This document shows, in pieces, positions 1 through 64,000 of a stretch of DNA of 64,000 bases. This DNA comes from Spirochaetota bacterium. GTDB lineage: Bacteria > Spirochaetota > UBA4802 > JAFGDQ01. The position numbers were made by a program, and so were the translations under genes. The notes under the pieces were generated by a model. The model was not told where the DNA came from and did no database searches. It saw only the letters and a program-made list of their open reading frames with translations. The DNA lies in NCBI GenBank assembly GCA_016932015.1, contig JAFGDQ010000070.1, positions 62,001 through 126,000 on the forward strand, read 5' to 3'. Every line of letters begins with the position of its first letter. Positions within the stretch are counted from its first letter, which is position 1.

Positions 1-1832
1 AAGGAATCCGCCTTCCTCTTTCAACTTTTAAAACAATTAATTATTTTGAACCGAATCAGCCATTCGTTTCAAACAATATTTATAAAGACGAACGGCAGGA
101 TCCTGACAGTATTAAAATCCATAAACGATCCGGAATTGTAAGTCAGGCTTCCTTTCCTCTTATAGCCGGCAACGAATGGATCGGCTTTATCGCAATATTC
201 TCAAAAATCCAGGATTATTTTGATAATGATAAGCTACGCCTGTATCAGACAATTGCCGAACAGGGCTCCGGAGCATTGCATGCGGCAAGGCTGCGTGAAA
301 AAATCCGCGTGTCTCAGCAGCGTCTATTGCTGCTTGTACAGCAATCTCCACTAGCTGTTATTGAATGGGATAATAATTTCAGAATTGTATCATGGAATCC
401 CGCAGCTGAAAAAATCTTCGGTTATTCGGAGAAGGAGGCATTACGATTACACACCGACGGGCTGATAAGCGAAGAACATAAAAATATCATGGAAAATCAT
501 TTTCATAACCTATGCAAAATGAAAACAAGTTATTCAATTGAACTTGTAAATACAGGTAAAGACGGAAAAACAGTTATATGTGAATGGTTCAATTCACCGC
601 TTATTGATTCAGGCGGGAATATTATAGGCATCGCTTCCATTGTACAGGACATAACAGAACATAAACACGCGGAAAAAGAAAAAGAAAGGCTTGAATCCCA
701 GCTTCGTCAGGCTCAGAAGATGGAGGCGCTTGGAAACTTCGTAGGCGGAATAGCGCATGATTTCAATAATATTTTAAGTGTACTTGTTGGTTTTACCAAC
801 CTGCTTGACATGGAAATTGAACCCGACAGCCACCTTAAAACATACATAGAACAGATATTATCTTCTTCGGAAAAAGCTGTCAATTTGACAAAAAGCCTGC
901 TAGCTTTCGGCAGGAAGCAACCGGTTGTTCAAAAACCGCTTAACTTAAATAGTACGATCAGTGAAATTGAAAAGATACTGAAAAGATTAATAACTGAAGA
1001 TATCACTCTTACAATTCAACTGAATAAAAATGATATAATCATTAACGGCGACCAGGCACAGATAGACCAGATTCTGTTTAATCTTGCGACAAATGCTAGA
1101 GATGCAATGCCTGAAGGCGGTACTATATCAATTGCAACATCTATAACCGAAATTGATGATACCTGCGAAGAAAAGATCGGATACGGGAAACCGGGTAAAT
1201 ATGCGCTTATTGAATTTAGCGATACCGGCACAGGCATGGATGAAGACACCATTGAACAGATATTTGATCCGTTTTTTACGACGAAAGAAATCGGCAAAGG
1301 GACAGGTCTTGGGATGGCAACTGTATACGGTATTGTAAAAAAACACGGCGGGCATATTACTATTTCAAGCAAAAAAGGGTCAGGTTCCAGTTTCTATATT
1401 TATTTTCCTCTTTCAGACAATATCTTAAATTATTCCGGAATAGAGCCTGCAGAAATTGAATTCGGGAATGAGACAATTCTGTTAGCTGAAGATTTTGAGA
1501 GCGTACGAAAGATCACAAAAACAATGCTGACAAAATATGGATATCACGTCATTGAAGCTGTAGACGGTGAGGATGCGATTAATAAATTTAATAAATATAA
1601 AAATATTGACCTCGCTATTCTAGATTCAGTAATGCCTAAAAAAAACGGAAGGGAAGCATACGAGGAAATAAAAAAAATAAACCCGGAAATCAAAGTACTT
1701 TTCTGCAGCGGATACACTCATGATATTATTCTCTCAAAAGGCATCGAAGAAAAAAAATTCGACTTTATTTCCAAGCCTCTGTCAATGCGTGATCTGCTGT
1801 CGAAAGTCAGGGAAATACTGGACAGACGTTGA
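1..1832 (+). CDS. Hybrid sensor histidine kinase: GAF-like N-terminus (truncated by window edge), PAS, HisKA/HATPase, C-terminal receiver
   Basis: Frame of ORF 276..1832 is open to the window start (GIRLPLSTFKTINYFEPNQPFVSNN...GNEWIGFIAIFS...), so ATG 276 is unlikely to be the start. PAS (WDNNFRIVSWNPAAEKIFGYSEKEA), H-box (GGIAHDFNNIL), ATPase (FSDTGTGM...GKGTGLGMATVYGIV), receiver (LAILDSVMPKKNG). Confidence 0.9.
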   Translation, partial: GIRLPLSTFKTINYFEPNQPFVSNNIYKDERQDPDSIKIHKRSGIVSQASFPLIAGNEWIGFIAIFSKIQDYFDNDKLRLYQTIAEQGSGALHAARLREKIRVSQQRLLLLVQQSPLAVIEWDNNFRIVSWNPAAEKIFGYSEKEALRLHTDGLISEEHKNIMENHFHNLCKMKTSYSIELVNTGKDGKTVICEWFNSPLIDSGGNIIGIASIVQDITEHKHAEKEKERLESQLRQAQKMEALGNFVGGIAHDFNNILSVLVGFTNLLDMEIEPDSHLKTYIEQILSSSEKAVNLTKSLLAFGRKQPVVQKPLNLNSTISEIEKILKRLITEDITLTIQLNKNDIIINGDQAQIDQILFNLATNARDAMPEGGTISIATSITEIDDTCEEKIGYGKPGKYALIEFSDTGTGMDEDTIEQIFDPFFTTKEIGKGTGLGMATVYGIVKKHGGHITISSKKGSGSSFYIYFPLSDNILNYSGIEPAEIEFGNETILLAEDFESVRKITKTMLTKYGYHVIEAVDGEDAINKFNKYKNIDLAILDSVMPKKNGREAYEEIKKINPEIKVLFCSGYTHDIILSKGIEEKKFDFISKPLSMRDLLSKVREILDRR

Positions 1833-1852
1833 CATACCTCCTGACATATAAA

Positions 1853-1888
1853 AAGACGATCCCGTAATTTATCAACACCGGGATCATC
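1853..1888 (-). terminator. Intrinsic terminator-like hairpin downstream of the URO-D gene
   Basis: GATCCCG..CGGGATC stem; on the minus strand it is followed by GTCTTTTTATA. Confidence 0.5.
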
Positions 1889-1926
1889 ATTCAAATAACA
1901 TCTAAAAAAATATTGAATATAATATT

Positions 1927-2955
1927 TCAGGATATCATATTCCATAGAGACTGCCTGTAATAGTAATCTTCAACCGTTTTACAAAACATATCAACATTAT
2001 CAAGATCAACATTCGGCGGAATATCACAGCCGGAGGAAATTACAAAGTTATTATACTTACTGCAGGCCCTCAACAATTTCAGTGTTTCCAGCCTGACATA
2101 TTCAGTGGAATTGGTGTTAAATACATGCGCGGGGCTGATATTTCCCATAATCAGATAATTTCTCGGCAATCTCTCGAGCATGTCAATCATATCCACTGAT
2201 TCTCCAAAATGGTACGCAAAGCATCCCGTATCTCCAATCTCATCCACAAGCTTGGAAACCGCGCTTCCGCAGTTATGGTAAATAAAAAGAAAATGTTTAT
2301 CCTGCAGTGTGTCCACAATTTCGCGAACATATTCCGTGGAAAAATTTTTCATAAGGTCCGGAGACAGTAAGCCGGCAAGCGGTTCCGCAAGAATTACTCC
2401 ATCGGCACCCGCATTTTTTAATCCGTTTACATATGCTATGATAAAATCGGTGGTCTTACGAATAACTTTATGCACCATTTCAGGTTCCTCATAACAAAGA
2501 AGCATAATATCATTTACATTCATAAGACGCCCTGCAAGTGAGTAAGGCCCTATACATTCAGCGAAAACCGGCCTGTCATGAATCAGCATCTTGGCTTTTC
2601 TGACTGTCTCAACATTGACCCCTGTTCTTCCTGCTCCAACTTCAGGGACCTGTAATGATTCTGCCGCTTCCTCATCATGTACCAGTCTGCCTATAATTGT
2701 AGGAACATCATCAGCACTATATACGGTGTGTGCTCCGAAAGCCTCTGCTTCAACAGACAAGTCCATATAAGTCATGGCTGCCGGCATTTTATATTTGTCA
2801 GCTATAAGTCTCATGCCGATTGCCATATGATTGCTATCCGCGACAAGTTCCCTGACAGTTACGAAAATATACTGAACAGCCGGGAATGCCAATATCGGCA
2901 GGGCCATTTTTTTTTCTGTATAAATAACCTGCTCCATCCAGTTGAACATATTCAT
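1927..2955 (-). CDS. Uroporphyrinogen decarboxylase (URO-D) family protein, MtaA/MtbA-like methyltransferase fold
   Basis: 342 aa; URO-D pattern with putative Zn ligands HNCG and a later SGCDIPP, as in methylcobamide:CoM methyltransferases. Confidence 0.8.
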   Translation of the reverse strand: MNMFNWMEQVIYTEKKMALPILAFPAVQYIFVTVRELVADSNHMAIGMRLIADKYKMPAAMTYMDLSVEAEAFGAHTVYSADDVPTIIGRLVHDEEAAESLQVPEVGAGRTGVNVETVRKAKMLIHDRPVFAECIGPYSLAGRLMNVNDIMLLCYEEPEMVHKVIRKTTDFIIAYVNGLKNAGADGVILAEPLAGLLSPDLMKNFSTEYVREIVDTLQDKHFLFIYHNCGSAVSKLVDEIGDTGCFAYHFGESVDMIDMLERLPRNYLIMGNISPAHVFNTNSTEYVRLETLKLLRACSKYNNFVISSGCDIPPNVDLDNVDMFCKTVEDYYYRQSLWNMIS

Positions 2956-3359
2956 AATGTATTTCTCCGGTTAATATATAAATTCCATTTAACGAATTCG
3001 ATAAATTAGCATCAAAAGTCAAACAGAATTCGGGAAAACAGTTTAAAAGATTATATAACAATTCAACTGGTTATTCAAACCTAAAATTGAATAAAATAAA
3101 ATCCTTCAAAAAAATGAAAAAACCTGAATTCAGGAAATGCATCATAAACACAATAGACAAAATCAGGATTAATGAATAAAATTACAAAAATAGCTTGAAT
3201 AATATGTATGCTACGGGATTATTACTAAATAGTTTTTAATTACTGTTAAGTAATTTCTTTATGATAAAAGGGCCTGAAATGGCCGGAAAGTTAGAGAGTA
3301 AAATTGCTTTCGTATTAAACGGAAGGTTAAAATTTTAATAAATATAAAGGAGATCAAAG

Positions 3360-3785
3360 ATGAGTGAAACAAAATATGGGAAATATATATTAACTGATTT
3401 AAATAATGTTCCTGATGAGCTGGGCACACGCGTATACTGCCTGAGCGGTGATGTAATCAAAGGAGCTCCCTATGTGGACTGCGCATGGTTTTGGCCTCAG
3501 CCTAAGGAAGTTGTTATTGTGGATAAAGGTCACACTCATGATTTCGGTGAAGTAGTTACTTTCTTCGGCTCAAATCCGGATGATCCAACAGACCTTTGCG
3601 GCGAAATTGAATTCGGCATTGGAGACGAAACACACATTATAACAAAAAGCTGTATAATCTTTGTCCCTGCAGGAATTCAGCATTGTCCGCTTATCATAAA
3701 AAGACTCGAGAGACCTGTATTCCATTTTGCGACTGCTACAGACCCGAATTACAAAGGACCGCATGAAATGGAGCAGAATTCCTAA
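3360..3785 (+). CDS. Single-domain cupin protein
   Basis: 141 aa; cupin motif 1 (GHTHDFGEVVTFFG = HxHxxxE) and motif 2 (VPAGIQH); AAGGAG-type RBS upstream. Confidence 0.7.
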   Translation: MSETKYGKYILTDLNNVPDELGTRVYCLSGDVIKGAPYVDCAWFWPQPKEVVIVDKGHTHDFGEVVTFFGSNPDDPTDLCGEIEFGIGDETHIITKSCIIFVPAGIQHCPLIIKRLERPVFHFATATDPNYKGPHEMEQNS

Positions 3786-3836
3786 GCCTTTTCCGTTTTT
3801 GTCATAAGACAAAGTCAGAAAACAAGGAAACATAAT

Positions 3837-4655
3837 ATGATGCTTAAAGGAAAAATGGCAATTATTACCGGAGGAGGAACCGGGATAGGAGCTGCTACCA
3901 CAAGGCGTTTTATAGCCGAAGGCGCAAAAGTATGCATTGCCGGCAGACGCGAAAATGTTCTTCAAGAGCTGGTAAAATCTCTGCCTTCAGATACCGGCGT
4001 AATGTGCAAAGGCGATGTATCAGAGCCTCGTGATATTGAGCGTATAATCAGGACAGCACTCGATTTCGGAGGCAGGATCGACATACTTGTAAACAATGCC
4101 GGAATGGGTACAGGAGGTTCCGTAACAGATGCCGACCTTGATGAATGGCGAAAGACGCTTGAAGTTAATCTGATAGGCCCGTTTTTGCTTATGAGAGGTG
4201 CAATCCCACACATGAAAAAAAACGGGGGAGGATCAATTGTAAACATTTCTTCACTCGCTTCTTTACGCGGAATAGGGGGGCTGTCAGCATACTGTACATC
4301 AAAAGCAGGTCTTAACATGATGACTCAGCAGGCGGCAATCGATTTCGGCGAAGATAAAATCAGATGCAACGCGATTTGTCCCGGATTCGTTTTTTCGGAA
4401 ATGGTTGAAAAAGGTTACGGACAAATGGCAAAAGACCTGAATACCGATCTGAACACATTGATGGATAAAGTATTCAGGGAAATACCTTCAAGACATCCTG
4501 CACAGCCGGAAGAGGTGGCAGGCATTTGCGCTTTTCTGGCAAGCGATGATGCGTCATATATAACAGGAACAGTTATCCCGGTTGACGGAGGACTGGCTGT
4601 TATGGACCCATTCCCGTTCTGCGTTAAAAATGCGACTCTGGAGATGGGCAAATAA
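3837..4655 (+). CDS. Classical short-chain dehydrogenase/reductase
   Basis: TGGGTGIG cofactor motif, NNAG, S..YCTSK catalytic motif, C-terminal VDGG. Confidence 0.93.
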   Translation: MMLKGKMAIITGGGTGIGAATTRRFIAEGAKVCIAGRRENVLQELVKSLPSDTGVMCKGDVSEPRDIERIIRTALDFGGRIDILVNNAGMGTGGSVTDADLDEWRKTLEVNLIGPFLLMRGAIPHMKKNGGGSIVNISSLASLRGIGGLSAYCTSKAGLNMMTQQAAIDFGEDKIRCNAICPGFVFSEMVEKGYGQMAKDLNTDLNTLMDKVFREIPSRHPAQPEEVAGICAFLASDDASYITGTVIPVDGGLAVMDPFPFCVKNATLEMGK

Positions 4656-4770
4656 ATCACTGCAGCTGTTTTCTTTGATAAGAAAACAAACTGCAGTTTA
4701 ATATTCCACAGTTTCATTTAACAATTTAACAGGTTAAAAGCAAACTTTTTCTTAAACAGGAGAATTAAAG

Positions 4771-5703
4771 ATGTCTACTGAAAATTATGAAAAGTATCTT
4801 GTAAAGAAGCCAATCAGGCAAACCAAGCCTGACAGCAATGCTCAAAACAGAACCAATCCTCCGCTTATTTACTTAAGCGAAGAACAGGTTCCGGGAGTTA
4901 AATTCAATATCGAATTCGGCTGGGTATGGGGCATGCCCGGAACAACCCGTTATCCGGAAGAGCAGGTCGGAGAGTATGATGAAATCATACTTAATATCGG
5001 AGGAGACTACAGTAATCCGAACGACCTTGGAGCTGATATAGAATTTACTCTCGGAGGGCAGGTACTCAGCACCGGAAAAACAGGATCAATTTTTATTCCT
5101 AAAGGAGTAAAACACGGACCGCTTGTTTATAAAAATTACCGCCATCCTCATGTAAGAATCTCGATTCTGCTCGGAACCGGTGATAGAAAACCCAAAAAAG
5201 CGGCATCCCCGGATCATGTAAACGATACCGGCATAGATTATGAAAAGTATCTTGTTAAAGAACCCGTCTATGAATGTGTCGCAGGAACCGTTGTTAAAAA
5301 CCGGCAGGAACCGGCTTCCATGACTTTTATGAACAGGAACCTTGTTGCTGACTGCAATATTTACATTGAAGGCGGCTGGGTATTTGGCATGCCTGAGCCG
5401 AATCCGCATATTTTCGACCATTTACACCGTGAATACGAAGAGCTGGTACTTCATTTCGGCACCGATTATAAAAACCCTGAAGAGCTTGGCGGGGTAATTG
5501 ATTTTTATGTCGGCGGACAGCCTCTTACTCTTGATAAAACAGCAATGGTGTATGTGCCTGTAGGCATTGAGCACGGACCGCTCATCTGGAAAGACTACAA
5601 ATTCCCGCATCTGGAAATGGCAATGATACCAGGTGCAACTTCTCTGATTGAAGCAGACCCGGGCGGACATCAGGAAAAAATGTCAAAAGAAGGAAAAAAC
5701 TGA
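4771..5703 (+). CDS. Bicupin protein: two tandem copies of the domain found in 3360..3785
   Basis: 310 aa; both halves begin YEKYLVK and carry D-Y-x-NP-x(2)-LG...GGQxL...P-x-G-x(2)-HGPL. Confidence 0.8.
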   Translation: MSTENYEKYLVKKPIRQTKPDSNAQNRTNPPLIYLSEEQVPGVKFNIEFGWVWGMPGTTRYPEEQVGEYDEIILNIGGDYSNPNDLGADIEFTLGGQVLSTGKTGSIFIPKGVKHGPLVYKNYRHPHVRISILLGTGDRKPKKAASPDHVNDTGIDYEKYLVKEPVYECVAGTVVKNRQEPASMTFMNRNLVADCNIYIEGGWVFGMPEPNPHIFDHLHREYEELVLHFGTDYKNPEELGGVIDFYVGGQPLTLDKTAMVYVPVGIEHGPLIWKDYKFPHLEMAMIPGATSLIEADPGGHQEKMSKEGKN

Positions 5704-5824
5704 TTAATTGAAAAGGACGAAAGCATTTACTGGTATATTTTACTGCCGTTTTAATCGGTTTTATCGGTTAAAACTTTAACTGTAAATATTTTTCGTAAAT
5801 AAACCGTAATTATTCTTCTTTTAT

Positions 5825-5893
5825 TCCGGCAAACACGCACCGCTGATAAATTGAATTCTGACAGAAAAAAATATCAGCGGCACAAAAGCCGGA
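5825..5893. terminator. Nested inverted repeat between convergent genes (bidirectional terminator candidate)
   Basis: Outer arms TCCGGC (5825-5830)/GCCGGA (5888-5893); inner perfect arms CCGCTGATA (5840-5848)/TATCAGCGG (5872-5880). Confidence 0.5.
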
Positions 5894-5906
5894 TAAGCTT
5901 ACAAGA

Positions 5907-6857
5907 TTAATCTTCCCGCCAGTTCCAGTCTCTGTTTCCTTTAAATACATTTGCATTCATTTCATTGCTGAGCGCCATAAGATTTGCATCAGAAAAATAT
6001 TCATTCATCTTATAATAAAATTCTCCGACACTGTCCGTACTTGCCAGAACTTCTTCCGTTTTAATAAGATAGTCTTTTGTAAAATCCAGCGCACTTCTGT
6101 CAAACTGCATTCCAGGTTTCTGATGCCCGGGAATTATAACCTCAGCTCCCATCTTCTGTATTTTATCTATCTCATTCACCCACTGCCTGCGTTCCTCTGC
6201 TGTCACTTCACATGTAAAAGGATGAGCCTGATTAAAAAGGACATCACTGGCATAAAGGGTTTTAATTGACGGAATCCATACCATTGAATTGTATCTCATG
6301 TCCCCCATAACTTTAGGAATAATTTCAAGTTTATGACCCTCAAGATCAATAAAATTTTCTTTCAAAGCCTCGACATTTGCCTCCTTTCTGCAGACATTGT
6401 GCGAACCGATAATATTTTCCCAGTGTTCGATCTTGCCGAAGAACTGCCTGTTTATCATGTCGGCATCTTCGGGAAGTGCCACGACACGGGCTTTTGGAAA
6501 AACTTCGTGAATAGTCCCTACTCCGAAATAATGATCCGGGTGCGCATGAGTAATATAAATGTGGGTAAAATTCTTTCCGGTTTCAAGCATCTCGGTAATA
6601 ACCCGATGAGCGTTTGACAATGTCCACTGCGCATCAATGAGAATTGCGTCTTTTCCGCCCATTACAATTACTGAAGCTACTTCAAATCCGCTCTCATCAC
6701 TGAAAAACACTCTGGTCTTTAATGTTTCCTGGCTGTTAGCTGTAATTCTTACTTCCATTAACTGCCCCCTTGTTGTTTTATTTAAAATACATTCTTTTAA
6801 AATTTCAGAAAAACTTTTTTCTGAATTATCTGCATTTTTGATCATCGGACGATTCAA
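5907..6857 (-). CDS. MBL-fold metallohydrolase
   Basis: THAHPDHYFG (HxHxDH) motif and later PGHQ; start codon uncertain, internal Met possible. Confidence 0.88.
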   Translation of the reverse strand: MNRPMIKNADNSEKSFSEILKECILNKTTRGQLMEVRITANSQETLKTRVFFSDESGFEVASVIVMGGKDAILIDAQWTLSNAHRVITEMLETGKNFTHIYITHAHPDHYFGVGTIHEVFPKARVVALPEDADMINRQFFGKIEHWENIIGSHNVCRKEANVEALKENFIDLEGHKLEIIPKVMGDMRYNSMVWIPSIKTLYASDVLFNQAHPFTCEVTAEERRQWVNEIDKIQKMGAEVIIPGHQKPGMQFDRSALDFTKDYLIKTEEVLASTDSVGEFYYKMNEYFSDANLMALSNEMNANVFKGNRDWNWRED

Positions 6858-7076
6858 CTTTACCTAAAGAAAACAAAATGAATAATTATACAAAAAGTCA
6901 ATTGAAAATACTTATTATGATATCCAGATTCATAACCATCGCTGCAAATTATAGTCTGTTAAACTCTGATACGGTCAGGTAAACTATCAACTTATGATCA
7001 TGTTTTAATTTAATTGACTTTATTTTAAATCCTGAAAATTATTCTCCCGTACTTCATTTCCGCTATGGAGGCTTAA

Positions 7077-7592
7077 ATGCCGAAAGAATATAAACACGCG
7101 TTACTAATATCTACTGTTCTGACTATAGTTGCAGGCATTGGTGTTTTTACAGGAGTCTATTTCAAGTGGGCGCTTATTATTGCCATTGCAATGATCCCCG
7201 CGGTTGTTTATGAGATCTACAGAACAGAAGGATTTTTTTCAAAGATAGTCTCTTTTCTGTGTCTGTTTATAATACTTGCTGAAATTTTTGCAATAATTAC
7301 ACATTCAATGGTTGACCTGTCCAGAATTACAGGGAACCATTTTCAGTCAGTTTCATTTCTTCATGAAAAAACTCAGGCAGCTTTCATCGGTACTGTGTTA
7401 CTTATAATATTATGTCTTCTTCTTTTTAAACGGACAAGAGGATTTTATACACAATGGCTGTCAGTCTTAATACTTCTGTCGTCAATCGGACTGTTTTTTG
7501 CAAGTAATCCTGATTTTTCCAGCAGTATTGCCAATTCAGAGAATGCACGGGAAATCATTAAAAAAGAAATAAAAAATAATATTCCTGACTAA
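7077..7592 (+). CDS. Predicted multi-pass membrane protein of unknown function
   Basis: 171 aa with several hydrophobic helices; GGAGG RBS; 15 bp upstream of the AAA ATPase gene. Confidence 0.65.
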   Translation: MPKEYKHALLISTVLTIVAGIGVFTGVYFKWALIIAIAMIPAVVYEIYRTEGFFSKIVSFLCLFIILAEIFAIITHSMVDLSRITGNHFQSVSFLHEKTQAAFIGTVLLIILCLLLFKRTRGFYTQWLSVLILLSSIGLFFASNPDFSSSIANSENAREIIKKEIKNNIPD

Positions 7593-7607
7593 TAAGCGGA
7601 GATATAC

Positions 7608-8879
7608 ATGGAGAACAATCAGTCTACAGACACCATTCCCTTTGACAGAATGAAGGAAAGCATTGAAAAAGAAGTCAATGCCTTAATTTCACAGAAAAAG
7701 AATGAAGCATTACTGCCTCCGGCAATCTCCTTTGAGCAGGGGAAAACCAGAATATCATTTTCACTTCCTTTTATTAATGATATACTGCTTATATCTTTTA
7801 TCTCAATTATAAAAGAACAGATCAGCAACATAAGAGTTCATCATTTTGAAAACGGTTACTATGCATTTCAGGCGCTTAACAGCAATCTTTTCAGGACTGA
7901 GAATATACTCGACAATATAAAAATTGAATTTTCCGGTATAACTACAAACTTTAAAGCTGAGATAAGCAAGAAAGGCAATCTTGCCCAGGACGAAATCAAT
8001 CTTGTGCTGAAACTCTACAAAGCCGCTTTTCTTGTAATCAAGGATGATCCGTATCAGAGGCTCAGCCAGGTAGGCGCCTCAGTAATCTCAGGCAGCGAAG
8101 GCCTTGACTGGTCATACATAGCAGGATACGAGGAAGTAAAAAGAAGCATAAAAGAAACCATAATTCTTCCTCTTAAAAATCCTGACATCTATGACTCAAT
8201 AGCAAAGCTGACACGCCAGTCTTTTGAATCAAACAGGCCGAAAGCAATTCTATTTGAAGGTTCGCCGGGTGTGGGCAAAACAACAGTCGCCAGAATAATC
8301 GCGTCAGAGATCAAAATACCGCTTGTTTATGTCCCGATTGAGTCCATCATGTCAAAATGGTACGGTCAGTCCTCACAGAACCTTGCCCAGATTTTTGACG
8401 CATGCGAAGACCTGGGAGGTGCCATTCTTTTCCTTGATGAGATAGATTCCCTGGCCGGATCCCGCAATGACGGGATGTTCGAGGCGACAAGACGGATACT
8501 TTCCGTACTGCTGAGGAGACTGGACGGTATCGATTCAGTAACAAATACAATTACAATCGGGGCAACAAACAGAAAATCTGATCTTGACCATGCGCTTATC
8601 AGCAGATTTGACCAGACAATACACTTTCCGCTTCCGAATGAAAAGGAGCGCGCAGCCATATTTTCCAATTATGCAAAACATTTAAATGAGGATGAGCTTA
8701 AAAGTATTGTAAAGATTTCCGGAAGCTTCTCAGGAAGGAACATTAAAGATATCTGCGAATTCGCTGAGAGAAGATGGGTCAGGAAACTTATTATTAAAAA
8801 CCTGGATCCGACACCTCCCCCGGTTGAATATTATAAACATGCAGTAAGAGCATGGATTGACAGCAACAAGGAAATATAA
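7608..8879 (+). CDS. Classical AAA ATPase, spastin/katanin/Vps4-like
   Basis: Walker A GSPGVGKT, Walker B ILFLDEID, pore-loop region SKWYGQS, sensor/arginine region GATNR...ISRFD. Confidence 0.88.
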   Translation: MENNQSTDTIPFDRMKESIEKEVNALISQKKNEALLPPAISFEQGKTRISFSLPFINDILLISFISIIKEQISNIRVHHFENGYYAFQALNSNLFRTENILDNIKIEFSGITTNFKAEISKKGNLAQDEINLVLKLYKAAFLVIKDDPYQRLSQVGASVISGSEGLDWSYIAGYEEVKRSIKETIILPLKNPDIYDSIAKLTRQSFESNRPKAILFEGSPGVGKTTVARIIASEIKIPLVYVPIESIMSKWYGQSSQNLAQIFDACEDLGGAILFLDEIDSLAGSRNDGMFEATRRILSVLLRRLDGIDSVTNTITIGATNRKSDLDHALISRFDQTIHFPLPNEKERAAIFSNYAKHLNEDELKSIVKISGSFSGRNIKDICEFAERRWVRKLIIKNLDPTPPPVEYYKHAVRAWIDSNKEI

Positions 8880-9035
8880 GTTTTCTAATTTAAAACTCTC
8901 GTAATTCCAAACGGATTTTACATTAAAATTTCTACCCGGGAAAAATCCTCTTTACAGGATAATACAAATATTGGAAAAAAATTCATCGGACTTTTCCTGA
9001 AATTCGACCAGGCTATTTACCAGGAAACTCAAGCT

Positions 9036-10421
9036 ATGACTAAGAAAAAAATCGGCCTTGCTGCAGCATTCATAATTATTATATCAATTAATTTTCTTCC
9101 AATCCCTGTAGGACTGAATGCGGCAGGCAGAAACACGCTCGGCCTTTTACTGACGGCATTGATTCTGTGGATTACGGAACCGATTCCGATAGGAATAACA
9201 AGCCTGCTTGTTCTTGTACTTCAGCCTGTGCTGAAAGTCGCAACTCTTAAAAATTCCATTACAGGTTTTGCAAGCCCGGTCATTTTCTTTGTTATAGCTA
9301 CTTTTGGAATTTCCTATGCGATAACGAAGTATCCTCTCGCGAAAAGAATTCTGCTCATAATTCTGAAATATACAGGAAGCAATATTAAATACATACTTCT
9401 TGCCGTAATGTTTTCCACAATGATTATTTCATCCGTTATGTCAAACGTACCTGCGACAGCTGTTTTTATGGGAATAGTCTTCGGGTTGCTTGGGAATGTA
9501 GGTTCTATAGAAGCAAGAAAATCAATCGGGAAGATCTTCATGATAGCTATTCCTTTTGCAGGCATGATTGGCGGAATGATGACTCCTGCCGGAAGTTCGC
9601 TGAATATTCTTGCTCTGGATATTCTCAAACAGAATACAGGCATTACAATCAGTTTTATTCAATGGATGGTAATAGGGATTCCTGTGGCTTTAATACTCCT
9701 TCCTGTAACATGGTGGGTACTGTTAAAAATTTACAAACCTTCTGAAATGAAAAAAGAGGAAATTGACAGGTTTTTCAAAAACACTGATATTCCCGCCAGG
9801 ATGCAAACAGGTGAAAAGAAAGTACTTGTTATCATCAGCGCAATGATAATACTCTGGGTGCTCAGTTCATGGATACCAGTATTTGATGTGACAGTAATCG
9901 CTGTAACAGGCTTAATGGTTCTGTTTTTACCCGGAGTAAATGTATTGAGTTGGAATGAATTTTCAGATATTGTTTCATGGGACGTAGTGCTGCTGATTGG
10001 AAGCGTTATCTCAATAGGCGTTGCTTTCATGAGCAACGGGCTTGACACATGGATATTTACGAATGTATTTCAGCTGCCTGCAGACATCAACAGCATGGCC
10101 CTCATTTTCGCTCTCGGCATCTTTATAGCAGCACTGCATCTGCCGCTTCCGATCGCGCCTGCAATTATCACAGTAGTAATGCTGCCTCTTATTTCAATAG
10201 CGCCGACCTACGGCATAAGCCCTGCTATTCTTGCTCTGCCGATAGCTTCATTTGCAGGCTGCTGCATGCTGATTCCGCTCGATGCCGTACCTCTGCTCAC
10301 ATATTCAAGCGGTTATTATTCAATGATTGACATGGCAAAATCCGGCTGGATTATTACTTTGATATGGACAGTTCTAACAGCTGTCTGGGTGCCCGTTTCC
10401 GGCATGATCCTGGGTATTTAG
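9036..10421 (+). CDS. DASS/SLC13-family anion:Na+ symporter
   Basis: 461 aa; LWITEPIPIGITSLLV and MIGGMMTPAGSSLNILAL motifs, many TM helices. Confidence 0.9.
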   Translation: MTKKKIGLAAAFIIIISINFLPIPVGLNAAGRNTLGLLLTALILWITEPIPIGITSLLVLVLQPVLKVATLKNSITGFASPVIFFVIATFGISYAITKYPLAKRILLIILKYTGSNIKYILLAVMFSTMIISSVMSNVPATAVFMGIVFGLLGNVGSIEARKSIGKIFMIAIPFAGMIGGMMTPAGSSLNILALDILKQNTGITISFIQWMVIGIPVALILLPVTWWVLLKIYKPSEMKKEEIDRFFKNTDIPARMQTGEKKVLVIISAMIILWVLSSWIPVFDVTVIAVTGLMVLFLPGVNVLSWNEFSDIVSWDVVLLIGSVISIGVAFMSNGLDTWIFTNVFQLPADINSMALIFALGIFIAALHLPLPIAPAIITVVMLPLISIAPTYGISPAILALPIASFAGCCMLIPLDAVPLLTYSSGYYSMIDMAKSGWIITLIWTVLTAVWVPVSGMILGI

Positions 10422-10790
10422 AATAGACGGACTGTAATCACTCAGTAAAATAATAAAAAATATTTCAGCACAAATCATTACAAACCGCAATCCTGTGATA
10501 ACATTGTCGTAGATACTGTTATCAATATAATAAAACACGATAAAAAACAGAAAAGGAATGGAATACCCGGCGTGAACATCCATCAGAAAAAGCTGTATTT
10601 TTCTACTGAGTTCATTTTTAAAATACAGAAATACTATTTGCACGGAAAGAAACAGAGAAAAAATAAAACCAGCGGCAATTGCGATGAATTTCCCGTATGA
10701 TACTAAAAGCAGAAACATCAGATTAATGATTTCCAGAAAGTATAAAATATTAAAATACGAAACATAAAGAAAAATATTTCTCTTTATCAT
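10374..10790 (-). CDS. Hypothetical membrane protein
   Basis: 138 aa, hydrophobic helices; 3' end overlaps the 3' end of the convergent symporter gene by 48 nt. Confidence 0.45.
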   Translation of the reverse strand: MIKRNIFLYVSYFNILYFLEIINLMFLLLVSYGKFIAIAAGFIFSLFLSVQIVFLYFKNELSRKIQLFLMDVHAGYSIPFLFFIVFYYIDNSIYDNVITGLRFVMICAEIFFIILLSDYSPSILNTQDHAGNGHPDSC

Positions 10791-11087
10791 TAATCAATAC
10801 TCCATATTAAATTATTAAAAATCTGCTTTCAAGGTATGAATACTATTTTTTTAGCCTAAAAAATTTTTACAGGAAATATTCTTTACAAATTATTAAAATT
10901 CAGAATATTAGTCAACTGTCATATTTATTACTCAACCTGGCCAAACTTCTAATTCAAACTTAAACATATTGCAGGCATAGTGATTAAAGATTACATAATC
11001 ACCGGATGATTTGTATAGTTATTTTTACAAATAAACAGTTGTCAAAAAACATTTAGTAAAACCAAACTATAACCAAGGATAAATGCT

Positions 11088-11780
11088 ATGAATATTTTAA
11101 TTTTCGGTCCAAACGGCAGCGGCAAAGGCACACAAGGTGCTATAGTACAAAAAAAATACAACATTACCCATGTTGAATCAGGTGTCATTTTCAGGGAAAA
11201 TATCAGGAACGATACGGAGCTCGGAAAAAAAGCAAAGGAATATATTAATAAGGGAGACCTGGTCCCTGATGATATAACAATTCCTATGATTCTTAACAGA
11301 CTTAAAGAAAACGACTGCAGCAACGGCTGGCTTCTGGACGGATTTCCCAGAAACAGAGAGCAGGCAGTTGCGCTTAAAAAAGCGCTCGATAAGGAGAATA
11401 TAAAGCTTGATTTTGTAATTGAGATACACCTTGACCGTGAAATTGCCAGGAACAGGATCATGGGAAGGAGGATTTGCGAAAACGACGGCAATCACCCAAA
11501 CAACATTTTCATAGATACAATTAAGCCGCAGGAAAAAAACGGCAAAATGGTTTGCAGAGTATGCAGCGGAAGTTTATCAGCAAGATCCGACGATCAGGAT
11601 GAAACAGCTATTAATAAAAGGCATGATATATATTATAATACTGACGAAGGGACTCTTTCAGCTGTTATGTATTTCAAGGAAGTATCCAGGCAGAACAACG
11701 GAGCACCCGCAATAATAGAGATTGACGGAACAGCAGACGTAAAAACAGTAAGTGAAGATTTACTGTCCAGACTGAAATAA
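11088..11780 (+). CDS. adk: Adenylate kinase with extended lid
   Basis: GPNGSGKGTQ P-loop, DGFPRN, GRRIC, RSDDQDETAINKR. Confidence 0.92.
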   Translation: MNILIFGPNGSGKGTQGAIVQKKYNITHVESGVIFRENIRNDTELGKKAKEYINKGDLVPDDITIPMILNRLKENDCSNGWLLDGFPRNREQAVALKKALDKENIKLDFVIEIHLDREIARNRIMGRRICENDGNHPNNIFIDTIKPQEKNGKMVCRVCSGSLSARSDDQDETAINKRHDIYYNTDEGTLSAVMYFKEVSRQNNGAPAIIEIDGTADVKTVSEDLLSRLK

Positions 11781-11801
11781 AATATCCTGATTTTATAATT
11801 A

Positions 11802-11835
11802 TCAGCACCGGCTTTAAACATAAAACCGGTGCTGA
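11802..11835. terminator. Stem-loop downstream of adk
   Basis: TCAGCACCGG...CCGGTGCTGA perfect 10-bp inverted repeat; no strong T-tract. Confidence 0.4.
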
Positions 11836-11879
11836 CATATAATAACCATATTATTTAATCGGAAAAAACAGCTGATAAA

Positions 11880-12140
11880 AAATGAGATTATCCGGTACGC
11901 CCGTAAAAGCATACCCTGTTTAATCCAAACAGATAGGAAACTCCGGTTGCAGTTACTCCATGGATCAGGTAGCCTATATTGTACTTATTGATAAAAAAAT
12001 AAATATTATCAATGATGCCGTTTGCAAGAGTAGTTCCGGTGTAAATCTTTTAACAAGAATGGTTATCTGTTCATTGTTTAAATTATTTTCAGCTATTATC
12101 TCTTTTAACTTTTCTCCCGCCTTCTCAAGAATCCTTTGGT
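11880..12140 (-). pseudogene. Possible decayed coding remnant
   Basis: Manual translation gives two adjacent coding-like segments in different frames: DQRILEKAGEKLKEIIAENNLNNEQITILVKRF... then KIYTGTTLANGIIDNIYFFINKYNIGYLIHGVTATGVSYLFGLNRVCFYGRTG*; no start codon. Confidence 0.25.
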
Positions 12141-12200
12141 CTTATATTTAAAATTTCCTTATAATTCGATTTTTTTATCAGGGCAGCACTCTCACCATTC

Positions 12201-12719
12201 TTATTTTTTTTGTTTCTTTAAAACTTCCAGAGCTTCCTTTAAGGCATGAACCGCAAGAGAAGCACAATGTTCATTCTCCTCAGGCAGCCCTCCCAGTGCG
12301 TCAAGAACATCATTAGGCGTCAATTTTTTTATTTCATTTATTTTTTTGCCCTTAATCATTTCCGCTACCATACCTCCGGATGCGATAGTCGGCCCGCAGC
12401 CGTCAGTTTCAAATCCGAGATCGACAATAACTTCCTCTGAAACTTTCAGAAAAAATTCCATTGAATCTCCGCACGATCCGTCAACTTTAGCACAAGAGTC
12501 CGCATTATCCACCGTGCGTTTGTTAACAGGCATTAAAAACAAATCTATAGTCTTATCGGAATACATTTCCCGCAGCTGTTCTATTGCAGTTTTTTTCCAT
12601 CTCTCATAATCTTCAGGAGAAGATTTGTCCTTGAATATCCCTATCCCCGCAAGGCTGTTTTCCGCCCAAATATCAAGATTACTCTCAAATTCTGCTGATA
12701 AATTTGTATTTTTCCCCAT
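12201..12719 (-). CDS. IscU/NifU N-terminal-like iron-sulfur scaffold protein
   Basis: DGSCGDSMEFFLKV, GFETDGCGPTIASGGMVAEMIKGK, ALGGLPEENEHCASLAVHALKEAL (three conserved Cys). Confidence 0.85.
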   Translation of the reverse strand: MGKNTNLSAEFESNLDIWAENSLAGIGIFKDKSSPEDYERWKKTAIEQLREMYSDKTIDLFLMPVNKRTVDNADSCAKVDGSCGDSMEFFLKVSEEVIVDLGFETDGCGPTIASGGMVAEMIKGKKINEIKKLTPNDVLDALGGLPEENEHCASLAVHALKEALEVLKKQKK

Positions 12720-12741
12720 AATTAAATATCCTGAAATTAAA

Positions 12742-13659
12742 TTATTTAAAGGCAGGCAAGTATGTCCTGTTCAATATTTTCTTCATATTTTTACTAAAAA
12801 TAATTCCCTGTACAATGCCCCTTATTGAACTCGTCACTGTCTTTACATAGACCTCATCAGCGGCCCTATTGTCAAAAGCAATTAATACTTCATCATCCCC
12901 GATTATAAACTGTTTTTTTGTTTTCTCTTCCGCTTTTTTTTCCTGGCTGATTATCACAGCATATTTTCTTTCCGCGTTTATTTCAAAGAATACTTCCTGA
13001 AAATCAGTAATGTTCATTTTTTCCGCATCACCATCATTAAATACGTTATATGACAAAGAAGCATTATTAACAGAAATATTATTCCTGTTCACCTCAACAA
13101 TATCTCCCTGTTTCGCTATAATTCTTCCTGCTGCCTCTTCTTCTCCATAGGAAAATAATACAATATCGCCTGTATCTGCACTGATTATGCCGGATTTATT
13201 TATAAGCAAATACTCTCCTTTTACTAATCCTGGATTCATATTGTCTGAAGTTATTCTGTCAATTGAGAAGAGTTTAGGAAAAAGCATACATGATAAAGTC
13301 AGTAAACCTGCGAATATAACTGCATACAGGAAATAAATAATTATGGAATTGAACCAGCGCAGGTTGAAAAATTTCTTTTTTGATGCAGTATATAATGCTT
13401 CCAGAGGAGAAATAATCCAGATTAACAAGTGCACACATAGAACAGGAAACAGAAAAAAAACGGAAAATTCTTTTCCATTCATAAATAAATAAAGCGGAAT
13501 TGCCAGAAGTGAAAAGATTCGCAGTACTGAATAAATCAGGCCTTTGATAAAATTACCGTTATACACCTGTCCAAGTCCCGTAAAAAAGAAAGAAAGGACA
13601 AAGGCAGAAAAAGGGCGCCTTTTAAAAGTAACTTCAGAACTTATTATATTGCTCTTCAT
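12742..13659 (-). CDS. S26 signal-peptidase-like membrane protein with N-terminal TM2-like region; predicted catalytically inactive
   Basis: N-terminal LSFFFTGLGQVYNGNFIKGLIY; ITSDNMNPGLVKGEYLLINK resembles SPase box B and GRIIAKQGDIVEV box D, but Ser->Asn and Lys->Gly. Confidence 0.7.
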   Translation of the reverse strand: MKSNIISSEVTFKRRPFSAFVLSFFFTGLGQVYNGNFIKGLIYSVLRIFSLLAIPLYLFMNGKEFSVFFLFPVLCVHLLIWIISPLEALYTASKKKFFNLRWFNSIIIYFLYAVIFAGLLTLSCMLFPKLFSIDRITSDNMNPGLVKGEYLLINKSGIISADTGDIVLFSYGEEEAAGRIIAKQGDIVEVNRNNISVNNASLSYNVFNDGDAEKMNITDFQEVFFEINAERKYAVIISQEKKAEEKTKKQFIIGDDEVLIAFDNRAADEVYVKTVTSSIRGIVQGIIFSKNMKKILNRTYLPAFK

Positions 13660-13755
13660 AATTTATATTCAATCCGTAACCTGCCTGCCAATTTCCGGAA
13701 TGAAAGAATCATTCACTTTTACTTAAAATCAACAATAATATAAAAATCTGTCACC

Positions 13756-14415
13756 CTATAAACAGGATTCAATAAATTTTCTTATATTATCTTTTCCATG
13801 AAAAACACCGAAATGTCCTTCACACAACACATCCGCCTCAAGTGATATTAAGAATTCCAGAGAGGCATTATAGTCTTTCCTGTTTGAAAGCAGCAGATCA
13901 TTTAACGGTCCGTGAACATCCTGGGCAAACAGTATTTTTTTTTCATCAGAAACAACAGTAAGAACTGAGGATCCCGGGGAATGTCCCGGGGTATGATAAA
14001 AACCAATATCAAGATCCCCGACTTTAAAATTTTGCTCTCTATCTTGTACCTTAATGTCAACTGCTGTTTTCTGTATTGATGATCCATACCAGCCAGCTGC
14101 TGTTACCTCATTATCTCCTTTCTCCAAATAGAAAGCATCCAGTTCATGAGCAACGATACGGCAACCGGTTTCATTTCTAATCCTGTCTGCTCCGCCCGTA
14201 TGGTCATAATGACAATGAGTCAGGAAAAGATATTTCAGCATATCAGATGATACACCAGCGCTCCGGATATTATCCATAAGCTCCGTGTGCCCGTTGCCTG
14301 TACCGGCGTCTATAAGAGATGCTTCGTCATTGCATACAATCAGATATGCGGCAGCATCCTGTGAATGAGATTCCATGGAGCCGCCGACCTGAAAAACATT
14401 GGATGTGATTCGCAT
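13756..14415 (-). CDS. MBL-fold metallohydrolase (glyoxalase II-like)
   Basis: THCHYDHTGG, HTPGHSPGS, CEGHFG. Confidence 0.9.
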   Translation of the reverse strand: MRITSNVFQVGGSMESHSQDAAAYLIVCNDEASLIDAGTGNGHTELMDNIRSAGVSSDMLKYLFLTHCHYDHTGGADRIRNETGCRIVAHELDAFYLEKGDNEVTAAGWYGSSIQKTAVDIKVQDREQNFKVGDLDIGFYHTPGHSPGSSVLTVVSDEKKILFAQDVHGPLNDLLLSNRKDYNASLEFLISLEADVLCEGHFGVFHGKDNIRKFIESCL

Positions 14416-14522
14416 AATAATTTTTTGGGAAGCCCTGATAGGAATGATAACCTTAAATTCAAATATTATTTATTTCATAAATTAAGACGAGACAGGAAGA
14501 AACACAATAAATATACTGAATA

Positions 14523-15875
14523 TTAAAGAGCTTTTTTTCTGCCGGCGAATTCCCGGTCCAGTATTTCCCATATTTTGTTTATATCAGGTTCTGTTTCAAT
14601 CGGTCTGTTCGCGAATTTGCTGTTCACCCCGTTAAGCGCTGACTCATGATAACCGATTTTAAATTCTGAAAATTTAAGACCGTGTGCTGTTGAAATTACA
14701 ATCACCCTGTCCTTTTTCTTTATCTTTTTCTGTTCGATCAGCTTAATTAGAGCCGCAAGCGCAACACCTGTATGAGGGCATGAGTAAAGCCCTGTAAGGT
14801 CTCCTAACGCCGCAGCATTGGCAAGTTCATCTTCGCTTGCCTGCTCAACAATACCGTCAAATTCGTTTAAAGCTCTTATTGCTTTCTGAACGGAAACCGG
14901 ATCTCCTATCTGAATCGCGGAGGCCAGAGTTTTTTCCGGCTGTATTGGATTGAATTTCTTAAAACCGGTCTGATAAGACAGATAAAGCGGATTAGCTTTC
15001 TCAGCCTGAGCAAGAACAATTCGCGGTGTCTTGTCAATAAGTCCGAGTTCTTTCATCATTTTAAAGCCATTACCCAGAGCAGACACATTACCGAGATTTC
15101 CTCCGGGAATAATAATTACATCAGGTACTTCCCAGTCGAACTGCTGAACTATTTCAACTGAAATGGACTTCTGGCCCTCAACACGAAGAGAATTCATTGA
15201 ATTAGCAAGATATATCTTGTTATCTTTAGTTATTTCCTTGACGATCTTCATGCAGCCGTCAAAATTTGTATCAAGAGAAAGCACAATAGAACCGTTCGCC
15301 ATAGGCTGCACAAGCTGTGCAGTAGAAATCTTGTTGCTTGGCAGAAACACTATGGAAGGAATTCCCGCGTAGGCGCAATAGGCTGCAAGCGCTGCGGAAG
15401 TATCTCCTGTTGACGCGCATGCAACTGCTTTAATATCGCGGCCTTTTTTAATCATTTCATTTACGACCGAAACAAGTACAGTCATTCCCAGATCCTTAAA
15501 TGAACCAGTGTGACTGTTGCCGCACATCTTGACCCACAGGTCCTGTACCCCAAGATATTCGCCCAGCCTTCTCGCCCAGAATAAATTTGTATTCCCTTCA
15601 AACATTGAAACAACATTGTCATTATCAACTTCGGGACAGACCCATTCTTTCTTGCCCCAGACTCCGCTTCCATAAGGCCAGGAAGTGGCGGCTGTCCGGC
15701 TCTCAAACAAAGCCTTCCATTCTTTGGGAGATTTCTTCTTAAGTCTGTCCATATCATGGCTTACTTCCAGCAGACTGCCGCATTTTTCGCATTCATATAC
15801 TACTTTATCAAGAGGATATTCAACATTACATCCTGAGATGCATTTAAATACTGCTTTGTATTCGTTATTATTCAT
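14523..15875 (-). CDS. thrC: Threonine synthase
   Basis: N-terminal zinc ribbon (C..C..CEKCG), PLP motif [27 protein letters not shown] at 15875 preferred over the ORF start at 15932. Confidence 0.92.
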
Positions 15876-15947
15876 ATAATGTATCTTATTAATTAAAATG
15901 AAGCCTGTTAGCCAGGCTTTACTGTAAAACAAATCCCGAACAAATAA

Positions 15948-17216
15948 TTATTCTTCTATTCTGATAATCGTAATATCGGACTCAATAAAGTCAAAAGAAT
16001 TTATTTCTTTTACAGATTTAAGCATTCCCTGTTCAGAACAATTATGAGTCATTATTATTACAGGCACATATTTGCTGTTCTCCGCTTTCTGCATAACTGA
16101 TGCAATTGAAATACTGTTCTTTGCAAGCACTCCGGATACCCTGGAAAGAATTCCGGGCCTGTCCGCTGTGCTCAGCCGCATATAATATCTGTATATCTGA
16201 TCCTTAGGCTTGAGCAGTTTAGCTGTTTCAACATCAGGCAGCTTTTCACCTGATTTGATTTTCCGTGCAATCTGAATAACATCACTTATTACAGCTGAAG
16301 CTGTCGGCAGACTGCCGGCGCCTTTGCCGTAAAGAATAATAGGATCTGTCATATCAGCTGAAAACATAACAGCATTATATTCATTTCTGACTGAAGCAAG
16401 AGGATGCTTGAGGGAAAGCATAGCGGGCCGAACTGTAATCTCAAGCTCGGAACCAACGATCCTGGCTGCTCCCAGAAGTTTGATCGCGTAACCCATCTCT
16501 TTCGCGTAAACAATATCACCGCTGGTTATTCCGGTAATACCCTCTACAGGTATGGAGCTGAATGCGACTTTTTTATTAAAAGCAAGACGCGCCAGAACTG
16601 TTATTTTATGAGCTGCATCAAATCCTTCAATATCAAATGTAGGGTCAGCCTCGGCAAAACCTTTCTTTTGAGCATCCTTCAATGCATCATTAAATGACAG
16701 GCCGTCATCTTCCATTCTGGTTAAAATATAATTGGTTGTCCCGTTCAGTATTCCCAGAACCGCGTCAACCCTGTTCCCAACAAGGCCGTCTCTTAAAGCC
16801 TGTATGCAGGGCATACCCCCGCCGACTGACGCCTCAAATCCAAGACTCGATCCGGAATTGCTCTCAAGTTTAAAGATATCCTCCCCGTCTTCAGCCAGCA
16901 GTTTTTTATTTGCAGTTACGACATTTTTGCCTTTTTTTAACGATTCAAGAACTATTGATTTTGCGGGTTCAATACCGCCTATCAGTTCAATAACTGTATC
17001 TATTTCACTGTCATCTGTAATATTTTTCCAGCTTTTGGTTGTATTGATATTTTGTATTTTATCCTTAAATTTATCAATTTCCAGATCACAAATAGTTTTA
17101 ATATTTATATCGATTCCTGTTCTCTGTCTGATCAACACACTGTTTTTCTTTAATAAGGAATAGACTCCGCTTCCAACTGTACCGAAACCTATTAATCCGA
17201 TCTTTATTTTTTTCAT
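15948..17216 (-). CDS. hom: Homoserine dehydrogenase with ACT domain
   Basis: IGLIGFGTVGSGV, NGTTNYIL, GFAEADPTFDIEGFDAAHK, C-terminal ACT-like RPGILSRVSGVLAKNSISIASVMQ. Confidence 0.95.
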   Translation of the reverse strand: MKKIKIGLIGFGTVGSGVYSLLKKNSVLIRQRTGIDINIKTICDLEIDKFKDKIQNINTTKSWKNITDDSEIDTVIELIGGIEPAKSIVLESLKKGKNVVTANKKLLAEDGEDIFKLESNSGSSLGFEASVGGGMPCIQALRDGLVGNRVDAVLGILNGTTNYILTRMEDDGLSFNDALKDAQKKGFAEADPTFDIEGFDAAHKITVLARLAFNKKVAFSSIPVEGITGITSGDIVYAKEMGYAIKLLGAARIVGSELEITVRPAMLSLKHPLASVRNEYNAVMFSADMTDPIILYGKGAGSLPTASAVISDVIQIARKIKSGEKLPDVETAKLLKPKDQIYRYYMRLSTADRPGILSRVSGVLAKNSISIASVMQKAENSKYVPVIIMTHNCSEQGMLKSVKEINSFDFIESDITIIRIEE

Positions 17217-17431
17217 AATTATTAAAACCTGAGTAAATTATTAATATTAGCTTTGATTAGTAAAGCGGTTACACGCTGTTGCCAAGAGAAATGCCTGCTA
17301 CAGTGAAAAAATTTTGAAAGAATGGGTTACTCCTGAATATCCATATAAAAAGACAGGCACTAAAACAAATTTAATGGATAATAAAAACAATTATACCAGG
17401 ATAAAAACGCAATGTACGTTAAATTACCACA

Positions 17432-17782
17432 CTATGCGCGATAAAATTTTTCATCGGGAATTAAGGCTATGGAATCCTTCAGCATATCATCTTTAGCATT
17501 CTGACAGGATTCTTTTAATTCAAGAGATATCTTATAAAATTCATCAATGTCCATTAGCATTTTAACAGTAATAGCAGACAGCTTCTCAATATTATCCTGC
17601 AGGGATTTTTCAAGCTCCAGACATGAAGCTTCTCTTTCCAGGCACTCTTCAATGAGTTCTCTATGCATTTCTTTTTCTTTTTCAGTTAACGTCTTAACTA
17701 TATCTTGTATTTTCTTCAACTGATGTTCCTTAAAAAAACTTGTATTCATTAATAAATATATAACAGATTTGTTTTTTTCCAT
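17432..17782 (-). CDS. Hypothetical coiled-coil protein
   Basis: 116 aa, heptad-rich; divergent from the MCP-like gene. Confidence 0.5.
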   Translation of the reverse strand: MEKNKSVIYLLMNTSFFKEHQLKKIQDIVKTLTEKEKEMHRELIEECLEREASCLELEKSLQDNIEKLSAITVKMLMDIDEFYKISLELKESCQNAKDDMLKDSIALIPDEKFYRA

Positions 17783-17928
17783 TATTTTGTAACAACAATT
17801 ATTTATTCACTATATAAATCAAGAATTTTTTAACCATACAAATGTTTCAATCATATATAAAATAACTTGATATTTATTTGATCGTTGTTATAATATTTTC
17901 ATCTGAAATTATTTAAGGTATAAGATCA

Positions 17929-18834
17929 ATGGAATCTGATTCAAAATCATTGCCACAACTGCAGAATGTATTTCTTGCTGTTTTAATGATACTGAAGACT
18001 TTTCTGCTGTTTACTGTAAAGCTGGTAAGTACAGCTGTTATTCTGCCGCTGTCATTTATAAGCTTTGCATTAAATTCCATACTTATTCCTTTAAATAAAC
18101 TGATTTCTTTTCCTGACCAAATTGCAATTCGAAAAACCAAATCATCAAGATTAATAAGCAAAAGCCTGAACAATACAGGCAAATCAACTGAAAAAAATGA
18201 ATTATCTGATAAAAATACACCAGATTATCTCGGGAATAATTACAAAAATAAATCTTCTGAAATTATAACGGAAATGTCATTAAAACAATATAATAATTTA
18301 AAACAATATAAAGCTTATACGGGCAGATTAAATGACATTATGGTAATCAATAAAAAAATTCATAATGTTATACAGATGATTGAGGATCTGGCCCTTCAGA
18401 CAAATACCCTTTCATTAAATGCCGCAGTAGAATCCGCAAAAGCCGGAGATAACGAAAACGGATTTGCCAGGATTTCTTCCGGACTCAAAATCCTTTCAAA
18501 AAACACAGTTTCTGCTCTCAGAGAAATTAATCATATTCTCAATGATACAATAGAAAAAATACCCGGGAATATGGATATTTTAAATCCAGAAAAGGACATT
18601 GATGAGCTCTATTACAGGATAAAAAATCTTTTTAATGCTTGTAATGCCGGCCATTCTTCATTTACAAAAAAAACAGAAAGCCATGTCCGGCCGGCAATGA
18701 GAATCAAAAGTATTTCAAATGCAAATCCGGTCAGCACCTGCAATAAAAACACTTCGGATAAAACAGCAGCACCCGCTGATAATCTGAACGAATCAAATAA
18801 TTTCATAAAAGACAAAAAACCGACACTTCATTAA
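17929..18834 (+). CDS. Divergent methyl-accepting chemotaxis-like protein
   Basis: Hydrophobic N-terminus; DLALQTNTLSLNAAVESAKAGDNENGFARISSGLKILSKNTVSALREI resembles the MCP hairpin tip. Confidence 0.72.
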   Translation: MESDSKSLPQLQNVFLAVLMILKTFLLFTVKLVSTAVILPLSFISFALNSILIPLNKLISFPDQIAIRKTKSSRLISKSLNNTGKSTEKNELSDKNTPDYLGNNYKNKSSEIITEMSLKQYNNLKQYKAYTGRLNDIMVINKKIHNVIQMIEDLALQTNTLSLNAAVESAKAGDNENGFARISSGLKILSKNTVSALREINHILNDTIEKIPGNMDILNPEKDIDELYYRIKNLFNACNAGHSSFTKKTESHVRPAMRIKSISNANPVSTCNKNTSDKTAAPADNLNESNNFIKDKKPTLH

Positions 18835-19196
18835 AATAGGACCTTCTGTTCAACCTCTATTTATAAAATCCATGAGCAATGAATTCTTTTAAAAATAAAT
18901 ACCTGTACTGTTTCAATAGTAAAACCCTTTAGTATAATTAAGTTTCACCGCAAAAGGCTTTTAAGCTTGAAAAAATTTTCTCAATATTGGAATATCACCA
19001 TTACTTACAACTAATTTTTCGATAACAATAATTTCAACAGCTGACATTAACTATCAGATTTTACAGGATATGGTTCCCTGACAAACGTCCGGCAAACCGG
19101 AATACTGATCTGCAGACCGGATATCCGTACACATGAAATGTTCCGAAATTAAAAATTTTTATCAATCTTAAACAATGATAACACCGGAGAAATACT

Positions 19197-21896
19197 GTGA
19201 AAAATAAACTATTTGTTATAGACGGTCATGCACTTTGCTACAGAGCATATTATGCGTTTATTAATAATCCTTTAAAAAATTCCAAAGGACAGAATACTTC
19301 AGCAATATTCGGATTTGCAAGAATGCTGCTGAAACTAATTAATGACCAGAACCCTGATTACCTTGTAGTGGCATTTGACCCGCCCGGGAAATCCTTCAGG
19401 TTTGACCTGTATCCAGAATATAAAGCAAAACGCCAGAAAATGCCGGATGATCTCAGGCCTCAGATTGAGGAAATCAAAAACATGCTTTCAGTTCTGGGCA
19501 TACAGAAACTGGAGCATGAAAATTATGAAGCTGACGACATTCTCGGTACAATAGCAGCAAAATACGGGTCTGACACACTCGAGATAATGCTTGTGACCGG
19601 AGACAAGGACGCGTATCAGCTTGTTAACGATAATGTAAAGATTTACGCGAATAAAAAAGGCATAACCGACTTTGAACTTTATGATACAGACGCAGTATTT
19701 AATAAACTCGGCATTACTCCGGAACAGGTAATCGATTACATGGCTCTCATGGGTGATTCCTCGGACAATATTCCCGGAGTGCAGGGCGTCGGAGAAAAGA
19801 CAGCTCAAAAACTCATCAGTACATATAACACACTTGATAATATTTATAATCATATTGAGGAAGTAAACGGACAGAAACTCCGTAACTCATTATCAGAAAA
19901 AAAAGAAATGGCATATATCTCTAAGGACCTTGTTACAATTCGTACAAATGTTCCTGTTGATATCTCCTTTGAAAATGCCGTTATTCCGGATTTTAAGAGT
20001 AATAAAATTAAAACATATTTTACAGGTCTTGAAATGAATGCTATTATACAGGATATTTTCGGGAACGAGGAGATAAAGCCTGAAAAGAAAGAAGAAAATA
20101 AAAACTATATTATCATAAAAACCGGAAAAGATTTAAAGGAACTTATAAAACTGATTCAAAAGAACAGGGAAATTTCAGTTGATACTGAAACTACATCGCT
20201 GAATCCGATTGAAGCTGAAATTGTCGGAATATCAATTTCCATGAAAGAGAAGGAAGGCTGGTATGTACCGATATACAGTAATAATCTTTTTGATGAGAAC
20301 ATGGAAACCGGCCCTCTATTCCTCAGTATGCTTAAACCGGTACTTGAAGACGAAAGCATTAAAAAAATAGGACAGAATATAAAATACGATATTCTTACAT
20401 TAAAAAATGCCGGTATAGAAATGAAGGGAATTTATTTTGACACCATGCTGGCAGCCTACCTGATAAACCCTGAAAGCAGATACAATATGGATGACCTTGC
20501 GGAAAGCTATCTTAACTACAAAACAATACATTATGAAGACCTTGTAGGAAAGGGAAAGAAAGCTTTGCCTATAACTGACATTCCTGTTGAAGACCTTGCT
20601 GAATACGCAGTTGAAGATGCGGATATTACTTTCCGCCTATATAAATTATTCAAGCTAATACTTAAAGAACAGGAAATGGACAGCCTGTTCTATAATATAG
20701 AGATGCCGCTTGTAAGCGTACTTGCGCTTATGGAGTGGAACGGCGTAAAAATAAGCACGTCTCGTTTCAGAGAACTGAATAAAGAAAACCAGGAACTGCT
20801 GGACCATGTTGAAAATAATATCTACAAACTGGCAGGTCAGAAATTCAACATTAACTCAACACGTGAACTTTCATCCATATTATTCGAAAAGCTTGGCCTG
20901 AAGACAGTCAGGAAAACAAAAACCGGATTTTCAACCGACATCCGGGTTCTGGAAACACTTAAAGGAAGTCACGAGATAATTGAGCACCTGATTTCATACA
21001 GGACGTTAAGCAAATTAAAAAATACCTATATTGAAAAACTGCCCCAGATCATTTCTCCAAAAACAGGAAGAATTCATACTTCATATAACCAGACAGTCGC
21101 TGCGACAGGCCGACTGTCATCTTCAAATCCGAATCTTCAGAATATACCGATACGGGATGAATTCGGAAAAAAGATCAGAAGCGCCTTTGTCCCGGAAAAA
21201 GGACAACTGCTGATTTCCGCAGATTATTCACAAATAGAGCTGCGACTTGCCGCTCATTTTTCAGAAGATACCAATATGATAAATGCGTTTAAAGAAGGAA
21301 CTGACATTCACAACCTGACTGCTTCGTCAGTATTCAATGTATCCATCGACGATGTAACAGCTGATATGAGGAGGCAGGCAAAAATCATTAACTTTGCTAC
21401 GATTTACGGAGTTTCCCCTTTCGGGCTTTCACAGCAGGCCGAAATCGATATTCACCAGGCAGCAGACTTTATAAAAAAATATTTTGAAACATACCCCGGC
21501 TTCAGAAACTATATTGACAGTATAATTGCTTTCGCGAAAGAAAACGGTTATGTAAAAACTCTGCTGGGAAGAAAACGCTTCATTTCCGACCTGGACTCCA
21601 AAGTCAGCTTCAGAAGAGAAGGCGCGGAGAGGATTGCTATTAACACTCCCATACAGGGTACTGCTGCAGATATGATAAAAATCGCGATGGTGAACATTCA
21701 GAAACATCTGGACAAAAATTCAATGAATTCAAAAATGATTCTGCAGGTACACGACGAATTAGTATTTGAAACGCCCTCAGAAGAGAAAGACAAAATAATT
21801 GATTTAATCAGGACAGAGATGGAAGGCGCAATAAAACTCAAAGTCCCTGCTACTGTTGATATTTCATTCGGTAAGAACTGGGATGAAGCACATTAA
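19197..21896 (+). CDS. polA: DNA polymerase I
   Basis: 899 aa; 5'-3' exonuclease region, 3'-5' exo motifs (VDTETTSLNP, NIKYD, YAVEDADITF), pol motifs (SADYSQIELR, QVHDELVFE). Confidence 0.97.
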   Translation: MKNKLFVIDGHALCYRAYYAFINNPLKNSKGQNTSAIFGFARMLLKLINDQNPDYLVVAFDPPGKSFRFDLYPEYKAKRQKMPDDLRPQIEEIKNMLSVLGIQKLEHENYEADDILGTIAAKYGSDTLEIMLVTGDKDAYQLVNDNVKIYANKKGITDFELYDTDAVFNKLGITPEQVIDYMALMGDSSDNIPGVQGVGEKTAQKLISTYNTLDNIYNHIEEVNGQKLRNSLSEKKEMAYISKDLVTIRTNVPVDISFENAVIPDFKSNKIKTYFTGLEMNAIIQDIFGNEEIKPEKKEENKNYIIIKTGKDLKELIKLIQKNREISVDTETTSLNPIEAEIVGISISMKEKEGWYVPIYSNNLFDENMETGPLFLSMLKPVLEDESIKKIGQNIKYDILTLKNAGIEMKGIYFDTMLAAYLINPESRYNMDDLAESYLNYKTIHYEDLVGKGKKALPITDIPVEDLAEYAVEDADITFRLYKLFKLILKEQEMDSLFYNIEMPLVSVLALMEWNGVKISTSRFRELNKENQELLDHVENNIYKLAGQKFNINSTRELSSILFEKLGLKTVRKTKTGFSTDIRVLETLKGSHEIIEHLISYRTLSKLKNTYIEKLPQIISPKTGRIHTSYNQTVAATGRLSSSNPNLQNIPIRDEFGKKIRSAFVPEKGQLLISADYSQIELRLAAHFSEDTNMINAFKEGTDIHNLTASSVFNVSIDDVTADMRRQAKIINFATIYGVSPFGLSQQAEIDIHQAADFIKKYFETYPGFRNYIDSIIAFAKENGYVKTLLGRKRFISDLDSKVSFRREGAERIAINTPIQGTAADMIKIAMVNIQKHLDKNSMNSKMILQVHDELVFETPSEEKDKIIDLIRTEMEGAIKLKVPATVDISFGKNWDEAH

Positions 21897-21926
21897 TTTT
21901 TTTTTAAGTTTTAATTACTGAAAAGA

Positions 21927-22388
21927 TTAATGAATCTTATCGCTTATTATCTTAATGATCTTCTTCGCTTCATCAATATGCGTTCCGATAAATGAAGCGG
22001 CATAGGAAGTGACAACAAGTCCCAGAACAATATTTACAGGGATTTCAAGCCCGCTGCCGAAATGCTGTTTCAGCCAGGCAAAAGAATCACTATATGGTAT
22101 AAGAAACATACTTGCCGAAATTACAAGCCCTGCAAACAGCCACCTGTAAAATGATATATGCTTTTCAAAGGCTATATTTGAATCTGAAATTTTATCCATT
22201 ATGATTCCTGCCATATCTACAGGAATTTCCGGCGTGGGTTGATATTTGGCGTTATTAAAAATATTCCTCATTGTATTAATTTCATTTCTGCATGACTTGC
22301 AGAATACCATATGCAGTCTTGCGGGAAAAGGAATATAGCAGCTGTCTTCTGAATCCAGAAAAGACTGAATAGCATTTTTACATTTCAT
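21927..22388 (-). CDS. Putative anti-sigma factor, zinc-finger type
   Basis: HMVFCKSC (Hx3Cx2C) motif plus two TM helices; ATG 22388 preceded by GGAGG and overlapping the sigma gene stop. Confidence 0.75.
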   Translation of the reverse strand: MKCKNAIQSFLDSEDSCYIPFPARLHMVFCKSCRNEINTMRNIFNNAKYQPTPEIPVDMAGIIMDKISDSNIAFEKHISFYRWLFAGLVISASMFLIPYSDSFAWLKQHFGSGLEIPVNIVLGLVVTSYAASFIGTHIDEAKKIIKIISDKIH

Positions 22389-22938
22389 GATAATCCTCCG
22401 CCATGCTGCCGCGCAATTTTTCGCGAAGAATCTGCTTCGCACGGCGAACATTCGATTTTATAGTATTTACAGGAAATCCGGTAATATTATTAATTTCATC
22501 ATATTTAAATCCCATAAAAAAATAAAGATCAAGACATATACTGTACTTATAAGGCAAAGCATCAATTGACCTTTTAAGAAGATCCGAAACCTCATTTTTA
22601 AAATGGCTCTTCTCAGGCCCGATTCCTCCTGATATATTATCATCAATCTCTGCCTTATCATGTTTTGCAGCTTTTATTTTATTAATCCCGTAATTGTAAG
22701 CGATCTTTATTATCCAGGCACGAAATGAAGCTTTTCCGGAAAATGACTTAAGCTCAGTATATGCTTTAAGCAGCACGTCCTGTGTAAAATCAAGTGAGTC
22801 ATCTTCATTCCCGAAGAATCTCATCCCGATATTGTAAATATAGGTCTGGTAACGCTTTACTATAAATTTAAACTTTTCATTTTGCCCGTCTAAAACAACA
22901 CGGACAATCTGTTCATCCGAATCCCGCTCATTCAGCAT
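22378..22938 (-). CDS. RNA polymerase ECF-type sigma factor
   Basis: Sigma-70 regions 2 (DFTQDVLLKAYTELKSFSGKASFRAWIIKIAYN) and 4 (GFKYDEINNITGFPVNTIKSNVRRAKQILREKL). Confidence 0.92.
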   Translation of the reverse strand: MLNERDSDEQIVRVVLDGQNEKFKFIVKRYQTYIYNIGMRFFGNEDDSLDFTQDVLLKAYTELKSFSGKASFRAWIIKIAYNYGINKIKAAKHDKAEIDDNISGGIGPEKSHFKNEVSDLLKRSIDALPYKYSICLDLYFFMGFKYDEINNITGFPVNTIKSNVRRAKQILREKLRGSMAEDYHEM

Positions 22939-23284
22939 TGGCTTTTTTATTCAGAATCATGCGTATTATATAATAGATCAGCAGGCTCAAACCGCACGCG
23001 AGCGGAATTATTCCGCTTAACAGACTGTATCCGAATCCTTCCTTAACCAGAAAAAATATTGTAAGAAAAAAACCGAAAATAAAAAGCAAAAGACCTGTAA
23101 ACAAGCTGAAGGCATCCAGGTCAAAATTCAGTTTTCTGAAAGTCCCTTTCTCAATCATTACAAGTTTTTGTTTATAGTTATAATAAATATAGGAAAATAA
23201 TACAAGCGCACCCATTATTATACCGACTATCGGGATAATTGTTACAATAATTTGTGCTGCAGCTGAAGGTGACTCAACAGGCAT
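22928..23284 (-). CDS. Small membrane protein (DUF6249-like)
   Basis: 118 aa, three TM helices; overlaps the sigma gene start by 11 nt. Confidence 0.6.
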   Translation of the reverse strand: MPVESPSAAAQIIVTIIPIVGIIMGALVLFSYIYYNYKQKLVMIEKGTFRKLNFDLDAFSLFTGLLLFIFGFFLTIFFLVKEGFGYSLLSGIIPLACGLSLLIYYIIRMILNKKANAE

Positions 23285-23301
23285 TGCAACCTCCGTATAT
23301 A

Positions 23302-25059
23302 TTACTCAGTATTCAGCAGATTTACTTTTTCTTTATATTTGAATATGATAGAATCACAATAATGATCAATCAACTCTAATTTTTCTTCAAGTAGATTATG
23401 CAGATTATAATTCATCTGCCTGTATTTTTTCAGTGCCTGCCTCTTAAAGAAAATCCGGTATTCTTCTATAATGGAATAAACTTTCTCAAAGTTATTGTCA
23501 AAATTTATTTGTTTTAGCTTATTATTCAGCCTTTCTATATATATATCCAGTAGAGCTGAAAATTCCTCTGCTTTTATAATCTCATCAGTCATCCTGAAAA
23601 AATGATGCCCTCTTATCGCATAATTTATTGCAAGCGGAAATAATACCGGTTTGCGAATCAGAACTCTCAGAAGGAACTTAACATAAAAGAAAGAATATTT
23701 CGAAAATGTCTGTCTCACAAGAGACTTGGCCAATATTTTAATTTCATTTTTTCCAACTTTTCGATCTCCAACTCGCTTTGATGGAAGCCGCTTTAAAAGA
23801 GTATATGTAGTATTGAAATATGTTACAGGTTTATATATCTCGGATATTATTCTTTTGTACCCGGCAAATAATTCATCTGCAGGCCTTTTAGGAAGAAAAT
23901 TCAGCTGCAGGTCATGAGTATTATTTCCGCTGGCCATACCGGTAAGCCTGCCCTCTTCCTTCAGTCTTCTGTACAATTGAGTTTTAGGCAATGCCTGCAG
24001 CATTCCAATCATAGCTGTCGATATTCCAGCCTGTGTTATAAAATCAATCTGCTTCTGAAAAATATCCTCCGGATCAGTATCAAACCCTACGATAAAACCG
24101 CCCATAACCTCAAGCCCGTGTGACTGAATCCTCCCGACACTCACATGAATGTCCTCCCTAAGATTCTGTGACTTATGTGTAGCTGACAATGTTTCAGTAT
24201 CAGGAGTTTCAATACCTATGAAGACGCAGCTGAAACCGGACTGAACCATCAGGTCCATAATCTCATCATCATGCGCCAGATTTATACTTGCCTCAGTAAA
24301 AAGGCTGAACGGAAAATTATGCTGCTCCTGCCATTCCTTTATGCCTCTTAAAAGCTTCTTAACGCTGTTCTTATTCCCTATAAAATTATCATCAACAATA
24401 AACAAGGAACCTCTGTACCCTGTATCATAAACACATTGAATTTCATTTATAAACTGGTCTATATTCTTTGAACGGTGTTTTCTTCCGAACATTTCAATTA
24501 TATCACAGAACTCGCAGTTGAACGGGCATCCCCGCGAAAACTGCAGCGCAAGATATGTATAATCATTAACATTCTCCACAAGATCGTATCTCGGCAAAGG
24601 TGTTTTTGTAATGTCAGGTTTTATCTCACTGGTATAAATCCTGTCCGGATTTCCTGATTCATAATCCTTAATAAATTCAGGAAGCGTAATTTCAGCTTCA
24701 TTCAACACAAGGTAATCAACATCTTTTATCTCGTCCATTGACGACGTGGGATACGGGCCTCCGGCTACAACCGGTTTTCCTGAATCTTTACACATTTTAA
24801 CAGCTTTTACAAAAGAGTCCTTCTGTATGATCATCGCGGAAATAAATACAAGATCGCTGTCGTCTATATCTTCCTTCGTAAGTTTTTTAACGTTCATGTC
24901 TATAAGCTTTACATCATAGCCTTCCGGTAGCAAAGCAGCCACGGTTAAAAGTCCCAGAGGAGGCATTGAAGACTTGCACTTGATAAAAGGCAAAGCGTAT
25001 TTAAAGCTCCAGAATGTTGTAGGAATTTCCGGATAAACCATCAGTATTTTTTTTCTCAT
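23302..25059 (-). CDS. B12-binding-domain radical SAM protein (DUF4070-type)
   Basis: N-terminal cobalamin-binding-like region; SRGCPFNCEFCDI (Cx3Cx2C); GGFIVGFDTDPEDIF. Confidence 0.9.
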   Translation of the reverse strand: MRKKILMVYPEIPTTFWSFKYALPFIKCKSSMPPLGLLTVAALLPEGYDVKLIDMNVKKLTKEDIDDSDLVFISAMIIQKDSFVKAVKMCKDSGKPVVAGGPYPTSSMDEIKDVDYLVLNEAEITLPEFIKDYESGNPDRIYTSEIKPDITKTPLPRYDLVENVNDYTYLALQFSRGCPFNCEFCDIIEMFGRKHRSKNIDQFINEIQCVYDTGYRGSLFIVDDNFIGNKNSVKKLLRGIKEWQEQHNFPFSLFTEASINLAHDDEIMDLMVQSGFSCVFIGIETPDTETLSATHKSQNLREDIHVSVGRIQSHGLEVMGGFIVGFDTDPEDIFQKQIDFITQAGISTAMIGMLQALPKTQLYRRLKEEGRLTGMASGNNTHDLQLNFLPKRPADELFAGYKRIISEIYKPVTYFNTTYTLLKRLPSKRVGDRKVGKNEIKILAKSLVRQTFSKYSFFYVKFLLRVLIRKPVLFPLAINYAIRGHHFFRMTDEIIKAEEFSALLDIYIERLNNKLKQINFDNNFEKVYSIIEEYRIFFKRQALKKYRQMNYNLHNLLEEKLELIDHYCDSIIFKYKEKVNLLNTE

Positions 25060-25255
25060 TATTCATTCCTTGAATTGTTTAATATTTTAATATATTGAAC
25101 CATATACCTGATATTCATTCAGCAGCATCAATCACAGGAGGCTCTTCAATTATTAGTATTGATTACAGATAACACAGCCGGATAAAATGAAGATTTAATC
25201 AAAATAATATTTATTTCCGGTATTCAACTAATTAAGACAGTAAAAAACGTAAAAG

Positions 25256-25291
25256 GTTGCAAAAAAACCGGCAGACTTTGCCGGTTTTTAC
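25256..25291 (-). terminator. Intrinsic terminator of ilvBNC
   Basis: AAAACCGGCA/TGCCGGTTTT stem; minus strand followed by TTTTTTT. Confidence 0.8.
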
Positions 25292-25328
25292 AAATAATAC
25301 AGATTGAAAAGCTTTTAAAAAGCTGAAC

Positions 25329-26324
25329 TTATTTCGCATCAATCCATTTCATCATCTTTCTCAGTTCAGCGCCGACTTTTTCAATCTGGTGGTTTTTTTG
25401 TTCATCTCTCACCTTATTGAACTCGGGCCTTCCTTTTTCATTCTCATCAATCCATTTTTTAGCGAAAGTTCCGTTCTGAATATTTGCGAGAAGTTTCTTC
25501 ATTGCCTTACGTGACTTTTTATTAATGACTTCTTTGCCTGCAATATAATCTCCGTATTCAGCAGTATCTGAAACAGAATATCTCATGTAGTTGATACCGC
25601 CCTGATAAAACAGGTCAACTATCAGTTTGAGCTCGTGCAGGCATTCAAAATAAGCAATCTCAGGCTGATACCCGGCTTCAACAAGTGTTTCGAATCCAGC
25701 TTTAACAAGCTCTGAAACGCCTCCGCATAGAACCGCCTGCTCTCCGAAAAGGTCGGTCTCTGTCTCTTCAAGAAATGTTGTTTCAATAACGCCGGCTCTT
25801 GTAGCCCCGATTCCTTTGGCATAAGCAAGTGCGGTATCCTTTGCCCTGCCTGAAGCGTCATTAAAAATTGCGATAAGAGAAGGAACACCTGCTTTTTTCT
25901 CATATTCAGCTCTAACAAGATGGCCAGGCCCCTTAGGTGCCACCATTATTACATCAACATTTTTCGGTGGAACGATCTGGCCGAAATGAATATTGAAACC
26001 ATGTGAGAAAACAAGGGTTTTTCCTGCTGTCAGATGCGGCTCTACATCGCTTTTATAAACTTTTGCCTGTACATGGTCAGGAAGCAGAATCTGAATTATA
26101 TCAGCTTTCTCTGCAGCTTCTGCGGCTGTAACAGGTTTAAATTTATGCTTCTGCGCAAGTTTAAAATTATCAGTCCCCTTTAATTCGGAAACAATTACAT
26201 TAAGTCCGCTGTCTCTTAAATTCTGTGCCTGGGCATGTCCCTGACTTCCGTAACCAATAATTGCAATAATCTTTTTTTTGATTATGCCTATATTGGCATC
26301 CTTGTCATAATACATTTTTGCCAT
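25329..26324 (-). CDS. ilvC: Ketol-acid reductoisomerase, class I
   Basis: [31 protein letters not shown]. Confidence 0.97.
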
Positions 26325-26441
26325 ATTATTTCTCCTTAAAATATTAATATTTAATTATAAAGTATATGTCCTGCTACTTCAATTTTTACATCAATCCGGC
26401 TCTTACAGATATTGAGTCAGTGCTTACAGTATCTGAAAAAA

Positions 26442-26915
26442 TTACCCTCTTAATAAAGAAACTCTGCCGCTTCTTATCAGCTCTTTAATGCCATAGGGTC
26501 TCAATAGCTCAATAAATTTGTCAAGACTTTCCGGATCGGAATCAATTGATAGAGTCATATTTTTCTGAGACATATCCGCAATTTCAGCTTTAAACATCTG
26601 GGCAAGCTGAAAAACCTCCAGTCTCTTGGACGGCGATACACTTACCTTTAAAATTGCAAGCTCTCTCTGAATTGAATTGGAAATTAAATGATCGCTTATT
26701 TTAATAACATCAATAAGTTTATTGAGCTGTTTTTTAACCTGTTCAATAATTTTGTCATCACCCTTAACAACAATAGTCATAACCGATACATCCTGTCTTT
26801 CAGTCGTACCGACTGTAAGTGAATCAATATTATAACCTCTGGCAGAGAACAGCCCTGCCACTCTTGCCAGAACTCCGGATTTATTTTCCACCTGAACTGA
26901 TATTACATGCCTCAT
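26442..26915 (-). CDS. ilvN: Acetolactate synthase small subunit
   Basis: [31 protein letters not shown] domain. Confidence 0.95.
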
Positions 26916-28591
26916 GCGAGTTCCCTTATAATAATATCTTTAACTGATTTTCCTGACGGAACCATTGGATAAACGTTTTCCTCTTTATCAACATGAAAAT
27001 CTATAACTATAGGCCTGTCTTTTACTGACAAAGCTTTTTCTATGGCTTTTTCGACATCTTCCTTTTTATCAACTGTCAGTCCTACGGCACCATATGCTTC
27101 GGCCAGTTTCTGAAAATTCGGGCTGAATGCCATTGATGTATGCGAATATCTTTTGGACCAGAAAAGCTGCTGCCACTGCCTTACCATTCCCAGATACCCG
27201 TTATTCAGAATTGCAATTATAACCGGCAGTTTATGCTCAACTGCAACGATCAGCTCCTGTACATTCATCTGTATGGAACCGTCTCCGGCTATATCTACAA
27301 CTCTCCTGTCCGGCCTGGCCAGCTGAGCGCCAATCGCAGCCGGGAAACCGAACCCCATTGTGCCAAGGCCGCCTGAGGAAATAAAAGTTCTCGGCTCAGT
27401 GTAATCAAAAAACTGAGCTGCCCACATCTGGTTCTGGCCTACTTCAGTACATATAACAGCCTTACCTTCGGTAAGTCTGTATATCTCTTCAACAACAAAC
27501 TGAGGTTTTATGCCTTTGCTCTTCTTGTCATATGTCAGAGGAAATTCCTCTTTCATTTTATTTATGTGCTCTATCCATTTTGAAATAGACGGCGCTTTAA
27601 CTATTTTATTTATTTCCCTGAGTACGGTTTTGCAGTCTCCGACAATCGGTACATCAACCTCAACATTTTTACTTACAGAAGCAGGGTCAATGTCAATATG
27701 AATTACTTTAGCTTCCGGAATAAAGCTGGAAATATCTCCTGTTACCCGGTCATCAAACCTGGCACCGATTGCAATCAGCAGGTCGGATTCATTAACGGCA
27801 TGATTCGCATAGTATGTACCATGCATTCCAAGCATATGCAGTGAAAGCGGATCTGTTTCAGGAAATGATCCCATTCCCAGAAGAGTGGTTGTAACGGGAA
27901 TTCCCGTCTTTTTAATAAATGTTCTTAATTCCTTTGATGCATCGGAAAGAATTACTCCTCCCCCCACATAAGCGACAGGCTTTTTTGCCGATTCAATCAG
28001 TGAACATGCTTTTTTTATCTGATTCGGATGCCCTTCATAGACAGGTTTGTACCCGCGAATATCGACTTTATCAGGATATTGGAACTTATATTCGCTGTTT
28101 GAAATATCAACAGGTATATCTATCAGAACCGGGCCTGGCCTTCCTGTTGTTGCTATATAGAAGGCCTCTTTTATAATCCTTGCCAGATCTTTAATATCCT
28201 GAACCAGATAATTATGCTTTGTAATAGGCCTTGTTATACCGGTTATATCAGCTTCCTGAAAAGCATCGTTGCCTATCATGTTGCGCGATACCTGTCCTGT
28301 AAATACGACAAGCGGTATTGAGTCCATATTCGCATTGGCAATACCGGTTATAAGATTCGTACCTCCCGGGCCTGATGTGGCAATTACAACACCGGGTTTT
28401 CCCGAAGCCCTTGCATATCCGTCTGCTGCATGAACAGCTCCCTGCTCATGTCGTGTCAGGATGAACTTAAAGGGAGCTTCATAAAGATAATGAAAAATCG
28501 GAATAACCACACCTCCGGGATATCCGAACATGCACTCAACTCCCTCTTTTACCAGAGATTCTATTAATATTTGAGAACCTTTGAGCTTCAA
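26912..28591 (-). CDS. ilvB: Acetolactate synthase large subunit
   Basis: TPP-dependent enzyme; [12 protein letters not shown], GTDxx-type GDGSIQMN motif; 4-nt overlap with ilvN. Confidence 0.97.
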
Positions 28592-28801
28592 TTTTCTGCT
28601 CCTGAATAAAAAATATTTTTTTGAATAAAGCTTATATCAAAAAAATACAGCATAAGAGATATAAAACTTTAATGTGATATCAATTTTCGAGTTAAATTCT
28701 AAATGTACTTGATGAAACTTGCTATATATTTATTTTGTTGTTATCTTAAAATATCAGTTTTTATTTAATAAAGTTTTAAATCTAGTATACAGGCTTATTA
28801 T

Positions 28802-29794
28802 ATGTCAATCAAATATATAATTACTATTAAAATATGTAATAAATTCTCATTTCTGCTGTTTTTTTCAATTGTACTTTTTATTACCGCATGTTCTTCAGGC
28901 ACGACTCAGAATATTATAGCAGATGGTACCGCAAGCCAAAGTGATTATTTTGTCATCTGGGCGCACTCGGATATTCAGCCGCGCAATGAATCAGAAAAAA
29001 TCTATTATGATACAGCGATATCGGATATTAATAATAATTTTACATATGTTAATCTGGCCCTTGTCGCAGGGGATATTATTCACTGGTCCGAATCAGCAAA
29101 TATTTTTGACTGGTATAATTCAATGAAAAAGAAAACATCAATCAAATACTGGTATGAAATCGCGGGGAATCATGATCAGAAGGATTTTAAAAACTATCAG
29201 AAATATATAAATCTACCGCTTCATTATTCAGTACAGACAGGCAACCTTCTTATACTGTGCTTGTCCGATGAAAATTTAAGAGCTGAAACAGAAATATCTG
29301 ACACAGCATTCAACTGGTGGGAAGAAATGGTAATAAGCAATCAGGATAAAATAATTATTACAATGACACATGCGTCTCTAAAACAAAGCTGGCTCATGGG
29401 AACAGTTATACCAAGCAGAAACATCAGAAATTCGGAAAGATTTGCAAAAGTACTTAAAAATTATAAAGTCGATCTATGGTTATGCGGGCATATGCACCTT
29501 CTTCACTCTCTGAAAGGGAGTATGAGGATTGCTGACAATCTGAATAACACGCTCTTTATTAATGTATCCACAATAAGAGCCAATAAGCTTAAAGATGTGG
29601 AATCATTTCTCTTTTACCTTAAAAAAGATTCAGACCAGCTGCTCATACGTTCACGCAATCACAGCAAACAGTCTTTTTATGATTATTACAGCAGGTCATT
29701 CAGGCTGTCTCATAAATTTAAATGGAATAATGAAAATCCTGTCATAACTAAAATGACTTCCTCTTCATCAGTCAAAGCTGCAAAAGCTGAATAG
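28802..29794 (+). CDS. Metallophosphoesterase, predicted lipoprotein
   Basis: Signal with lipobox-like FITAC; VAGDIIH, AGNHD, THASL, CGHMH. Confidence 0.85.
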   Translation: MSIKYIITIKICNKFSFLLFFSIVLFITACSSGTTQNIIADGTASQSDYFVIWAHSDIQPRNESEKIYYDTAISDINNNFTYVNLALVAGDIIHWSESANIFDWYNSMKKKTSIKYWYEIAGNHDQKDFKNYQKYINLPLHYSVQTGNLLILCLSDENLRAETEISDTAFNWWEEMVISNQDKIIITMTHASLKQSWLMGTVIPSRNIRNSERFAKVLKNYKVDLWLCGHMHLLHSLKGSMRIADNLNNTLFINVSTIRANKLKDVESFLFYLKKDSDQLLIRSRNHSKQSFYDYYSRSFRLSHKFKWNNENPVITKMTSSSSVKAAKAE

Positions 29795-29834
29795 ATAAAA
29801 AGCAATAAGCTCAGGGGAAAGGAGAATGATCTAA

Positions 29835-30968
29835 TTACCAGTTTACAGTTAAACCGGTAAAATACTGCTGATTATCAGATTGCTGAATCATTGAAATTGC
29901 GGGATTTACAAATATAATATTCACATCAATGTCATCATAAAAACATTTGTCAATTGTACGGTTTATAATTCTCATAGGGTCTATCAATGTCATAAAAAGA
30001 TATCGTATAATTTTATTATCCACATTCTGTTCAATAAAAATACTTGTCTGCCTTAAACTTTCTCCTACAAGTGCTCCGCCCATAGTTGTAAATATCATAT
30101 CATTTGTAGACACCTGTTCGCGGAACTCGCCGATATATTCCCAGATTAAACTGCCGGTAAATGCCCAGGCACAGGAAGCCAGAAAACCGTATTCATTGCT
30201 TCTTCCAGTCTGAAAATAAATATTTCCAGCATAAATATGATAAATAGTGTTTGTTCTGAAGGCATTTGTATCCAATGACCAGCCGTCGGTAATTTTTCTT
30301 CTGACGCCCTCCCATGTAAGTTTATATTCCCAGTCCTCCATGTTCTCATCTTTATTAATCCAGTAATTGATTACACCGAAACTGTTTACAATAAACAGCT
30401 CACCAAGCGTCCTGAAGAATTTGTGTGTTTGAGAAGGTCTTGATTTGATTTTGATATTATATCCGGTTACTTCACCATTTTCCGGATCATCGTAAACAGG
30501 CTCAGCGGACTGAATATCTCCTGATGCCAGATTATTAAAGACAATTTCATTAATATCCTTCTCCCGGGCATGTATGGACAGTTTGAGTATATCATTAAAA
30601 GAACCGTTAAGCAGGTCATCTTCCGCGTCCTTTTTCGGAATATTCCATGTGAACATAAAATTGTGATTGCCGGTTCCGGGAATGAGTTTAAAAAAAACAT
30701 GATCCTTGTTATTATAATTTCTTATTTCGCTTTCCAGAAAAATTCCGTCCGGACTTTCACTTTCATTACTGCTTCCCGGAAAATTAATACTGTATTTATC
30801 ATTACTGAAAAATCCTGACTCATATAGTTTCTTCAAAATCGGAAAATTAATACTAATATCATTGATATTAATTTTAGTTATTTTTTCCATATTCTCTTCA
30901 GAATATAACTTACTTTGAAAACCTGAAAACAATATCAATAATACGATTGTTAACTTTTTAAACAACAT
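29835..30968 (-). CDS. DUF3943-like exported protein
   Basis: Signal peptide; NSFGVINYWINKDE...NAFRTNTIYHIYAGNIYF...EYIGEFREQVSTNDMIFTTMGGALVGE. Confidence 0.65.
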   Translation of the reverse strand: MLFKKLTIVLLILFSGFQSKLYSEENMEKITKININDISINFPILKKLYESGFFSNDKYSINFPGSSNESESPDGIFLESEIRNYNNKDHVFFKLIPGTGNHNFMFTWNIPKKDAEDDLLNGSFNDILKLSIHAREKDINEIVFNNLASGDIQSAEPVYDDPENGEVTGYNIKIKSRPSQTHKFFRTLGELFIVNSFGVINYWINKDENMEDWEYKLTWEGVRRKITDGWSLDTNAFRTNTIYHIYAGNIYFQTGRSNEYGFLASCAWAFTGSLIWEYIGEFREQVSTNDMIFTTMGGALVGESLRQTSIFIEQNVDNKIIRYLFMTLIDPMRIINRTIDKCFYDDIDVNIIFVNPAISMIQQSDNQQYFTGLTVNW

Positions 30969-31075
30969 ATACTGAACCTGATTTTAATAATTATAATCGA
31001 AAATAAACCCTGACATAGCGTGAAATATCCGCCGCAGTCCATTTCAACAATTTTTTCTGAATATTTATTTAAATA

Positions 31076-32368
31076 TTATAGCAAATATTTTAACTCAATG
31101 ATCAGGCGGTTCCAGGAATGATTTACCCTGTCATCCTTAAGCATACTGTCAATATGCCAGAACTCATAGTTAACAGCAAAAAGAGTATTCTGTGTTAAAT
31201 AATAGCCGGCTGATATTTTCAGAATATTCATTAAATCATATGCTTTTTCGCCTTCAACAGGAATAAAGAAATAAAAATTATAATCCGCCCCAAACCGGAA
31301 ATTATGAATTCTGTCTGCAATAAATCCGGCATTCGCTGCTGCCGCGGCGCTGTAATAATAATTCTGTTTCCTGTATTTAATTGATTTAAATATATGACTG
31401 AGTTCATCCTCTTCTTCTTCTGTTATGCCAGTCGCAGTTAATGAAGAATTGATTCCCGGTCCTACAGCAAGCGACAGATAATTTGTGAAAACACCTGTCT
31501 CTGACTGACTTGTGTTAATTATTGTACCCTGAATGGCACGATATAAACCGAATTGAACATGAGGCTGCTTTTTATAAATCTGTCTGTTCCATTTTAATAC
31601 AGGATCATTAAATCCGGGTCTGAAATATTCGAACCCGTTAAAAAAACCGTACAGTGTTCTTCTGGTTTGATTTTGAGCCGATTCAAACTTATTTTTACCG
31701 TAAATCAGCAGATTAACATTAAATGAATTTTCCCTTATGGTTGAATCAATGGTAAAAGAAAAACTGGAGAAGAAATAGTCGGCAGGCTTCAGTGTAATGC
31801 TGCGTGCTGTAACATTAGCCGCGGGGTCATATGCCAGACTTCCTGACATATAAAAGCTGCCCTCGCTGTATTCCGGATAAAACCTGCAGTTATCATGAGT
31901 CCTGTTATAACCCGCGGAAATACTTCCAAAGTAGATCTTTTTATTATTTGAACTGCTGCAACAGGAAGCATTGATTTTCTGTAAAACATAAGGAATAATT
32001 TTATTCCTTACATACATTGAATCATCAGCAAATTCATCTTTGATAGTTATAACTTTTTCATATAGCCTGTCTGTAACTACTGTTACTGTATAATTATGTA
32101 TGTTTTTACCGGAATTATGATCAATGCCTACTGTAAGCTCAGTACAATTATTCCGAAAGCAAAAGGCAATTAATTTTCCGCTTTCAATATTAACATACCA
32201 GTCATTACTTTCTAAAATTTCCTTAAGTAAATTTAAAACTGCAGTTATTTTCTGCCGTGAATCACCGTTTTCAGTATTTTTTTTAATTAATTCCTGAGAA
32301 TCAGCAAATTTCTCTGAAATAACATTAAAAAATAAACAGCAGAGTAATAATAAGAATATCTTTCTCAT
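31076..32368 (-). CDS. Exported hypothetical, probable outer-membrane beta-barrel
   Basis: Signal peptide, alternating amphipathic strands, C-terminal ...LIIELKYLL. Confidence 0.55.
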   Translation of the reverse strand: MRKIFLLLLCCLFFNVISEKFADSQELIKKNTENGDSRQKITAVLNLLKEILESNDWYVNIESGKLIAFCFRNNCTELTVGIDHNSGKNIHNYTVTVVTDRLYEKVITIKDEFADDSMYVRNKIIPYVLQKINASCCSSSNNKKIYFGSISAGYNRTHDNCRFYPEYSEGSFYMSGSLAYDPAANVTARSITLKPADYFFSSFSFTIDSTIRENSFNVNLLIYGKNKFESAQNQTRRTLYGFFNGFEYFRPGFNDPVLKWNRQIYKKQPHVQFGLYRAIQGTIINTSQSETGVFTNYLSLAVGPGINSSLTATGITEEEEDELSHIFKSIKYRKQNYYYSAAAAANAGFIADRIHNFRFGADYNFYFFIPVEGEKAYDLMNILKISAGYYLTQNTLFAVNYEFWHIDSMLKDDRVNHSWNRLIIELKYLL

Positions 32369-32593
32369 AATAATTTTTATTTTTTTATTTTTTAACTTGA
32401 TCCTTTATTAGTTAAAGTAAAATTTATGCAATAAATGTTTCCAAAAAATAATCTTTGTAAAAATATTATTTTTAACAGGCAAACAATTGGATATGCTTTT
32501 ATGTATTTTTATAATTATTAGTGACAAATAATAGAAAACCGTTATAAGGTCAAAGTAAAAATTTTTTTAATGTTATTATTCATGGAGTCAAAA

Positions 32594-33100
32594 ATGAGTT
32601 ATAAACTTGTTTATTACGGCAGCGATATACTTAAAAATGTTGCTGATGATGTAAAAAATATTGACCAGAATATAATCGACTTAATTGATACAATGTTTAA
32701 TATAATGTATAAAGAAAGAGGCATAGGGCTTGCAGGACCGCAGGCAAATGCCGGTAAAAAGATAATTACTATAGATATTGAAAATTTCGGCGGACAGCGT
32801 ATCGCTTTAATCAATCCGGAGATTATTTCAAAGTCGGAAGAAACCGAGCCATATGAGGAAGGCTGTCTTTCTTTTCCAGGAATTTCGGAAGATATTATCA
32901 GGCCGTCAAAAGTGGCAGTGAAGGGAATAACACCCGACGGGAAGGAAATCAGTTTTGGAGCTGACGGCCTGTATGCCAGAGTGCTTCAGCACGAGATCGA
33001 TCACATAAACGGTGTTGTTTTCATTGATCATCTTGAAGATCATATCAGAAGAGAATACAGAAAAGAATTAAAAAAAATCAAGAAATTAAATAAAGACTAA
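32594..33100 (+). CDS. def: Peptide deformylase
   Basis: GIGLAGPQ, EGCLSFPG, QHEIDHINGVVFID; ATG 32594 has GGAG 5' of it. Confidence 0.97.
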   Translation: MSYKLVYYGSDILKNVADDVKNIDQNIIDLIDTMFNIMYKERGIGLAGPQANAGKKIITIDIENFGGQRIALINPEIISKSEETEPYEEGCLSFPGISEDIIRPSKVAVKGITPDGKEISFGADGLYARVLQHEIDHINGVVFIDHLEDHIRREYRKELKKIKKLNKD

Positions 33101-34029
33101 TGAAGGCAGGATTTTTCGGAACACCTGAGATTTCAGCGTATTACCTGGAAAGGCTTTCTGAATTTCATGATATTATCTTTGCAGTAACAGCTGAAGACAA
33201 GCCGAAAGGCAGGCATAAGACTCCGTCTCCCGGTGAAGTAAAAGTACTCGCAGTTAAAAACAATATACCCGTACTTCAGCCTGAAAAACTTTCTGATAAG
33301 GAATTTGTTAAGGAAATCTCAACTTTCAGCGCAGATATTTATGTGGTAGTCGCATACGGGAAATTGATTCCATCAGAAATATTTAATATCCCGCGTTATA
33401 AAACCGTAAATGTTCACCCTTCTCTTCTTCCGAAATACAGAGGAGCTGCACCGATGCAATGGGCTCTTATCAACGGTGAAGAGGAAACAGGCATTACTAT
33501 TCAGTACATAAATGAAGGCATGGACACAGGGGATATTCTCGGGCAGACGAAAATAACATTAAATCAGGAAATGACCTGTGAGGACCTGTATAACACAGTC
33601 CTCCCTCTTGGCGCAAATCTGTTATTAGACGTACTGGGGAAATTACCGAATAACGGGATTACCCCTCTTAAACAGGATGATTCACAGGCAACCTACTGTG
33701 GAAAAATTGATCAGAATACAGCACATATCGACTGGAATAATGATGCCCTGAAAATTCACAATCTTGTTCGGGGGCTGAATCCCAAACCTGTTGCATGGTC
33801 GACATTCAGAGAAAAAAAAATAAAAATATATAAAACCGGTATCAATGAAAACCTTGAAAGTTCAGATCTTGCGCCGGGTAATATTGCGGTTCAACAAAAG
33901 AGACTGATTGCAGGAACAGGAAAAGGGATACTTGAAATACTGGAGCTTCAGCCTGAAGGGAAAAAAATAATGCATGCGGGATCTTTTATTAATGGATACA
34001 GAATAGATGACGGCGATTATTTTAAATAA
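33100..34029 (+). CDS. fmt: Methionyl-tRNA formyltransferase
   Basis: NVHPSLLPKYRGAAPMQWALINGEEETGITI; TAATG overlap with def. Confidence 0.97.
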   Translation: MKAGFFGTPEISAYYLERLSEFHDIIFAVTAEDKPKGRHKTPSPGEVKVLAVKNNIPVLQPEKLSDKEFVKEISTFSADIYVVVAYGKLIPSEIFNIPRYKTVNVHPSLLPKYRGAAPMQWALINGEEETGITIQYINEGMDTGDILGQTKITLNQEMTCEDLYNTVLPLGANLLLDVLGKLPNNGITPLKQDDSQATYCGKIDQNTAHIDWNNDALKIHNLVRGLNPKPVAWSTFREKKIKIYKTGINENLESSDLAPGNIAVQQKRLIAGTGKGILEILELQPEGKKIMHAGSFINGYRIDDGDYFK

Positions 34030-34047
34030 TTGCGGATAAACCTGCTG

Positions 34048-34329
34048 TTATTTTTTCTTCTCAATTTTTTCCAATAACAGATCAACCTCTTCCTGATCAA
34101 GCCACTCATCCACATGGTCAGGTAAGAGATCATACATAACCATATACATCTGAACAGCCATTACAAGATCTTCCTTTGAGAGAATTCCCTGAGTAACAAG
34201 TATCTCGCCGATGAGCCTGTCCGGATTATCTCTCTGAAGTTCCAGAGCTGACTGCCGCTGTTCTTCAGTAATTACACCGTTTTCAACAAAAAACTTTCCG
34301 ATTTTATGATCAGATTCACGTTTTGTCAT
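34048..34329 (-). CDS. Stand-alone MshEN/GspE-N-like small protein
   Basis: KIGKFFVENGVITEEQRQSALELQRDNPDRLIGEILVTQGILSKEDLVMAVQ resembles the T2SSE N-terminal domain; no ATPase domain. Confidence 0.6.
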   Translation of the reverse strand: MTKRESDHKIGKFFVENGVITEEQRQSALELQRDNPDRLIGEILVTQGILSKEDLVMAVQMYMVMYDLLPDHVDEWLDQEEVDLLLEKIEKKK

Positions 34330-34560
34330 TTATCCGTATCGCTCCCGAATGTAATTCCAAATATAGATAAAAAAGTCAATTTACATAATCTGTACAGATT
34401 TCTAAGTTGAATAATAGCACAACGCAATAATGCTGTCAAGTTTGAAACTATTTCATAAAACGAAGTGTATTAATATTTTTAAACAACAAATTTAAAACAA
34501 CCGTTCATAAATAATACTTTTAAAGCTGATTACGCAATACAGCATAAAAACCTGCAGTAT

Positions 34561-35520
34561 TTATACTTTAACTTCGTCTTTAATAAGCCACTTCAGCCCG
34601 TCTGTCTTTAATATCAAGCCCTTTAGGGATTCTATTCTTCCATTAATTATATCTATTTTTTCTTTAGTAATAATCTTATTCATTTTAAAAACATCTATTC
34701 CCATTACATTATAAATTCTGCTCAGGGTGTCGCTAACAAACCTGTTTATATTCTTAAAATCAAGTGTCTCATTAAGCAGATTTAGCCCGGGTGACAACTC
34801 TTTCCTGAACAACAGATCAATCAGAAAGGAATAAACCTCTTCGGAGGAAAGAAAAACTTTCGCGATTTTATTCAGCCCGGAGATCATCTCATGTATAAAC
34901 ACTCCCTGCAGCATATCCTTATAGGGAATAACTGGCATTTTTCTGTTTATTTCAAAAGACAGCGCTTTTCTCAGAAAAAATGTAATATCAAAATCAGCTG
35001 TCCCTAAACTTACAAAGGCTAGCTGAATATTTGTTTCATTTACTTTTTCAAAAAAATCATCAACAGTTTTTACAATAACCGGATTGTAATTGAACCTGCT
35101 GATAATTGTGGTCAGTATATTAACACTTCTAACGTTGTCTTCCAGTATAAGAATTTTGCCGTATTTTTTATTTATATTCGTATTCGTAATATCAATATAG
35201 TTAATTACGCTGTCAGCGTTTTTTGAATCAAGGACTTCAGCTATACCATGTTTCAGGAAAAAATTCCTGAAACGCTCATTCATCCTCACGGCAAGTGCAA
35301 TAATTCTCACGGAATTTTTATTAAGGCTAACGATTAAATCATCAAGCCTATCAAGAGAATCTTCAATTACTTCAATGATTGCAATCCCTTTAAATTTTTT
35401 AATACTGCCCGGCAGCTGGTCAGGAAGTGGCTGATCTATTTCACTTAGATTAAAATCTTTTAAGGTCAGATTTTCTCGATAGAGTTTGTTCGCGAAAGTT
35501 GCCAGTAGCAGTTCATTCAT
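34561..35520 (-). CDS. Pseudo-receiver domain protein
   Basis: KILILEDNVRSVNILTTIISRFNYNPVIVKTVDDFFEKVNETNIQLAFVSLGTADF; CheY-like topology with Ser at the phospho-Asp position. Confidence 0.55.
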   Translation of the reverse strand: MNELLLATFANKLYRENLTLKDFNLSEIDQPLPDQLPGSIKKFKGIAIIEVIEDSLDRLDDLIVSLNKNSVRIIALAVRMNERFRNFFLKHGIAEVLDSKNADSVINYIDITNTNINKKYGKILILEDNVRSVNILTTIISRFNYNPVIVKTVDDFFEKVNETNIQLAFVSLGTADFDITFFLRKALSFEINRKMPVIPYKDMLQGVFIHEMISGLNKIAKVFLSSEEVYSFLIDLLFRKELSPGLNLLNETLDFKNINRFVSDTLSRIYNVMGIDVFKMNKIITKEKIDIINGRIESLKGLILKTDGLKWLIKDEVKV

Positions 35521-35584
35521 ATAAAATATCTATTAAAGTTAGAAGAATAAACAGACATACTCGTCCTGAATGCGATTCTCATTA

Positions 35585-36529
35585 TTATATTTCCAGGAAA
35601 GCTTTCAGAAACCCTATACCTTCGTCTTTTTTCTTAACAATCAGTATAGGTATTATGGTTTCCTGTATCAATTTTTCGGGGACACTTCCCAGCAATATCG
35701 ATGCGACAGTCCCCCTGCCGCGCGAACCGAGAATCACAAGGTCAATACCCTTGTCCTTTATCACTTCTATAATACCTTCCACAATATTATCATTTAAAGA
35801 ATACATTTCCTCAACTTCAATTCCGGGAATATCCGCTTTTGCAATAAACTCATCATAATTCTTTGCGGCATGAGTTTTCATTATATCAGCAAACTGTTCA
35901 TAGCTTTTTCCGGTTTTATAAAAGCCCTGCGGGACTTTATAAATATTTACTGTACGTATTTTTTTTATCCCGTTTGTTCTGGCAAAAATACCGGCAACTT
36001 CTACAGTATCTCTTGAATGATCCGAGAAGTCCACAGGCACAAGAATATCTTTATAATCGCCGGTGCCCTGGCCCGGTATTGCAAAAACAGAGCATGAAGA
36101 TTTCCGGGCAATTTTTTTCGCAAGATTAAGACTGTATTCATTATGCTGATCATAAGAAAAAATTACGAGATCAGCATCCTTCTCTATATTCATTCTAAGA
36201 AGCTCATGCAGGGTTTTTCCTTCTACAACTTCATAGTCTGTGCTGTAACTGCAGGAAAGTACCGCATACTCAAGCTCAGAAGAGGAGCATCCGCGGAATT
36301 CCCTGCCCACAATCTTTTTAAGCTTTTTATATGCATCTTTCTCGGCCTTTAACTCCACTTCAGGATATTCCTTTAAAATACTTCCGGGAAATCCAAGTGA
36401 TTCCGTTAAATATACAAAAAAAAATTTTTTTGACTGAGTAAGATTGGAAATCAGCGAGGCATACTTTAATGTCAGTGTATCGCTTTCATCTAAATTTAAA
36501 AGCACAATTATATTCTGATATCTTTTCAT
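35585..36529 (-). CDS. Tandem universal stress protein (UspA)
   Basis: Two Usp halves; second ends VILGSRGRGTVASILLGSVPEKLIQETIIPILIVK; start reset to 36529. Confidence 0.9.
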   Translation of the reverse strand: MKRYQNIIVLLNLDESDTLTLKYASLISNLTQSKKFFFVYLTESLGFPGSILKEYPEVELKAEKDAYKKLKKIVGREFRGCSSSELEYAVLSCSYSTDYEVVEGKTLHELLRMNIEKDADLVIFSYDQHNEYSLNLAKKIARKSSCSVFAIPGQGTGDYKDILVPVDFSDHSRDTVEVAGIFARTNGIKKIRTVNIYKVPQGFYKTGKSYEQFADIMKTHAAKNYDEFIAKADIPGIEVEEMYSLNDNIVEGIIEVIKDKGIDLVILGSRGRGTVASILLGSVPEKLIQETIIPILIVKKKDEGIGFLKAFLEI

Positions 36530-36827
36530 AGTTTCCCTCAGGCATAACACCGGTTAATCTCAAATATGCCTCAAAACATTATACCATTAAAAATAATTAA
36601 AAATAAATTAAAATTTACCTTATTGTCAATCAAAATAAAACAGGATAAAATGTTCGGAACAGACAGATGAGATATTGTAATGCAGTTTAGATTATGCCCA
36701 GGAAAACCGGTGTCAAGGAATTAAAATTGACATAAATCCTAAAATATTGTAAGAAGAAGACAAACATCAACAATGTGTAAATATTTTACTGATGTTAATT
36801 TTAATAAGACAGAACAGGCTAAAAATC

Positions 36828-37748
36828 ATGAAAGAATTGATAATAATAGGCGCCGGCCCGGCCGGGCTTACAGCCGCAATTTACGGAATAAGGGCAGGAC
36901 TAGACGTACTGCTCATTGAAAGGTATTCACCCGGAGGGCAGGTTATAAACACCTATGAAGTAGAGAATTATCCCGGTTTTGTGGAGCCCGTACAGGGCTG
37001 GGAACTTATGTCTGCAATGGAAGGCCAGGTCAGAAGGCTCGGTGTTGAGATAATAAACGGGGACGTTAAATCTATAATAAAAAATACGGAAGAAAATCTT
37101 TTTAATGTGGAACTGACAGACAATCATATTCATAAAGCTAAAGCAATAATACTTGCCTGCGGTGCGACACATAATCAGCTAAAAATACCAGGTGAGACAG
37201 AATTAACAGGAAAAGGAGTATCATATTGCGCAACATGCGACGGAGCATTTTTCAAGGATAAAGTCACTGCTGTTAATGGAGGTGGAGATACAGCTCTGGA
37301 AGAGGCTTTATTCCTGACTAAATTCGCGAGCAAGGTTTACCTGATCCACAGGCGTGAAGAATTCAGGGGCGCAAAAATTCTTCAGGACAGGGTTCTTTCA
37401 AATGATAAAATTGAACCGATTTATAATTCTGTGGTAAAATCGATAAACGGATCGGAAAATGTAACATCCCTCACTTTAAAAAATGTTAAGACTTCAGAAG
37501 AAAAAGAACTTAAACTCGACGGGCTGTTCATTTTTATAGGCTACAGCCCGAACACGGGCTTTCTTCCTGAGGAAATTCTGAATGAAAGATCTGAAGTAAT
37601 TGTAAACAAAGAAATGCAGACATCCGTACCGGGATTATTTGCTGCAGGCGACATGAGAGAAGATTCCAAAAGGCAGATTGTTATGGCAGCAGCGGACGGA
37701 GCAACAGCTGCTCTTGAGGCATATAATTATGTAAATGAAATGAAATAA
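36828..37748 (+). CDS. trxB: Thioredoxin reductase
   Basis: GAGPAGLTAAIYGIRAGL, CATCDGAFF redox motif, AAGDMRE. Confidence 0.96.
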   Translation: MKELIIIGAGPAGLTAAIYGIRAGLDVLLIERYSPGGQVINTYEVENYPGFVEPVQGWELMSAMEGQVRRLGVEIINGDVKSIIKNTEENLFNVELTDNHIHKAKAIILACGATHNQLKIPGETELTGKGVSYCATCDGAFFKDKVTAVNGGGDTALEEALFLTKFASKVYLIHRREEFRGAKILQDRVLSNDKIEPIYNSVVKSINGSENVTSLTLKNVKTSEEKELKLDGLFIFIGYSPNTGFLPEEILNERSEVIVNKEMQTSVPGLFAAGDMREDSKRQIVMAAADGATAALEAYNYVNEMK

Positions 37749-37757
37749 AAACATACA

Positions 37758-37787
37758 AGGCTGCACTCCGCGTGCAGCCCTTTTATT
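37758..37787 (+). terminator. Intrinsic terminator of trxB
   Basis: GGCTGCAC-TCCGC-GTGCAGCC followed by CTTTTATT. Confidence 0.8.
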
Positions 37788-37843
37788 CCATCATTAATAT
37801 CTTAAAGATATTAATAAATCCAAAGGAAAATCCGGGCTGTAAT

Positions 37844-38617
37844 TTATTTTCCCAGTACTTCCATTAATAGTGCCGGATTATCAGACATGATTCCATCCAC
37901 TTTAAGATCAATAAGCCTTCTAATATCATCTTTATCATTAACAGTCCATACATGTATTTTCAGATTTTTTTTATGAAGTCTCTCTATAAATTTAGGAGTC
38001 ACAATCCTGAATATTTTCCATCTTTCAGGTACCTGTACAGCGTTTCCTTTAAAGTTTGTTTTTAAAAACAGAAAACCGCTAAAATGCAGAATCAGCAAAA
38101 TCAGTATTTCTTTTACTGAAAAGGATGTACTAATGCCGGGGCACAATTTTCTTACGGCACGTAAGTTGCTGTAATATCCTGAAGCAACAATAACTCTGTC
38201 AAAAGCCCGGCATCTGTTTAATATCCCTGTAAAATATTTAACCTGATTAACATTCCTGTCTTTCAAATCTATATTAAACTTCTGCTGAGGAAAAGACTGC
38301 AGCATTTCCTCTAACGACAGCAGCTTTATTTCCCTGCCCCGAAACGGAAAACTATGACCCTCATCAACAGTAAAATTATATGCCGCGTCAAACTTCTTCA
38401 GATCTTCAAGAGTATAATCGGAAACGTATCCGCTTCCTTCGGTTATTCTGTCAATTGTATCATCATGTATTACAACGAATTTATTATCTTTTGTAAAGTG
38501 GATATCTGTTTCAATGTAATCAACATTCATTTCAGCAGCTTTTCTGAATGCCGGCATTGTATTTTCAGGATAATCTCCTGATGCTCCTCTATGCGCAAAA
38601 ACTGCAATATTATTCAT
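37844..38617 (-). CDS. Glycerophosphodiester phosphodiesterase
   Basis: AHRGASGDYPENTMPAF, ETDIHFTKDNKFVVIHDDTIDR. Confidence 0.95.
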   Translation of the reverse strand: MNNIAVFAHRGASGDYPENTMPAFRKAAEMNVDYIETDIHFTKDNKFVVIHDDTIDRITEGSGYVSDYTLEDLKKFDAAYNFTVDEGHSFPFRGREIKLLSLEEMLQSFPQQKFNIDLKDRNVNQVKYFTGILNRCRAFDRVIVASGYYSNLRAVRKLCPGISTSFSVKEILILLILHFSGFLFLKTNFKGNAVQVPERWKIFRIVTPKFIERLHKKNLKIHVWTVNDKDDIRRLIDLKVDGIMSDNPALLMEVLGK

Positions 38618-38805
38618 ATTTATCTGACTCTCGATAAAATATTATATTTTACAAATCGTTATTTCTTTAATCCACATATAAACTGATTATAAATTATTCT
38701 ATATATCAATAAATAAAATTTTTATTGCATTTTGAAGAAAATTTTGTATAATAATATGTAATTTTACATATTTAAAAACATTAATTGATTAAAAGGTAAC
38801 GGTTT

Positions 38806-39354
38806 ATGGCAAAGGCGACTACTTTATTAAAAGCATATCAGAAAGAGGCAATACCTTCAAACGGCGGATTTATTGTATCATCCAGTTTTGATCCGGATAG
38901 TGTATATGCAATTTATGAGATCACCGCTTTCGCGACATTAAAAGATATATATCAGGCCGGTGATGTTTTTAATTTCAAAACTGACGGAGACAGGACACAT
39001 CTCCTGGTTGAGCCGCCCATCTATACTGGTAAATCTGTAGAGCCTGCTTTCAGGGATGCAGGAAAATCAATCCCGTACAGATTTTATGAAATGGATATTA
39101 TAACAGGAAACAAGCAGGAAAAACTGATGATCCCCAAAGAACCTGTAAAGCTACATTCCTATTTTACAGTGCAGAATGCGAAAGGCAACGATTTTACGTA
39201 TCTGTTTTACCCGACTGAGGATGTTTATGTTGCAATCAAAAGATTTCTGGCAGATTCCATGTATAACGATTGTAATGTAAATAAATCGGATGCAATACAG
39301 GCTGCCAATCTCATTCTTACAACGATTAAAAAATTTACAATCTGGAACGGTTAG
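38806..39354 (+). CDS. Hypothetical protein
   Basis: 182 aa; upstream GGTAAC; no family recognised. Confidence 0.6.
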   Translation: MAKATTLLKAYQKEAIPSNGGFIVSSSFDPDSVYAIYEITAFATLKDIYQAGDVFNFKTDGDRTHLLVEPPIYTGKSVEPAFRDAGKSIPYRFYEMDIITGNKQEKLMIPKEPVKLHSYFTVQNAKGNDFTYLFYPTEDVYVAIKRFLADSMYNDCNVNKSDAIQAANLILTTIKKFTIWNG

Positions 39355-39380
39355 CCGCAGATTTCCTGTTTAAAAAAATA

Positions 39381-39410
39381 TTGACTTTTAAAATAATTTC
39401 ACCGTATTAT
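39381..39410 (+). promoter_or_regulatory. Candidate sigma-70-like promoter upstream of corC
   Basis: TTGACT (39381-39386) - 18 nt - TATTAT (39405-39410). Confidence 0.45.
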
Positions 39411-39480
39411 CTTCATTCACAGATGTGTATTGCTTACTGTGAGAATTATTTTATGCAAACAAGGAATTTAACCCCAACAG

Positions 39481-40329
39481 ATGTCAACAGACAGTTCAGA
39501 ATCAAATAATAATACCTCGCTCCGGGAAAGACTCCTCTTAAAATTCAGGCACCTGACCAAAAACAGTCAGGGAATAAAAATTGAAGATTTCTTTGAAAGC
39601 CAGCTTTTTTTAAACCTGGAAACATCCAAACAGAAAATGATAAAAGGAGTAATTCAGCTTTCGAAGAAAAATGTAAGAGATATAATGATTCCCAGAGTGG
39701 ATGTAATTGCCATCCCCTCAAAAATAGCAATTGACAATCTTCTGAAAACAATAGACAGTGAAGGTTTCTCGCGAATTCCGGTTTATCAGGATTCAATTGA
39801 TAATATTACGGGTATTTTATATGTTAAGGACCTTCTCAAATTCATTCCTGAAAAAACAAAAACAATACCAATAAGCAGAATAGCAAGAAAGCCTTTATTT
39901 ATTCCTGAGACCATGCCTCTCGATGATTTGCTTGTTGAATTCAAAAAGAAAAAACTTCATATAGCAATAGCAGTCGATGAGTACGGTGGATTTGCCGGAA
40001 TAATAACACTGGAAGATATACTGGAGGAAATCGTCGGAGACATTGAAGATGAATTCGATGAAGAGGTTCCGGATATTTTAAAAATTAATAAAAACACTTA
40101 TGAAATTGATTCCAGGCTCCCTATTTCCGACTTGAATGAATTGCTTAACATCAATCTTCCTACAGATGAATTTGACACCATTGGCGGTTTTGTTTATGAC
40201 CTGTTCGGGGAGGTCCCCAAAAAAGATGAGAAAACCGTATATGATAATTTTTATTTCACTGTAAATGATATCAAAGGAACAAAAATAAACAGGATCACAA
40301 TCACAATGCCTCCTGCCGGAACGAAATAA
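39481..40329 (+). CDS. CBS-domain CorC/HlyC-family protein
   Basis: MIPRVDVIAIP, FSRIPVYQDSIDNITGILYVKDLL, AVDEYGGFAGIITLEDILEEIVGDI. Confidence 0.94.
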   Translation: MSTDSSESNNNTSLRERLLLKFRHLTKNSQGIKIEDFFESQLFLNLETSKQKMIKGVIQLSKKNVRDIMIPRVDVIAIPSKIAIDNLLKTIDSEGFSRIPVYQDSIDNITGILYVKDLLKFIPEKTKTIPISRIARKPLFIPETMPLDDLLVEFKKKKLHIAIAVDEYGGFAGIITLEDILEEIVGDIEDEFDEEVPDILKINKNTYEIDSRLPISDLNELLNINLPTDEFDTIGGFVYDLFGEVPKKDEKTVYDNFYFTVNDIKGTKINRITITMPPAGTK

Positions 40330-41093
40330 TGGAAATACAGAAATCCACGGGGATTGTACTGTCTTCACGATCCGCAAATGAAGCCGATTACTTCTGCACA
40401 ATACTTACAAAGGAATTCGGGAAGAGAGATTTTGTTTTTAAAGGCCTCAGGAAAAGTAAAAAAAGGTCTCTGGTTATTTCCGAACCCGGGACTGTTGCAA
40501 GCTTCGTATATTATTTTCATGAGGATAAAAAGTCCTACATTGTCAATGAGCATAATATCATAAAACATATGCTTAACATAAAGGACGATCTGAAAAAAAT
40601 TTACCTGCTGTATTTTTTGGTCTCCCTCGTAGAAAAAACAACAGGGTATAATGACTGTAATAAATCAATATTTGAACTCACTGCAGCCGGTATAGACAAT
40701 ATTCCTGCTGTTAAGTACCCTGAACATTTATCAGTATTTTTTTTACTGCATTTATTAAGGATGCAGGGCATTCTTCCTGATTTCAACAGATGCAAAATAT
40801 GCGCAAAAGAAAATTACAAAGGTTTTTTCATCGATACTAATGATTTTCAACCGGTATGTATTGGCTGCATAAACAGCATAAAAAACAAAACAATTTCATT
40901 CGGCAGCTCAATTAAAAATTATATAATCGAATCACTGAAAAAAAAATATTCTCTGATTGATTATTCATTATATTCATCCGCCTCAGTGTTAAACCTTCTT
41001 TTTTCCATGACTCTTTTTATAGAAGACTATTACCATATTAAAATAAAGCCTAAAGACCTGCTTATTTCCGAATTATCCGCAAAATACAAATAA
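40329..41093 (+). CDS. recO: DNA repair protein RecO
   Basis: N-terminal OB-like region GIVLSSRSANEADYFCTILTKEFGKRDFVFKGLRKSK; Zn finger CKIC...CIGC. Confidence 0.88.
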   Translation: MEIQKSTGIVLSSRSANEADYFCTILTKEFGKRDFVFKGLRKSKKRSLVISEPGTVASFVYYFHEDKKSYIVNEHNIIKHMLNIKDDLKKIYLLYFLVSLVEKTTGYNDCNKSIFELTAAGIDNIPAVKYPEHLSVFFLLHLLRMQGILPDFNRCKICAKENYKGFFIDTNDFQPVCIGCINSIKNKTISFGSSIKNYIIESLKKKYSLIDYSLYSSASVLNLLFSMTLFIEDYYHIKIKPKDLLISELSAKYK

Positions 41094-41234
41094 CAAAATG
41101 ATTATTTTTTTGTGAAAAACGCTTGATTTAAAATATATATTTTTAGGAGACTAAACTTTTTCGCCAAAAATAAATCCATAATTTATTTATAATTTTACAC
41201 AAAAACTGAATTCTAAAACAGGAAAAGAAAGATT

Positions 41235-42530
41235 ATGATTGAAAGATATTCCAGACCAGAAATAGCGAGCATATGGACATTAAAGAACAAGTTCAGAATA
41301 TGGCTTGAAATTGAAATCGCAGCCTGTGAAGCACAGGCTGAATCAGGAATAATACCTGAAGAGGATCTGAAGATCATAAAGGATAAAGCTGACTTTGACC
41401 TTGAAAGAATTGAAGTAATTGAAAATGAAGTTCATCACGATGTGATTGCTTTTCTGACCTCAGTTTCGGAATTTGTCGGCTCTTCAGGCAGATATATTCA
41501 TTACGGGCTTACCTCAAGCGATATCGTTGATACTGCTCAATCAATACAGATGAAACAGGCGGGAAATATTTTACTCAAGGATATTGACGGCCTGCTGGCT
41601 GTTTTAAAAGCACAGGCTTTAAAATACAAAAACACACCGTGCATGGGAAGGTCGCACGGAGTGCATGCCGAACCTACAACTTTCGGGCTGAAAATCGCTC
41701 TTTACTTCAAGGAATTCGAACGGAACAGAGAAAGACTGCAGAAAGCAATTGAAAATATTTCCTATGGAAAACTGTCAGGAGCAGTCGGTAGCTTCAGCAA
41801 TATTTCTCCTGATATTGAAAAGGCTGTATGCGAAAAACTCGGACTCAACCCTGCGCCTATATCTACACAGATTCTGCAGAGAGACAGGCATGCGGAGTAT
41901 ATGTCAGCGATTGCCATAACAGCTGCAAGCCTTGACAAACTGGCTACTGAAATTCGACATCTGCAGAGAACAGAAGTCAGAGAAGCTGAAGAGCCATTCC
42001 GGAAAGGGCAGAAAGGTTCATCTGCAATGCCTCATAAAAGAAATCCCATTCTTTCAGAAAGAATTTCAGGGCTTTCAAGAATCATAAAAGCTAATATGAA
42101 TGTTGCTCTGGACAATATCACACTCTGGCATGAAAGGGATATTTCGCATTCATCTGCCGAAAGAGTAATACTCCCGGACTCTACCATTACCCTCGATTAT
42201 CTGCTGGATAAAATGACATTTATAATCGGCAACCTGCATGTTTATCCTGAAAATATGATGAGAGATATTATTAAAACCGGCGGACTGTTCTATTCACAGT
42301 CGCTTCTCTTAAGCCTTATAGAAAAAGGAATGACAAGAGAAGATGCTTATCTGCTTGTACAGGAAACGGCAATGCGTGTATGGGGAGAGGAAGGAACGCT
42401 GAAGGAGCTTGCGGAAAAAAATCCGAAGATAAGCGGATTACTGGGAAAAGAGGAAATGGAACGTATTTTTAATCTGAATAAATACCTTAAAAATATTGAT
42501 TATATATTCAAAAGGGCCGGGCTGGAATAA
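41235..42530 (+). CDS. purB: Adenylosuccinate lyase
   Basis: GRSHGVHAEPTTFGLK, GSSAMPHKRNPI. Confidence 0.97.
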   Translation: MIERYSRPEIASIWTLKNKFRIWLEIEIAACEAQAESGIIPEEDLKIIKDKADFDLERIEVIENEVHHDVIAFLTSVSEFVGSSGRYIHYGLTSSDIVDTAQSIQMKQAGNILLKDIDGLLAVLKAQALKYKNTPCMGRSHGVHAEPTTFGLKIALYFKEFERNRERLQKAIENISYGKLSGAVGSFSNISPDIEKAVCEKLGLNPAPISTQILQRDRHAEYMSAIAITAASLDKLATEIRHLQRTEVREAEEPFRKGQKGSSAMPHKRNPILSERISGLSRIIKANMNVALDNITLWHERDISHSSAERVILPDSTITLDYLLDKMTFIIGNLHVYPENMMRDIIKTGGLFYSQSLLLSLIEKGMTREDAYLLVQETAMRVWGEEGTLKELAEKNPKISGLLGKEEMERIFNLNKYLKNIDYIFKRAGLE

Positions 42531-42543
42531 CCCCGCCCTTTTG
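42510..42543. terminator. Bidirectional terminator hairpin between purB and V-ATPase K
   Basis: AAAAGGGCcGGG...CCCcGCCCTTTT; stem begins inside the last purB codons. Confidence 0.7.
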
Positions 42544-42567
42544 CGTACAAATTATATTTTCATGTAC

Positions 42568-42996
42568 TTATTTTAAAGTTCCCAGCAAGAAAACCATAAC
42601 AAACAGAGCAACTGTTTCAATAACACCGACAACCATTATATAGTTACCAAAACCTTTGCCGGTTTCAGCCAGCGCATCTGAACCATTGGCACCCGCTCTG
42701 CCCTGAAAAAAGGCTGACATCCCTATAGCAATACCCCCGAAAACTCCGGCAAACAGTTTGGCTGACGGATCTGTATTAGCTGCGCTTAATATTGCATTCA
42801 TAAGGATCATACCGTATATGGTCTGCGACAATGGTGCACCGACAAAAGCCACCAGGAGAAACGGGGCCGGCCTGTTTTGAACAAAGCACTTTTTCCACGC
42901 TCCTATAGCAGCCATACCCGCTGCACCAGTACCCAATGCCGATCCGCACGCTGAGAATGTAATTGCAGCAACATAACCGAGAAATTCAAGATTCAT
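42568..42996 (-). CDS. V-type ATP synthase subunit K (proteolipid)
   Basis: Two glycine-rich hairpins (GSALGTGAAGMAAIGAWKK; GGIAIGMSAFFQGRAGANGSDALAETGKGFGNYIMVVGVIETVALFVMV). Confidence 0.95.
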   Translation of the reverse strand: MNLEFLGYVAAITFSACGSALGTGAAGMAAIGAWKKCFVQNRPAPFLLVAFVGAPLSQTIYGMILMNAILSAANTDPSAKLFAGVFGGIAIGMSAFFQGRAGANGSDALAETGKGFGNYIMVVGVIETVALFVMVFLLGTLK

Positions 42997-43048
42997 TTTT
43001 TTCTCCTTTTGATTTTCACTTTATTATTTATCAAGATCTGCAGCATAG

Positions 43049-43090
43049 CCGCTTTTAAGCGGTTTGGCCGCCGGCGGCAAAGCCGCTTTT
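43049..43090 (-). promoter_or_regulatory. GC-rich alternative-hairpin element in the 5' region of the subunit K cistron
   Basis: CCGCTT-TT-AAGCGG (43049-43062), 12-bp palindrome GCCGCCGGCGGC (43067-43078), CCGCTT (43083-43088). Confidence 0.5.
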
Positions 43091-43178
43091 TAGTATTTTT
43101 AAAATTCAATGAGATGTATGACTATTTATAGATGCAAACGTCTATTATTTTTCACACAAATAAAGTCATGCACCACAT

Positions 43179-44996
43179 TTACTCTTCCGCAATTTGGCGC
43201 TTTTTAAACGGTTTAAAAGCAAAGCCCGACCATTCCATGCTCAGGTGGCCGGAAAACTCCAGCATATTCAGCCTTACACCGTGGACAATCAGCGACATGC
43301 ATCCGAGTATTATATTCAGCCCATGGCCGAAAAACAGTATCAGTGCCGAGCCGATTACGGCAGCAACTCCGGAACCGAGAGAAGCAGCCATCGCATTAAA
43401 ACTCTTGGCCACCTCAACTGTTGCAAGGCCTACCGCAAACAGCCTTACATATGAAACAACATCAGAAAAAAAACTTACACTGTTTATTGCAATCAGGATA
43501 AGGCTTGAGAAACCGTCTTTTATGCCTTTAATGAAATTACCATTCTGTTCACAAAAAAGAATTACAAGCGCAAGCCCCCCTGCAAGCATCCAGATGGCAA
43601 AAGAAGGCATCTCAATCTTTAATACGAGATTACGGATCAGCATGAATAATGACCAGATAAAAGAAAGCCTGCCGATTTCCGCAACCGCTTTCAGTGAAGG
43701 CAGCAGACGGATAAAATTCAGCAGGTGCGCCACACTGAGATGAACAGTGCCAATAATAAAACATAGATTCATAATAACCTTGTCAGCTCCTGCGTCAGCC
43801 GGAGCAAAACTCGAGATGGCCGGAATTACCATCCAGGACAAAGCCTTATGCTGAGCAAATGACTCGACACCGAACCAGGTTCCTGTTATCGCACCCCAAA
43901 TTATAGTTGCAATACTCGTAATTGAAAGAAGCAGAAACGGTTCAAAAGACGCCTTTCTGAATTTCAGCCTTCCTATTATGGTAAAGATAAGGAACAGCAG
44001 GCCGTAGCCGGCATCGCCTATTATCATTGCCCAGAAAAAGCTGAAAAAAACCAGAAACCAGATGCTGATATCAAATTCCTTATATCCGGGAATTGTCCCA
44101 AGCAGATTAAATACAGGGGATATTGCCTTTACCCATTTTGGATTTTCGACAAGTGTAGGAATATTGTCATCCTCTGCCGGATCCGTAATCATAAGTCCCC
44201 ATCCGTTTTTCGAAGCAAGGCTCTTAATTTTACCGGTTTCCCTCTCGGGAATAAAGCCTGTTAAATATGAGACCTTGCCTTCACTTGTCATGGTATTTAC
44301 GGCATACTCGAATTCAAGATATGTATCAATCTCTTCTATAGCGTGCTCAAAATCCTTTTTATAAATTTTCAGCTTTTCAAGTTCTTTCTTAATGGATTCT
44401 CTTTCCGCGGTTTTATTTTTCAACTGCTGCTGAAGTTCGGTAAGAGACTGCGCAGGCAGCAGTACTTCATCATAAGGAATATTATCAGCTTCAATTTTTT
44501 TTGTAAGTACAACGGCTGTTCTTATCAGAACTTTGGTTCTGTTGATTACAAATGTATCAAGATTATCAGGAAGATTATTGAACTGATCATCATTCAGTTC
44601 AAGAAGCTTTATGGTCAGGCCTTTTTCCTTTAATGTATCTATTTCGCTGAAACTGAAATCACCCCAGGGCAGAATTTTATTTATATCACGATCAAGCTGT
44701 GAAATTTCATCCTTACATGCGGACTGCCTTGTTATTAAATCCTGAATTTTATGCGCAAGTTCCAGATTATGTTCCAGGTCATTCCCGCTGAGTTTTTTAT
44801 CCGACTTCTCTGACTCCGGCAGAACTGATACTGCCTTTTCCAGTATGGATTTCTTTTCCAGCAATGCTGAAATCCTTTCATTTTCATCGCCGGTCAGGTC
44901 AAGATGCATAATGCCCGCATCTCTAAGCCTTTCCATGGATTCTTCAACATCCGAATCCAGTACAACAAGCGATGTTTTTTTCATCTTTACAATCAT
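43179..44996 (-). CDS. V-type ATP synthase subunit I
   Basis: 605 aa; FSFFWAMIIGDAGYGLLFLI, DVVSYVRLFAVGLATVEVAKSFN, FGHGLNIILGCMSLIVHGVRLNMLEF. Confidence 0.95.
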   Translation of the reverse strand: MIVKMKKTSLVVLDSDVEESMERLRDAGIMHLDLTGDENERISALLEKKSILEKAVSVLPESEKSDKKLSGNDLEHNLELAHKIQDLITRQSACKDEISQLDRDINKILPWGDFSFSEIDTLKEKGLTIKLLELNDDQFNNLPDNLDTFVINRTKVLIRTAVVLTKKIEADNIPYDEVLLPAQSLTELQQQLKNKTAERESIKKELEKLKIYKKDFEHAIEEIDTYLEFEYAVNTMTSEGKVSYLTGFIPERETGKIKSLASKNGWGLMITDPAEDDNIPTLVENPKWVKAISPVFNLLGTIPGYKEFDISIWFLVFFSFFWAMIIGDAGYGLLFLIFTIIGRLKFRKASFEPFLLLSITSIATIIWGAITGTWFGVESFAQHKALSWMVIPAISSFAPADAGADKVIMNLCFIIGTVHLSVAHLLNFIRLLPSLKAVAEIGRLSFIWSLFMLIRNLVLKIEMPSFAIWMLAGGLALVILFCEQNGNFIKGIKDGFSSLILIAINSVSFFSDVVSYVRLFAVGLATVEVAKSFNAMAASLGSGVAAVIGSALILFFGHGLNIILGCMSLIVHGVRLNMLEFSGHLSMEWSGFAFKPFKKRQIAEE

Positions 44997-44998
44997 AA

Positions 44999-45592
44999 TT
45001 ACACCTGAACCAGTTTGTTCTTGGCAATCTTTCCGCGTACAACAGCAGCTGTCTGCTGATCACCCATATAAATTTGAATTACTCTTATATTCTGCTTTGC
45101 TTCAGGAATCTTTACCTTTTCAAATAAATTAACACGCTGTGAAGTTATTCTCAATTCCTCTTTTAAAAGATCCATCTGCCTTGTAAGTATCTGGAGCTCG
45201 GCAATAATGAGGCAGATGCGTTTCAACTCATCAACAGCTCTGTCAACCCATAAAGGCATTATAAAAAGATCATAGGAGATATCTTCAAAAGTCGCATCCC
45301 TGAATATCGGGATGTCAATTCCTGCAACATTTCCGGAGTCTGTAATAACTTCTTTTAATTTTACCAGATCCTTTACTCCCGGATCTTCACCGAAAACATG
45401 CACCCATTTAAAAATTGACTTTTCAATAAAATGCTTTTCAGACAATCTCTCTTTATATTTTGCTTCAATTGTCTGAATCTCAAACTGCAACTGCTGTTTC
45501 TTTAAAAGCAATGTCGGAAGATACCTGTTGAAACGCTTCAGGTCATCCTTCTGTCTTTTAAGTTCATTTTTTGTAAGCTTTATTTTAGCCAT
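44999..45592 (-). CDS. V-type ATP synthase subunit D
   Basis: 197 aa, KIKLTKNELKRQKDDLKRFNRYLPTLLLKKQQLQFE; position in operon. Confidence 0.92.
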   Translation of the reverse strand: MAKIKLTKNELKRQKDDLKRFNRYLPTLLLKKQQLQFEIQTIEAKYKERLSEKHFIEKSIFKWVHVFGEDPGVKDLVKLKEVITDSGNVAGIDIPIFRDATFEDISYDLFIMPLWVDRAVDELKRICLIIAELQILTRQMDLLKEELRITSQRVNLFEKVKIPEAKQNIRVIQIYMGDQQTAAVVRGKIAKNKLVQV

Positions 45593-45754
45593 AATTATAT
45601 TCTCTTAAATATAACCTTTTATTCCCAAACCGGAATTGAAAGCGATCTCCCATCAACAGAGTCAGGAGCATTATACCTACGGATTTTTCAGTGTGCCCTG
45701 AGCCTTTATCAAAGGGCGCATAAAACATCACAGATCAATCCTCTATGCAGCCTG

Positions 45755-47050
45755 TTATTGTTTCGGCCAGTATTTATCCGTAAGGCCTGTTCTCATGCCT
45801 GTCTCTTCAGGTGTAAAACAGTCAGCCAGAATCTCCCAGCCTTTATCCAGAGCTTTTTCCAGCGGAATATTCACTGAAAGGTCCATCAGCTCGTTTTCAA
45901 AAAGATCTCCGTATTTCAATAGTTTGTCGTCCCAGTCTGACATACGGAATCCCATTGATTTCTTTTCAAGAGTTTCTTTATAGGAGGCATACAACTTAAT
46001 CATACCATCCATTAAAGAACGATGGTCGTCTCTTGTATCATCGTTTACCAGCTGTTTTAATCTCGAAAGCGAACCGAAAGGTTCAATCCTGCCGTTGCTT
46101 AGATAGAACTGGCCTTCTGTAATATAACCTGTATTGTCAGGAACAGGATGTGTTACGTCATCACCCGGCATTGTTGTTACAGCCAGGATTGTAATTGAGC
46201 CCTGTCCTTCAAAGTCAACAGCCTTTTCATAACGTGATGCCAGCTGGCTGTAAAGGTCGCCCGGATATCCCCTGTTTGAAGGAACCTGCTCCATTGTAAT
46301 TGCGATTTCTTTCATAGCGTCCGCGAAGTTGGTCATATCACTGATAAGCACCAGGACCTTTTTCCCATTAAGTGCGAATTTCTCGGCAACAGCGAGTGAA
46401 ATGTCTGGAACCATAAGGCATTCAACAACAGGGTCTGACGCAGTATGGACGAAAAAGATCGACCTGCTTAAAGAGCCGCCCTCTTCCAGTTTTTCCTTAA
46501 AGAAAAGATAATCGTCATACTTAAGTCCGCATCCGCCTAAAATGATCAGGTCAACTTCGGCCTGCATTGCGATTCGCGCAAGCAGCTCGTTATACGGTTC
46601 TCCTGAAGTTGAAAAAATAGGCAGCTTCTGTGATTCTACAAGAGAATTGAAAAGGTCGATCATCGGAATACCAGTCCTGATCATGTTCCTCGGAATAATT
46701 CTCATTGCCGGGTTAACCGAAGGACCGCCTATTTCAATAAGATTCTCTTCAAGTGCCGGTCCGTTATCGCGGGGATTACCACTGCCGTCAAAAATACGGC
46801 CCATTAAATTATCGGAAAAGGAAACCATCATTGATCTGGAAAGGAAGCGTACTTCGTCACCTGTTGATATTCCCCTGCCTCCGGAAAAAACCTGTAGTGA
46901 TACCTTATCTCCATCAAGAAGAATTACTTCCGCCAGGGACTTGCCGTGTGCTGATGTTATTTCCGCGAGTTCTCCGTATTTAATTCCCCCGGCACGAACA
47001 GTTATAACATTTCCTTTTATCTCTTCTATCCTGTTGTATATCTTTCGCAT
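45755..47050 (-). CDS. V-type ATP synthase subunit B
   Basis: [45 protein letters not shown]. Confidence 0.97.
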
Positions 47051-47076
47051 CTTTTTCCCCTGATTATTGAAAAAAA

Positions 47077-48864
47077 TTATTCCGCAAATTTCTTTTCGAA
47101 TCTTTCAATAAGATCGCTCATAGGTTCAGAGCTCTTATTTGTTACCATATCCATTAATTCGGCTTCTGTTTTCCTAAACTCTTCAGTATCCATTGCACTT
47201 CCGTTCCAGTCTAGAAATTTCTGCCTTAACTGGTTAAAGAATGAACGCGCTTCATCTTTATCTGAAAGAGCCAGATTTGACATTATTATCAGAAGCAGTT
47301 TATCAAATACATATTTCTGTCTTTCTTTTGAAGTAGACGCGTCAACTTTATCAAAAGCATTCTGCTGAAGATAAACAGAGTCAAGGAATTCACCTTTAAG
47401 ATACTGAATGAAATCCTCATTGCTTGTACCTTCTTCACCGACAACCTTCATCATTTGTGAAACCTCATCGCCTCTGAAAAGAGCGTTTCTGGCAAAGTCC
47501 GCTTTATCGGCGTTAACACTTCCCGCATATTTGCTCCAGCTGTCCAGAGGATGAATCGCAGGATACCTTCTCGCATCGGAACGCTCCCTTGAAAGCCCGT
47601 GAAAAGCGCCGACAACCTTAAGTGTCGCCTGTGTCACCGGTTCCTCGAAGTTACCGCCTGCAGGACTTACCGTACCTCCAATCGTGACCGAACCGATGCT
47701 TCCGTCCATATTCTCGACGATTCCGGCCCTTTCATAAAAAGTAGCAATTACTGATTCAAGATAAGCAGGAAAAGCCTCTTCTCCCGGAATCTCTTCAAGA
47801 CGGCCTGACATCTCTCTCATAGCCTGTGCCCATCTTGATGTAGAATCGGCAAGCAGCAGTACATTAAGGCCCATCTGCCTGTAATATTCAGCAATTGTAA
47901 CAGCAGTATAAACAGAAGCTTCACGTGCAGCAACAGGCATTGAGCTTGTATTACAAATAATAACTGTTCTTTCCATCAGGGATTTTCCGGTTTTCGGGTC
48001 AGTTAATTCCGGGAATTCCCTCAAAGTTTCAACAACTTCACCTGCGCGCTCACCGCAGGCCGCGATTATTACTATATCCACATCCGCATAACGGCTTGTC
48101 AGCTGCTGAAGAACCGTTTTACCGGCTCCGAAAGGGCCCGGAATACAGTAGGTGCCGCCGAGTGCGACAGGAAACAAAGTATCAATGATTCTGATCTGCG
48201 ACACCATGGGGTCGACCGGCTTCAATCTTTCTTTATAAACATCAACAGCTTTCTTAACCGGCCATTCAAAAACCATTGAAACTGGAATGACATTCCCGTC
48301 CTCGTCTTCAAGCTCGGCAATCTGCTGCTTTACAGTATATTCGCCTTTATCAGCTATCGATTTTACTTTATAGGTACTGTATAAATTAAAAGGAACCATT
48401 ACCTTGTGCTCGAAAATACCTTCGGGAACGGTTCCAAGAGTATCACCCCGCCTTACTGTATCGCCTGTTTTTGCCCTGGGAGTAAGTTCCCATTTTTTCT
48501 CACTGGAAATCGAATCAAGATAAACCCCCCTATCAAGAAAAAATCCGCATTTTTCCGCGAGCTGCGGAAGCGGATTCTGCAGTCCGTCGAATATCTGCCT
48601 CAGAAGGCCCGGGCCAAGTGCAACCGAAAGCATATTTCCAGTGAATTCCACCTTATCACCAATACCGACGCCTTTGATTATCTCAAAAACCTGCATATCG
48701 GCTATTTTACCTTTAATCCGGATAACCTCAGATTTTAAACGCTTCTCCTGTAAAACAACATACGCAACCTCGTTCAGCAAAACATCGCCTTCAAATTCTA
48801 CAGATACAAGGTTACCATTAACACCAACAACTTTTCCGGTAGTTGCCATATCATTCCTCTCCAA
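47077..48864 (-). CDS. V-type ATP synthase subunit A
   Basis: [14 protein letters not shown]-loop, [31 protein letters not shown]. Confidence 0.98.
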
Positions 48865-48913
48865 TCTTGATCAAAATATCGCTTCAGCGACAATCCATAA
48901 CATTCCTGATTTA

Positions 48914-49462
48914 TTATTTTTCCGGATTCAACTCCGATGAAAAAGTTTCAACGATCTCATTAAATTTCCGGGATCCCTCTTCTTTATTTATTCTTTTTTT
49001 CCGCCAGAGCAGCTGCAGCTTCAAATAATAGACGAACAGTTTTACTTCGTCAAAATAATGCCCTTTCTCAAGCGCATCAAGAAAACTCCATCTTTCTCTG
49101 TTAAGAATGTCCTCAGCATTGAGCGGCGAATCATCTTCAAAAGCGTCATGTATGAATTTATCATCAATGAACAGTTCAGGGTTATTTCTTAAATACTCAT
49201 CGGGTGATTCATTCTTTTTTCCGGCTCTAAGACGCACGAGACTGTTTCTGAGATTTTTCTCCCAGACCAGCCAGTTATTAAGTGTTTTGTTTTTTATTTT
49301 TTTCTTATCGAGGGCATCCAGGACAGCGGATTTGATTATTTTAAAATCTTTTGTCTTCAGGTTTTCGCCGCATATCTGCAGAAAATTATCAATTTCAGGA
49401 AGTTTCTCCAAATCATAGGTCAAATGCGGGAGAGATGCTACGGCAAAATAGTATTGTGACAT
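48914..49462 (-). CDS. DUF2764-type V-ATPase-associated protein
   Basis: YYFAVASLPHLTYD N-terminus; located between subunits E and A. Confidence 0.8.
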   Translation of the reverse strand: MSQYYFAVASLPHLTYDLEKLPEIDNFLQICGENLKTKDFKIIKSAVLDALDKKKIKNKTLNNWLVWEKNLRNSLVRLRAGKKNESPDEYLRNNPELFIDDKFIHDAFEDDSPLNAEDILNRERWSFLDALEKGHYFDEVKLFVYYLKLQLLWRKKRINKEEGSRKFNEIVETFSSELNPEK

Positions 49463-49463
49463 T

Positions 49464-50075
49464 CTACTTCTCCGAAACTGCTTTGGTGATTATATCCGCC
49501 AGTACGGGGTTAAGATACTGTACAAGGCTTTCAGCAACTCCTTCATCGGTAAAATCATAATATGACTCACCGTCCTTTTCTGAAATTCTGAAACCTGATT
49601 TTATACCCTGATGAACTTTTATTTCAACCCCACTTTTTAATTCGTCTGACAATTTATTCAGAAGGCTCTTCTCAAGCTTTTTACCGTCCTCCCTGGAAAG
49701 CAGGACATCAATTCCCTTATTTTTAACAGACCATTCCTTTATTATTACAGGAATAAGCTCTGAAATCACATCATCCTTAAGCGCCCCGCTTACTTCTTTT
49801 TTTACAAGAGAGTCAAATATGGAAGTCAGCTTTCCTTTTATAGTCAGAATCAGATCGCGCCCGGCCTGTTTAAGTGCATCTTTACCTGTATTCTCCATCT
49901 GCGCCTGTTCATCTTTTGCTTTCGCGATTATTTCTGAAGCCTCTTTTCTGGCTTTTTCTATTATTTCCGAAGCGCTGGTCTTTGCATCCTCAATAATACG
50001 GCCGGCTTTTTCTTCAGCTTCACCTACACCTTCCTTCCTGATCTTTTCAATAAGTTCCTTAAGTTGTATGTCCAT
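49464..50075 (-). CDS. V-type ATP synthase subunit E
   Basis: Long N-terminal amphipathic helix (AEEKAGRIIEDAKTSASEIIEKARKEASEIIAKAKDE) and operon position. Confidence 0.88.
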   Translation of the reverse strand: MDIQLKELIEKIRKEGVGEAEEKAGRIIEDAKTSASEIIEKARKEASEIIAKAKDEQAQMENTGKDALKQAGRDLILTIKGKLTSIFDSLVKKEVSGALKDDVISELIPVIIKEWSVKNKGIDVLLSREDGKKLEKSLLNKLSDELKSGVEIKVHQGIKSGFRISEKDGESYYDFTDEGVAESLVQYLNPVLADIITKAVSEK

Positions 50076-50767
50076 TATAAACCTCTTTTAATTTTTAGAT
50101 AAAAATGCGGGATAAGTTAGAATAAAAATAATTATCTGAATTGCATATACACATATATAAGGATAATAGTTATTAAAAATTCTTTTTATATTATTTATTT
50201 TAAATTAAAACCGGCGAAACATGTCAATTATTCTATAAAATAGCAGACAGATTTCAACAAAAACAAAACAATCTGAAAAGATAATTATTTTTTTACAGTC
50301 GCCGGGCTGAAGTGCTTACTTTTACTAAAAATATTATTTGCAGTTAATTAACATCTGTGCTACACTTACGATTAGATCATATATATAATATAAGGTCAAC
50401 AACTTTCACGTAAAATATTCTGTTTATTTTACAGAAATTCTGAAAAATAATTAATATTTAATTGACTGAAAATCCATGCTTGTACATCAATGGTTTATTG
50501 CTTTAATAAAGCATTTAAAATAATAAAAGTTTGTGTACTTTCTATATCTATGCTGGTTCTTCGAAATAAGTATCACAACATTATCAGGTCCTCTATCACT
50601 ACAATACTCTTACAGGGAAGAATTATATCTTCGAACTCATCAAGACAGGATTATGCATACCTTTTTTAACATTCATAGAAACCGGAAACAATAAAACAGG
50701 GAATTATATATTTAATATTTATCCAATATAATTTAATTTTAAAATTTTATTCTTAGGAACAAAAATA

Positions 50768-53700
50768 ATGAATAGCTCTCAATTATTTAGCAGACGGATT
50801 AAAGTTACGGTTAATGGCCGCGAGATTGAGGTTTTCGATGGTCTCACAATACTGCAGGCTTTAATTCAGGAAGGTATACACATACCGCATTTATGCTACG
50901 ACATCCGCCTTGAACGCGCGAACGGCAACTGCGGTCTTTGTGAAGTGGAGCTCGAAGACGACGGAAGAAGCGTTAAAAGCTGCCAGACCCCCATAAAGGA
51001 GGGCATGAAAATTATCACTACAAGCCCGCGCCTTGAGGCATACCGCAAAATTCGTCTTGAGCAGTTACTTAGCGACCACAATGCGGACTGTACGGCTCCA
51101 TGCGTGATGACATGTCCGGCTCACATTGATGTTCAGTCATATGTTATGCAGGTTGAAGCGGGCGATTTTGGTGCGGCCCTTCGTATTATAAAAAATAAAA
51201 ATCCGTTTCCGATCGCCTGCGGCAGGGTCTGTCCTCATCCCTGTGAAGCTCAGTGCAGACGCAACCTTGTTGATGAACCGGTTGCAATTAACCATTTAAA
51301 ACGTTTTGTTGCCGACTGGGATATGAGCAGAGAAGCGGCCTTTCTTCCGTATAAAGAAGCACCTACAGGTAAAAAAATCGCAGTTATAGGCGCGGGCCCG
51401 TCAGGACTTTCCGCAGCATATTACAGCGCGATAAAAGGACATGACGTAACGGTTTTTGAAAGGCATTCAGATCCGGGCGGAATGATGCGCTACGGAATTC
51501 CGGAATACCGTCTTCCGAAAGCGGATCTGGACAGGGAAATCGGTGTCATTAAAAAATTAGGAGTAAAGATAATATGTGAAAAAGCTCTTGGAGTTAATAT
51601 CAGACTCGAAGATTTACATAATGATTTCGATGCAGTGTATCTTGCAATAGGTTCATGGCGCGCTACACCGCTTCAGATAGAAGGCGAACACCTTGAAGGC
51701 GTACAGCTTGGCATCAACTTCCTTGAAGATGTAGCCACAGGCAAAGAAATGCAGCTTGGTGAAAAAGTGATTGTTCTCGGCGGTGGAAATACAGCCATAG
51801 ACTGTGCACGTACCGCTATTCGCAAAGGCGCTAAAGACGTAAAAATCGTGTATCGCCGTACAGTTGATGAAATGCCTGCGGAGCCTTATGAAGTAGAAGA
51901 AGCCATTCACGAAGGAATTGAAATGGTCATTCTGACAGCACAGGTCAAGATTACTTCAGAAGACGGAAAGAAACAGCTGCACTGCATAAAAATGAAACTC
52001 GGCGAACTTGACCGTTCAGGCCGCCGCCGTCCTGAGCCGATCGAAGGCAGTGAATTTACAATGGAAGCTGACACAATTATCGGGGCGATAGGCCAGAGTA
52101 CAAATACCCAGTTCCTGTATAATGACCTCCCCGTCAAACTTAACAAATGGGGCGATATTGAAATCAAAGGCGAAACTATGCAGACTTCAATTGATAAAAT
52201 CTTCTCAGGAGGAGACTGCGTTACAGGACCTGCAACAGTTGTTCAGGCCGTAGGAGCCGGACGCCGAGCTGCTGAAGCTATTCACAGTTATCTTACTATG
52301 GGTTACGTAAAAGAAGAAAAAGCGGAATACAACTGCAGCAGAGGAACACTGGAAGACCTGCCGCGCTGGGAATTTGAAGAAATGCCCAAAATCCCCAGAG
52401 CCAAGATGCCTGCACTTTCCGCAGAAGAAAGAATTGCTGATTTCCGTGAAGTTGAAACAGGCCTTTCAGAGGAAGCAGCAAAAAAGGAAGCAAGCCGCTG
52501 CCTGCGCTGCGGATGCAGTGCAAGATATGACTGCGATTTGAAAAAAGAAGCTACTGCTCATAATATTGAATTTAAAGAGCCTGTACATATACGTCCTTTC
52601 TTCCCGCAGGCGGACGACCATCCTTTTATTGTACGTAATCATAATAAATGTATTTCATGCGGCAGATGCATAGCAGCCTGTGCTGAAATTACAGGTCCTG
52701 ACGTACTCTCCTATTATTTGAGGAACGGAAAAATGCTTGTAGGCACAAGAACAGGAAAACCGTTAAACGAAACAGATTGCGTGAGCTGCGGCCATTGCGT
52801 AAACGCCTGCCCGTGCGGAGCGCTTGATTACAGAAGAGAAAGATGGAAAGTATTCGGTGCAATCCGCGATCCGAAGAAAACCGTTGTCGGTTTTGTTGCT
52901 CCAGCTGTAAGAAGCGTTATCTCATCGCATTACGGCCTTCCGTTCAATGAAGCTTCGCCTTTCATTGCGGGTCTTTTAAAACATCTCGGATTTTCAAAAG
53001 TCTTCGACTTTACTTTCGCAGCAGACCTTACTATTGTTGAAGAAACATCAGAATTCCTGAAAAGAGTCGAAGAAAAGGGAGTCCTGCCACAGTTTACATC
53101 ATGCTGTCCGGGCTGGGTTAACTTTATTGAGCGCCGTTATCCGGAACTGATCCCTCATCTCTCTTCCTGTAAATCTCCGCAGCAGATGATGGGTGCTACT
53201 GTTAAAAATCACTTTGCAGAATGGTCCGGAATCCCCAAAGAAGATCTCGTGGTAGTTTCAATTGTTCCGTGCCTCGCGAAAAAATCCGAAGCAGCACGCG
53301 AAGAATTTGCTCCCGAAGGAATCAGGGATGTGGATTGCGTCCTTACTACAAGCGAACTTATTGAAATGGTTGATATTGCATATGTTAATATCAATGAAGT
53401 AAAACCATCGGAATTCGATGCCCCATACAAAAACGTTACAGGAGCCGGTATTCTTTTCGGCGCATCCGGAGGTGTTGCTGAAGCAGCTCTCCGTATGGCA
53501 GCAGAGAAACTGACCGGAGAAATAAGACCGGAACCTCTTGAATTTGAAGAAATCAGGGGATTCGACGGAATAAAGGAAGCCAAAGTTGATATAAACGGCC
53601 AGATCGTTCGCGTTGCAGTTATAAGCGGCCTTCATAACGCTGAAAAGGTAATAGACAGAATAAAGGAAGGAACAGACGTAGGATATGACCTGATTGAAGT

Positions 53701-54223
53701 CATGACATGCCCCGGCGGGTGCATCAGCGGTGCGGGCCATCCTGTTCCGGAAAAAATAGACAGCCTTGAAAAACGGCAGGAAGTACTTGTTAATATAGAT
53801 AAAACATCCGAATACAGAAAATCCCAGGAAAATCCGGACATAATCAAACTCTACAAAGATTACTATGGAGAAGCTAATTCTGAAAAAGCTCATAAGCTTC
53901 TTCATACACATTATACATCCAGAAAAACCAAGATTGTCGCAAGACGCAAGATGGTTGATTCTGTATTTAAAACCCAGAGTATTGAAGTCTGTACTTGCGA
54001 CAAATGCAAAGAGCTTGGTTCAAGAGATTTCTGCATTTCACTGTATCAAAAGCTTGAGGAGCTGAGACTGACCGACGGTATGATAATTAAACCGTTTCAT
54101 CAAAGCGAATCTCATCCGGGCGAAGGAATTTACATCAAAGTCAACGGAACACAGGTAAACGAATCGGAATTAAACAGCTTTCTCAAACTGTCTAAACCGG
54201 TAGAAATGGAGCCGTTTGCATAG
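50768..54223 (+). CDS. Multidomain [FeFe]-hydrogenase fused to NuoG-type [2Fe-2S] and GltD-type flavoprotein modules
   Basis: 1151 aa. [2Fe-2S] CYDIRLERANGNCGLCEVE; GltD-like CGRVCPHPCEAQCRR, GAGPSGLSAAYY, GGGNTAIDCART; 4Fe-4S CISCGRCIAAC and CVSCGHCVNACPCGAL; H-cluster FTSCCPGW, VPCLAKKSEA, EVMTCPGGCISGAG. Confidence 0.95.
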   Translation: MNSSQLFSRRIKVTVNGREIEVFDGLTILQALIQEGIHIPHLCYDIRLERANGNCGLCEVELEDDGRSVKSCQTPIKEGMKIITTSPRLEAYRKIRLEQLLSDHNADCTAPCVMTCPAHIDVQSYVMQVEAGDFGAALRIIKNKNPFPIACGRVCPHPCEAQCRRNLVDEPVAINHLKRFVADWDMSREAAFLPYKEAPTGKKIAVIGAGPSGLSAAYYSAIKGHDVTVFERHSDPGGMMRYGIPEYRLPKADLDREIGVIKKLGVKIICEKALGVNIRLEDLHNDFDAVYLAIGSWRATPLQIEGEHLEGVQLGINFLEDVATGKEMQLGEKVIVLGGGNTAIDCARTAIRKGAKDVKIVYRRTVDEMPAEPYEVEEAIHEGIEMVILTAQVKITSEDGKKQLHCIKMKLGELDRSGRRRPEPIEGSEFTMEADTIIGAIGQSTNTQFLYNDLPVKLNKWGDIEIKGETMQTSIDKIFSGGDCVTGPATVVQAVGAGRRAAEAIHSYLTMGYVKEEKAEYNCSRGTLEDLPRWEFEEMPKIPRAKMPALSAEERIADFREVETGLSEEAAKKEASRCLRCGCSARYDCDLKKEATAHNIEFKEPVHIRPFFPQADDHPFIVRNHNKCISCGRCIAACAEITGPDVLSYYLRNGKMLVGTRTGKPLNETDCVSCGHCVNACPCGALDYRRERWKVFGAIRDPKKTVVGFVAPAVRSVISSHYGLPFNEASPFIAGLLKHLGFSKVFDFTFAADLTIVEETSEFLKRVEEKGVLPQFTSCCPGWVNFIERRYPELIPHLSSCKSPQQMMGATVKNHFAEWSGIPKEDLVVVSIVPCLAKKSEAAREEFAPEGIRDVDCVLTTSELIEMVDIAYVNINEVKPSEFDAPYKNVTGAGILFGASGGVAEAALRMAAEKLTGEIRPEPLEFEEIRGFDGIKEAKVDINGQIVRVAVISGLHNAEKVIDRIKEGTDVGYDLIEVMTCPGGCISGAGHPVPEKIDSLEKRQEVLVNIDKTSEYRKSQENPDIIKLYKDYYGEANSEKAHKLLHTHYTSRKTKIVARRKMVDSVFKTQSIEVCTCDKCKELGSRDFCISLYQKLEELRLTDGMIIKPFHQSESHPGEGIYIKVNGTQVNESELNSFLKLSKPVEMEPFA

Positions 54224-54261
54224 ATTGAATAAAATGCTTTAAATATCTGATATTTACAGAT

Positions 54262-54305
54262 AAAAAGGCGAACTATCGGATAATTCGAAGTTCGCTTTTT
54301 TTTTC
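54262..54305 (+). terminator. Intrinsic terminator after the hydrogenase gene
   Basis: AAAAAGGCGAACT...AGTTCGCTTTTTTTTT. Confidence 0.8.
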
Positions 54306-54353
54306 TGTTTCAGAGATATATTATTTATCGTTCCAAACCTCTGAAACAGAAAA
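54301..54353. repeat. Perfect 15-bp inverted repeat between hydA-type gene and hydE
   Basis: TTTTCTGTTTCAGAG (54301-54315) / CTCTGAAACAGAAAA (54339-54353), 23-nt loop. Confidence 0.85.
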
Positions 54354-54464
54354 TAAAATTGCTATCGGAATCTTTTTTAAATAACTCAAATTGACTGACT
54401 TTTTACTTTATTTTTCACAAATGAGCTGTTAAATAGGTAGGATAATTATTATTGGAAGGTTTAA

Positions 54465-55508
54465 ATGTCATCTTTTTCCAGAACAGACATTATTAAGATG
54501 CTTTCACTTGAGGGCAGGGATAAAGAAAAACTATTCAGAAAAGCGGTAAAGCTGCGGAATAAAGCGGTATCCGATTGCGTCTATCTCCGCGGACTTATTG
54601 AATTTTCCAACATTTGCAGAAATGACTGTCTCTACTGCGGAATACGCAAATCAAACAGAAGCATAAACCGCTACGAATACCTTTCAGACGATATCATAAC
54701 ATGTGTGGATGAAATTGTCGCTAACGGCATAAATTCCATTGTGCTTCAGTCAGGAGAAAGATCGGATGCGTCATTTATCAGAAATCTTGCGGAAATACTT
54801 GAAACGATCAAAACAAAATATCCTGCCATGGTAATCACTCTCTCAGTCGGAGAACAGACCCGGGAAACATACAGAATTTTCCGTAAAGCAGGCGCGGAAC
54901 GCTATCTTCTGCGCATTGAGACATCCAGCAGGGAGCATTACGGGAAACTCCATCCGGGAGAAATGAGTTTCGACAACCGCGTCAGATGCCTGCATGACCT
55001 GCAAGATCTCCAGTATCAGGTGGGAACAGGAGTAATGATAGGTTCTCCTTATCAGACAATGGAAAATCTCGCTGAAGATATACTCTTTTTCAAAAGGATT
55101 GATATTGATATGTGCGGAATGGGCCCGTATATTCCATCTTCCGGTTCACCGCTTGCAGGATTGCCCTATGATAAGGAAAAATCTATTGATCTCGGTCTGA
55201 AAATGATAACCGTATTAAGGCATGTCATGCCGGATATAAATATAGCAGTAACAACAGCCCTGGAAACACTTACACAGGAAGGATGGGAGCTGGGGCTGTT
55301 AGCCGGCGGAAACGTTATAATGCCTCAGTTCTCTCCCCCTCTGACAAGAAAAGAATATATGCTGTATGACAATAAACCGCTTTTCCGGGATGAAAATATT
55401 TCATTGACAGACAGCATAAAAAAAATCGCAATAAAATGCGGCATGAGACTCGCGGCCGGAGACCCGGGCAATTCTGTTCATTTCAAAAAGAAACACGGAG
55501 TTCATTGA
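54465..55508 (+). CDS. hydE: [FeFe]-hydrogenase maturase HydE (radical SAM)
   Basis: CRNDCLYCGIRKSN (Cx3Cx2C), PYQTMENLAEDILFF, TTALETLTQEGWELGLLAGGNVIMPQFSP. Confidence 0.93.
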   Translation: MSSFSRTDIIKMLSLEGRDKEKLFRKAVKLRNKAVSDCVYLRGLIEFSNICRNDCLYCGIRKSNRSINRYEYLSDDIITCVDEIVANGINSIVLQSGERSDASFIRNLAEILETIKTKYPAMVITLSVGEQTRETYRIFRKAGAERYLLRIETSSREHYGKLHPGEMSFDNRVRCLHDLQDLQYQVGTGVMIGSPYQTMENLAEDILFFKRIDIDMCGMGPYIPSSGSPLAGLPYDKEKSIDLGLKMITVLRHVMPDINIAVTTALETLTQEGWELGLLAGGNVIMPQFSPPLTRKEYMLYDNKPLFRDENISLTDSIKKIAIKCGMRLAAGDPGNSVHFKKKHGVH

Positions 55509-56917
55509 TGAGTACCGGAACCAGGAAGGAAACGGATTTAATCGGAACTGTTGATCTTGAAGCTGATTTTCCCTTTGGGATACATACCTACAGGGCAATG
55601 AATAATTTTAATTTTTCAGCTGAACATATAAGACCGGAATTGTTTGAAAATGTTATTATAATTAAAAAGTGCGCGGCTGAAGCCAACTGCAGAGCCGGAC
55701 TGATCTCTGACGAAATCAGGAACCTGATTGTAGCAGCCTGCGAAGAAATACTGGAAGATATTGAAAAACATATTCCCCCTATTCACCCTTATCAGGGAGG
55801 AGCAGGAACTTCCACAAATATGGCTGCCAACGAACTAATTGCAAACATTTCATTAAAAAATGCCGGGAAAAATTTCGGAGACTATGATTTCATCAACCCG
55901 CTGAACCATGTAAACCTGAGCCAGTCTACAAATGATGTGTATGCCACTGCAGTGAGAATATCCATACTCAAAGCACTTAAAAGATTCCATGAATCCGTGA
56001 GAGAGCTACTTTCCGCCTTTTTAAAAAAAGAGGAGGAATTCAAAGGAATGCTGAAAACAGGAAGAACAGAACTTCAGGACGCTATGCCTATCTCCCTCGG
56101 GCAGGAATTCGGAGCATATGCCGATTCCCTAGCAAGATTCAGATGGAGAGTCAACAAGGCAATAGACTGGATAAGAGACGTCAATCTTGGCGGTACGGCA
56201 ATAGGCACGGGAATAAATGCGGACAGGACCTATGCTTCAGGCATTATTGAAATACTGAGGCAGGAAATAAAAGAACCTGTTTCCATTGCAAGAAATCTTA
56301 TAGACGCCACGCAGAATGCCGACCAGATTGTGGAAATAATGGGCATACTCAAAACCGGCGCAGTGCAGATTAAAAAAATATGTTTTGATTTAAGGCTTCT
56401 CTCAAGCGGGCCTTCAGCAGGATTTAATGAAATTGAGCTGCCCGCATTACAGGCCGGAAGTTCAATAATGCCCGGGAAAGTAAATCCCGTTATGCTTGAA
56501 GCTGCAGAGCAGATAGCAATTCATATAATATCCGCGGACAATGCGGTAGCGATTGCCGTATCTGAAAGCAATCTTGAACTTGTACAGTTCATGCCTTTCA
56601 TTGTTCACAATGTCCTGACAAGCATTGAACTGTTTACCGGTTTATGCGGCAAATTACCGAATGTAGTATTAAATATTAAGGCAAATAAAAATGTTCTTAT
56701 AAAAAACATTGAAAATTCCTATGCAGTAGCAACGCTTCTTGCACCCAGCATTGGACATGAAAAAATCGCTGAAATCATAAAACAATCAAAAATAAAAGGT
56801 ACCACATTCATTGATGAATTGAGAAGTCTTAACCTGGTCAGCGAAGAAAAGCTGAACAAGCTTCTTTCTCCGGAAATTATGGCGTCTCCGGGCTTACCGG
56901 TACTTGACGAAAACTGA
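55508..56917 (+). CDS. aspA: Aspartate ammonia-lyase family protein in hydrogenase maturation locus
   Basis: Fumarase/aspartase signature GSSIMPGKVNP, LSQSTNDVYATA; start reset to ATG 55508 (TGATG overlap with hydE). Confidence 0.9.
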   Translation: MSTGTRKETDLIGTVDLEADFPFGIHTYRAMNNFNFSAEHIRPELFENVIIIKKCAAEANCRAGLISDEIRNLIVAACEEILEDIEKHIPPIHPYQGGAGTSTNMAANELIANISLKNAGKNFGDYDFINPLNHVNLSQSTNDVYATAVRISILKALKRFHESVRELLSAFLKKEEEFKGMLKTGRTELQDAMPISLGQEFGAYADSLARFRWRVNKAIDWIRDVNLGGTAIGTGINADRTYASGIIEILRQEIKEPVSIARNLIDATQNADQIVEIMGILKTGAVQIKKICFDLRLLSSGPSAGFNEIELPALQAGSSIMPGKVNPVMLEAAEQIAIHIISADNAVAIAVSESNLELVQFMPFIVHNVLTSIELFTGLCGKLPNVVLNIKANKNVLIKNIENSYAVATLLAPSIGHEKIAEIIKQSKIKGTTFIDELRSLNLVSEEKLNKLLSPEIMASPGLPVLDEN

Positions 56918-56931
56918 AGAGGAAGAATAAT

Positions 56932-58203
56932 ATGCAGGATAAAACAATAAGAGGAGACAGGCTGCACATAGCTTTTTTCGGCAGACGAAACGCGGGGAAA
57001 TCCTCTCTCATTAACGCTCTGACAGGACAGACAGTTTCAATTGTATCAAAAACTCCGGGAACAACTACCGACCCTGTATTCAAGGCAATGGAGCTCTCCA
57101 GTATCGGGCCTGTTGTCATGATTGATACGGCAGGAATTGACGATACAAAAGATGAGCTTGGAAGCGAACGTATAAAAGCTTCGGAAAAAATTCTTGGAAG
57201 AACTGATTTTGCCATTCTTGTCGCGGATTTAACCTCGCAAGACTTCAGCTATGAAAACGACCTGCTGGCTCTTTTTGATAAACGCAATATTCCCTATATT
57301 ATCACCCTTAACAAAACTGATCTGGAAATGTCAGAGGAGGCGGAAGAATGGATAAAGGAAAAAGCCTTTGTACGCGTATCTGCCAGGCTTGAAAAAGGTA
57401 TTGCGGAGCTGAAAAAAAGAATACTGGAAAAAGCTCCTTCCGACTGGGAACCCCCGTTTCTGAGCGATCTTATAAAACCTATGGATATTGTACTGCTTGT
57501 AACTCCTGTTGACCTTGGAGCTCCGAAAGGAAGATTGATAATGCCGCAGATCAAAGCATTAAGAGACATACTTGATGCCGACGCCATACCCATGATGTGC
57601 AAGGAGAGGGAACTCCTGACAGCTCTTTCTTCGTTAAAAGAAAAGCCCGCGCTTGCAGTAACAGATTCACAGGTCTTTCCGCAGGTAAATGCCGATCTGC
57701 CCGGAGATATTCCTCTTACAAGTTTTTCAATTCTCTCTATCAGGCAGAAAGGAAATCTGAAACAAATGATTGAAGGGCTCTCGGTCATAAAGGCTCTTAA
57801 ACCCGGAGATAAAATTCTCATCGCTGAAAGCTGTACTCATCACCCGCTTGAAGACGATATAGGCAGAATTAAAATCCCCAGATGGCTTAACAATTTCGTG
57901 GGCGGAGGACTTGATATAAAATCCGTTCCCGGTTATGAATATCCGGATAACTTAAACGATTATAAGCTTGTAGTTCATTGCGGCGCATGCACTCTTAACA
58001 GAATAGAAATGTTAAGAAGGCAGGAAATTCCCGAAAAGGAAGGAGTGGCAATGACAAATTACGGTGTGCTGATATCATTTCTTAAAGGAATTTTCCCCAA
58101 GGCTATTGAGCCGTTCCCGGAAATGGCTGATTTTATTCACAAGAAAAAAAGCAGTAAAGACATCAGTATAATCAAAAGAATGGCCTCCCTGGCTGAAATT
58201 TAA
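56932..58203 (+). CDS. hydF: [FeFe]-hydrogenase maturation GTPase HydF
   Basis: GRRNAGKSSLINALTG, DTAGIDD, cluster ligands ESCTHHP...VHCGACTLN. Confidence 0.96.
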   Translation: MQDKTIRGDRLHIAFFGRRNAGKSSLINALTGQTVSIVSKTPGTTTDPVFKAMELSSIGPVVMIDTAGIDDTKDELGSERIKASEKILGRTDFAILVADLTSQDFSYENDLLALFDKRNIPYIITLNKTDLEMSEEAEEWIKEKAFVRVSARLEKGIAELKKRILEKAPSDWEPPFLSDLIKPMDIVLLVTPVDLGAPKGRLIMPQIKALRDILDADAIPMMCKERELLTALSSLKEKPALAVTDSQVFPQVNADLPGDIPLTSFSILSIRQKGNLKQMIEGLSVIKALKPGDKILIAESCTHHPLEDDIGRIKIPRWLNNFVGGGLDIKSVPGYEYPDNLNDYKLVVHCGACTLNRIEMLRRQEIPEKEGVAMTNYGVLISFLKGIFPKAIEPFPEMADFIHKKKSSKDISIIKRMASLAEI

Positions 58204-58381
58204 CAGCAGAAGACTTGTTAAACGTTATCTTTAGTCCGCATCACAATACTGTTTGAATTACTTTTTATAAAAGACAGCTTAAGAAAAATAATATAATGTA
58301 AAGCACTCCTGAAAGACAGCCGAAAATATATCTAAAGTATAAATTATAATATTTAAGATTATTTTTGTCAGGAAAGGTGCT

Positions 58382-58636
58382 ATGAAATTATCCGCGGAGC
58401 TTATAAAATCAGAAAAAGAATTTGTTGCCAGATGCCCGGAACTGGATATAAACTGTTACGGATCAGATAAAAACGAAGCAATCAGAAGATTAAAAAGTGT
58501 GATACAATTTTATATAGACTCCGCGAAAGAACTTGGACTGGAAATTGACGCCATGATCGCACTTTCAATTGACGGCGAGATTACCGGACAAAAATCAAAT
58601 GACAACCCGGCACAATACTCAAATCTGGTAAATTAA
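58382..58636 (+). CDS. HicB-like small protein
   Basis: EFVARCPELDINCYGSDKNEAIRRLKSVIQFYIDSAKELG pattern; GGAAAGG RBS. Confidence 0.55.
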   Translation: MKLSAELIKSEKEFVARCPELDINCYGSDKNEAIRRLKSVIQFYIDSAKELGLEIDAMIALSIDGEITGQKSNDNPAQYSNLVN

Positions 58637-58765
58637 AACCTCCTTAAAAAAGAATCACCGGCAAACAATGAGAATCTTCATAACAGGAATAAAAATAAAA
58701 ACATAAAAAACTCCCCGATACAACCCTCAGAGAGTTTCAATGCTATATAATACGGGAAGGCTATT

Positions 58766-60169
58766 TTACTTTTTTTCTCCTTCCAGCTCCGATTCATTTA
58801 TTTTGAACTCATATTGAGCTAAAATTCTGCTTTCCCAGTTTTTCTTCATTTCAGATTTCTTCCTGTTAACTATACTCCGCTCAATTCCTTCTTTAACTTC
58901 TTTAAAAGGCTTTATTTTCTTAACTCTTTCTTTGCCTTTTTTTATCATTTGAAAATATCTTTTGTCTTTATTCTTGCTGTATTCATCCAGCATTTCTCTG
59001 TCTGAAACAGTAATATCCTTTTCAAGAACACTTTTTGCATATTCACTTGCAAGCATTGGGTCAATTCTGGACTGAACTTCCTCAATATATTCAGGATCCT
59101 TGTCAATTCCCTTATTTAAAGCCTCACGTTTAAGCACTTCAAGCTGATAAAAACTTTTTGCCATTCTTAATTTATCTGTATCTTTAATTTTTCTGTTTGT
59201 TTTCCCGTTTTTTGAACGCGGCGTCCCAGATTCCAGTTTTTTATTCAGATCAGCAACAGTATAATTATTATTGCCTATAGTGAAAATAATATCCTTTTCA
59301 TTTTTACTGAGCACTTTTTCTTCATAAAGTTTTACATCATCCGCTTTCATAAGATTGTCCACAAATTCCCTGGCAACACTCCTCATCATGCCGTTCTTTA
59401 CTCTCGATGCCTGACTTTTATTTTCAATTATATCGTCAATATTTTTCTCAGTCACTTCATCTGTTTCCTCAACCTTGACAATATAAACACCTCCTGGAAT
59501 TTTAACAGGCTCTCTGGTATATTCGCCTTCTTTTAATGTAAAAACAACATCCGACAGATCCTGAGGAAGCATATTCGGGACAACAAATCCTATATCCCCG
59601 CCCTTCTTTTTGGATGAGTCTTCAGAATATTGTTTTGCAAGCTCCTCAAAACTCTCGCCTTTATCGAGTTTTTGAATTATATCTTTTGCTCTGGCTATTG
59701 TCTCATTATATCTCTGAGCAAGCTGCTCCTCACTTAGTTTGATTCTCTTATTCTTCTGCTGCGGATCAGCATCAAAATTTTTAACTCTTAGCAGGATCTG
59801 TCTCACTTTAGCGGCAGGTTCCTTAAAGGCAGCCTTATCTCTTATCTCTCTGTTGTATAGAGTCTTCATAAGAATGCCTTCGGAGATCCGGTTTTTTGCA
59901 GGCTGAAAATCCGGTTTTTTATCAAACCCTTCCTCTTTCGCTTTCTGAACAGTAATCAGCTCAAGGGCCATTTTCTCCAGTCTGTCCTTCTGCCTGGTCT
60001 TACTATTAATAATTGATTCCTTTTTAATCTTTCTGGACTCAAGCCATGTATAGAAATCCCCTCTTGTTATTTTTTCATTCTTATAGGTTGCCAGAATATC
60101 TCCATCACCCTTACATCCGTAAATTCCGGTAATTGAAAATACAATCAGCAACATCATTGTTTTTTTCAT
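58766..60169 (-). CDS. PpiC-type peptidyl-prolyl isomerase, predicted lipoprotein
   Basis: Signal GIYGC; parvulin domain KLDKGESFEELAKQYSEDSSKKKGGDIGFV. Confidence 0.9.
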   Translation of the reverse strand: MKKTMMLLIVFSITGIYGCKGDGDILATYKNEKITRGDFYTWLESRKIKKESIINSKTRQKDRLEKMALELITVQKAKEEGFDKKPDFQPAKNRISEGILMKTLYNREIRDKAAFKEPAAKVRQILLRVKNFDADPQQKNKRIKLSEEQLAQRYNETIARAKDIIQKLDKGESFEELAKQYSEDSSKKKGGDIGFVVPNMLPQDLSDVVFTLKEGEYTREPVKIPGGVYIVKVEETDEVTEKNIDDIIENKSQASRVKNGMMRSVAREFVDNLMKADDVKLYEEKVLSKNEKDIIFTIGNNNYTVADLNKKLESGTPRSKNGKTNRKIKDTDKLRMAKSFYQLEVLKREALNKGIDKDPEYIEEVQSRIDPMLASEYAKSVLEKDITVSDREMLDEYSKNKDKRYFQMIKKGKERVKKIKPFKEVKEGIERSIVNRKKSEMKKNWESRILAQYEFKINESELEGEKK

Positions 60170-60307
60170 TTTATGTCTCCTGAATACTCTTGATATAGAA
60201 TATTGGTGTATTTATAAATTTATTCATTTTCAATACTGTTTATTATTGACCTGCTTTTAATCTGGCAGATGAACTATTTCAGCATCCTAATTTTTTATTA
60301 TAAATTA

Positions 60308-60335
60308 TTGACAAATTTTATAATTAACATACTAT
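60308..60335 (+). promoter_or_regulatory. Candidate sigma-70-like promoter upstream of the TPR gene
   Basis: TTGACA (60308-60313) - 16 nt - TACTAT (60330-60335). Confidence 0.4.
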
Positions 60336-60492
60336 TTAATCGTATACTGAAGTAATTGAATTATGAATAATTCTGTTTGGCGCACATATATATTGACTGA
60401 AAAACTGCATGTCAATAATAAATTTGTATAATGAAATTCTGTATAGCATCTAAAATAACAGGATTTTTCAGGAAAGATGGATTGCCCTTATA

Positions 60493-61038
60493 ATGAAGGA
60501 TAAAAAAAGATATTTCAACCGGCTCGCCAGAATACTTACAATGGAGGAGTTGTATGAATTCAAAAAAAATAAAGACAATTTAATCGACATCGGTTATGAA
60601 TATATGGAATTAGGAGATTATAAGAAATCATTCCAGATATTCAGTATGGCAATCAGATTATGGGGAAGCGACCCGGACTGTCTGAACGGAATCGGAGTAT
60701 CTCTTTGCGAGCTGGGAAGGCTCAAAACTTCAAGAATAGTCCTTGAAAAAGCCATTGAACTTTATCCTGATGATGCGATAACACTTGCGAATATTGCCGG
60801 CCTTTACTGGGAAGAAGGCGACATGGGAAATTCAATTTTCAATTACTGCAAATCTCTTGAAAACGACCCAAGCATTCTGGAAACACATTTCAATCTGATT
60901 AATCTGTATTATGAACAGGGCGACCTGTTTATGGCTTATATTGCATGCCTTGACCTGCTGAAAATTTATCCTGAGAATATACAGGCTACGGAGATAAGGG
61001 ATGACATTATGATGGATATGGGAATATCAATTTTCTGA
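60493..61038 (+). CDS. TPR-repeat protein
   Basis: Tandem TPR helices (ALTLANIAGLYWEEGDMGNSIFNYCKSLENDPS type). Confidence 0.85.
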   Translation: MKDKKRYFNRLARILTMEELYEFKKNKDNLIDIGYEYMELGDYKKSFQIFSMAIRLWGSDPDCLNGIGVSLCELGRLKTSRIVLEKAIELYPDDAITLANIAGLYWEEGDMGNSIFNYCKSLENDPSILETHFNLINLYYEQGDLFMAYIACLDLLKIYPENIQATEIRDDIMMDMGISIF

Positions 61039-61512
61039 GGATAATTCCTCCATGTCAAATTTCCAGTACGGCCCTTCTTTTACAAATATCAGTTCCATAC
61101 CATTCTCCATTCTGACATTCGCCGTCGAGTCATACTGATCAATTCCCACAATATCATTTTTTATTATCTCTTTAAAAATATCTTCACTTATTTTTTTACT
61201 AAGAGACATCTGTAATGCCAGATAATTTTTTACAGTAAGATTCTTTAAAGAAGCGGCATCTGTGCTAAAACTTCTGCCCAGAGCCTCAAGCTGGGAATCC
61301 GGCATGGAGGATATCATATCAATAATTTTCCCGATCTTCAGGATGCTTCTTTCTGAAAGCAATTTTTCAACTTTTCCTGCATCGGATTTTATAAAAGCAT
61401 CCCTTAAAGAAAAATAAGCCTCTTCAGGAGACAGAGCCCCCCCTGATTTGCATGAAATCAGGGACATCACAATTAAAAGCAGTAAAATAACCGGGTATCT
61501 CAGTAAACGCAT
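61027..61512 (-). CDS. Predicted lipoprotein of unknown function
   Basis: 161 aa; lipobox VMSLISC; overlaps panC by 13 nt. Confidence 0.65.
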   Translation of the reverse strand: MRLLRYPVILLLLIVMSLISCKSGGALSPEEAYFSLRDAFIKSDAGKVEKLLSERSILKIGKIIDMISSMPDSQLEALGRSFSTDAASLKNLTVKNYLALQMSLSKKISEDIFKEIIKNDIVGIDQYDSTANVRMENGMELIFVKEGPYWKFDMEELSSEN

Positions 61513-62369
61513 TTCAAACCTTTATCATCTTTATTAACAATCATATTATCAATCAGTCTTGTTGAACCGAAGTATGCGGCAATTGCTATAACCGACTTAT
61601 CATTGATATTTTCCACCGGCTTCAGATCCGAATAGGAAGTAACGGAAATATAATCAATTTTATCCGGATTTCCTTCGGACAGCACTTTTGTAATCTCATT
61701 AATTATTTTCCCGGCATTATATTCTCCGGATGAGAGCATTTCTTCAGCTTTCCGGAGGCTTTTATGAATTGAAAGAGCATCTTTTCTCTGCTGCTCACTC
61801 AAATGTTTATTTCTTGAACTCATGGCAAGTCCGGATTCCTCGCGAACTATGGGAGCAATTATAATTTGAACGGGAAAGTTGAGGTCAAAAACCATTTTCT
61901 CAATACTGACAGCCTGCTGAATATCTTTCTGGCCGAACACTGCGACATCCGGAAGGACAATATTGAATAATTTGCTTACAACAGTAAAAACTCCCCTGAA
62001 ATGCCCTTCCCTGTGCGCGCCGCATAAATGATCTGTCAGTTGAAATACATCAACATACGTAAGCCTGCTGCTGTACATTTCATTATCATCAGGCATAAAG
62101 ACAAGATCAACGCCCGCAGATTCAGCAAGCTTCAGATCTCTCTGAGTCTCTCTGGGATATTCAGCATAATCCTTTGAATCATTAAACTGAATTTTATTCA
62201 CAAAAATACTCATAACCTGAAAATCGGAGTATTTTTTTGAAATACCAACAAGACTCAAATGTCCCTGATGCAGATATCCCATAGTTGGGATAAAACCGAT
62301 ACTTTTGCCTGCTTTTTTCTGCTCTTTTATTATTTTCCTTACTTCTTCAATCGTATGTACTGTCTGCAT
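61500..62369 (-). CDS. panC: Pantothenate synthetase
   Basis: IGFIPTMGYLHQGHLSL, AVFGQKDIQQ, MSSRNKHLSEQQR. Confidence 0.97.
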   Translation of the reverse strand: MQTVHTIEEVRKIIKEQKKAGKSIGFIPTMGYLHQGHLSLVGISKKYSDFQVMSIFVNKIQFNDSKDYAEYPRETQRDLKLAESAGVDLVFMPDDNEMYSSRLTYVDVFQLTDHLCGAHREGHFRGVFTVVSKLFNIVLPDVAVFGQKDIQQAVSIEKMVFDLNFPVQIIIAPIVREESGLAMSSRNKHLSEQQRKDALSIHKSLRKAEEMLSSGEYNAGKIINEITKVLSEGNPDKIDYISVTSYSDLKPVENINDKSVIAIAAYFGSTRLIDNMIVNKDDKGLKCVY

Positions 62370-62932
62370 AAAAAATTCCGGAAGTATTTATTTAATGGAT
62401 ATTTGTAACTATTCAGCCATAGCAGAGCAAGAAGGACATATTGATAATTATTCCTTCTTGCGGAGAGGTTTTTACATAACAATTCCAGATAGCTAAGCAG
62501 TAACGAATATTTTTAATTAACCAATGCACTATTTTTTAAATTTATCAATTGATTTTTATAATAGATTTTAAAAAATCGAAACAATAAAATTTCATATACA
62601 TTTATCCGTGTCAATCATGTTGCAGAATTATTCTTGACATTAATGTGAATCCGGTTAAAAGTCAAAACAGGTTAAGAATGTGCTTCTTTCAAAATCATTG
62701 CTAAAATAATATCACTTAAATAAAACATCATATAATTCAGATATTAAAAAAGTATTCTCCGGATTTAAACTTAAAAATAATATTTCCCGCATATTATTGA
62801 CAGATTATTCCGGAAACATGCGGGATATTTTAATTACCAAATATTGCAGCCTTTTAATTTATAGCGTTTATTAAAATCTTATTTTATAAAATTGCATTCA
62901 ATATTAAATTAATATGAATACGGAATTATACT

Positions 62933-63313
62933 ATGATCTCAAAATATAAAACAAAGTTTCCAGTAATCATAATTATATTACTGGCAGTTACAGGCACTAT
63001 CGGATACCTTATGGAAGATGAAGCTAACCCTATACGGGTCCACTTTGAAACAAAAGGCGGGTCCGTTGTATTTACTCACAAAACCCATATAGAAGAATAT
63101 GCTGATGACTGTACTAGCTGTCATCATAACGCGGTGAACGATGAAACAGACGCTGAAGCCTGGCGCTGCAGAAATTGTCATATTGCGGGCGGTGATGCCG
63201 ATTCAGTCTGCGAAGACAGGCCTTTACATAAACAGTGTATTGGCGCAAACTGTATAGACTGCCATGAGGAAAATGGAATGGAACCCGGCGATTGCGGTTT
63301 CTGCCACCGTTAA
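62933..63313 (+). CDS. Tetraheme c-type cytochrome (class III/c3-like), exported or membrane-anchored
   Basis: N-terminal TM/signal; four CxxCH motifs (CTSCH, CRNCH, CIDCH, CGFCH). Confidence 0.88.
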   Translation: MISKYKTKFPVIIIILLAVTGTIGYLMEDEANPIRVHFETKGGSVVFTHKTHIEEYADDCTSCHHNAVNDETDAEAWRCRNCHIAGGDADSVCEDRPLHKQCIGANCIDCHEENGMEPGDCGFCHR

Positions 63314-63499
63314 AAATTCGGAATTAAAAAATATTTATCTTACTGTATATAAAAATAAAATTTCAAAGCAGCGCAACAAACATACAGTTAATTTTTCCTG
63401 ATAGCAATCTGCAGTACCTGCGTTTGTTTATTAACGAAGGTTCTGTTCATTAAAATAAGTATTGTTTTTAAAAAACAGAAAATAAACAAGGTAAGCGTC

Positions 63500-64000
63500 G
63501 TGAAAAACATGAATAAGTCCATTCTCGGGATTAGAAATCCACGAATACTTTACAGTACCCCTATAGAACTTGAAAAGAAAAATTTATCGGAAAGGGGAAG
63601 AGTCGTCCTGCTGGTTAAAATCAGTGCAGATTCCGGGGTCTCTGTCTCGATCGGAGAAAAAGTAAAAACCGGCCGGAAAATAGGCTATACGGAAAACAGA
63701 TATATTTTCTCAACGATAACCGGAGAAGTTAAAAAAATAAGCAGGATTGAATGGTTAAACGGAATCAATTATCACGCGGTTCAGATTGAACGTACTGGTG
63801 ACGATGAATGGGAAACGGTTTTTGTCCCGTCAGATGAAAACCCTGCTAAAAGCCGTGAAGAAATTTTAACCTTGCTTGAATCTGCCGGTTATCCGGTGAA
63901 TTATTTTAAATCGGAAAGATTCGACAGATTTATAATTAACTGTACGGAAGAAGACGTCCTCACATCCAATATACAGGCTACAATTCTTGAAAAAAAAGAC
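63500..64000 (+). CDS. RnfC-like electron transport subunit, truncated by window end
   Basis: Open GTG-initiated frame absent from the ORF track; RBS AAGG 8 nt upstream; ...VLLVKISADSGVSVSIGEKVKTGRKIGYTENRYIFSTITGEVKKISRIEW resembles RnfC barrel-sandwich region. Confidence 0.65.
   Translation, partial: MKNMNKSILGIRNPRILYSTPIELEKKNLSERGRVVLLVKISADSGVSVSIGEKVKTGRKIGYTENRYIFSTITGEVKKISRIEWLNGINYHAVQIERTGDDEWETVFVPSDENPAKSREEILTLLESAGYPVNYFKSERFDRFIINCTEEDVLTSNIQATILEKKD

What the first reader, a model, noticed from the sequence alone, without database searches (positions are those of the whole stretch)
12742..13659. Signal-peptidase-I-like membrane protein lacking both catalytic residues
Box B reads TSDNMNPGL where active enzymes have S-x-S-M-x-P-T-L, so the nucleophile Ser is Asn (AAT at 13240-13242). 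Box D reads GRIIAKQGD where active enzymes have KRVxxxPGD, so the general-base Lys is Gly. The fold-defining residues remain, and an N-terminal TM2-like region (GLGQVYNGNFIKG) is fused. Inference: a pseudoprotease with a substrate-binding or regulatory role.
Basis: partly seen in the sequence, partly recalled or inferred. Interest (0 to 1): 0.6.

Follow-up and report, generated by a model that had tools for sequence, protein, structure and literature searches.

The report
Dead signal peptidase conserved in spirochaetes
This gene encodes a membrane protein built like the enzyme that trims export tags off bacterial proteins, but its two cutting residues are gone; most of the spirochaete order around it keeps the same dead version beside working copies, so it was probably kept for a job other than cutting.

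Summary
It is a real S26 signal peptidase I homologue whose nucleophile Ser is Asn140 and general-base Lys is Gly178. The same genome holds three other S26 proteins with intact Ser/Lys.

The loss is not an error or a lone decayed copy. In one spirochaete order, 34 of 46 genomes carry a degenerate orthologue. Lys is absent in 34/34, the Ser position holds 11 residue types, and the Gly that packs against the catalytic Lys is absent in 33/33. The Arg after Lys is kept in 34/34, and box E Asp and Arg in 33/33. All 27 LepB copies compared are intact. One genus keeps a divergent orthologue with Ser and Lys but without that Gly.

The N-terminal fusion is not new: planctomycete and Omnitrophota proteins share the layout with intact dyads. 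The closest functional precedent is Streptococcus pyogenes SipA (top fold match; same Lys-to-Gly change), a dead signal peptidase essential for pilus assembly. Best reading: a non-cutting, membrane-anchored protein- or peptide-binding factor. Its partner is unknown, and gene neighbourhood does not reveal it. NCBI's family model would name it signal peptidase I, a likely misannotation.

The parts
12742..13659 (-). pseudo-signal-peptidase CDS, 305 aa, ATG at 13659, stop at 12742-12744
   Evidence: PF10502
13360..13659 (-). N-terminal membrane region (residues 1-100)
   Evidence: hydropathy, AF2 helices 16-25, 37-59, 66-94
13555..13578 (-). GLGQVYNG motif (residues 28-35); G28 and G30 invariant in the 26-row family alignment
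13270..13344 (-). last membrane helix before the S26 domain (residues 106-130)
12796..13269 (-). S26-fold beta domain (residues 131-288); residues 203-246 are modelled with low confidence
13240..13242 (-). Asn140 at the place of the nucleophile Ser90 (E. coli numbering)
13126..13128 (-). Gly178 at the place of the general-base Lys145
13123..13125 (-). Arg179 (Arg146), invariant 34/34
12874..12876 (-). Phe262 at the place of Gly272, the Gly that packs against the catalytic Lys; never Gly in the clade
   Evidence: structural role from PMC4049620
12865..12873 (-). Asp-Asn-Arg 263-265, remnant of box E; Asp and Arg invariant 33/33
13756..14415 (-). upstream neighbour: metallo-beta-lactamase-fold hydrolase, conserved next to the gene in 24 of 28 loci
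14523..15932 (-). threonine synthase, part of the conserved block
12201..12719 (-). downstream neighbour: NifU-like scaffold protein, not found beside the gene in the relatives examined

Best explanation
It is a catalytically dead signal peptidase I paralogue (pseudo-SPase), vertically inherited and selectively maintained across one order of Spirochaetota. Its N-terminal helices anchor it in the inner membrane and hold the S26 beta domain on the outer face, by analogy with all SPase I (inferred, not shown). That domain most likely works like Streptococcus SipA: it binds a protein or peptide emerging at the membrane and holds or presents it without cutting, as an assembly factor, chaperone or scaffold. 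Shown by sequence: homology, loss of dyad and of Gly272, constraint on fold residues, order-wide retention, intact paralogues. Inferred: topology, and binding without cleavage. Unknown: the client. I put 'dead as a Ser/Lys protease' at about 0.93, 'kept for a function' at about 0.9, and 'SipA-like binding or assembly role' at about 0.5; the confidence below is for the whole statement.
For: S26 homology. Lys absent 34/34, Gly272 absent 33/33, 11 residue types at the Ser position, against Arg146 34/34 and Asp273/Arg275 33/33; LepB controls 27/27 intact. On a family tree S90 needs 20 changes, K145 13, G272 14, R146 none. One group together with the two f3 orthologues, apart from all other S26 proteins sampled, SH-aLRT 100. 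Own genome holds three intact S26 proteins. AF2 model (pLDDT 73) has the S26 fold; top PDB match SipA 4n31 (E 1.6e-5), then LepB and SpsB. SipA has Ser to Asp, Lys to Gly, Gly272 to Asn, no peptidase activity, and is essential for pilus polymerisation (PMC4049620).
Against: No experiment and no partner. Fold similarity to SipA is not specific: active LepB and SpsB match nearly as well, and the TM-score on the whole query is only about 0.33. The old cleft is only partly conserved: the I86-equivalent is mostly aliphatic but Gln or His in one genus (read). In SipA itself a cleft-blocking mutation did not stop pilus assembly (PMC4049620). Five genomes of one genus lack the gene, so it is dispensable there.
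Confidence: 0.5

Rival explanations
1. Scaffold reading: the S26 domain is a leftover stable beta module used as a structural or interface part of some inner-membrane complex; the former peptide cleft plays no part.
For: Most conserved residues are structural (Arg179, Asp263, Arg265, Tyr233, Pro143, Gly164), cleft-edge residues vary, and the cleft-blocking V99R mutant of SipA still assembled pili (PMC4049620).
Against: Does not explain why a peptide-binding fold in particular was kept; no complex known.
Confidence: 0.3
2. It is still a protease with a rearranged or substrate-assisted active site.
For: A few orthologues keep Ser at the nucleophile position (5 of 34) and one genus (G009, G022) keeps Ser and Lys in an orthologue at the same place after thrC.
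Against: No conserved Lys, Ser, His or Cys that could form a new pair: the invariant columns are S23, G28, G30, R179, Y233, D263, R265, and S23 lies in the membrane region. Even the Ser/Lys orthologues lack Gly272 (Ala or Pro).
Confidence: 0.07
3. A decaying gene without function.
For: Catalytic residues lost; the gene is missing in genus g8 (5 genomes) and seemingly broken into two frames in G199.
Against: Open frame in nearly all of 34 genomes over seven family-level groups, invariant fold residues at great sequence divergence (22-39% identity), conserved place on the chromosome.
Confidence: 0.04

Closest known systems
Streptococcus pyogenes SipA (PDB 4n31, 4k8w), pilus-specific signal peptidase homologue
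   Same: S26 fold; Ser and Lys both lost, Lys replaced by Gly in each; Gly272 equivalent lost in each; best Foldseek match of the model (PMC4049620).
   Different: SipA serves Gram-positive sortase pili and its Ser is Asp (here Asn). Here the host is a spirochaete, the protein carries a polytopic N-terminal region, the gene sits in an amino-acid biosynthesis block, and no client is known.
Staphylococcus aureus SpsA
   Same: Inactive SPase I paralogue lacking both catalytic residues beside an essential active SpsB (PMC12445088).
   Different: No role established there; Gram-positive; its sequence was not compared here.
S26 proteins with the same N-terminal layout and intact dyad: Singulisphaera sp. 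GP187 (L071), Omnitrophota (L075)
   Same: Collinear homology including the GLGQxYxG motif (L071: 26% over 269 aa, E 8e-21).
   Different: They keep Ser, Lys, Gly272 and the whole of box E.
LepB-type signal peptidases of the same genome (L001, L002)
   Same: S26 domain with boxes B to E.
   Different: Intact dyad, no GLGQ N-terminal region, separate branch of the tree.

Membership tests
Type I signal peptidase (S26A) as an enzyme | S26 domain by curated profile | tested here: met
   PF10502 44.2 bits (cut-off 22.9), TIGR02227 49.4 (cut-off 47)
Type I signal peptidase (S26A) as an enzyme | catalytic Ser in box B | tested here: not met
   Asn140; 29 of 34 orthologues are not Ser
Type I signal peptidase (S26A) as an enzyme | general-base Lys in box D | tested here: not met
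   Gly178; 0 of 34 orthologues have Lys
Type I signal peptidase (S26A) as an enzyme | Gly272 and complete box E (GDNxxxSxDSR) | tested here: not met
   Phe262, and only D-N-R remains
Type I signal peptidase (S26A) as an enzyme | signal peptide cleavage | not testable with these tools
   needs an assay or lepB complementation
Catalytically dead SPase homologue (the SipA/SpsA kind) | S26 fold with both dyad residues replaced, alongside an intact SPase in the genome | tested here: met
Catalytically dead SPase homologue (the SipA/SpsA kind) | retained peptide-binding cleft (shown for SipA) | tested here: inconclusive
   the model has the strands, but cleft-edge residues are only partly conserved; model coordinates could not be inspected
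SipA proper | gene in a sortase/pilin operon | tested here: not met
   neighbours are hom, thrC, an MBL-fold hydrolase, an epimerase or a NifU-like gene
TM2 or DUF5683 domain | profile score over the curated cut-off | tested here: not met
   DUF5683 13.7 bits against 26.7; TM2 (PF05154) not reported

The most novel reading that the evidence does not exclude
A clade-specific, non-proteolytic signal-peptidase-like factor in diderm bacteria that carries out a step of envelope protein assembly by binding exported proteins, with a second S26 paralogue in the same order losing its dyad too: a SipA-type function evolved independently outside Gram-positives.
Probability: 0.3. Interest if true: 0.6.

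Novelty: new variant of a known kind. Interest (0 to 1): 0.38.

Why it matters
Dead signal peptidases with a job are known from very few cases (SipA is the clear one, in Gram-positive pili). An order-wide family in spirochaetes, with working enzymes alongside and a divergent Ser/Lys orthologue still present in one genus, would show that the signal peptidase fold has been reused for binding more than once. It also exposes an annotation trap: the score lies above NCBI's cut-off for signal peptidase I, so this gene would be counted as an active SPase although it almost surely is not.

Tried and rejected
Single-protein genome-contig scan found no relative and the 26-row alignment was too diverse for patterns; a 9-row alignment worked. 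Sequencing error or frameshift as the cause: rejected, since orthologues vary independently at the same sites. Alternative catalytic pair: rejected, no conserved candidate; K184, near box D, is not conserved. Functional link to the MBL hydrolase or the epimerase next door: not supported, since genus g8 has both without the pseudo-SPase, f7 genera g20 and g14 have it without the MBL gene, and the window's own family lacks the epimerase. Fusion as a novelty: rejected. f3 Ser/Lys orthologues as the sister branch of all degenerate ones: neither shown nor rejected (AU p 0.48, long branch). No paper found on pseudo-SPases in spirochaetes (open-access library only).

Full report
OBSERVATION. The reported coordinates hold an ORF on the minus strand, ATG at 13659, stop at 12742, 305 aa. 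Codons: AAT at 13240-13242, GGA at 13126-13128. It is a true S26 homologue: PF10502 E 2.6e-11, TIGR02227 'signal peptidase I' 49.4 bits, over NCBI's cut-off of 47. In E. coli numbering Ser90 is Asn and Lys145 is Gly; Ser88 is kept as Ser138.

HOST AND PARALOGUES. The window lies in a 4.4 Mb draft genome; named relatives carrying the gene are Spirochaetes MAGs such as RBG_13_51_14 and UBA5368, so the phylum is Spirochaetota. The genome has three other S26 proteins over the Pfam cut-off, of 219, 362 and 172 aa, each with Ser and Lys in place. Secretory cleavage therefore does not depend on the gene in question.

FAMILY. Searching 393 genomes of the phylum with a 26-row alignment, full-length relatives occur only in the window's order; other hits cover the S26 part or are ordinary peptidases. 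Of 46 genomes of that order, 34 carry the degenerate form, 2 (genus g10 of family f3) a divergent form with Ser and Lys, 1 a fragment at a contig end, and 9 none found: G004 and G013, the five genomes of genus g8, and two drafts of 69% and 73% completeness. A tree of 68 S26 proteins puts the 34 and the 2 together on one side of a branch with SH-aLRT 100, apart from LepB, the short S26 paralogues and the fused S26 proteins of other phyla.

WHAT IS LOST AND WHAT IS KEPT. In the 34 degenerate proteins the Lys145 column holds G14, A10, L5, V2, R, S, W and never K. The Ser90 column holds A8, R7, S5, N4, D3, T2 and one each of L, C, M, V, K. Gly272 is never Gly (33 readable). Arg146 is 34/34, Asp273 and Arg275 33/33. 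LepB of the same order: Ser, Lys and Gly272 27/27. By column entropy the Ser and Gly272 columns rank with the freer part of the domain (74th and 73rd percentile) while R179, Y233, D263 and R265 do not vary at all; parsimony needs 20 changes at the Ser column, 13 at Lys, 14 at Gly272, none at Arg146. [quoted passage not shown] in SipA it is Asn and the Lys is Gly (PMC4049620). The same coupled loss here is good evidence that the site no longer serves catalysis. The two f3 proteins keep Ser and Lys but have Ala or Pro at Gly272, so their activity is uncertain too.

ARCHITECTURE. Hydropathy and the AlphaFold2 model (11-row alignment, pLDDT 73, pTM 0.60; residues 203-246 unreliable) give N-terminal membrane helices followed by the S26 beta domain. 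Foldseek against the PDB returns SipA first (4n31, E 1.6e-5), then E. coli LepB and S. aureus SpsB; a profile search gives SpsB 4e-13 and SipA 2e-12. The ranking of SipA over active enzymes is not decisive. The N-terminal GLGQxYNG region is found alone in small membrane proteins and fused to S26 with intact dyads in Singulisphaera, other Planctomycetota and Omnitrophota; the window protein and the Singulisphaera protein align over 269 residues (26%, E 8e-21). The fusion is thus shared with proteins that look active.

CONTEXT. In most relatives the order hom - thrC - MBL hydrolase - this gene - NAD-dependent epimerase is conserved: MBL directly upstream in 24 of 28 loci, the epimerase downstream in 14 of 21. 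In the window the epimerase is replaced by a NifU-like gene. The neighbours are not obligate partners: genus g8 has MBL and epimerase without this gene, some f7 genera have it without MBL, and the window's family lacks the epimerase. The block looks like inherited position, not a functional cassette. In f3 (G009) the Ser/Lys form sits directly after thrC, which supports orthology.

MECHANISM. Shown: homology, loss of the catalytic apparatus across the clade, constraint on the fold, intact paralogues. Inferred: outer-face location of the S26 domain; binding of a polypeptide without cleavage, as proposed for SipA, which has no peptidase activity but is essential for pilus polymerisation (PMC4049620). 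S. aureus SpsA is another inactive homologue (PMC12445088). Against a cleft-based role: cleft residues are only partly kept here, and blocking SipA's cleft did not stop its function, so a scaffold role is a serious rival.

VERDICT. The kind is known; the family, its host group and its order-wide conservation are, as far as the held papers show, not described. I rate it a new variant of a known kind, interest 0.38.

Noticed in passing
G000:C96:27693-28154 (L003) and orthologues L035, L129-L133, L150-L169: A second, short (about 175 aa) S26 paralogue is spread over the same order and also loses its dyad: of 27 copies, Lys is kept in 14 and lost in 13, Ser lost in 8. The window genome's own copy is intact.
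   Followed up: partly
L114:1603-2427 (G009) and L115:1-796 (G022): A divergent orthologue with Ser and Lys present but Gly272 replaced by Ala or Pro; in G009 it lies directly after thrC. It could be a retained or a regained dyad.
   Followed up: partly
G199:C310:24802-25649 (L121): The orthologue appears broken into two frames with a stop; may be an assembly error or real decay.
   Followed up: no
L073:4024-4950 (Bacteroidota MAG): An S26 protein with the same N-terminal layout keeps Ser but has Phe in place of the Lys, with box E complete: possibly another, independent dead signal peptidase.
   Followed up: no
window 13756-14415, minus strand: MBL-fold hydrolase with distant similarity to subclass B3 metallo-beta-lactamases (106 bits, far under the cut-off of 240); conserved in 35 of 46 genomes of the order. 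Substrate unknown.
   Followed up: partly
window 12201-12719, minus strand: NifU-like scaffold protein with about 50 extra N-terminal residues before the NifU_N domain, unlike short IscU/NifU models.
   Followed up: no
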